In this document: positions 1 through 33,139 of the stretch, piece after piece
How positions within the stretch are numbered: the first letter of the stretch is position 1
How the letters are laid out: every line of letters begins with the position of its first letter
DNA from: an uncultured Nitrospiraceae bacterium
Lineage (GTDB): Bacteria > Nitrospirota > Thermodesulfovibrionia > Thermodesulfovibrionales > Thermodesulfovibrionaceae
Reading direction: 5' to 3'
Length of the DNA stretch: 33,139 nucleotides
NCBI GenBank assembly: GCA_937139565.1
Contig: CAKZQH010000049.1
Location: forward strand, 1-33,139
Position numbers and translations under genes: made by a program
Notes under the pieces: model-generated
Seen by the model: only the letters and a program-made list of their open reading frames with translations
What the model was told of the DNA's origin: nothing
Database searches by the model: none

Positions 1-950
1 CCGAGATTTCTTGTGTATTCTATATCAAAAGGAATGGGATCAGCAGAACGAAGCTCGTAACCTATATTTTTGTCAACAATTGTAACTGTAATTCCCATCT
101 CTTCGAGAGATTTTTTTACAAAATTTTTCATTATTCTTCCAAGTTGAATTTCACTTAGTCTGATTCGTCCTGTCTCGTCTTTTTCAAGTTGCTCGTATTC
201 GCTTAATTCATCGTGGTCAAATTTTTCAGCAAGCCCTTCTGCTAATATGGCAACACCGTGATCTCTTCCCATGCTTAGCCTCTTAATGATAGCTCCTGTA
301 AGGATGTCAGCAACTTTTTTGAAGGATATTTTCTCCTCACGAAACTCTTCAGGAATAATTGTAAGTGTAGCACCTGCTGCTTTTCCAACTCCTAATGCAA
401 GATGTCCAGTATGTCTTCCCATTATTGTAAGAAAGTACCATCTCGCAGTAACTCTTGCGTCTTCCATTATGTTTTTTACTATTTCAACTCCCCAATGCCT
501 TGCTGTCTCGTATCCAAAAGTGGGCATTCCACCAGGAAGGGGGATGTCATTGTCTATTGTTTTTGGCACATGAACAACATTTATATCTCCCCTTGCCTCT
601 CTCTCTATCCAGTTGGCCATAAAAAGTGTGCCATCTCCACCTATAGTAATCAGGTATTTAATTCCCATTTTTTTAAGGGTTTCCATTAGCACGGGAAATC
701 TTTCCTTTACTCTCTCCGCATGTTCTCTTGAAGTTCTTAAAATTGAACCACCCTTGGTGTGAATCCTCGATACATCATCTACACGAAGAGCTTCTGCTGA
801 TGAAAGATCTCCGTAGAAAAGTGGCTTAAATCCGCCCTTAATTCCTATTACTTTTTTCCCTTGATTTATCGCTTCAATTGTGGCTGCGCTTATTGTTCCG
901 TTTATACCTGGAGCTGGGCCTCCTCCTACAATTATTCCCACTGTTTCCAT
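1..950 (-). CDS. pfkA: 6-phosphofructokinase, C-terminus cut by window edge
   Basis: Phosphorylates fructose 6-phosphate to fructose 1,6-bisphosphate in glycolysis. About 316 codons are open from the ATG at 948-950 and run off the left edge without a stop, so the gene is partial. A strong ribosome site (GGGAGGT) sits just upstream of the ATG. Visible motifs are the nucleotide-binding start VGIIVGGGPAPGING, IGGDGT (residues 103-108) and the catalytic PKTIDND (129-135). By family knowledge, Gly in GGDG favours ATP as phosphoryl donor, while Lys in PKTIDND is shared with PPi-dependent enzymes, so this is the mixed long-form group and donor choice is probably ATP but not certain. It lies 43 bp downstream of the aldolase gene on the same strand, making a two-gene glycolytic operon likely. 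Confidence 0.93.
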   Translation of the reverse strand, partial: METVGIIVGGGPAPGINGTISAATIEAINQGKKVIGIKGGFKPLFYGDLSSAEALRVDDVSRIHTKGGSILRTSREHAERVKERFPVLMETLKKMGIKYLITIGGDGTLFMANWIEREARGDINVVHVPKTIDNDIPLPGGMPTFGYETARHWGVEIVKNIMEDARVTARWYFLTIMGRHTGHLALGVGKAAGATLTIIPEEFREEKISFKKVADILTGAIIKRLSMGRDHGVAILAEGLAEKFDHDELSEYEQLEKDETGRIRLSEIQLGRIMKNFVKKSLEEMGITVTIVDKNIGYELRSADPIPFDIEYTRNL

Positions 951-971
951 TTTTACCTCCCTTTGATGGAG

Positions 972-987
972 GCGGAAGTTTTTCCGC
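972..987 (-). other. Small hairpin between aldolase and phosphofructokinase genes
   Basis: GCGGAA and TTCCGC form a 6-bp perfect inverted repeat around a 4-nt loop. It sits between the aldolase stop and the pfk ribosome site. No T-run follows it on the minus strand, so it is more likely an intra-operon processing or stability element than a terminator. Function is not shown by sequence. Confidence 0.4.
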
Positions 988-993
988 TTCCTA

Positions 994-2337
994 TTAGAGT
1001 CTTATTTCAACAAGTACCTTAACAGGTACTACTGTCTTGGCAATTATCTCTTTGGTATTAAAAACTTTAAGCTTTCCAAAGAGAAGTTCAAATTTCTGTT
1101 CAAGCTCTGCCATTATTGGTTCTTTTGTGTTATTAGGAAGGCTCCACCACTCCTTTTTAAAGGGGCCAAATCCCTTTTTCCTGGTACTGTATATAAACTG
1201 TTCCTCAGTCTGGCCTTCCTTTCTTTCCGAGGCAAACTGGGTCTTAAGATAATCGTAAATCATTTTTCGAAAATCTTCGGGTAGATGCTTGCTATCAAAG
1301 ATAATATTTTGGAATCCAGTGGCTAAATGAATTTCCGATGTTCCTGTTTCTGGGAATTTATCAAAAGCTTCTTCTGGAAGGGTGCTTGCTCCATGCTGAA
1401 CACAGCCGCTAAGAGAGTATTCCTTGCGAACTAAATCTGATAGGGTTTTTAATGTATCAAAATCAATCTTTACTTGGGCAATGGTTCCATCTGGAAGCAC
1501 TACACCTCCGTGTTTTGTTCCTGTTTGAACACTAAGCTTGCTTAGGCCTTTTTCTCCTTTGAAGGTGTTTTTAAAGCCATCTAAGTAAGCTCTTGCCTCT
1601 TCTGGCGTGCTATTTTTTCCACCTATTTCACCTATTTCGCCGCCAATAGAAATTGTAATTCCCTTTGGTTCTAAAGAACGAACATAGTGAGCCAGAAGGG
1701 CTGTGTTTTCAAAGTTAGGTCTTTGTTGCTCGTAAATCGTCTCTTTAGATAGATCAACAAGGGTTGAGGTATCTATGTCTATGTTGTAAAATTCAGCCTC
1801 TATTGCTTCTTTTATCAGGCCTTTTACATATTCTATTTCCATCTGTGGGTCTTTTTCAAAATAGCGTCTTACTGTTTGAAAATGGTCTCCCTGTAAAAAC
1901 ACAGGACCAGTGAATCCCTCCCTAACTGCTGCAGCCAGCACACATGCAGAATACTCAAGAGGTCTTTGCTTTGTGTATCCAATCTCAGAGCGAGCAATCT
2001 CAAAGATAAAAGCACCTACATTTTTTTCTATAGCTTTTCTAAATATTACTCGAGAGACATCATATGTGAGACCTCGAATGTTAATGGCAGGAACAGTAAA
2101 TCCCAAAAAATTTTTTCCCATTTCTTCATAAAGTCCTTGAATTGAAGAGGGAATAGCACCCATCTCCTTTGCAATTTCTTTTATGAGGAGAAATTTTTTT
2201 ACTCTTTCTTCGTCGTTACTTTCAAAAACAGCGTCGAATATGAGGTTATCAATGGATTTTTTTACCTTTTCTTTATCTTTTATAGTCACTTTTCCATCTT
2301 TGACATCTACTACATCAATAAATTTTTCAAATCCCAT
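994..2337 (-). CDS. fba: Class II fructose-bisphosphate aldolase family protein (long form)
   Basis: Predicted zinc-dependent cleavage/condensation of fructose 1,6-bisphosphate with dihydroxyacetone phosphate and glyceraldehyde 3-phosphate. The protein is 447 aa, longer than the usual 285-350 aa of class II aldolases. Class II landmarks are in order: LQGDHFQ (D151, H152), GGEIGEIGG (around E234/E237), GTKHGG (H276) and VQHGAS (H315), which match the Asp base and the metal ligands of the family. The usual NIDTD substrate motif appears as HLATGFQN near residues 337-344. A ribosome site AAGGAGGT precedes the ATG. It heads an operon with pfk, supporting a glycolytic or gluconeogenic role. Tagatose-bisphosphate or another sugar-bisphosphate substrate cannot be ruled out because of the divergent length. 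Confidence 0.85.
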   Translation of the reverse strand: MGFEKFIDVVDVKDGKVTIKDKEKVKKSIDNLIFDAVFESNDEERVKKFLLIKEIAKEMGAIPSSIQGLYEEMGKNFLGFTVPAINIRGLTYDVSRVIFRKAIEKNVGAFIFEIARSEIGYTKQRPLEYSACVLAAAVREGFTGPVFLQGDHFQTVRRYFEKDPQMEIEYVKGLIKEAIEAEFYNIDIDTSTLVDLSKETIYEQQRPNFENTALLAHYVRSLEPKGITISIGGEIGEIGGKNSTPEEARAYLDGFKNTFKGEKGLSKLSVQTGTKHGGVVLPDGTIAQVKIDFDTLKTLSDLVRKEYSLSGCVQHGASTLPEEAFDKFPETGTSEIHLATGFQNIIFDSKHLPEDFRKMIYDYLKTQFASERKEGQTEEQFIYSTRKKGFGPFKKEWWSLPNNTKEPIMAELEQKFELLFGKLKVFNTKEIIAKTVVPVKVLVEIRL

Positions 2338-2719
2338 AGCATACCTCCTTAGAATTTTTTAAATATTATAATCAATTCGTAGCAGATAAAATCTACCGTT
2401 ATCTGAAGAAAGGAAAATCTCAGATAATGGAACATCATTAAAAAATTTTAAAGTCTTTAGCTAGCCAAACCTGATCGATTTTTTTCTTCGTCTCCTTTAT
2501 TTACAGTCTCTTCGTCACATATGGGTTTTTAGAGTAACTGATAGGGCCTTGCCAAGCGCTCTCGTTAAGCTATTGAAGCTTTACAGTGAAAATTGTAGAT
2601 GGCTTTTAGTGCCATTTATCAATTGATGATTTCGAGAAAAAAATTTTTCTAAAAGGTTAAAGTTATTTTACAATTTAGGAATATTTTATAATATGATTAA
2701 AATATTTAAGTGAGGTGCT
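2338..2719. other. Gene-free region of 382 bp between fba and bioA
   Basis: No open frame with a plausible start and no tRNA, rRNA or known riboswitch was recognised. The left part holds the minus-strand fba ribosome site, a TATAAT and the CAGATAA repeats. The centre (about 2460-2640) is less A/T-pure and contains two small hairpins, AAGCT-attga-AGCTT (near 2568-2582) and ATGGC-ttttagt-GCCAT (near 2599-2615). The right end holds a TATAAT at 2687-2692 that probably starts bioA transcription, with no good -35. A small RNA or leader in the centre is possible but unsupported. Confidence 0.4.
2365..2393 (-). promoter_or_regulatory. Candidate promoter of the fba-pfk operon
   Basis: A perfect TATAAT on the minus strand (2365-2370) lies 28 bp upstream of the fba start codon. 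No good -35 is visible 16-18 bp further up. The heptamer CAGATAA occurs at 2383-2389 and 2421-2427, with its reverse complement TTATCTG at 2399-2405, all in the region where an activator could substitute for a weak -35. The operator idea is inference. Confidence 0.35.
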
Positions 2720-4084
2720 ATGGATAAAAAGACTCTTATTGAGTGGGATAAAAAGTATATATGGCATCCTTTCACTCAGATGAAATACTGGCTCGAAGAT
2801 GAGCCTACAATTTTTGTCGAAGCTCAAGATTGCTTTCTTAAGGACATTGATGGAAGGTGGTATTTAGATGGGGTATCCTCTTTGTGGGTTAATATTCATG
2901 GCCATCGAAGAAAGGAGATAGACGAAGCAGTTTGCGGCCAGCTTGATAAGGTTGCCCATTCCACTCTTCTTGGAGCCTGTAATGAGCCAAGCATTGTGCT
3001 TGCAAAAAGGCTTGTGGATCTTCTTAACGAAAAGCTCCCAGCTGAGGAATCCCTTTCAAAAGTTTTTTACTCTGATAACGGCTCTACTGCTGTTGAGATT
3101 GCCATGAAGATTGCCTATCAATATTGGCAAAATATGGGGATGAAGGAGAAAGACACCTTTGTAAGCCTTAAAGAGGGTTATCATGGAGATACAATTGGAG
3201 CTGTGAGTGTAGGCGGAGTAGAGCTTTTTCATGAGGTTTACAAGCCTCTTCTTAATAAATCCATTCAAGCACCAGCACCATACTGCTATAGGTGTTCTTT
3301 AGGTTTAAACCATCCTTCATGCGATTTGGCATGTTTAAATGAAATGGAGAAGATTTTAAAAGAAAGCCTGCAGCGTGTTATTGCTGTAATCGTAGAGCCA
3401 TTAGTTCAGTGTGCTGGAGGTATAATTGTATGGCCAGAGGGATATTTGAGGGGGTTGAGGGCTCTTTGCGATAAATATGGTGTTTTATTAATTGCAGACG
3501 AGGTTGCAACAGGCTTTGGACGAACAGGCAGAATGTTTGCCTGTGAACACGAGGGCGTTATTCCCGATATCATATGTCTGAGTAAGGGAATAACAAATGG
3601 ATATATGCCGTTAGCAGTGACAGTTGTTAAAGAGAGGATATTTAATGCCTTTCTTGGAGAGTTGAATGAGAGAAAAACCTTTTATCATGGTCACTCTTAC
3701 ACCGGAAATCCTCTTGCTTGTTCTGCTGCCCTTGCAAGCCTTGATATTTTTTATAAAGACCAAACCCTTGAAAATCTCCCTCCTAAGATAGAGCTTATGA
3801 AGGATAAACTCTCCGAGATAGCAGAGCTAAAAAATGTGGGTGATGTAAGACAAAAAGGAATGATTGCTGGAGTGGAGCTTGTAAAGAATAGGAAGACTAA
3901 GGAATCCTTCCCTTATGAGGAGCAGATAGGCTGGAGAGTTGTAAAAGCTGCAAGAAAAGCTGGTGTTTGGCTTAGACCTCTTGGCGATATTATAGTGATA
4001 ATGCCTCCTCTTGTAATTTCAATGGAAAATCTGGAAAGATTGCTTGATGTGATTAAAGAGTGTATAATTGAAGTAATTAAATAA
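2720..4084 (+). CDS. bioA: Adenosylmethionine--8-amino-7-oxononanoate aminotransferase
   Basis: PLP enzyme of biotin synthesis that converts 7-keto-8-aminopelargonate to 7,8-diaminopelargonate. It is 454 aa, normal for the family. The N-terminal WHPFTQMK signature (residues 15-22) is typical of BioA. The PLP site is seen as IADEVATGFGRTG (D260 contacts the pyridine nitrogen) and CLSKGITNG (K289, Schiff base). A four-cysteine insert PYCYRCSLGLNHPSCDLAC (C189, C192, C201, C205) resembles that of Bacillus-type enzymes, some of which use lysine rather than SAM as amino donor, so the donor is open. No other biotin gene is in the window. A GAGGT ribosome site precedes the ATG. Confidence 0.92.
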   Translation: MDKKTLIEWDKKYIWHPFTQMKYWLEDEPTIFVEAQDCFLKDIDGRWYLDGVSSLWVNIHGHRRKEIDEAVCGQLDKVAHSTLLGACNEPSIVLAKRLVDLLNEKLPAEESLSKVFYSDNGSTAVEIAMKIAYQYWQNMGMKEKDTFVSLKEGYHGDTIGAVSVGGVELFHEVYKPLLNKSIQAPAPYCYRCSLGLNHPSCDLACLNEMEKILKESLQRVIAVIVEPLVQCAGGIIVWPEGYLRGLRALCDKYGVLLIADEVATGFGRTGRMFACEHEGVIPDIICLSKGITNGYMPLAVTVVKERIFNAFLGELNERKTFYHGHSYTGNPLACSAALASLDIFYKDQTLENLPPKIELMKDKLSEIAELKNVGDVRQKGMIAGVELVKNRKTKESFPYEEQIGWRVVKAARKAGVWLRPLGDIIVIMPPLVISMENLERLLDVIKECIIEVIK

Positions 4085-4099
4085 TTTAGGGAGGCAGTA

Positions 4100-5104
4100 A
4101 TGTTAAGAATAGCTTTCATAGGTTTAATCCTTTTAATTCTAATAGCATGCACACAGCAGCTAAGAACTGATGTTAGTGGAGTTGGAGAGTCAATTCCTAC
4201 TGGACCTGATGCTCTTAGTTGGGATGGGAAAAGTTTATATATAGCTAAGGAAGGATTAATCTCTCTCTTAGATAGAATTGATACAGGTTCTGCCCTTTCA
4301 ATATATGGCTATGAAGGCCATTATTTTTTTGATAGAAATCCTATTACTATTACATCTAATGAAAATCCACCTTTTGTAACAGGACTTGCCTGGCAACCAT
4401 CTTCAGACATTCCAGGTGGAGGATATTTGTGGGTAGCTGATGCAGCAAATAGAAGAATTTTGAAGGTTACAACGATGGGAGATGTGGTAAGAAAAATTAA
4501 TTCTATTCAATTTTATCCTGAAGATATGACCTTTGATGGCCAGTATCTTTGGGTTGCTGATTCAAAGAGAAATAAAATTTTTAAAGTTGCCACAGAAGAC
4601 TGCTCAGTTCTTGAAACCTTCATATCTCCATTAAATAAACCTTCAGGTATAGCATGGGATGGGAAATATATTATTATAATCGGATACGAAACAGTTTCAG
4701 ACCAGGTGGGTAAAGCAGCTATTGAAGAAGCTCCAGTGCAAAAAATAAAAATTCTAAAGCTTGATCCAGCAAAAGGTAAAGTTGTAGGTGAGGTTATCTC
4801 TTCTCGTTTTCTCTCTTCTCCATCAGGAATGGCTTGGATAGATAACTATCTTTGGATTGCTGACAAAAATTCAGGCAAAATATTTAAATTTGTTGACAGA
4901 ACCATAGCTTATGAGGATGAAAAAATCTATAAGGTTGCTACGACACCAACCCAAAAGAAGCTTGAAATAAAAGAAAAAATAACCTCAGAAAAGGAATTAG
5001 AAGAGGCAAAGAAAGCAGCTGAAGAAGCAAGAAAAGCAGCAGAAGAGGCAAAGAAAGCAGCTGAAGCAGCTAAAAAAGCTTTTGAACTTCAGCAGAAAAA
5101 ATAA
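4100..5104 (+). CDS. Beta-propeller (NHL/YncE-like) lipoprotein with charged helical tail
   Basis: Function unknown. The N-terminus is a lipoprotein signal peptide: hydrophobic run then LIAC, with lipidation predicted at C17 followed by Thr, which is compatible with outer-membrane sorting. Residues about 38-265 contain five degenerate blades built on the pattern GxAWDGxYLWVADxxxxKIFKV (clear copies near 107, 145, 184 and 245), suggesting a propeller of the NHL/SMP-30 kind. The last ~60 residues are an Ala/Glu/Lys-rich helix with a 14-residue repeat (EEAKKAAEEARKAA) that could be a coiled coil or cell-wall spacer. It sits between bioA and kdsA and its stop overlaps the kdsA start by 1 nt, so it is co-expressed with kdsA and may be an envelope protein. 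The substrate or partner cannot be inferred. Confidence 0.75.
   Translation: MLRIAFIGLILLILIACTQQLRTDVSGVGESIPTGPDALSWDGKSLYIAKEGLISLLDRIDTGSALSIYGYEGHYFFDRNPITITSNENPPFVTGLAWQPSSDIPGGGYLWVADAANRRILKVTTMGDVVRKINSIQFYPEDMTFDGQYLWVADSKRNKIFKVATEDCSVLETFISPLNKPSGIAWDGKYIIIIGYETVSDQVGKAAIEEAPVQKIKILKLDPAKGKVVGEVISSRFLSSPSGMAWIDNYLWIADKNSGKIFKFVDRTIAYEDEKIYKVATTPTQKKLEIKEKITSEKELEEAKKAAEEARKAAEEAKKAAEAAKKAFELQQKK
4999..5066 (+). repeat. 42-bp tandem repeat encoding the helical tail of the lipoprotein
   Basis: A 42-bp unit beginning agaagaggcaaagaaagc at 4999 starts again at 5041, with the first 26 bp identical. It encodes the 14-residue Ala/Glu/Lys repeat at the C-terminus. Near-identity at DNA level suggests recent duplication and a site where copy number could vary between strains. 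Confidence 0.75.
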
Positions 5105-5904
5105 TGCTTTCTTTTAAAGGAGAAAAGCTCTTTGTCATAGCAGGCCCTTGTGTTATTGAGACCGAGGATATTGTTTTTAAAACAGCTAAAACGCTGAAGG
5201 AAGTATCAGATGAGCTTAATATTCCAATTGTTTTTAAATCCTCCTATGATAAAGCCAATAGATCCTCCATTAACTCTTATCGTGGGCCTGGAATCATAAA
5301 AGGTTTGGAAATTTTAAAGAAAGTAAAAGAACAATTTAGTTTACCGATTCTAAGCGATGTTCACTCAGTTGAGGAAATAAATATCGTCAAGGATGTGCTT
5401 GATGTTATTCAGATACCAGCTTTTCTTTGCAGACAAACAGATCTACTTGTAGAGGCTGGGAAGACTGGGAAACCTGTAAATGTTAAAAAGGGACAGTTTT
5501 TAGCTCCCTGGGATGTAAAGAATATCATTGAAAAGATTCAATCTACTGGGAATAGAGATATTCTAATAACAGAACGGGGAACAACCTTTGGTTACAATAA
5601 TCTTGTGGTGGACTTCAGAAGCCTTCCAATTATTCGTTCAATGGGAGTGCCTGTTATTTTTGATGCAACCCATTCGGTTCAGTTGCCTGGTGGTGCTGGC
5701 ACATGCTCTGCCGGCCAAAGAGAATTTATTCCTTATCTCACACGGGCAGCAGTTGCCTGCGGAGTAGATGGGCTTTTTTTTGAAGTTCACCCCACCCCTG
5801 ACTCAGCGCTGTGTGACGGACCAAATATGATAAAGCTATCGGATTTTAAATTGCTTCTCGAAAATCTTCTTAACATTCATGCAGTAGTAAAAGGCTTATT
5901 TTAA
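5104..5904 (+). CDS. kdsA: 3-deoxy-8-phosphooctulonate synthase (Kdo-8-P synthase)
   Basis: Condenses phosphoenolpyruvate with arabinose 5-phosphate to Kdo-8-phosphate, a committed step to LPS inner core. At 266 aa it has normal length. AGPCVIE near the N-terminus carries C16, the residue that marks the metal-dependent class (the non-metal class has Asn). Other family motifs are KSSYDKANRSS, LSDVH, PAFLCRQTDLL, TERGTTFGYNNLVVD, FDATHSVQLPGG and EVHPTPDSALCDGPN, the last giving further metal ligands. The ATG overlaps the stop of the upstream lipoprotein gene by one base (TAATG), implying translational coupling. No other Kdo or lipid A gene is in the window. Confidence 0.96.
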   Translation: MLSFKGEKLFVIAGPCVIETEDIVFKTAKTLKEVSDELNIPIVFKSSYDKANRSSINSYRGPGIIKGLEILKKVKEQFSLPILSDVHSVEEINIVKDVLDVIQIPAFLCRQTDLLVEAGKTGKPVNVKKGQFLAPWDVKNIIEKIQSTGNRDILITERGTTFGYNNLVVDFRSLPIIRSMGVPVIFDATHSVQLPGGAGTCSAGQREFIPYLTRAAVACGVDGLFFEVHPTPDSALCDGPNMIKLSDFKLLLENLLNIHAVVKGLF

Positions 5905-5907
5905 GGT

Positions 5908-5913
5908 TATAAT
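5908..5913 (+). promoter_or_regulatory. Possible internal -10 element just before the histidine kinase
   Basis: A perfect TATAAT ends 8 nt before the ATG at 5922, and no clear Shine-Dalgarno lies between. If used, transcription would begin at or next to the start codon, giving a leaderless message. No good -35 is seen, so chance occurrence in A/T-rich DNA is quite possible. Confidence 0.25.
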
Positions 5914-5921
5914 TAAGCAGT

Positions 5922-7796
5922 ATGGTTAAATTTGTTTTTAGTATTAAATGGCTTTTTATTATTGTAACTTTAATTTTACTATCAGGAATTTCTGTTAGCA
6001 ATTATTTCATCTTTTACTATGTCTATTCAAGGCACTTCATGAGAGACATGGATGTACTTGCCGATAATTTTAAGCTTGAAACAGATAAATTATTTACATC
6101 CGTAGAAGCATTACTTTACAATCTGCAGGGGCTAATATGTAGTGACTTGATAAATTTTAATGACCTTGAAAGAGTGAATTATTTTCTTATGAACTTCATG
6201 CGTACCTATCCGCATGTGACTTCAATCAATTATGGCGATGGAAGAGGAAACGGTTATCTTATATTAAATGACAGAGGCAAGTGGCGAAACAGAATAAAAA
6301 AAGAAAATGATAAAGGATATGTAACTTGGCACATCCTTAACGAAGAAGGTAAGATTTTAGAGAAAAGCAGATCTCCCGATGACTATGATCCAAGAAATAC
6401 GATTTGGTATAAACAGGCCTTAAGCTCAAAAGGTATTCAATGGAGCAAAGAATATATCTTTAGAACCACTAAGGATCCGGGTATTACTGCATCTTTTATG
6501 ATCTGTGAAAACACAAAAGAAGTCATTGGTGTTGATGTGATGATAAAGGATTTTAATATTTTTTTAGAAAAAATAAAAAAGAATTATGATTTTGTCTCAA
6601 AGCTCTATTTGCTCTCCGATGAAAGTAATGTTATTGGCTTTGTTGATGGGGAAGTTCCTGAAAAAGGAAAAATTTATGAGATTAATGAGAGGGATTTTCC
6701 ATTGCTTCATGAGGCTTTAAATATTAGTAGAAAAGATGGAGGAGTATCAAAAATTACTTTTAAAGGTCAAAAATATTTGATAGGCATTAGGCATTGGCCT
6801 CTTGGAACAAGAAAATTATCTCTTGTAATGTTAGTACCAACTACGGCATTAACAGCTACTATCAATCTTGTTATTTTTTATCAGATATTTATCTCTCTTG
6901 GCCTTGCCTTTCTTATTCTTTTTTATATTACGAAAAAATATACCAATCCTCTTATAGAAATATCAAGGGAGGTTAAAAATTTAACTACTGGCAAACAGCT
7001 TTCCCTTGAACAATACATAGATAGAACAGACGAAATAGGCCAATTAAGTAGAGAGATTAGAGAGGCTTCCTATCAACTTAGCAAGATGAGAGAAATGGAA
7101 GAAAGAATTAAAAAGAGTGAGCATTTTGAGGCCATTCAGCGTTCTCTTGGTGAGGCTGTTCACAAATTTAAAGATTTGATAAATGTTATTCACGGCTTTG
7201 CATCTCTTGCTCAGTCAAAAATTACCAATGAGTTTGCACGTAATGCTGTTGATCAGATAATAAAGGCCTCTAACAGAGCTATTTATCTTGTAAGAGAGAT
7301 TTTAACCATTACCGGCGAAAGAAAGTACGAGATGAAAGATGTTGATTTGAATGCTATTGTTCTTTCTATGAAAAGCAGAATAGAGTCAATAATGGGTGAG
7401 AAAATTAAGGTAAAATTTACTCTAAGTGAGGAGCCTCTTATAACGAGAGCTGATAAGGAGGCAATTGACGAAGTAGTTCTGAATATTCTGGATAATGCTA
7501 AGGATGCAATGAAAGGAGAGGGTATTTTAACCATCACTACACAGAAAAGTGTATTGTCAGGTGAGGATTTCGCCATTCTCTCCATATCAGATACAGGCAT
7601 TGGGATGGATGAAGAAACTAAGAAAAGAATTTTTGAACCGTTCTATACAACTAAAGGAGCTCAGGGAACAGGGCTGGGACTTCCTATTGTTTATAGAATT
7701 GTTAAGGATCATGGCGGTTTTATAGAGGTTGAAAGTGAACTTGGAAAAGGCACAACCTTTAGAATTTATCTTCCATTAAGGTTTAAGGCTATCTGA
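5922..7796 (+). CDS. Membrane sensor histidine kinase with dCache-like extracellular domain
   Basis: Predicted signal-sensing autokinase, 624 aa. Transmembrane helix 1 is about residues 8-33 and helix 2 about 308-336. Between them lies a ~270-residue extracytoplasmic domain with the YDPRNTIWYKQAL motif (155-167) common in dCache ligand-binding domains. A HAMP-type linker spans about 337-390. The phosphoacceptor is most likely H414 in EAVHKFKDLINVIHGFASLA, aligned with the IAHDFNNLL type of H-box but with Lys in place of Asp/Glu after the His. ATPase motifs follow: N-box NILDNAKDAM (521-530), DTGIGMDEE (557-565), FEPFYTTK and GTGLGLPIV (582-590). No response regulator is adjacent, so it is an orphan here. 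The 3' end overlaps the convergent gene at 7766 by 31 bp. Confidence 0.88.
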   Translation: MVKFVFSIKWLFIIVTLILLSGISVSNYFIFYYVYSRHFMRDMDVLADNFKLETDKLFTSVEALLYNLQGLICSDLINFNDLERVNYFLMNFMRTYPHVTSINYGDGRGNGYLILNDRGKWRNRIKKENDKGYVTWHILNEEGKILEKSRSPDDYDPRNTIWYKQALSSKGIQWSKEYIFRTTKDPGITASFMICENTKEVIGVDVMIKDFNIFLEKIKKNYDFVSKLYLLSDESNVIGFVDGEVPEKGKIYEINERDFPLLHEALNISRKDGGVSKITFKGQKYLIGIRHWPLGTRKLSLVMLVPTTALTATINLVIFYQIFISLGLAFLILFYITKKYTNPLIEISREVKNLTTGKQLSLEQYIDRTDEIGQLSREIREASYQLSKMREMEERIKKSEHFEAIQRSLGEAVHKFKDLINVIHGFASLAQSKITNEFARNAVDQIIKASNRAIYLVREILTITGERKYEMKDVDLNAIVLSMKSRIESIMGEKIKVKFTLSEEPLITRADKEAIDEVVLNILDNAKDAMKGEGILTITTQKSVLSGEDFAILSISDTGIGMDEETKKRIFEPFYTTKGAQGTGLGLPIVYRIVKDHGGFIEVESELGKGTTFRIYLPLRFKAI

Positions 7797-8215
7797 ACGG
7801 CCTCTTCTGGAGAGTTTGCTTTGATCACTCCTTCTATATCCCAGGTTTTAAGTCCAACAACCTTTTTCCCTGTCTTAAGCGCAAAGGCTATCTCGCTAAG
7901 GGTTCCATATTCTCCACCAATGGCTATAAGAGCATCAGCACTTCTTACAATGAGAGCATTTCTCATCTCACCCAAGCCAGTAGCTAAGGGAATCTTTACA
8001 TAGGGATTAGCATCTTCTTTATTGTGAGAGGGAAGAATGCCCACCGTAAGACCTCCCTCTTCAAAAGCTCCCTTTGAAGATGCTTCCATTACTCCGCCAA
8101 GTCCACCATTAATTAAAATTGCACCTTCTTTAGCAAGAATTCTTCCTACTGCATACGCAAGCTCAGATAGCTCATTATCTGCTTTTCCTGCTCCTATAAC
8201 TCCTACTATTTTCAT
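7766..8215 (-). CDS. TIGR00725-type LOG/SLOG Rossmann-fold protein
   Basis: 149 aa, the normal size for this small family related to LOG nucleoside-monophosphate phosphoribohydrolases and the DprA fold. N-terminal VGVIGAGKA resembles a nucleotide-binding loop; INGGLGGVMEASSKGA (35-50) and AIGGEYGTLSEIAFAL (98-113) correspond to the GGGxGxMEA and PGGxGTxxE signatures, though the second has GGEYGT in place of PGGxGT. Reaction unknown. Its start overlaps the mutS2 stop by 4 nt (ATGA), so it is translated with mutS2. Its last 31 bp overlap the 3' end of the histidine kinase on the other strand. Confidence 0.8.
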   Translation of the reverse strand: MKIVGVIGAGKADNELSELAYAVGRILAKEGAILINGGLGGVMEASSKGAFEEGGLTVGILPSHNKEDANPYVKIPLATGLGEMRNALIVRSADALIAIGGEYGTLSEIAFALKTGKKVVGLKTWDIEGVIKANSPEEAVQIALNLNGR

Positions 8216-10551
8216 CTTGTCTCTACCACTGTAACTCCGTCTCCACCTTCATCTGGAATTCCTTTTCTAAAGTTTTTTACAACAGGGTGGTCTTTTAGAT
8301 AATCTCTTATTGAATTTCTTAATATGCCTTTTCCTATTCCGTGAACTATTATACCCATTGAAATTTCATCCATTGATAGTTCGTTTAAAAATCTCTCCAC
8401 AAGAGGAATTGCTTCCTCGACTCTTTGCCCTCGAATGTCAAGCTTCCTTAATGAACAGCCATCTGATTCTTTTTTAGGGAAAAATATCTTATTTGAAGAG
8501 CCCTCTGTTTCTCTTTGGTTTTCTATTTTTTCTAATTCTTCAAGTTTTGCCTCAACCTGAAGTGTGTCAGTTTGAATTTTTGCTCTATCTCCCTCAATAC
8601 TTAGGACCTTACCCGTAAGATTTAACTCTCCTATTCTAACAGTATCTCCTTCTTTTATTACTTCGGTCTTTTTCTCCTTTTGTTCGTGAAGCTCTGTTCC
8701 AAGATCTGAGAGTTTTTTAGATAGCTCTTTTAATTTTTTTCTGTCTGCTTTTTTTGCCTCTTCATAGATCAGGTTTAGCTCCTTTTTAATTTTAGTAAGC
8801 ATATTATAGGCTTCTTTTTTAGCTTCTTCTAAGGTCTTTTTCTTTGTTTCTTCAATCTTTAATAGTTCCCTCTCAAGCTTTTCTTTCTGGTTAAGGAGAT
8901 TCTTTTTTATATCCTCGATTTCTCTTATTTTGTTCCAATAATCTTCTTTACTTGTCTCAAGTTCATTCATTAATTGATAGAGCTTTCTATCTTCTGTACC
9001 TTTAAGCTCATAGGCTCTTTTTATGAGTTTTTCAGGAAAACCATATTTTTTAGCAACCTCAAGAGCATATGAAGTAGTTAAACTTCCTACACTTAATTTA
9101 TAAAGTGGGGTCATGGATTTTTCATCAAAAAGCATTGCCGCAACTTCCATGCCTTCCTCATTAAAAGCAAAAATTTTAACTTTACTTAAATGGGTGGTAA
9201 CAAAGGTAAGGCAATTCCTCTTTTTTAGTTCCTCAAGAATAACACAGGCTAAAGCTGAACCTTCCTCAGGGTCGGTATTTGTTCCCACTTCATCGAGCAA
9301 TACAAGGCTGCTTTCATCTGCCCTCTCTATTATTTCTTTTAAAGTGATTACATGAGAGGCAAAGCTTGAAAGTTGCTCTTCAATAGAGCCTTCATGATAT
9401 AGATCAACATAAATGGATTTAACAAAGGGTATAACAGAAGAACTACTTGCTGGAATGGGAATTCCTGATATTGCCATTAATGTTAGCAGTCCTATGGTTT
9501 TTAAAGTGACTGTTTTTCCTCCTGCATTGGGTCCTGTAATTACTAAGACTTTTTTGTCTCTTAATTCCAAATTAAGTGGTTCCACAAAATCCTTAGATAG
9601 CATTAAAAAAGGATGTCTGGCATTTATAAGATTTATTCTCTTTTCATCCGTTATCTGAGGAATCTCTCCATTGAATTTTTTTGAAAACTCATATAAAGCT
9701 TTCATCTTATCGAGATAAACAAGGAGATTAAACTGTTTTTCAAGGGTATTTGCAATATAATGAATATCTGTTGAGAGTTCTCTAAGAATTCTTATCTCCT
9801 CAAGCCGTTCTTCTATTTTTAATTCTTCAAGCTTTTTTGAAAGGGATGCTACCTCCTCTGGTTCAATAAATGCGGTCTCACCTGAACGGGACACATCTTG
9901 CACTTTTCCTCTAATTTGACCTTTGGAGTCCATGCGAACAGGAATTACCCATCGATCATTTCTCTTTGTTATAAACCTATCTTGGAGAAAGGCTGAAGTT
10001 TCTTTGCGATTTAATATTTCCTCAAGCTTTTCTCTAATTTTTTCTTCTGTAATTTTTATTACCTTACGAAGATGGGCTAAAAGAGATGAGGCAGTATCAA
10101 GAATGTTTCCTTCATCATCCAAAGCATCTTCAAGTTTTGAAAGGATAAAGGGTTGTCCCAAGGTTAATTGATTTCCTAAAATATCCATTATCTTTTTAGA
10201 CAAGTGAGGAAAGGAGGATATAGTTTCCAAATAAGGAGAGAGATTTTCTAAAATTCTTAAAATTTTTAGGAATTTTGCCAATTCCCATGCTTCAAAAAAA
10301 ACACCTTCTTTATAGGCTCTTTCGATAAGTGTGTGGATTGAAGGAAAGGAGGAGATAGGAAGGCTGCCTCCTTTATCAAAATATTCTTTTATTTCTTGAA
10401 ACTCTTTAAGGGAAGCATTACAATTTTCAACTGTTAAATAAGGACGAATCTTGCCTATGGCCTCCTTAGTGGCTTCGGAATTTGAGAAATTTTCTATTAA
10501 ATTTAATACCTTAAAATAGTCTAAATCCCTAAGAGTTTCCTCTTTTATCAA
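8212..10551 (-). CDS. mutS2: MutS2 family ATPase/endonuclease with Smr domain
   Basis: 779 aa, the normal size. By family knowledge MutS2 suppresses recombination or acts on collided ribosomes (RqcU role in Bacillus). Domain order: MutS2 core/clamp (about 1-310); ABC-type ATPase with Walker A GPNAGGKT (340-347) and Walker B LVLLDEVGTNTDP (about 415-427); a long charged coiled coil (about 510-620); a KOW-like segment (GDTVRI to VEAKLEELE); and C-terminal Smr nuclease domain starting LDIRGQRVEEA and containing HGIGKG (about 703-779). The start codon is TTG, overlapping the upstream ytxH-like stop as TTGA; GGAGAAG lies upstream at suitable spacing, and the N-terminus LRDLDYFKVLNLIE is typical, supporting this start. 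Confidence 0.95.
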   Translation of the reverse strand: MIKEETLRDLDYFKVLNLIENFSNSEATKEAIGKIRPYLTVENCNASLKEFQEIKEYFDKGGSLPISSFPSIHTLIERAYKEGVFFEAWELAKFLKILRILENLSPYLETISSFPHLSKKIMDILGNQLTLGQPFILSKLEDALDDEGNILDTASSLLAHLRKVIKITEEKIREKLEEILNRKETSAFLQDRFITKRNDRWVIPVRMDSKGQIRGKVQDVSRSGETAFIEPEEVASLSKKLEELKIEERLEEIRILRELSTDIHYIANTLEKQFNLLVYLDKMKALYEFSKKFNGEIPQITDEKRINLINARHPFLMLSKDFVEPLNLELRDKKVLVITGPNAGGKTVTLKTIGLLTLMAISGIPIPASSSSVIPFVKSIYVDLYHEGSIEEQLSSFASHVITLKEIIERADESSLVLLDEVGTNTDPEEGSALACVILEELKKRNCLTFVTTHLSKVKIFAFNEEGMEVAAMLFDEKSMTPLYKLSVGSLTTSYALEVAKKYGFPEKLIKRAYELKGTEDRKLYQLMNELETSKEDYWNKIREIEDIKKNLLNQKEKLERELLKIEETKKKTLEEAKKEAYNMLTKIKKELNLIYEEAKKADRKKLKELSKKLSDLGTELHEQKEKKTEVIKEGDTVRIGELNLTGKVLSIEGDRAKIQTDTLQVEAKLEELEKIENQRETEGSSNKIFFPKKESDGCSLRKLDIRGQRVEEAIPLVERFLNELSMDEISMGIIVHGIGKGILRNSIRDYLKDHPVVKNFRKGIPDEGGDGVTVVETR

Positions 10552-10883
10552 TCAAACTTCTCCAGAAGCTTTTTCTTTTTTTCTTCGATTCCCTTAGATA
10601 ATTTATCGATCTGTTTTAGAATTTCCTTTTTTGTATCTGCGCTTAATTCTTCACCTTTTTCTCTTATCTCATTTATTTTATCCTTTATCATTTCAGATAT
10701 TTCCTCAATTTCCTCATATAGCTCCTCTGCTGCACGGATAGTTTTTTTCTTTAGCTGTTTTGCCTTATTTTTTATTTCCTTTCTTGTTTCTTCTCCAGAC
10801 TTAGGGGCATATAAAAGAGAAATCGCTGCTCCTATAAGTCCACCCAATAAAAAGGCTGCTAAAATTTTCCCTTCTTCTCTCAT
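10548..10883 (-). CDS. YtxH-domain membrane-anchored protein
   Basis: 111 aa. Residues 7-25 form one hydrophobic helix with the glycine-rich LGGLIGAAISLLYAPKSGEE signature of YtxH/general-stress proteins, followed by a long Lys/Glu amphipathic helix likely in the cytoplasm. Role unknown; YtxH proteins are stress-linked in Bacillus. It is the first gene of the minus-strand unit ytxH-mutS2-TIGR00725, with a 4-nt overlap to mutS2. AGGAGG is well spaced before the ATG. Confidence 0.85.
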   Translation of the reverse strand: MREEGKILAAFLLGGLIGAAISLLYAPKSGEETRKEIKNKAKQLKKKTIRAAEELYEEIEEISEMIKDKINEIREKGEELSADTKKEILKQIDKLSKGIEEKKKKLLEKFD

Positions 10884-10928
10884 GTTATCCTCCTTGAGGT
10901 TGATTTATTTTAATTTTAACACTTTTCG

Positions 10929-10958
10929 TTGATATTTAGCCCAAAGTATGGCTATAAT
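10929..10958 (+). promoter_or_regulatory. Sigma-70-type promoter of the ferritin-like gene
   Basis: TTGATA (10929-10934), an 18-bp spacer and a perfect TATAAT (10953-10958), placed 30 bp before the ATG. A strong AAGGAGGA ribosome site follows at about 10973-10980. The gap to the divergent ytxH-like gene is only 105 bp, so the two promoters share the region. Confidence 0.6.
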
Positions 10959-10988
10959 TAGAAAAAAATAGAAAGGAGGAGTTAGGCT

Positions 10989-11285
10989 ATGCTTTCAAAG
11001 ATTCCGTTTAATATGGAAAACATCAGCGAGGAGGATATTGAGAAACAGATACTAAGAGTAGGGCTTATTGCAGAACTTGATGCAATCAATTTATATGAAC
11101 AGCTTGCTGCATTAACAAAGGATGAGAAAGTAAGGGCTATTTTTTTAGATATTGCTCGTGAAGAAAAAACCCATGTAGGAGAGTTTCTCACCCTTTTGCT
11201 TATGAAGGATGAAGAACAGGAAGATGAACTTGAAGAAGGTAAAGAAGAAGTAGAAGAACTTTTAGAAGAAGAGGAAGAGGAGTAG
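10989..11285 (+). CDS. EncFtn-like demi-ferritin (ferritin-like two-helix protein) with acidic tail
   Basis: 98 aa. Residues about 15-72 form two helices with the pattern LIAELDAINLYEQ and FLDIAREEKTHVGEF. E29, E59 and H62 have the spacing (30 and 3 residues) of the iron ligands E32/E62/H65 that I recall for encapsulated ferritin of Rhodospirillum, and Y36 matches a conserved tyrosine. Such half-ferritins dimerise to make a di-iron ferroxidase site and are usually packed in encapsulin shells. The last ~25 residues are almost all Glu with Asp, Leu and Val, unlike a typical encapsulin-targeting peptide. No encapsulin gene is in the window. Role inferred: iron oxidation/storage or peroxide defence. 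It converges with the exchanger gene with no spacer. Confidence 0.8.
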   Translation: MLSKIPFNMENISEEDIEKQILRVGLIAELDAINLYEQLAALTKDEKVRAIFLDIAREEKTHVGEFLTLLLMKDEEQEDELEEGKEEVEELLEEEEEE

Positions 11286-12287
11286 CTAAACTATAATTAT
11301 AATTGCGTAAAGTAAGTAAAAACATCCTAAGAAGATTAGAGAAAGAGGGGAGATTCTCTTTAAAAAGTGAATCTCCCCTAAAATTATTAGTCCCGATAGG
11401 ATAGCAAGGCAGGCACTCAGAAGGGCATATCCTGTTATTTGCCAATCTGTAAAAATAATTCCTACTGATACGGGAAATGTAGATTGAAATACCATAGCTC
11501 CTGTTACATTTCCCATAGCAAGAGTGTCCCGACCCTTAAAAGTCCATGTAACAGAGTTAAATTTTTCAGGAAGCTCTGTTGCTACAGGAGCTATAATTAG
11601 AGCAAAAAGAAGTGGGTCAAGCCCAAATTTTAGAGATATGTGCTGTAATGCCTCAACAAAGCCATGGGCTCCTTCGATCATTACAAGAAGTGCAAGTATG
11701 ACCTGTAAAAAGGAGAAAAAACCTTTAAACTTACTAATTGGAAGGATTTTTCCAAAAAATTTTTCAAGATATAGCTTCTCCTCGTGCAGAATAAAATCAC
11801 TTTCTCCTTTAAAGGTCAAGTAAATATATACAATGTAACCGATTATAAGGAAAACAGCCACAATGAAGTGTTGTTTTATAATCATGGGAAGAAAAATTCC
11901 TGAGGAGTACATAATGAGAAAAAATATTATATCCCTTTTTACAGTGGTTAGCTCTATATTAAAAACAAATGCCCTTCTTTTTGCGAAATAGGCAATTGAT
12001 ATGGTTATGCCGATTAATAAAAAAGCTAAAGTGGAAAGCATAAAAGGAGCTCCCAATATAGCACCGATTCCAATTGAATGTCCTGCTTCTCCTTTGTGAA
12101 GAAAAATAGCAACCATGGGTAGAATAGTTTCTGGCAGGGCTGTTCCTACTGCAGCAAGCACGCTTCCAACCACAGCCTGACTTAATGACAATCTTTTGCC
12201 AAATACTTCGATTCCGTTTGTGAATATCTCTGCGCTAAGCAGTATTATTAGAAGATTTACAATTAAAAGAATAAAATCGGTTCCCAT
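11286..12287 (-). CDS. Sodium/calcium exchanger (CaCA) family membrane protein
   Basis: 333 aa, about ten hydrophobic helices. The two alpha-repeats that form the ion path are seen as AAVGTALPETILP (45-57) and APVATELPEKFNS (233-245), each with the expected conserved Pro-Glu, plus GNVTGAMVFQSTFP after the second. A cytoplasmic loop around 160-190 separates the halves. By family this is an inner-membrane Ca2+/H+ or Ca2+/Na+ antiporter; the ion is not settled by sequence. No Shine-Dalgarno is visible before the ATG, and a TATAAT ends only 8 nt upstream, so the transcript may be leaderless. Confidence 0.88.
   Translation of the reverse strand: MGTDFILLIVNLLIILLSAEIFTNGIEVFGKRLSLSQAVVGSVLAAVGTALPETILPMVAIFLHKGEAGHSIGIGAILGAPFMLSTLAFLLIGITISIAYFAKRRAFVFNIELTTVKRDIIFFLIMYSSGIFLPMIIKQHFIVAVFLIIGYIVYIYLTFKGESDFILHEEKLYLEKFFGKILPISKFKGFFSFLQVILALLVMIEGAHGFVEALQHISLKFGLDPLLFALIIAPVATELPEKFNSVTWTFKGRDTLAMGNVTGAMVFQSTFPVSVGIIFTDWQITGYALLSACLAILSGLIILGEIHFLKRISPLSLIFLGCFYLLYAIIIIV
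11346..11379 (+). terminator. Strong hairpin inside the 3' end of the exchanger gene, candidate terminator
   Basis: AGGGGAGATTC (11346-11356) and GAATCTCCCCT (11369-11379) are perfect 11-bp complements. Inside the loop CTTT and AAAG can add four more pairs after one mismatch. It lies about 60 bp past the ferritin-like stop on the plus strand and is followed by taaaattatt, a weak T-tract. It would also fold in the exchanger mRNA. Its likely job is to end the ferritin-like transcript inside the neighbouring gene; this is inference. Confidence 0.5.
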
Positions 12288-12290
12288 AAT

Positions 12291-12320
12291 TTGAAATTAT
12301 AATCTAAACTCTATTATATT
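12291..12320 (+). promoter_or_regulatory. Candidate nrdJ promoter
   Basis: TTGAAA (12291-12296), an 18-bp spacer and TATATT (12315-12320). It would give a 5' leader of about 145 nt before nrdJ. It overlaps the divergent exchanger promoter almost completely, so the two may compete for RNA polymerase. Confidence 0.4.
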
Positions 12321-12325
12321 AACAA
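12296..12325 (-). promoter_or_regulatory. Promoter of the exchanger gene, possibly leaderless
   Basis: On the minus strand TTGTTA (12320-12325), an 18-bp spacer and TATAAT (12296-12301), followed after 8 nt by the ATG. It interleaves with the plus-strand nrdJ promoter. Confidence 0.45.
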
Positions 12326-12361
12326 TAAAAATAGTGAGATCCATATTTTTTGTAAAGTTAT

Positions 12362-12412
12362 TTAAGGGGTGAAGTAAAAAATTTCACCTTAAGTTAAAAG
12401 CCCTATTAAGGG
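12362..12412 (+). promoter_or_regulatory. Structured leader of nrdJ with alternative pairings
   Basis: TTAAGG at 12362-12367 can pair with CCTTAA at 12387-12392, and the helix continues (TGAA with TTCA) past a two-G bulge. The same CCTTAA can instead pair with a second TTAAGG at 12406-12411. The two helices exclude each other, as in attenuators and riboswitches. It matches no riboswitch class that I recognise, including cobalamin. Confidence 0.35.
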
Positions 12413-12473
12413 AAGAAAGTGTTACCGACTTATATTGATCAGAAGGTATCGCTTATTTTTAGTGGAGGAGAAA

Positions 12474-15400
12474 ATGGAAGGAGTAAGTAAGCAGTTTAAG
12501 TTAACGGCTAATGCTATAGAGGTGCTTAAAAGAAGATATCTAAAGAAGGATGAAGAGGGAAGAATCATAGAGACTCCAGAGGAGCTTTTTAGAAGAGTTG
12601 CTACAGCAATTGCAGAGATAGATGCTCTTTATGGAAAAACAGAAAAAGAAATTTCAGACACTAAAGAAAAGTTTTATGAATTATTGACTTCTCTTAAGTT
12701 TTTGCCAAATTCTCCTACTTTAATGAATGCAGGTACTCCAATTGGGCAATTAAGTGCATGTTTTGTTCTTCCCGTAGAGGATTCAATGGATGGAATTTTC
12801 GATGCAGTTAAATATGCTGCAATAATTCACAAATCAGGTGGAGGAACAGGTTTTAGCTTTTCTCGTTTAAGACCTAAGGGCGATGTGGTTGGTTCTACTA
12901 AAGGAATAAGCTCAGGACCTGTTTCTTTTATGAGTGTATTTGATTCTGCAACAGAAGCAGTGAAACAGGGTGGACGAAGAAGAGGGGCAAACATGGGGCT
13001 TTTAAGGATTGACCACCCTGATATAATAGAGTTCATTAAATGTAAAGATGATCTTACAAGATTTACCAATTTTAATATTTCTGTTGGACTTACGGAAGAA
13101 TTCATGAAAGCAGTAATAAACGACCAAGAATATGATCTTATTAATCCTCGCACAGGCAAGTCAGTAAATCGTCTTAAAGCTAAAGAAGTTTTTGATCTTA
13201 TTGTTCATCAGGCATGGAAGAATGGAGAACCAGGAATTGTTTTTTTAGATCGAATAAACGCTGCAAATCCTACTCCTCAACTTGGTGAAATTGAAGCCAC
13301 AAATCCATGTATAACTATAGACACATGGATTATGACTGAAAAGGGACCAAGGCAGGTTAGAGATTTAATTGGTAAAAAGTTCACAGCTGTTGTTAATGGA
13401 AACAAATGGGAAAGCACAGAAAAAGGCTTCTTTTCAACAGGTATAAAACCTGTTTATAGATTAGAGACTAAAGAGGGATATGAAGTCAGGATTACTGAAA
13501 ATCATCCTGTATTGAGAATAAAAAAACTGACGAAATATAAGATAGAGACCGAGTGGACAGAGGTAAAAAATTTAAATCGTGGAGATAGGATACTTCTAAA
13601 TAATCATAGAGGCTTTGATGGCTGGGAAGGTGAATATACGGAACAGGAGGGTTATTTAATAGGACTTATAATTGGTAATGGAATAATTGAAAAAGATAAA
13701 TTTATTCTTTCGTCATTGAGAGAAGAATCAGAGGCAGTTGCTGTTGGAGAATATGCTTATGCAATGCCATATAAAGTTTATTTTGATGGCAGTATAAAAG
13801 CACAAGATAGACTATCCTCGGGGTGTATCAAATATTTGACGACAGAATTAGGAATCGACGAAAAAAAAGTTGTTACCGAGCGAATAGAAAAAGCCTCATC
13901 TGCTTTTTGTAAAGGATTAATAAAAGGAATCTTTGACTGTGGTGGTTCTGTAGTTACTCAATCAAAAAACACAATTATTAGGCTTTTACATAGTGATTTA
14001 TCTATTTTAAAGGCTGTTCAGAGGATTCTTCTTAGATTTGGTGTTTACTCTAAGATTTTTAGCCGCTGTAGACCATCATTGCGAGCATCTCAGATAACTA
14101 AAGAGAATAAAGTCAAATTCAAAGCCGAACATGAACTCAGAATTTCAGGTGAGGATATTGTTATTTTTTATGAAAAGATTAACTTTGCCGATTCAAAGAA
14201 GGCCCAAAAACTTGAAAAGTTTGTTCAGTCATACAAAGAAAGACTAAATGAAACGAGGTTTATTGCAACTGTATCCCAAATAATACCAGAAGGTGTTGAA
14301 AAAGTTTATGATGTATCAATTCCTCAAATTAATGCCTTTGATGCTAACGGTTTTTATGTTCATAACTGCGGAGAACAGCCACTTCTTCCTTTTGAATCAT
14401 GCAATCTTGGTTCTATCAATCTTGCAAAAATGGTAAAAGATGGTGAAATAGACTGGGAACTTTTAAAGGATACAGTTTGGAAAGCTGTCCATTTCCTTGA
14501 TAATGTTATAGATGCAAACAAGTATCCACTTGAAATGATTGAAAAAAATACTAAAGCAAATAGAAAAATTGGACTCGGAGTTATGGGATGGGCAGATTCT
14601 CTTATCAGGCTTCGGATTCCCTATAACTCTAAGGATGCTCTTTCTCTGGCAGAGAGAATAATGAAGTTTATTCTTGACGAGGGAAGAAACGCTTCAATAG
14701 CTCTTGCAAAAGACAGAGGAACCTTTCCGAATTATGAAAAGAGCGTATATTATGATAAATTGCCTTTAAGAAATGCTACTATAACTACCATTGCACCCAC
14801 AGGTACTTTAAGTATTATTGCTGGATGTTCCTCTGGAATAGAGCCTTTATTTGCTATCTGTTTTGCAAGAAATGTTCTGGATGGAACAAGGCTTGTTGAG
14901 GTTAATCCCTATTTTAGGGAAGAGATGGAAAAGTTGGAGCTATGGTCAGAGGAACTTGCTGAAAAAATAGCAGAAACAGGGTCTATTCAGGGAATAAAAG
15001 AAATTCCAGAGGAATTAAAGAAAATTTTTGTTACTGCCCATGAGATTTCTCCTTCTGATCATGTTCGAATGCAGGCAGCTTTTCAGCAGTATGTGGATAA
15101 TGCAGTGAGTAAAACCGTTAATCTGCCAAATAGTGCCACAGAAGAGGATGTTAGAGAAGTTTATCTTTTGGCCTATCGTTTAGGATGTAAGGGAGTTACT
15201 GTTTATAGAGATGGTTCAAGAATTGGCCAGGTAATAGAAAAGGGTAAATCCCAAGTAGAGATTGCCCCAATAACCCTTAAGCCCAGAAAAAGACCCGAGG
15301 TTTTACTCGGGATTACGAGACTTATGAAAACAGGATGCGGTAATCTTTATATCACAATAAACAAAGATGAAAATAACAGGCCTTTTGAGGTATTTACCAA

Positions 15401-15788
15401 TATTGGTAAGGCTGGTGGATGCGCAGCTTCACAGGCTGAGGCAATAGGAAGGCTCATCTCTCTTGCTTTAAGAAGTGGAATAGAACCACAGGAAATAGTC
15501 AAACAACTTAAGGGTATATCCTGTCATGCTCCTGTTTGGTCGGGAAATGGTAAAATAACAAGTTGTTCGGATGCGATTGCTAAGGCAATTGAAGCTGAAA
15601 TAAAGGGAATGAAGATTGAAGATTTTAATAAAAAAGATGAAATTAAGGAAAAAAAAGATTTAAAGACAGAAGATGCAAAAAGTTTAGAGATAGTTCACTA
15701 TGGTGCCTGTCCAGAGTGTGGTGGAGTTCTGTCCTATGAAGAGGGATGCTCTATTTGTCACAGCTGTGGATTTACCAAGTGTAGCTAA
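12474..15788 (+). CDS. nrdJ: Adenosylcobalamin-dependent (class II) ribonucleotide reductase, intein-containing
   Basis: Makes deoxyribonucleotides from ribonucleotides with a B12-generated thiyl radical, independent of oxygen. The precursor is 1104 aa; removing the 353-residue intein (279-631) leaves 751 aa. Host landmarks: GQLSACFVLP (C96, redox cysteine), HKSGGGTGFSFSRLRP, then NP|CGEQPLLPFESCNLGS, in which C632 after the intein is the expected radical cysteine. The C-terminal part has TRLMKTGCGNLYITI and the GKAGGCAASQAEAIGRL block, ending in a zinc/redox tail CPECGG and CHSCGFTKC. The ATG at 12474 is chosen because GGAGGAG lies just before it; an upstream in-frame TTG at 12435 would add 13 residues but has no ribosome site. 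It is followed by a GroES-like gene 14 bp downstream. Confidence 0.95.
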   Translation: MEGVSKQFKLTANAIEVLKRRYLKKDEEGRIIETPEELFRRVATAIAEIDALYGKTEKEISDTKEKFYELLTSLKFLPNSPTLMNAGTPIGQLSACFVLPVEDSMDGIFDAVKYAAIIHKSGGGTGFSFSRLRPKGDVVGSTKGISSGPVSFMSVFDSATEAVKQGGRRRGANMGLLRIDHPDIIEFIKCKDDLTRFTNFNISVGLTEEFMKAVINDQEYDLINPRTGKSVNRLKAKEVFDLIVHQAWKNGEPGIVFLDRINAANPTPQLGEIEATNPCITIDTWIMTEKGPRQVRDLIGKKFTAVVNGNKWESTEKGFFSTGIKPVYRLETKEGYEVRITENHPVLRIKKLTKYKIETEWTEVKNLNRGDRILLNNHRGFDGWEGEYTEQEGYLIGLIIGNGIIEKDKFILSSLREESEAVAVGEYAYAMPYKVYFDGSIKAQDRLSSGCIKYLTTELGIDEKKVVTERIEKASSAFCKGLIKGIFDCGGSVVTQSKNTIIRLLHSDLSILKAVQRILLRFGVYSKIFSRCRPSLRASQITKENKVKFKAEHELRISGEDIVIFYEKINFADSKKAQKLEKFVQSYKERLNETRFIATVSQIIPEGVEKVYDVSIPQINAFDANGFYVHNCGEQPLLPFESCNLGSINLAKMVKDGEIDWELLKDTVWKAVHFLDNVIDANKYPLEMIEKNTKANRKIGLGVMGWADSLIRLRIPYNSKDALSLAERIMKFILDEGRNASIALAKDRGTFPNYEKSVYYDKLPLRNATITTIAPTGTLSIIAGCSSGIEPLFAICFARNVLDGTRLVEVNPYFREEMEKLELWSEELAEKIAETGSIQGIKEIPEELKKIFVTAHEISPSDHVRMQAAFQQYVDNAVSKTVNLPNSATEEDVREVYLLAYRLGCKGVTVYRDGSRIGQVIEKGKSQVEIAPITLKPRKRPEVLLGITRLMKTGCGNLYITINKDENNRPFEVFTNIGKAGGCAASQAEAIGRLISLALRSGIEPQEIVKQLKGISCHAPVWSGNGKITSCSDAIAKAIEAEIKGMKIEDFNKKDEIKEKKDLKTEDAKSLEIVHYGACPECGGVLSYEEGCSICHSCGFTKCS
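13308..14366 (+). mobile_element. Intein in NrdJ with degenerate LAGLIDADG endonuclease
   Basis: 353 residues, beginning with Cys (CITIDTWIMTEKGPRQV, splicing block A), TENH at intein residues 63-66 (block B), and ending KVYDVSIP...ANGFYVHN followed by Cys+1 (blocks F and G, with the penultimate His and terminal Asn needed for splicing). All core splicing residues are present, so splicing is predicted. The middle carries two LAGLIDADG-like helices, YLIGLIIGNG (116-125) and LIKGIFDCGG (204-213). The catalytic acid is Asn124 in the first and Gly212 in the second, so DNA cutting is probably lost. The insertion point is directly before the radical cysteine, a conserved host site. Confidence 0.92.
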
Positions 15789-15802
15789 TTTGGAATAAAG
15801 AT

Positions 15803-16192
15803 ATGAAAACAAAAAGGGAATTATTAATAGTTGGTGACAGGGTTTTGATTGAGCCAGATGAGAAGGTAGATAAGACGAATTCTGGACTTTTTTTGCCTCC
15901 CACAGTTAAGGAAAAGGATAAAATCATGGGAGGAAGAATAATAAAGGTAGGTCCTGGCTATCCTGTTAATGATCCCTCAAGTATATTAGAAGAACCATGG
16001 AAGCAAGGATCCTATGAACAGATTAAATATATTCCTTTGCAGGCTCAGGAAGGAGACTATGCCTTTTTCCTGAAGGATGTTGCATTAGAGATTGAATTTG
16101 AAGAAAAAAAGTATCTTATTGTTCCTCACTCTGCTTTGGTTGCTCTAATCCGTACATCTATAGTAGAGGATGAAGATGATAGAAGATTTTAA
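15803..16192 (+). CDS. GroES-like co-chaperonin family protein (divergent)
   Basis: 129 aa, longer than classic GroES (~95 aa). VGDRVLIEPDEKVDKTNSGLFLPPTVKEKDKIMGGRIIKVGPG matches the GroES N-terminal beta-barrel with the mobile-loop region, and the end KYLIVPHSALVALI matches the last strands. An insert of ~35 residues (about 60-95) with PWKQGSYEQIKYIPLQ separates them. No groEL is adjacent, so it may be a specialised paralogue rather than the main co-chaperonin. It lies 14 bp after nrdJ and overlaps the next gene. Confidence 0.8.
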   Translation: MKTKRELLIVGDRVLIEPDEKVDKTNSGLFLPPTVKEKDKIMGGRIIKVGPGYPVNDPSSILEEPWKQGSYEQIKYIPLQAQEGDYAFFLKDVALEIEFEEKKYLIVPHSALVALIRTSIVEDEDDRRF

Positions 16193-16844
16193 GTCAACCG
16201 ATACCTGGAGAGTATTTAGAATCCAGTCTGAACTTGTAGAAGGATTTGAAACTTTACACGGCATAGGTCCTGCAGTTTCAATTTTTGGAAGTGCACGATT
16301 AACAGAGGAAAGTTTTTATTATAAAGAAGCATTTAAAGTGGCTAAACTCCTTAGTCAATGTGGTTTCTCTGTTATTACTGGTGGTGGTCCTGGCATTATG
16401 GAGGCAGCAAATAAAGGAGCTCAGTTAGGAAAAGGCAAATCCATTGGTCTTAACATAGAGCTTCCCCATGAACAAAGACCCAATAAATATCTTGATATAT
16501 CCCTTAATTTTCGATATTTCTTTGTAAGAAAGCTGATGTTTATAAAATACTCAATAGGATTTATTATTTTTCCAGGTGGTTATGGGACTTTTGATGAACT
16601 TTTTGAAGCATTAACCCTTGTCCAGACAAATAAGATAAAGAGTTTTCCTGTTGTGCTATATGGTTCTGAATACTGGAAAGGCTTAATAGATTGGCTAAAA
16701 AACTCTCCACAGTCAATTGGTGCTATTAGCCTTGAAGACTTGAATTACTTTGTATTAATTGACAATCCCGAAGCTGTTTGTGGCTACTTAAGAAATTATC
16801 TTACAAGACTAAATGTGCCCTTGCCAGAGTTTCATTATGAATAA
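16176..16844 (+). CDS. LOG family protein (TIGR00730-like)
   Basis: 222 aa from this start. Carries the two family signatures GGGPGIMEAANKGA and FPGGYGTFDELFEALT of LOG proteins, which hydrolyse nucleoside 5'-monophosphates to base and ribose 5-phosphate (cytokinin activation in plants, nucleotide salvage or turnover in bacteria). Often misnamed lysine decarboxylase. The ATG at 16176 is preferred because AGAGGA lies 5-6 nt before it; an ATG at 16170 would add two residues. Either start lies within the end of the GroES-like gene, so translation is coupled. A second, smaller LOG-fold gene is at 7766. Confidence 0.85.
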   Translation: MIEDFKSTDTWRVFRIQSELVEGFETLHGIGPAVSIFGSARLTEESFYYKEAFKVAKLLSQCGFSVITGGGPGIMEAANKGAQLGKGKSIGLNIELPHEQRPNKYLDISLNFRYFFVRKLMFIKYSIGFIIFPGGYGTFDELFEALTLVQTNKIKSFPVVLYGSEYWKGLIDWLKNSPQSIGAISLEDLNYFVLIDNPEAVCGYLRNYLTRLNVPLPEFHYE

Positions 16845-16846
16845 TA

Positions 16847-17905
16847 ATGCATAAAGTAAACTTAAAGGCTTTAGAATTTTCAGAGTTAGAGGAAATTATA
16901 AAGTCCCATTTGCTTCCTCCTTACAGGCTAAAACAATTAGTTCAATGGCTTTATAAAAAAAACATCACAACCCTTGAGGAAATAACAGAATGGCCTAAAA
17001 CCTTAAGGGAAATCTTTTCTCAAAAGTATTATATTGGATGCCTGCGTCTGATTGACAGAAAAAAAAGCGTTGATTTTACAGAGAAATTTCTTTTTGAACT
17101 TGAAGATGGTGAAACAGTAGAAAGCGTTTTAATTCCTGATGGTGATAGATTAACTCTTTGTATATCATCACAGGTAGGATGTCCTTTAGGTTGTAAATTT
17201 TGTCTTACTGGAAAAATTGGATACAGAAGAAATTTGGCAACATGGGAAATAATTGATCAATTTCTTCAAGTAAGCAAATTTCTTCAAAAGGAAGGAAAGG
17301 TAATTACAAATATAGTTTTTATGGGAATGGGAGAGCCTCTTCTTAATTTTGAAAATATCCTAAATGCTCTGTGGAGATTTAAGAATTGGATTAATTTTTC
17401 ACCAAGAAGGATTACTCTATCCACCGCAGGAATAGTTCCAGCACTAAGAAAATTGGGAACTTCTGCTCCCTCTGTTAAGCTTGCAATTTCTCTAAATGCA
17501 GCTGATGACAAAAAGAGAAGTCTAATTATGCCAATTAATAATAAATATCCACTTAGGGAACTGTTAAAGACCCTTCGAGAATATCCCTTAAAGTATGGAC
17601 AGCGAATAACCTTTGAGTATGTGATGCTTAAAGGCATAAATACTTCAAAGGAAGATGCATTAAAATTGGCTAAAATTTTAAAAGGAATTCCTTCAAAGAT
17701 TAATTTAATTCCCTTTAATCCCTGGGAAGGATGTGATTTTCAAAGACCTGATGAAGAGGAGATAATACAGTTTCAGAACCTTTTAATTTCTCAGGGATAT
17801 TCAGTTTTTATAAGAAAGAGCAAGGGAAAAGACATTCTTGCAGCCTGTGGTCAACTTAGGGCAAATTATTTAAATCATACAAGGAAGTCTAAAATAAATA
17901 AATAA
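16847..17905 (+). CDS. rlmN: Dual-specificity RNA methyltransferase RlmN
   Basis: Radical SAM enzyme that puts C2-methyl groups on A2503 of 23S rRNA and A37 of some tRNAs. 352 aa, normal length. The 4Fe-4S motif CPLGCKFC gives C112, C116 and C119, of which C119 also acts in the mechanism; the C-terminal ILAACGQL cysteine (about C334) is the residue transiently methylated. Other signatures are MGMGEPLLNFENIL, RRITLSTAGIVP and INLIPFNPW. The ATG is 2 bp after the stop of the LOG gene with no strong ribosome site, so it depends on readthrough from upstream. A bidirectional terminator follows. Confidence 0.96.
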   Translation: MHKVNLKALEFSELEEIIKSHLLPPYRLKQLVQWLYKKNITTLEEITEWPKTLREIFSQKYYIGCLRLIDRKKSVDFTEKFLFELEDGETVESVLIPDGDRLTLCISSQVGCPLGCKFCLTGKIGYRRNLATWEIIDQFLQVSKFLQKEGKVITNIVFMGMGEPLLNFENILNALWRFKNWINFSPRRITLSTAGIVPALRKLGTSAPSVKLAISLNAADDKKRSLIMPINNKYPLRELLKTLREYPLKYGQRITFEYVMLKGINTSKEDALKLAKILKGIPSKINLIPFNPWEGCDFQRPDEEEIIQFQNLLISQGYSVFIRKSKGKDILAACGQLRANYLNHTRKSKINK

Positions 17906-17942
17906 ATTTTTAAGGGTAAAGACAGATTTTTTTATCAAAGTT

Positions 17943-17980
17943 AAAAAAACGATCCTGGTGAGCTTGCCAGGATCGGTTTT
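17943..17980. terminator. Bidirectional rho-independent terminator between rlmN and the YkgJ-like gene
   Basis: CGATCCTGG (17950-17958) and CCAGGATCG (17967-17975) are perfect 9-bp complements around an 8-nt loop. GTTTT follows on the plus strand and a seven-T run follows on the minus strand. It can end both the nrdJ-rlmN unit and the dapL unit, which converge here. Confidence 0.85.
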
Positions 17981-17983
17981 AAA

Positions 17984-18748
17984 TTATTTGTTTTTAAGCT
18001 TTAAGGTTTCCTTTACCATTAATAGGAATTTCACATAATCAAAGGCAAAATTCATAAGTTCCTCTTCGTCTTCTTTCATTTTTTTAATTCTCTCTTCAGA
18101 TACATCGAAAATATTAAGAAATTTACTTTCAAATACAAATCTTCTAAAAGCATCAATGTCATAGCAAGCAGTATAGAAGGCTTTTTGTTTTTTTTCATCA
18201 AGTTTTTCTGCCTTGAGATTTCTTGTGAAAAAAAGCTCTCTCCATCCCTTGTTCATGTCATCGTAAAGGTCAACGCCTTGATCTTTTCTCCATTCGGCTA
18301 TTGTCCATTCTTTTTCCTCATCAAAGCCTTTGCAATGGGGCTCTTTAACGAAAAAGTAGTGTTCTTCAGTAATCCCATCAGTTAGGTCAAATTTTTTAAG
18401 GGACGCCTGACCTATTGGATAGTATCTACAGGTAGCAGGCCTGTCTTCATATACAGAACAGCCTTTTTCGCAAAGGAAAGGACAGGTTTTCTCATTGTCA
18501 TCGTTTTTATTCAAGAAAACAAAAGGATATCCGCTTCTTGGCTCTATAAAAACATAGGTATATTTCATAAGAAATTCCCCAGAAGACATATTAAATCTTC
18601 TTTTAAGTCTCATGATGTCATAGGGAGTAAGCATTATATCTATGTTTTTACAGCAGCTTTTGTAGCAAGAAATTCCTGGATAACAGCGAAATTTAAACTT
18701 AGATTCAAGATTTAGCTCCTCAGGAGCAATTGCATTAATATTTAACAT
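17984..18748 (-). CDS. YkgJ-family cysteine-cluster protein (putative metal-binding)
   Basis: 254 aa. Two cysteine groups, C22/C28/C32/C33 (RCYPGISCYKSCCK) and C89/C93/C97/C107 (CPFLCEKGCSVYEDRPATCRYYPIG), match the YkgJ/UPF0153 pattern, thought to bind zinc or an iron-sulfur cluster. The C-terminal half is charged and helical. Function unknown. Last gene of dapL-yjbQ-ykgJ; its ATG overlaps the stop of the yjbQ-like gene by one base. Confidence 0.8.
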   Translation of the reverse strand: MLNINAIAPEELNLESKFKFRCYPGISCYKSCCKNIDIMLTPYDIMRLKRRFNMSSGEFLMKYTYVFIEPRSGYPFVFLNKNDDNEKTCPFLCEKGCSVYEDRPATCRYYPIGQASLKKFDLTDGITEEHYFFVKEPHCKGFDEEKEWTIAEWRKDQGVDLYDDMNKGWRELFFTRNLKAEKLDEKKQKAFYTACYDIDAFRRFVFESKFLNIFDVSEERIKKMKEDEEELMNFAFDYVKFLLMVKETLKLKNK

Positions 18749-19152
18749 TATTCCTCCTCTTTTATTATTTTTATGTAAACCTTTCTTGTTCTTGGACCAT
18801 CAAATTCGCAGAAAAAAATACTTTGCCACTGTCCTAATATAAGCCTTCCTCCTTCGATAAATACACTTGCCGATGAGCCCACAAGGGTTGCTTTTATATG
18901 ACTATCAGCATTCCCTTCAATGTGAGAGTAAGCTTCTGTCGGAGGGGCTATTTTTTTAAGGGCATACAGGATGTCTTTTTTTACTGAAGGATCTGCGCCT
19001 TCGTTTATAGTTACCCCTGCAGTTGTGTGGGGCACATAGATATAGCAGACGCCATTTTTGATTCCCCTTTCTTTTACGATTTTTTCAACCTCTGCTCTGA
19101 TGTCAACCATTTCTTCTCTTGATGAAGTTTTAACGCTGATAGTTTTTATCAT
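18748..19152 (-). CDS. YjbQ/UPF0047 family protein
   Basis: 134 aa, typical length. Family motifs: VPHTTAGVTINEGADP (residues 45-60), HIEGNADSHIKATLVGSS and LGQWQSIFFCEFDGPRTRKVYIKI. In Escherichia coli the family can substitute weakly for thiamine-phosphate synthase, but the true role is unknown. Overlaps dapL by 4 nt and the YkgJ-like gene by 1 nt. Confidence 0.9.
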   Translation of the reverse strand: MIKTISVKTSSREEMVDIRAEVEKIVKERGIKNGVCYIYVPHTTAGVTINEGADPSVKKDILYALKKIAPPTEAYSHIEGNADSHIKATLVGSSASVFIEGGRLILGQWQSIFFCEFDGPRTRKVYIKIIKEEE

Positions 19153-20312
19153 AGTTTGAGCCTCCCTATTCTCTCAACGGCTTCGGATATTTTTTCTTTT
19201 GATTGAGTAAGGGCGAATCGTATATATCCTTCTCCATGCTCACCAAAACCAACTCCAGGAGTACATAAAACCTCGGTCTCTTTTAATAGCTTGGCAACAA
19301 AATCTATGGAATTTGTTCCACGTGGAACTTTTGTCCACAAATAGAATGTGGCCAATGGCTTTTCTACTTCAAATCCGACCTTTCTGAGTCCTTCAAATAG
19401 AATATCCCTTCTTGCCTTGTAAATATTTCTCAATTCCTTTAAATCACTCTCTTCTGTATTAAGGGCAACGATGCTTGCTTCCTGTATAGCTTGGAAAACT
19501 CCTGAGTCAAGATTGGTTTTAACTTTGCCTAGTCCCGCTAATATATCCTTATTACCAACCGCAAAGCCTATTCTCCATCCAGTCATATTATAGGTTTTTG
19601 AAAGAGAGTGAAACTCTATCCCTACTTCTTTTGCTCCTTCAACTTCCATAAAGCTAATAGGTTTTTCCTCAAAGTAAACCTCTGAGTACGCAGCATCATG
19701 GCACACAATAATATTATATTTTTGGGCAAATTCAATTACTTCCTTAAAAAATTCTGCTGTTGCACAAGCTGATGTGGGATTGTTTGGATAATTAATAAAC
19801 ATGAGCTTTGCCCTCTTACAAATATCTTCAGGAATTTCCTGTAAATTAGGCAAAAAGTGATTTTCCTTCTTAAGGGGCATGAAATAAGGAATACCACCTG
19901 CAAACTTAGTTCCAACAGGATAAACAGGATAGCCAGGCGATGGAACTAAAACAACATCTCCTGGGTCTATAAAGGCAAGGGGGATGTGGCCTATTCCTTC
20001 TTTGGAACCAATGAGCGAGAGAACTTCTCTCTCCGGGTCTAATTGAACTCCGAATCTCCTTTTATACCACCTTGCAACAGCCTCCCTGTATGAAAGCATG
20101 CCCTCATAGCTTGGATATCGGTGGTGTTCAGGTTTTTCAACTGCTTCTTTCATTGCCTCGATTATGTGGGTAGGTGTGGGAATATCAGGGTCACCGATGC
20201 TTAAGTCAATAAGTTGAGCTCCCTTTGAAAGAGCTTCTCTTTTCATTTGGTCAATTGCTGCAAAAAGATAAGGTGGTAGAGTTCTGATTCTTTCTGCAAA
20301 CTGAATCTCCAT
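19149..20312 (-). CDS. dapL: LL-diaminopimelate aminotransferase
   Basis: PLP enzyme that makes LL-diaminopimelate straight from tetrahydrodipicolinate, bypassing three steps of lysine/peptidoglycan precursor synthesis. 387 aa. Class I aminotransferase landmarks: NYPNNPT (N178 contacts PLP), CHDAAYSEVYF (D206, Y209), HSLSKTYNMTGWRIGF (K239 Schiff base, R247 carboxylate). DLSIGDPDIPTP and SLIGSKEGIGHIPLAF are typical of the DapL group rather than aspartate aminotransferase. GGGAGG precedes the ATG. It heads an operon with yjbQ-like and YkgJ-like genes; their link to lysine synthesis is unclear. A close aminotransferase with other substrates is the main alternative. Confidence 0.85.
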   Translation of the reverse strand: MEIQFAERIRTLPPYLFAAIDQMKREALSKGAQLIDLSIGDPDIPTPTHIIEAMKEAVEKPEHHRYPSYEGMLSYREAVARWYKRRFGVQLDPEREVLSLIGSKEGIGHIPLAFIDPGDVVLVPSPGYPVYPVGTKFAGGIPYFMPLKKENHFLPNLQEIPEDICKRAKLMFINYPNNPTSACATAEFFKEVIEFAQKYNIIVCHDAAYSEVYFEEKPISFMEVEGAKEVGIEFHSLSKTYNMTGWRIGFAVGNKDILAGLGKVKTNLDSGVFQAIQEASIVALNTEESDLKELRNIYKARRDILFEGLRKVGFEVEKPLATFYLWTKVPRGTNSIDFVAKLLKETEVLCTPGVGFGEHGEGYIRFALTQSKEKISEAVERIGRLKL

Positions 20313-20556
20313 TTATTTCCTCCCATTACAAAAATTTATTTATTCAGTTTACAAAAAAAGAATTGATATTTCCAAATTGCAGAATCCTACGTCTTGTTTT
20401 CATTAATATTTCCTTTTCGCTTGAATGCCGAGTTAGACTTTAGAAATAAATCTTTATTTACTTATTTGTTTAGCCACCTCTCGGTCTATTTTTTTGTGAT
20501 AGATTCTGATGCTACTTTCTGTCTTTCAAAATTTGAATAAAAAGCCCAAGGGTAAA

Positions 20557-20565
20557 TGTTATAAT
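20557..20565 (+). promoter_or_regulatory. Extended -10 promoter of the SDH-type protease gene
   Basis: TGTTATAAT is an extended -10 (TGn plus TATAAT) ending 24 bp before the ATG at 20590. No well-spaced -35 is seen, which extended -10 promoters can tolerate. A GAGGAGGGG ribosome site follows. The rest of 20313-20556 shows no gene. Confidence 0.5.
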
Positions 20566-20589
20566 TTTAAAAAAAGCGAGGAGGGGAAA

Positions 20590-21408
20590 ATGCAGTTTGA
20601 TCCAATGGTTTTTTTTTGGATTTTTCTCATAATAATCGCAATTCAACCCATTATAAGACAAAAGCTTCTTGAAAATGCAAGGTTAAAACTGATTGCAGAG
20701 ATTGAAAAAAAGAGAAATAGTCGAGTAATTCTTTTGGTTCATAGACAGGAGATAATGAGCTTTTTAGGCTTTCCTATCATGCGTTATATTGATATTAACG
20801 ATTCTGAGGATGTCTTAAGAGCAATCTATATGACCGATGAAGAAATGCCAATCGATCTTGTAGTCCACACTCCAGGAGGACTTGCTATTGCAGCTACTCA
20901 GATTGCAAGAGCACTTTCAAAACATAAGGGCAAAGTTACTGTTTTTGTGCCGCACTATGCCATGTCTGGTGGGACTTTGATTGCTCTTGCAGCTGACGAG
21001 ATCGTTATGTGTGAACATGCTGTGCTTGGTCCTCTCGATCCTCAGTTAGGACAGTTTCCTGCCGTTTCTTTGCTGCAGGTGGTAGAAAAAAAACCTTTAA
21101 GTGAAATTGATGACTCAACCTTAATTCTTGCAGATCAGGCTGAAAAGGCAATAAGGCAGATGAAGGAAACTATAGTAGAAATCGTATCCCGTAGTTATTC
21201 TTCTGAAATTGGAAGACAAATAGCAGAAAAACTTGTCTCTGGAAAATGGACCCATGACTATCCACTAAGTGCCGAAGAAGCAAAAGATTTAGGGCTACCA
21301 ATTTCAACAGATATGCCCAAAGAAATAATGCTGCTTATGAGTTTATATCCCCAACCAGTTAGGCACTCTGTAGAGTATATACCAATAAAAAAAAGTGGCA
21401 AGGTTTAA
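20590..21408 (+). CDS. Serine dehydrogenase proteinase (SDH/ClpP-like) family membrane protein
   Basis: 272 aa. Residues 6-22 form an N-terminal membrane anchor. The body has the ClpP/SppA crotonase-like fold signatures LVVHTPGGLAIAA (oxyanion region, 91-102) and HYAMSGGTLIALAADEIVM, where S126 is the predicted nucleophile. Length and motifs fit the SDH proteinase family rather than classic SppA. Likely cleaves membrane or signal peptides; the substrate is unknown. The start at 20590 has a strong GAGGAGGGG ribosome site, while an upstream in-frame ATG at 20509 has none and would precede the promoter. It converges with trkH, leaving one base between stops. Confidence 0.85.
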   Translation: MQFDPMVFFWIFLIIIAIQPIIRQKLLENARLKLIAEIEKKRNSRVILLVHRQEIMSFLGFPIMRYIDINDSEDVLRAIYMTDEEMPIDLVVHTPGGLAIAATQIARALSKHKGKVTVFVPHYAMSGGTLIALAADEIVMCEHAVLGPLDPQLGQFPAVSLLQVVEKKPLSEIDDSTLILADQAEKAIRQMKETIVEIVSRSYSSEIGRQIAEKLVSGKWTHDYPLSAEEAKDLGLPISTDMPKEIMLLMSLYPQPVRHSVEYIPIKKSGKV

Positions 21409-21409
21409 T

Positions 21410-22858
21410 TTATTTTTTCCAGAATGCAGGGGTTAAGAGAATTAATACAGTATAGTATTCGAGTCTTCCTGCAAGCATGCAAAAAATAAGAATCCATTTG
21501 CCAAATACGGGAATGGAGGCATAATTCTGCGATGGGCCTGCCTCCCCTAATGCAGGCCCCACATTATTCATAGCTGAAATGACAGTTGAAACGGATGTAA
21601 CTATATCAAGGCCTGTGGCTGTCATAGCAATACTTGAAAGAGCACATACAAAGATTGCAAGGAATACAAAACCCCAGATACTACCGAGGGTTTCTTTAGT
21701 AAGAAACTTATCGTCAAGTTTCAGCGAAAGAACAGCTCTTGGATGAATTAGCTGGAAAAACTCCCTGTAAATCTGCTTTGTCATAAGATAAATTCTTACC
21801 TGTTTTATTCCTCCTGCTGTTGAGCCAATCATGCCACCAAAAAACATTATTATTAACAATAACAACTGAGCAAAGGAACTCCATTTAACATAATCAGCGG
21901 TGGCATAACCTGTAGTTGTTATGATTGATATGACCTGAAATACACCAAATCTAAAGGATTCCTCAAAGGATTCGTAATAGCTAAATCTTAAATGAAGACT
22001 AATGATTAATATGGTAAGGAGAACTACAAAAAAATAGAAACGAAATTCAGCATTTTTAAGGAAAATTTTATAATTTCCTCGCATAAAGTAAAAATAGAGA
22101 GCAAAATTAGCACCTCCAAGAAACATGCCTAAGCTTGAAATATAATCTATCAACGGACTGTTAAAATATCCAATGCTTAAATTCTTAGTTGAAAAACCTC
22201 CGGTTGATATGGTGGTAAAGGCATGACAGATGGCATCATACATTTCCATACCAGCAAGATAGTAAAGCAGTACTATTAAAAGCGTTATTCCTGCATATAT
22301 TAACCAGAGAGCTTTTGCAGTATCAATTATTCGTGGTCTTAACTTGTCAACGCTTATTTCTGGCACTTCAGCTTTAAAAAGTTGCATTCCACCTGTTCCA
22401 ATTATAGGTAAAATAGCAAGAGCAAAAACTATAATTCCCATTCCTCCAATCCACTGGGTCATGCTTCTCCAAAATAGAAGTCCTGCAGGAAGGCTTTCTA
22501 CATCTGAGAAAATACTTGCACCTGTGGTTGTAAATCCTGACATAGACTCAAAAAAAGCATCAGTAAAGGAATTTACCGAGGCAGTAAAAACATAGGGAAG
22601 AGAACCAAATAAACTAACGCTAATCCATGAAAGAGTAACTATCATAAAGGCTTCCCTGTACATAATTTCTTCGTGCCTGTATTGTTTCGTAAGAGAAAGC
22701 ATTAAAGTCCCTGAAAAAAGAGTAAGAAGCAAAGATGCACCTAATGCAGGTAAATCACCAGATTTATTTATGATAGAGACTAAGACTGGTACAGCCATAA
22801 AAATTGACAGAATTATAAGGATAATGCCTACTATGTTAAATACGGTTTTAAAATTCAT
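21410..22858 (-). CDS. trkH: Trk-type potassium uptake protein TrkH
   Basis: 482 aa inner-membrane K+ channel/transporter. The four pore-loop repeats are visible: SGFTTTGAS, TTISTGGFSTKN, IITTTGYATADY and MNNVGPALGE, each with the central Gly of the selectivity filter. Hydrophobic helices flank each one. Its ATG overlaps the trkA stop by 4 nt, so channel and gate are co-translated. Partner: TrkA rings bind the cytoplasmic face and open it in response to nucleotide. Confidence 0.96.
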   Translation of the reverse strand: MNFKTVFNIVGIILIILSIFMAVPVLVSIINKSGDLPALGASLLLTLFSGTLMLSLTKQYRHEEIMYREAFMIVTLSWISVSLFGSLPYVFTASVNSFTDAFFESMSGFTTTGASIFSDVESLPAGLLFWRSMTQWIGGMGIIVFALAILPIIGTGGMQLFKAEVPEISVDKLRPRIIDTAKALWLIYAGITLLIVLLYYLAGMEMYDAICHAFTTISTGGFSTKNLSIGYFNSPLIDYISSLGMFLGGANFALYFYFMRGNYKIFLKNAEFRFYFFVVLLTILIISLHLRFSYYESFEESFRFGVFQVISIITTTGYATADYVKWSSFAQLLLLIIMFFGGMIGSTAGGIKQVRIYLMTKQIYREFFQLIHPRAVLSLKLDDKFLTKETLGSIWGFVFLAIFVCALSSIAMTATGLDIVTSVSTVISAMNNVGPALGEAGPSQNYASIPVFGKWILIFCMLAGRLEYYTVLILLTPAFWKK

Positions 22859-24195
22859 ATAAGAAGCTTCTCGACCGCTTTTATAGATTCTTTCAGGGCA
22901 AAGATGATTAGCTTGTCTTGTTCTCTAATTATGTCCTCTCCAGATGGAATAATTATTCTATCATCTCTAATAATTGCACCAATGATAGAATTTTTCGGGA
23001 ATATTCCTTCCTTTAAATTTCGACCAACTATAGAAGATTTCTTAGATACTTTCACTTCCATAATTTCAGCCTTATTTTCTGCAATTGCTGTGAGTGAAAG
23101 CACTTCACCTTGCCGTATATATCTGAAAATTATGCCAGCGGTTATGAGTCTAGGACTCAGGACAGACTGTATTCCTAAGTTGTGGGCAAGGGGAATATAA
23201 TCTGCTCTATTTACAAGGGAAATAACCTTTTTTGCACCTAATTTTTTTGCAAGAAGAGCTGCCATAATATTTAATTCGTCATTGCCTGAGCAGGCAATGT
23301 AAGTATCTATATTAGCAATGTTTTCCTCAATTAATAGTTGCTTATCCGCTCCATCTCCGTGAAGTACCAATGTTTTTCCAAGATGCTTACTTAAAAATTT
23401 ACACTTATCTGCCTCCCTCTCAATTATTTTAATGTCTGCTTTGTTTTCCATCATGCTCGCAATATAGTAGCCAATTCGTCCACCGCCAAGAATCATAATT
23501 TTTTTTGCTGGATTTCCAGAAACTCCCAAGCTTTTTGCTACCTCCTGTATTTGCTCCTTAAGAATTGGTATATATACAATGTCACCTTCCTGTAAATAAT
23601 CCTCACCACTGGGAATAATAACACTTTCGTCTCTCTCAATGGCTCCAATTATAAGGTCTCGGTTTAAAAAGGTTCGAATGGCTTTTAACTTTTTTCCATT
23701 TACAGGACTATCCTTTGGAATTTTAAATCCGATAACCATAATTTTTTCCTGTTCAAATCCTATAACCTCACTGGCAAAGGGATTCTCAATCAGCTTCGTA
23801 ACTGCTTGGGCTGCTTCTAGTTCAGGATTAATAGCAGGATCTATATCAAGATTTGCACTACCAAGAAGTTCCTTATTAAAAAAATAGTCAGGATTTCTTA
23901 TTCGAGCTATTTTCCGTTTGATTTTGAACATTGCCTTTCCAAGAAGGCAGGCAATCATGTTAGTTTCATCGCTGTTTGTCACAGCAAGCAAAATATCAGC
24001 CCTATCTGCACCTGCCTCTTTAAATGCTGAAGGATCGCTTCCCTCAGCTTCTATGGTAGCTATATCTAGCTCCTCTGCGACTTTTCTTAATTTGTTCCCA
24101 TCTCTGTCAATTATTACAACATCAACTCCCTCATAGGTAAGAAACTTTGCTATCTGATATCCAACCTCTCCTGCTCCAACGATAATTACTCTCAT
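22855..24195 (-). CDS. trkA: Trk system potassium uptake regulatory protein TrkA
   Basis: 446 aa cytoplasmic subunit made of two RCK-N/RCK-C tandem units. NAD(H)-binding loops are VGAGEVG (6-12) and LGGGRIG (236-242), and each is followed by a RCK-C half (VIPSGEDYLQEGDIV and IIPSGEDIIREQDKL). It regulates TrkH, encoded directly downstream with a 4-nt overlap. A weak GAGAG precedes the ATG. A sigma-70 promoter is seen upstream. Confidence 0.96.
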   Translation of the reverse strand: MRVIIVGAGEVGYQIAKFLTYEGVDVVIIDRDGNKLRKVAEELDIATIEAEGSDPSAFKEAGADRADILLAVTNSDETNMIACLLGKAMFKIKRKIARIRNPDYFFNKELLGSANLDIDPAINPELEAAQAVTKLIENPFASEVIGFEQEKIMVIGFKIPKDSPVNGKKLKAIRTFLNRDLIIGAIERDESVIIPSGEDYLQEGDIVYIPILKEQIQEVAKSLGVSGNPAKKIMILGGGRIGYYIASMMENKADIKIIEREADKCKFLSKHLGKTLVLHGDGADKQLLIEENIANIDTYIACSGNDELNIMAALLAKKLGAKKVISLVNRADYIPLAHNLGIQSVLSPRLITAGIIFRYIRQGEVLSLTAIAENKAEIMEVKVSKKSSIVGRNLKEGIFPKNSIIGAIIRDDRIIIPSGEDIIREQDKLIIFALKESIKAVEKLLI

Positions 24196-24225
24196 CTTTT
24201 CTCTCTTTTAGATTTTTTTCGAGAT

Positions 24226-24255
24226 ATTATAGCATTTAAGGCTAAAGTTGGGCAA
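24226..24255 (-). promoter_or_regulatory. Promoter of trkA-trkH
   Basis: On the minus strand TTGCCC (24250-24255), an 18-bp spacer and a perfect TATAAT (24226-24231), 30 bp before the trkA ATG. It lies between the curli-operon terminator and trkA, so trkAH is a separate transcription unit. Confidence 0.5.
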
Positions 24256-24294
24256 ATAAAAGGATGAATCGGTTATTTGAAGGTTTTTAGCTAA

Positions 24295-24371
24295 GAAAAA
24301 AGGTTATCTTTAATAGATCATAATTTTTCTTCTTTTCATGTTCACTTGGCCTAAAGATTTAAAGATAACCT
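24295..24371 (-). terminator. Rho-independent terminator of the curli operon
   Basis: AGGTTATCTTTAA (24301-24313) and TTAAAGATAACCT (24359-24371) are perfect 13-bp complements, 42 bp after the csgG stop. On the minus strand the stem is directly followed by six T. The 45-nt loop is unusually long for a terminator, so the structure may have a second role. Confidence 0.75.
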
Positions 24372-24413
24372 ATTTATAAAATTAACATGGATTTTGAGAA
24401 CACTTTATTAACA

Positions 24414-25349
24414 TCATTTAAAAAGTTTCCTGGTTATGTCTTCTTCCTTTTTTTCTCCCCATTTTGTCTCATCTATTGAAGGAATTGAACTTCTTCCTTG
24501 TTTTTCTTCCTCATAGCGTTTAAGGATGCTATCAAGCTCTTTATCATCTTTTGGCTTCCAAAGCCCTCCTTTGACACCCTCAAGGATTAGATCGTAGACT
24601 GCCTTTTCTATTACCTCCTGTATAGCCATTTCTACAGGCTCATTGAAAGAGATGCCAGTTTCAGCTTCGAAGAGTCTGTTAAGTCTAACAAACCTGAATA
24701 TTCCGATGGAAATCTGCTGAGATAAAACAGTTTTTGTAGTCTGCACAGTTTTTAAGACTGCTCCTGTTTTCACAGATACAGCTCTCAAATAAACGGTTAC
24801 TCTATCCACCCTATATTCTGCGGCTCCACCTGCTCCAAAATATTTAGCACCAAGACCACCTGTTGATATATTGGAATCATAGCCAATAATGCCACCTTCA
24901 AGAATAACACCAGCGTAAAGAAGTGGTGGAAGTGCTTCCATAGACTTTTTCTGTTCTTCACTAAGATATATATCTCTCATTTGAAGTATAATTTTTCTTT
25001 CCTGAAGCAAGTTTGCAAGCCCTTCTCTTTCAAGCGGAATAAACCAACCACTATCTTCAAGTGCTTTTATTAGAATAGAAGTTGCACCCTGAGTTACAGC
25101 TGTTGAGAAATTTGTTGCATTAGTTGGAGCCTTGTATTGTCCGGTCTGGTCACGAAATTTATAGACAGCAACAGGAATTGGCTGGGCTGGCTTGGGCAAT
25201 GCGGTTAAATCCTGATGAATTGACGTAATATAATCAGGACCACTGGTTGCTCGCATTGAGGTAACTTCTGGCTTAAGTGCCATACATCCTCCGAGAAAAA
25301 CTATAAGAGAGAGAAATAGTAATTTAATTGTAAATTTTTCCTTCATCAT
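24414..25349 (-). CDS. csgG: Curli secretion channel CsgG, outer-membrane lipoprotein
   Basis: 311 aa. Lipobox FLGGC gives lipidation at C22. The body closely follows the CsgG pattern: FRDQTGQYK, NFSTAVTQGAT, GWFIPLEREGLANLLQERKII, EGGIIGYDSN, GGLGAKYFGAGG, FRFVRLNRLFEAE and NEPVEMAIQEVIE. CsgG forms a nonameric barrel that exports curlin subunits. In the constriction loop the conserved Asn-Phe pair is present (N80, F81) but the Tyr of the Escherichia coli constriction is not aligned, and the loop is about one residue longer. A C-terminal charged extension of ~35 residues goes beyond the usual end. Last gene of the operon, followed by a terminator. Confidence 0.95.
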   Translation of the reverse strand: MMKEKFTIKLLFLSLIVFLGGCMALKPEVTSMRATSGPDYITSIHQDLTALPKPAQPIPVAVYKFRDQTGQYKAPTNATNFSTAVTQGATSILIKALEDSGWFIPLEREGLANLLQERKIILQMRDIYLSEEQKKSMEALPPLLYAGVILEGGIIGYDSNISTGGLGAKYFGAGGAAEYRVDRVTVYLRAVSVKTGAVLKTVQTTKTVLSQQISIGIFRFVRLNRLFEAETGISFNEPVEMAIQEVIEKAVYDLILEGVKGGLWKPKDDKELDSILKRYEEEKQGRSSIPSIDETKWGEKKEEDITRKLFK

Positions 25350-25367
25350 CTTTTTTTCTCCTTTCTC

Positions 25368-25769
25368 TTATGGTGTTGATATAGGTATTTGATAGGTCCA
25401 CTGCTGTCCGCTTGAAGTATCTGTAATTAAAAAGGTAACAATATTTCCGTTTATTGCTTTCACTAAAATTGTTAGACCACCTAATTCATAATTATCTCCC
25501 ACGTTTGGTGTTATATCGCCCTTATATACTCCTTCAAGAATATTCCCCAAGTATTGAGCTTGAAATGCAGGATTTAATTGCTCCATAATTGATAGCTTTT
25601 CTGTTTTCTCTTTGAACTTATTTTGTATCTGAGCCTGTTGAAGCAAAAATGAGCCATTTAGAGGATTCCCACCGAATGAGGGATTTGTAAACTGGAAAAT
25701 AAGCTCACTTGCAGATAAAGAACTTGTAAAGAGAATAATTGAACAAAAAATAACAATAAATCTTTTCAC
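25368..25769 (-). CDS. csgF: Curli assembly protein CsgF
   Basis: 133 aa with a Sec signal peptide (about residues 1-20, SLSA|SE). The mature N-terminus LIFQFTNPSFGGNPLNG is the hallmark CsgF segment that binds inside the CsgG pore, followed by a Gln-rich helix and a C-terminal domain ending TYQIPIS. CsgF anchors the CsgB nucleator at the surface. It lies 13 bp after csgE and 18 bp before csgG. Confidence 0.95.
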   Translation of the reverse strand: MKRFIVIFCSIILFTSSLSASELIFQFTNPSFGGNPLNGSFLLQQAQIQNKFKEKTEKLSIMEQLNPAFQAQYLGNILEGVYKGDITPNVGDNYELGGLTILVKAINGNIVTFLITDTSSGQQWTYQIPISTP

Positions 25770-25782
25770 TTTAAACCTCCTT

Positions 25783-26154
25783 TTATCGTATCTTTTCTTC
25801 TTCTAATAGTTTTTGATATTCTTTCCAGTTAATAAAGAAATAATTTATGGTTTCGCTTGCTTCGTTTGCTTTTTCCTCTATGTCATCAAAACGAGAACTT
25901 ACAAAATTTTGATATAAAACAATTTCGTTTATTGAAACAGATATTCTGCTTCCAAACTGAGGGTCCACAAATTCATCTACGATAATGTTGAAATATTCCA
26001 TCCCTGGCATTTTTTGTATTTTTAAATAAAAGATCTCATAAAAATCGTGCCCTACCTTTGTTCTAGTTTTGTCAATAATTAGTCCTTCTATTTGACCGCT
26101 CACAGAAGAATGGACCAGAAGAACAATTATCAGTGCTTTAGCTATTAATCTCAT
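25783..26154 (-). CDS. csgE: Curli assembly protein CsgE
   Basis: 123 aa from this start. Signal peptide of about 20 residues (MRLIAKALIIVLLVHSSVSG), then the CsgE domain with EGLIIDKTRTKVGHDFYEIF and DPQFGSRISVSINEIVLYQ, matching the GHDFY and W/FGSxIxIxVN signatures. CsgE is the periplasmic cap that delivers subunits to CsgG. The ATG at 26152-26154 is chosen because AAGGAAAA lies before it and it gives a normal signal peptide; an upstream ATG at 26190 would add 12 charged residues and overlap the previous gene by 35 bp. Confidence 0.92.
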   Translation of the reverse strand: MRLIAKALIIVLLVHSSVSGQIEGLIIDKTRTKVGHDFYEIFYLKIQKMPGMEYFNIIVDEFVDPQFGSRISVSINEIVLYQNFVSSRFDDIEEKANEASETINYFFINWKEYQKLLEEEKIR

Positions 26155-26155
26155 G

Positions 26156-26542
26156 TCATTTTTCCTTTTTTTTGAAAATCCTGTCTTCACTTATTAAAAT
26201 TCCATCTTTGTAAACATTTAGCTGAATTTTATATTCATCATCTATGTTTTCGTTGATTGTTACCTGATGAAAACACTTCCACTGTTGTGGTTCAAGAGAA
26301 ACTAAAGAGGTTTGTGAACTTTTACTTGTACCCTGTCCACCTGTTCTCTCTACAATAGTTTTGATAAGGAGTTTAACACTTTGATAGGTATTATTTTTAC
26401 AGCATGCATGAACCTTTAAATTTCCTTCACCTGTTTCAATGACGAGCCAGGCTTCATAGTTCTTCTGTCCTGCAGAGAAACAGGCAGTAAAGCTACTCAC
26501 TAAAAAGCCTATGCATGTACAAATAAAAATAAACACTTTCAT
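26156..26542 (-). CDS. CsgC/CsgH-like periplasmic curli chaperone
   Basis: 128 aa, signal peptide about residues 1-24. The mature part is an immunoglobulin-like beta domain. The order AWLVIETGEGNLKVHACCKN, SVKLLIKTIVERTGGQGTSKSSQ, LEPQQWKCF, then IQLNVYKDGILISEDRIF follows the alphaproteobacterial CsgH pattern (SSQ-rich turn, proline-containing strand, xLxVYxxGxxV). CsgC/CsgH stop curlin from polymerising in the periplasm. Three cysteines (in HACCK and WKCFH) could form a disulfide. It sits between csgB and csgE, the expected company. Similarity is by eye and weak, so the assignment needs a profile or structure match. Confidence 0.65.
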   Translation of the reverse strand: MKVFIFICTCIGFLVSSFTACFSAGQKNYEAWLVIETGEGNLKVHACCKNNTYQSVKLLIKTIVERTGGQGTSKSSQTSLVSLEPQQWKCFHQVTINENIDDEYKIQLNVYKDGILISEDRIFKKKEK

Positions 26543-26553
26543 GACTAAATCCT

Positions 26554-27114
26554 TTATTGAAAAACAACTTTTACTTTACCAACTCCTACTTGCATTAAAT
26601 TGCTAGAATTACCATTTGTTCCTTGAACACCTTGGATTTGAAAGGATACATTAAAAAAGCCTATTTGTATAACTGAGGCTGTATTATAGGATGTCAGTTG
26701 AATTTGGGTAGCTTTGTTTCCAGCACCATATTGAATTGCTGATACTGAGTTATTACTACCTACCTGAATCTGAGTGGTAGAGTTAAAAAATCCAGTCTGT
26801 TGTGCATAGGCAAAATTTTGCATTGCCGACTGCATCTGATATGCCGTGTTTTTACTTCCCTGCTGAAATATCTCAGCATTGCTTCCAATAGAAGAAAGAT
26901 TTTGTTTTATGGTAGCAATGTTATTTATTCCTTCTTGCAATATGCTTGCCCTACTAATTGTTGCTTGCTCGATATAAGCAGAATTAAAACTTCCAATCTG
27001 CTCTATTTGAGCAATTCCGCAACCTCTATATCCTATATAGCCACAATCAAAGGCTTCAGCTATAAAGCATCCGAATAATGTAATCACTCCAGTTACTATC
27101 CATAGCCCTTTCAT
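26554..27114 (-). CDS. csgB: Curlin-repeat protein, CsgB-like (minor subunit/nucleator)
   Basis: 186 aa. Signal peptide to about residue 21 (IAEA|FD). Short cysteine-bearing head (C24, C32), then about seven curlin repeats of ~20-22 residues with the N-x5-Q spacing, for example GSFNSAYIEQATIS, GSKNTAYQMQ, GSNNSVSAIQYGAGNKATQIQ and SYNTASVIQIGFFNVSFQIQ. The repeats form beta-strand-loop-strand amyloid units. Which of this and the next gene is nucleator is inferred from order only: this one is second and less regular, and ends with a VKVVFQ tail, as nucleators often do. A FGC at residues 14-16 is a poor lipobox. Confidence 0.85.
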   Translation of the reverse strand: MKGLWIVTGVITLFGCFIAEAFDCGYIGYRGCGIAQIEQIGSFNSAYIEQATISRASILQEGINNIATIKQNLSSIGSNAEIFQQGSKNTAYQMQSAMQNFAYAQQTGFFNSTTQIQVGSNNSVSAIQYGAGNKATQIQLTSYNTASVIQIGFFNVSFQIQGVQGTNGNSSNLMQVGVGKVKVVFQ

Positions 27115-27132
27115 CTTTTTCCTCCTTCTAAT

Positions 27133-27161
27133 TTAATGGGGCGGATTTTCCGCCCCATTAA
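27133..27161 (-). other. Perfect 12-bp hairpin between csgA and csgB
   Basis: TTAATGGGGCGG (27133-27144) and CCGCCCCATTAA (27150-27161) pair fully around a 5-nt loop. It is GC-rich in otherwise A/T-rich DNA. No T-run follows on the minus strand; the csgB ribosome site (AAGGAGG) comes about 10 nt later. Likely a stability or partial-termination element that lets csgA outnumber csgB. Confidence 0.7.
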
Positions 27162-27165
27162 TATA

Positions 27166-27185
27166 CCCGGCATAATATGCAAAAT
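27166..27185. repeat. Right-arm inverted repeat flanking csgA (3' side)
   Basis: CCCGGCATAA, two bases, then TGCAAAAT, starting 5 nt beyond the csgA stop. It is the inverted match of 27748-27772 on the other side of csgA. Confidence 0.7.
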
Positions 27186-27190
27186 TAAGC

Positions 27191-27721
27191 CTACTTTTGA
27201 AGAACTGTAGCTGAATTAGCCCATCCGCTCTGATTTACTGTTGCAGTATAGGCACCTCCCAATTGTGTTCCCTGGGAGATTGAACTTGAATTCCCTATAC
27301 CATTTTGAACAGTGGAGGCTAAATTCTTATTACTATACTGCCCAACGCTTGCGTGGTTAGCAAAGCCGTTTTGTGTAACAAATGCATCATTAGTATCTCC
27401 ATACTGATTGATGTTTGCCTGGTTCATCATTCCTGTCTGAGCGATAGAGGCTTCATTATGATCAGCAAAAATATGCTGATTTATTGATGCCTTGTTAGCA
27501 ATGCCTAACTGGCTAATAGTTGCCAAATTTGATGAAAAACTGCCGCCATTTTGAGTTATATCTGCCTGGTTTAATGAACCAATCTGCACTATTTCTGCCT
27601 CTGTGCAACCATAATAGCCATTTCCTCCACAAGGACTCTGGCATCCACCAGGAGGGCAAAAGGCCATACTTATTACTGGCACGCTAAGAATGAGTAAAAG
27701 TGCTAAAATTATTTTTATCAT
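27191..27721 (-). CDS. csgA: Major curlin CsgA-like amyloid subunit
   Basis: 176 aa. Signal peptide cleaved near residue 20 (ISMA|FC). A glycine/cysteine head follows (C22, C27, C31, C39, in CPPGGCQSPCGGNGYYGC), then six curlin repeats of ~22 residues, each with two strands of the type N-x-A-x-I-x-Q, such as GIANKASINQ, GMMNQANINQYGDTNDAFVTQ and GWANSATVLQ. Secreted by CsgG to form surface fibres for adhesion and biofilm. First gene of the operon with a good AAAGGTGGTG ribosome site. The four-cysteine head is not found in Escherichia coli CsgA. Confidence 0.9.
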   Translation of the reverse strand: MIKIILALLLILSVPVISMAFCPPGGCQSPCGGNGYYGCTEAEIVQIGSLNQADITQNGGSFSSNLATISQLGIANKASINQHIFADHNEASIAQTGMMNQANINQYGDTNDAFVTQNGFANHASVGQYSNKNLASTVQNGIGNSSSISQGTQLGGAYTATVNQSGWANSATVLQK

Positions 27722-27956
27722 TTTTTTTCACCACCTTTCTTTTTTAGATTTTGCAGTCCCATTTATGCCGGGCCTAATTCCTGATTTAACTTTAACATAG
27801 GGGGATAATAATAAAAATCCATCAGCAGGCCATATTTTTGAGGTTGATAGTTTAGATTTTTAAGTAAAAAGTATTAATACTGAAGTTGCATTTTTTCGAA
27901 GGTTTTAAAAAATTTTATAAAGTTGCTGTTGTAGAGAGGTACGATAAAATTTAAAA
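27722..27956 (-). promoter_or_regulatory. Curli operon upstream region
   Basis: 235 bp between the DUF294 gene and csgA, both on the minus strand. It holds the csgA ribosome site, one arm of the csgA-flanking repeat and a 12-bp palindrome AGTATTAATACT (27870-27881) that could bind a regulator. No convincing sigma-70 or sigma-54 promoter was found. Confidence 0.3.
27748..27772. repeat. Left-arm inverted repeat flanking csgA (5' side)
   Basis: On the minus strand CCCGGCATAA, seven bases, then TGCAAAAT, lying in the presumed csgA leader. It is the inverted counterpart of 27166-27185; 10 + 8 bp match exactly. Confidence 0.7.
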
Positions 27957-29798
27957 TCAAGAAAAATAGCGAAGATTATACTTGTCAAATAAAAGTTTTT
28001 GCAGCTCTTCTATTTTTCTGAAAACATTTTTAAGTATCTCTCTTTCTGTTTTTGATAATTCCCGGGGATTTATGTAATTGTCAGGTTGTAATCCAGCTCT
28101 TATTTTTACAGCCTGTGTCTTTAGTCTTAGATTCATTAGAAATCGGTAACTTTCTTCAAGATCCTTTGAAAATTGAGGGGTAAAGACCGAAGAATCTTTT
28201 AATTTTCTTATTCTTTCAAATGTATTAGTAATTTTTATGCCGCTGTGAAGAGAAAGTACTCTAATGCCTTGAGTGATAGGGAAAATTCCGTATTTTTTTA
28301 TATCAATTTCACCCCGATGGTCTCCGTCTTTTTCAGTTTTTATATTGCCCCAGAAACCAATGGGTGGCTTAAATTTTATTGCCTCAGAGGCCAGAAAAGG
28401 TAGAAAGTGCCTTGAATCTTTTATTCTCGTCATAATGTAGTTCCACAAATCTTCTATTAGCTCAGTACTTCCATAGACTTCTCTAAAATCAAAGAAAATG
28501 CTTATATTCAATATATTATCCGGTTTAGGATTTTCCATCCACTTTCCAATTTCTCGATACCACTCTTCTTTTGTTTTTCTCCAATAGGGATTTGTTATCA
28601 TAACATCTCCTGGACAAGGTGGAAATCCAATTTTGAGTAGATAGGAGATATACTTTTTCGAAAAGACTTCAAAATAATCCCTTTCCCGTTGCCCACCATC
28701 AAATAGGAGCGCATTGTCTTGATCAGTTTTTAAGCTTTGCTCTTTTCTACCTTCTGAGCCTATTACCATGATTGCATATCTGCAAGGTGGTTCTCCAAGT
28801 TCTTCCTCTACAATTTTTGCCACTCTTGCCATGAAACGGTCATTCAACTCAGCTAAATACTTCCCAACATATTCAGGGTCTAAACCAAAGAAAACTCCTT
28901 CAACAACGCTCTCATTAACAAGTGAATAAAGATAGGCAAGCTCATCTATACTTTTCGCTCTATCTATCTCCTTTATTAGAAAGAGAATATTTTTGCTTTC
29001 ATGGGATATTACCACTCTGTCATCAAGAATACCCCATATTGCTCCACCTTCTTTAATAACCAATTTTCTTATACCATGCTTTGCCATAGAAAGAATCGCA
29101 TTGAAAAGTGGTTCCGATGAGTCCATTGATATTACTGGAAATGAGGCTATTTCTTCAGCTTTTACATAAACAGGATTAATATCCTTAGCTAAAACTTTTT
29201 TTATAATGTCTCTTTCGGTAATTATGCCAATTTCTCCGTTTCTCTCAACAAGGCAAAAGGTTGAGTCATGGGATGCCATAGTTTTTGCAGTTTCAATAAT
29301 ATTTAAATCTCCTCTAATCAGGAGGGGTTCCTTAATTTTTAAGTCTTTAATTCTCACATCCATAAACCTTTCCATATGAAAGGTGCTTCTAAGGGTTGGA
29401 GTATAATGAAGTCTCTTAGCAAGTTCCTTTGTAAAATATTTTGCTAATTCATCATATTTAGAAAGCAATTTTAGGAAGGTTTCTTTTTTTATATGAAGAA
29501 TTTTGGTGTTATCCTCCACTACTCTTGCCGTTGAAACAGGCGGTAAATCGCTCATTAGAGACACATATCCAAAAATATCTCCTCTTTTTAGATGTGCAAT
29601 GAGTTGACTGTTTTTTTCAAGAAAAATCTCTCCTTCTAAAATTATGTAAAGATGATCAAGAGGTTCAGAGGCTTCTTTAAACAGGATCACGCTTTTTTTG
29701 TAAGTCTTGATAATACTTTCAGAGACTATTTGTTCAATTTCTTCATCAGGAAGACTGTCAAAGGGATAGGTCAGTTTAAGTATTTCTTTTGCTTCCAT
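27957..29798 (-). CDS. CNB-CBS-DUF294 putative nucleotidyltransferase (symporter-linked regulator)
   Basis: 613 aa cytoplasmic protein. Domains: cyclic-nucleotide-binding fold (about 10-130, with LEGEIFL and GDIFGYVSLMSDLPPVSTARV); two CBS motifs (about 145-205, 212-270); DUF294 nucleotidyltransferase-like domain with IGSEGRKEQSLKTDQDNALLF (346-366), containing the GS and the D-x-D site; and a helical substrate-binding C-terminus (about 470-605). The family is related to GlnD uridylyltransferases and is often found beside acetate symporters, as here. Likely modifies or controls the transporter or a PII-like partner in response to nucleotide; this is inference. Follows the YggT-like stop by 4 bp with no visible ribosome site. 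Confidence 0.88.
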   Translation of the reverse strand: MEAKEILKLTYPFDSLPDEEIEQIVSESIIKTYKKSVILFKEASEPLDHLYIILEGEIFLEKNSQLIAHLKRGDIFGYVSLMSDLPPVSTARVVEDNTKILHIKKETFLKLLSKYDELAKYFTKELAKRLHYTPTLRSTFHMERFMDVRIKDLKIKEPLLIRGDLNIIETAKTMASHDSTFCLVERNGEIGIITERDIIKKVLAKDINPVYVKAEEIASFPVISMDSSEPLFNAILSMAKHGIRKLVIKEGGAIWGILDDRVVISHESKNILFLIKEIDRAKSIDELAYLYSLVNESVVEGVFFGLDPEYVGKYLAELNDRFMARVAKIVEEELGEPPCRYAIMVIGSEGRKEQSLKTDQDNALLFDGGQRERDYFEVFSKKYISYLLKIGFPPCPGDVMITNPYWRKTKEEWYREIGKWMENPKPDNILNISIFFDFREVYGSTELIEDLWNYIMTRIKDSRHFLPFLASEAIKFKPPIGFWGNIKTEKDGDHRGEIDIKKYGIFPITQGIRVLSLHSGIKITNTFERIRKLKDSSVFTPQFSKDLEESYRFLMNLRLKTQAVKIRAGLQPDNYINPRELSKTEREILKNVFRKIEELQKLLFDKYNLRYFS

Positions 29799-29802
29799 TG
29801 TT

Positions 29803-30036
29803 TCACAGATATTTTACAGTTAATATTCTAAGCAAAATAATAGTAAGTATTATAAAAATTGTGGTTCCCTTTGGGAAAATTTTTCTAAACAAAATATAAA
29901 TTGGTTCTGTAACTCTTACAAATAGACTATATATTGGATTTTTAGGGTCTTTTGTGAAAAGAGAAATTGTGGCCCGTCCTATGACGAGCCACATTATAAA
30001 AGCAAGTGTATAGTTTACAAAAATCTCAACAATCAT
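29803..30036 (-). CDS. Small two-helix membrane protein, YggT-like
   Basis: 77 aa with hydrophobic stretches at about 4-25 and 57-75. The middle NPIYSLFVRVTEPIYILFRKIFP resembles the NPxxxxLxxLTEPxLxPxRRxIP core of YggT proteins, though only one YggT unit is present. Function unknown. Its ATG overlaps the symporter stop by 4 nt (ATGA), so it is translated with the transporter and may be an accessory subunit. Confidence 0.6.
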   Translation of the reverse strand: MIVEIFVNYTLAFIMWLVIGRATISLFTKDPKNPIYSLFVRVTEPIYILFRKIFPKGTTIFIILTIILLRILTVKYL

Positions 30037-32033
30037 TCCTCAGCTCCGGCTCCGACAGCACCCTTAGGATATCTTATATTATCCACAAACTTCTGAATTT
30101 CTTCTGATGGAGCCTTTGTAAGTCTTGATACTATCAATGCTATTATTATATTGGCAGGCAAGCCAAAAATTCCAGATGCAATGGTCTTTATGCCAAACCA
30201 GTCCATACCATAGAATCTACTTCCTATAATATAGTATCCAGTTATTAAAAGACCAACTATCATTCCGCTTATAGCACCTGCCCTGTTCATTCTTTTATCC
30301 CAGATTCCAAGTACAAGAGCGGGAAAGAAAGTGGCTGCAGCAAGGGAAAATGCCCATGCCACAAGTTCTACTATTATGGCAAGTTTAAAGCTTGCTACAT
30401 AAGCGCCAATAGCAGCTACAACAAGAAGCAAAGCTTTTCCAATCTTAACTCTTGTGGAGGGTGAAAGATTAGGATTTATTATTTTGTAATAAAGGTCATG
30501 GGATATGGCGTTAGAAATAGTTATTAGCAGGCCATCAGCAGTGGATAGTGCTGCAGCTAATCCACCAGCAGCTATAAGTCCTGCAACTACATAAGGAAGT
30601 CCTGCAATTTCGGGAGTGGCAAGAACAACAGCATCAGGCCTTATTATTATCTCAGAAAATTGGATTATACCATCACCATTTAAATCCTTAATTGAAATAA
30701 GCCCAACTCCTGCCCATTTAGCTGCCCATGCGGGAAGAGAACTAAAGGCCTGACCTACAAGATTTGTGAGAACCTCACTTCTTGCAAAAGCAGCATAAGC
30801 TGGAGCTGTAAAGTAAAGAAGAAAGATGAAAAATAGTGCCCATGCTGCTGAGCTACGAGCTTCTCTAACGGTTGGAGTGGTATAGAACCGCATTAATACA
30901 TGAGGTAGCCCTGCTGTTCCGACCATAAGGCAGAAGGTAAGGGCTAAGAAATTAACAATTCCCTTTGTATCAGCAGGTGGCTGAACATAAGAGCGAGGAG
31001 GCTTTGACATTGCTTGAGCTTCTTTCATGGCTGCGGTCCACTTTTCCTTTGCCTCTTCAGGTGATTTAGGATAGTCCTTAAGGGCTTTTTCAACAGATGC
31101 TCTTTCAGTTGAACCTACAGGTAAAGAAGATAATTTTGCCTCGAGTTCTTGCTTTCCCTTTGCCCAGCTATCAGGAAGAGCTTTTATTTTACCACTTAAC
31201 TCATCTGCCCTTGCTTTCCAGATATTCCTTACTTCAATTTCCTTTTCATCGTTTTTTAATTGAGCTTGCTTTGTTTCGATTGTCTGCAGTGCTTGACCGT
31301 ACATTACTTGAGGTATGGGAACTCCTGTATGCTTATATGAAATTGCTACCACAGGAATTAAATATGCCACAATTAAAATAATATATTGTGCCACCTGAGT
31401 CCAAGTAACTGCTCGCATTCCTCCAAGGAAAGAACAAACAAGAATACCTGCTAGTCCAAGAAATACACCGACTTCGAAGGTTATACCAATAAATCTACTG
31501 GTGATAATTCCAACGCCAGTGATTTGAGCAACGAGATAGGTAAAAGACACGAGTAAAGCTGCGATTACTCCCACTATTCTTGGGAATTTTCCACCATATC
31601 TTGCTTCAAGAAAATCTGGAATCGTATATTGTCCGAATTTTCTCAAATAGGGCGCTATAAGAACTGCAAGAAGCACATAGCCACCTGTCCAACCCATTAT
31701 AAAAGCAAGACCATCGTAGCCTTGATTGTAAAGTGCACCAGCCATTCCAATAAAAGAAGCTGCACTCATCCAGTCTGCTGCAGTAGCCATTCCATTGAAC
31801 ACAGCAGGAACTTTCCTACCAGCCACATAATATTCTGCAACTATAGAGGTTCTCGATATTATTCCAATTGCTGCATAAACTCCTATGGTTCCAAATAAAA
31901 AGGCATATCCAATATAGGTTGGTTTAAGTCCCATTCCCTCGGCAATCCAGAGGGCTATGACAAAAAGAGCAAATACACCTGTGTAAACGCCGTAAATTTT
32001 TCTTAACTGTTTACTCCATGCATCCATTGCCAT
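30033..32033 (-). CDS. Cation/acetate-type sodium:solute symporter with soluble insert
   Basis: 666 aa, longer than ActP (~550). LeuT-fold SSS-family motifs: AEYYVAGRKVPAVFNGMATAADWMSAASFIG (67-97), GQYTIPDFLEARYG (134-147), and AAGGLAAALSTADGLLITISNAISHDLYYK (488-517). Residues about 245-355 form a charged insert rich in Lys/Glu/Ala, probably an extramembrane domain. A perfect EF-hand-type loop, DLNGDGIIQFSE (450-461), lies in another extramembrane loop. This fits the VC_2705-like group of symporters that pair with a DUF4212 subunit. Substrate is probably a short monocarboxylate such as acetate, not proven. The ATG is one base after the DUF4212 stop, with GGAGGAGG overlapping the end of that gene. 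Confidence 0.9.
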   Translation of the reverse strand: MAMDAWSKQLRKIYGVYTGVFALFVIALWIAEGMGLKPTYIGYAFLFGTIGVYAAIGIISRTSIVAEYYVAGRKVPAVFNGMATAADWMSAASFIGMAGALYNQGYDGLAFIMGWTGGYVLLAVLIAPYLRKFGQYTIPDFLEARYGGKFPRIVGVIAALLVSFTYLVAQITGVGIITSRFIGITFEVGVFLGLAGILVCSFLGGMRAVTWTQVAQYIILIVAYLIPVVAISYKHTGVPIPQVMYGQALQTIETKQAQLKNDEKEIEVRNIWKARADELSGKIKALPDSWAKGKQELEAKLSSLPVGSTERASVEKALKDYPKSPEEAKEKWTAAMKEAQAMSKPPRSYVQPPADTKGIVNFLALTFCLMVGTAGLPHVLMRFYTTPTVREARSSAAWALFFIFLLYFTAPAYAAFARSEVLTNLVGQAFSSLPAWAAKWAGVGLISIKDLNGDGIIQFSEIIIRPDAVVLATPEIAGLPYVVAGLIAAGGLAAALSTADGLLITISNAISHDLYYKIINPNLSPSTRVKIGKALLLVVAAIGAYVASFKLAIIVELVAWAFSLAAATFFPALVLGIWDKRMNRAGAISGMIVGLLITGYYIIGSRFYGMDWFGIKTIASGIFGLPANIIIALIVSRLTKAPSEEIQKFVDNIRYPKGAVGAGAEE

Positions 32034-32034
32034 T

Positions 32035-32295
32035 TTATTCCTCCTCCTGTAGTCCGTATTTTTTGTCTATTTCATTCATTTTCACAGAATAAATGAGATT
32101 GAGCAGAACGAAAACAACAAGGGAACCCTGAGCTGCCATATAGTAACCAAATGGAAATCCAAATACAACAAAACTGTTTAAATATCCTGCAATAAGTGAG
32201 GCTCCGTAGGACACCAATGCCCATATTAAAAGAATTACCGTCATGTAAAGCCTGTTTTTGCTCCAGTAAGCCTTTAAAGTTTCTCCTGTGACCAT
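32035..32295 (-). CDS. DUF4212 symporter small subunit
   Basis: 86 aa with two transmembrane helices (about 17-38 and 47-70). LKAYWSKNRLYMTVILLIWALVSYG and the FPFGYYMAAQGSLVVFVLLNLIYSVKMN segment are typical of DUF4212, the small partner of ActP-like symporters. Encoded one base upstream of the large subunit and surely co-translated. Confidence 0.92.
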   Translation of the reverse strand: MVTGETLKAYWSKNRLYMTVILLIWALVSYGASLIAGYLNSFVVFGFPFGYYMAAQGSLVVFVLLNLIYSVKMNEIDKKYGLQEEE

Positions 32296-32309
32296 AAAAC
32301 ACCTCCTAA

Positions 32310-32987
32310 CTAAATTTGATAGGTCCTCTCATGATGACCAAACATGTATCCTGATACATGTGGGCTACCAATTTTTTTTAAAAAATCATGCCATCTCAAA
32401 TTTAATGGCTGAATAAGAGAAATTTGTCTTTGAAAAATCTGAGCTGTAACAAAAGAATCATAGAGAGCATCGTGAAGTCTTTCAACTTTTATATTAAAGG
32501 CTTCTGCAATATCTGGAAGACTCTTTATTCCTTTGTATTTCTTTGGTATAATACCTCGTTCAACGAGCCAGTTAAATATAATGTAGGTATCAATAGCCGT
32601 AGGATTAAAATATATTTTCAACCATTTTTTTATTTCTTTCCTGAGAAATCTGATGTCAATCTCTACAAAATGTCCCACCACTGTTCTATTACCAGCAAAG
32701 TCAAGAAATTCTTTTAAAATTGGACAGACATGTGGAGAGTTTTTTATTTCTGAGGCAGTAATTCCGTGCACAAGAACTGTAGATTTCTGAGCTTCACACT
32801 GCGGATTAAGTAATCTATAGAATACTTCACCAAGAAGAATTCTTTTGTCTTCCATTCTAATTGCTCCTATTGAGAGGATTCCATCTTTTTTTTCGTCAAG
32901 GCCTGTTAATTCTGTGTCAACTACAACAAATTCTTTTCTTTTAGCAATTTCATCCTCTATCTTTTCTTTCTTAAAAAATGAAAACAT
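32310..32987 (-). CDS. DnaQ-like 3'-5' exonuclease (DEDDh)
   Basis: 225 aa. The DEDDh sites are all visible: D24 and E26 (VVVDTELTGL), D111 (GHFVEIDIRFL), and H172 with D177 (HDALYDSF). It resembles PolC/DnaQ epsilon-type exonucleases; these small forms are often found beside DUF294-CBS/symporter genes. It is the first gene of the transporter operon, 14 bp before the DUF4212 gene. Whether it degrades DNA, RNA or nucleotide signals is unknown. Confidence 0.85.
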   Translation of the reverse strand: MFSFFKKEKIEDEIAKRKEFVVVDTELTGLDEKKDGILSIGAIRMEDKRILLGEVFYRLLNPQCEAQKSTVLVHGITASEIKNSPHVCPILKEFLDFAGNRTVVGHFVEIDIRFLRKEIKKWLKIYFNPTAIDTYIIFNWLVERGIIPKKYKGIKSLPDIAEAFNIKVERLHDALYDSFVTAQIFQRQISLIQPLNLRWHDFLKKIGSPHVSGYMFGHHERTYQI

Positions 32988-33056
32988 ACCATGATAGAAT
33001 CAAAAATCATGCCAATTTAACAAGTATAATTTTATTAGGGAGATAGGCTTTGTAAT

Positions 33057-33091
33057 GTTACCTTAGGTAATTTTTGATGAAAAAAGGTAAC
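33057..33091. repeat. Inverted repeat near the right edge
   Basis: GTTACCTT (33057-33064) and AAGGTAAC (33084-33091) are perfect 8-bp complements. An extra AGGTAA at 33065-33070 could compete for the same partner. No gene is recognised between 32988 and the window end. It could be a terminator or leader of a gene beyond the edge. Confidence 0.35.
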
Positions 33092-33139
33092 CTTCTACTT
33101 TTTCGTGAGACCCCATTTTTTTCGTTTTTCCCAAAGGGC

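Follow-up and report, generated by a model that had tools for sequence, protein, structure and literature searches.

Complementary leader and trailer arms are predicted to close the csgA message of a curli operon in Thermodesulfovibrionaceae

Introduction

Inverted repeats that enclose an entire gene and pair with each other at long range are well known from the processing stalks of rRNA. In Bacillus subtilis, a helix of about 14 nt joins the 5′ and 3′ UTRs of the hbs message and shields it from RNase Y (Braun et al., 2017, as described in PMC7821165), and functional 3′ UTRs such as that of hbs are, according to the same review, not conserved in close relatives (PMC7821165). In Staphylococcus aureus, the pairing between the 5′ and 3′ UTRs of icaR occludes the ribosome-binding site and represses translation, and it also recruits RNase III (PMC3868564). 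In the Rhodobacter puf operon, intercistronic hairpins set the ratio of the subunits through segmental mRNA stability (PMC6238624; Klug et al., 1987).

Here, we describe an inverted repeat that encloses the major curlin gene csgA in the genome of an uncultured Nitrospiraceae bacterium. The window, by which we mean the whole analysed stretch of 33,139 nucleotides (contig CAKZQH010000049.1), had been read in a first-pass annotation, which noticed the repeat and proposed either pairing between the two ends of the csgA message or a csgA segment of DNA able to invert or be exchanged. A literature search on csgA message-end pairing or split terminators returned nothing relevant.

Results

The csgA gene (27191..27721, minus strand) encodes a major curlin of 176 aa with a signal peptide and curlin repeats (PF07012, E 2.4e-20). 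It is followed on the same strand by a csgB-like minor curlin gene (26554..27114; 186 aa; PF07012, E 1.1e-11), an unnamed 128-aa ORF, csgE (25783..26190; PF10627), csgF (25368..25769; PF10614), and csgG (24414..25349; PF03783). The curlin repeats, together with csgE, csgF, and csgG, identify the locus as a curli operon (type VIII secretion). The 128-aa ORF (26156-26542, minus strand), located between csgB and csgE, gave sub-threshold matches to CsgC (E 0.017) and CsgH (E 0.046), and is possibly a divergent curli inhibitor or chaperone. The ORF after csgA in G149, a genome of another family that is described below, is also a weak match to CsgH (L037 7582-7959).

The surroundings of the operon vary among the relatives. 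A gene for a LuxR-family (csgD-like) regulator apparently lies directly upstream of csgA in four of them. In the window, a gene for a DUF294/CBS/cNMP-binding protein takes the place of this regulator upstream of csgA (27722-27960), and the window species carries a LuxR-type gene on another contig (L042, G000:C33; PF00196, 2.5e-18) with DNA similarity to the csgA-upstream regulator of the relatives. Curli genes are patchy in the genus (g1): csgA was found in six of the 16 species genomes, namely in the window species (G000) and five others, and the near-complete genomes G001, G002, G010, G012, and G013 are without it.

On the minus strand, the csgA leader contains a core 5′ arm of 10 bases, CCCGGCATAA (27763..27772), at −51 to −42 from the AUG, and the core 3′ arm, TTATGCCGGG (27166..27175, minus strand), which is its exact complement, lies 15 nt past the csgA stop. 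An accessory 5′ arm, TGCAAAAT (27748..27755, minus strand), is specific to the window species and absent from the relatives; the accessory 3′ arm, ATTTTGCA (27178..27185, minus strand), lies 5 nt past the stop. Thus, positions 27748-27772 read CCCGGCATAA-ATGGGAC-TGCAAAAT on the minus strand, with a 7-nt spacer, and positions 27166-27185 read CCCGGCATAATATGCAAAAT on the plus strand, i.e., CCCGGCATAA-n2-TGCAAAAT. Directly after the 3′ arm, and ahead of the ribosome-binding site of csgB, lies a strong hairpin, TTAATGGGGCGGA-loop-TCCGCCCCATTAA (27133..27161, minus strand), which has no U-tract after it and whose GGGGCGG...CCGCCC stem is kept in all of the relatives.

The split repeat has only two matches within the window, those flanking csgA, and none in 100 shuffles, which confirms the inverted repeat reported in the first-pass annotation. 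The annotation had also held that many genomic copies of the motif would speak against pairing. The 10-base core, which carries the signal, has one further copy in the 1.99 Mb genome (L003) and is therefore not a scattered repeat, leaving the pairing unaffected. This third copy apparently lies inside a coding stretch that resembles a response regulator, as judged by eye rather than against a family library.

We then compared the arms among the relatives. The leader sequence is available for five of the six csgA species, since the contig of G005 (L036, end of G005:C5) breaks at csgA codon 2. In all four of the other species with leader sequence, the pairing is kept (12–15 pairs) with differing letters; the leader/trailer arms of the five species are CCCGGCAUAA/UUAUGCCGGG in G000, CCCGGCACAGG/CCUGUGCUGGG in G008, CUCAGCACAGG/CCUGUGCUGGG in G011, CUCAGCACAGA/UCUGUGCUGAG in G014, and CUCAGCACAG/CUGUGCUGAG in G004. 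Changes on both sides were observed at five of the 12 pairs, two of which also exhibit a G-U form. Overall, 58 of the 59 cells (98.3%) are paired, compared to 25–43% when the partner is slid by 1–3 columns; the covariation rests on five sequences, whose arms were aligned as hand-cut segments, a choice for which the slid controls compensate only partly. When the arms were swapped between G000 and G014, whose CsgA proteins are 63% identical, the helices scored −17.5 and −9.1, as compared to −25.4 and −25.9 for the native combinations. These results indicate that the arms covary in the relatives, which had been suggested as a check of the pairing, and they answer the objection that the arms might be unconserved or lack compensatory changes.

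In G005, a leader arm complementary to the 3′ arm CUUGUGCUGGG would be expected to read C(C/U)C(A/G)GCACA(A/G)G. A search of the G005 assembly for the csgA leader with this pattern matched another gene, and neither the leader nor the upstream gene was found elsewhere in that assembly.

The strength of the helix was measured as the most stable contiguous helix between the 70 nt upstream and the 70 nt downstream of a gene. The best helix of the window csgA, with G-U pairs allowed, has 11 bp and −18.6 kcal/mol, and those of csgA in the relatives range from −20.0 to −24.7 kcal/mol (70-nt flanks), whereas the best of 347 background genes of a sister species, drawn from 400 kb of one genome with mechanical start sites, reached −14.9, with a median of −6.2. 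The csgA helix was also the strongest of the operon by a clear margin in every species tested, as compared to csgB, csgE, csgF, and csgG; the helices of these other genes were weak, the best being −15.6 for the gene at the csgE position in G004. In each of six genomes, 0 of 300 dinucleotide shuffles reached the observed csgA helix, a control that is inflated by the relatedness of the sequences. The earlier view that such arms are unlikely to arise by chance is thus upheld, both by the shuffles and by the background genes, none of which attains the csgA helix. Among the Rfam covariance models, none matched the region 26000-28500 with an E value of 1 or lower.

In the genus, the 5′ arm ends 36–42 nt before the AUG and the 3′ arm begins 15–21 nt after the stop, and the SD, at −12 to −14, is clear of the core helix. 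Initiating and terminating ribosomes, by their usual footprints, do not reach the core arms, so that translation is compatible with a closed core clasp. The same ribosomes would open the accessory pairing of the window species. In G004, G008, and G011, the promoter-like boxes TTGTTT-17-TATTCT place the RNA start approximately 8 nt before the arm; on the minus strand of the window species, no promoter-like pair of the TTGTTT/TATTCT type was evident. If transcription starts at such boxes, approximately 8–14 nt would precede the helix, and the extreme 5′ end may be left uncovered.

On the downstream side, the GGGGCGG...CCGCCC hairpin lies within 5–9 nt of the 3′ arm in all six genus species, and an unrelated hairpin is present in G149. 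Since no U-tract follows either the window hairpin or that of G149, both look like barriers rather than terminators. A U-rich tract of 4–7 U is located between the 3′ arm and the hairpin in five of the six genus species; the window species (UAUAUUAAU) and G149 lack a U-tract after the 3′ arm. No local terminator was found.

Folding was predicted for csgA RNAs that run from 10 nt before the 5′ arm to the hairpin. The clasp was closed in the minimum-energy fold of the full-length csgA RNA in all six genomes, with a predicted mean helix probability of 0.90–0.998. A contiguous end-to-end helix of at least 11 pairs was observed for six of six curlin RNAs, as opposed to three of 195 background genes of similar size, and the csgA RNA folds better than its shuffles (z −3.5). 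For two-gene RNAs of csgA and csgB, the predicted helix probabilities in three species were 0.33, 0.38, and 0.998. The two lower values would weigh against the clasp if csgB were always co-resident on the RNA and folding were at equilibrium; co-transcriptional folding would favour the csgA helix first.

Among the 176 genomes of the order that were searched, the only other one that bears csgF is G149. Its curlin gene (L037 6292-7449) is located after csgF and csgG. The leader stretch GUUUUAUUGGGGCAAG pairs over 16 bases with CUUGCCCCAAUAAAGC, which lies approximately 36 nt past the stop, and a 15-bp hairpin follows directly. The arms of G149 are unrelated in sequence to those of the genus, and the arrangement alone is common to both. 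The compensatory changes, this independent clasp in another family, and the predicted folding of the full-length RNAs all support the earlier proposal of pairing between the two csgA message ends. The gene after csgA in G149 is not csgB, so that the further idea of a csgA message set apart from csgB is not general.

Farther afield, no convincing clasp was observed for curlin genes of other classes, other phyla, and Proteobacteria, including E. coli csgA, the best of 21 tests outside the order being −17.4 (Azospirillum) and −15.5 (Alcanivorax). The clasp therefore appears to be particular to this order. The Azospirillum case, a plasmid-borne curlin-like gene (L120 2821-3435), exhibits a G-U-rich leader/trailer helix of 15 pairs (−17.4 kcal/mol), which may be due to chance among the 21 tests. 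A wider contig search with the window csgA yielded one distant match only.

Discussion

The structure of the clasp is well supported, and from it we infer its function. The two parts of the inverted repeat probably pair in the RNA as a long-range helix, which, together with the hairpin barrier, would stabilize the csgA segment. The leader arm would pair with the arm after the stop codon, so that the csgA coding region forms a closed loop, and the stable hairpin next to the 3′ arm would act as a 3′ barrier. The helix and the hairpin would then protect the csgA segment from ribonucleases, and the longer-lived csgA RNA would allow more of the major curlin to be produced than of CsgB and the export proteins. 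Under this reading, the helix would form in vivo and lengthen the half-life of the csgA RNA, and the 3′ end or a processing site of this RNA would fall at the hairpin, three points that we infer. Genes for RNase Y (741 bits) and RNase E/G (534 bits) are present in the genome, but none for RNase J was found above the cut-off, suggesting that the attack to be withstood probably comes from endonucleases that initiate decay close to the 5′ end.

Several other readings of the arms have to be weighed; in falling order of likelihood, we place RNase III processing first, then a split terminator, then the recycling of ribosomes, and then a DNA element. The helix could be an RNase III site, at which cleavage would release csgA from the message of the operon or trigger its decay, as for icaR. 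This processing has the topology of the rRNA stems in its favour, with a helix around the whole gene and then a second hairpin, but we regard it as unlikely, since the core helix has just 10–16 bp, a length that is short for efficient RNase III cutting; the still shorter 5′-3′ duplex of icaR is nevertheless cut by this enzyme (PMC3868564). In a split terminator, the leader arm would be the first half and the second half would follow csgA with a U-tract, stopping transcription before csgB in some rounds. The U-rich tract after the 3′ arm in most of the genus species and the lack of a strong local partner for that arm are consistent with this proposal, whereas the window species and the other family have no such tract, and a 600-nt loop would have to close while the RNA polymerase was still at the U-tract; we consider it less likely still. 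If the helix joined the stop codon to the ribosome-binding site, finishing ribosomes might restart on csgA, which encodes the abundant fibre subunit, and in every species the arms do lie just beyond the stretches that initiating and terminating ribosomes probably cover. We nonetheless give little credence to recycling as such, knowing of no demonstrated bacterial case of ribosome recycling via RNA-RNA closure. A broader version, in which a conserved closed-loop message with its clasp outside the ribosome footprints either recycles ribosomes or lets only fully transcribed csgA become stable or be terminated, as by a split terminator, is about as doubtful as the RNase III reading.

The arms might instead act at the DNA level, as regulator sites at both ends of csgA or as the borders of an invertible or exchangeable cassette, which their inverted arrangement would fit. 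However, csgA has one orientation relative to csgB in six of six species, and the letters of the arms vary between species with complementarity kept and with G-U forms, which are mismatches in DNA. The arms are not scattered through the genome, the same arrangement recurs with a different sequence in another family, and the arms are too short and too diverged to be fit as recombination sites. The invertible or exchangeable segment of the first-pass annotation is thus not supported, and a DNA element of either kind is very improbable. Least probable of all is chance complementarity: helices of 10–11 bp do occur among the genes of a single genome (background maximum −14.9), but the absence of any match in 300 shuffles in each of six genomes, the compensatory changes, and the independent case of G149 refute it.

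The preferred reading, an RNA helix and barrier that stabilize csgA, can be compared with the known systems. Complementary stretches in the leader and the trailer of one message, as in hbs and icaR, are present in csgA. Like hbs, csgA has a predicted leader-trailer helix within one message and a gene for RNase Y in the genome. Unlike hbs, to which there is no sequence relation, the csgA pairing is kept by compensatory changes, and its 3′ arm lies between two operon genes with a hairpin barrier after it. With icaR, csgA shares the paired ends of a biofilm-related message, whereas its core arms leave the ribosome-binding site free, so that it is not of the repressive type. As in puf, an intercistronic hairpin follows a gene whose product is needed in excess; we know of no helix to the leader in puf. 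As in the rRNA stalks, the repeats enclose an entire gene and are predicted to pair over a long range; unlike them, csgA is protein-coding and its stem is much shorter.

The compensatory evolution throughout the genus and the case with a different sequence in a second family mark the closure as being under selection on a gene whose product has to be made in excess, suggesting how the proportion of fibre subunit to nucleator could be set in a curli system that has csgA ahead of csgB. What we regard as new is the conservation of the pairing with compensatory change; bacterial 5′-3′ mRNA closures are otherwise known from a few single species.
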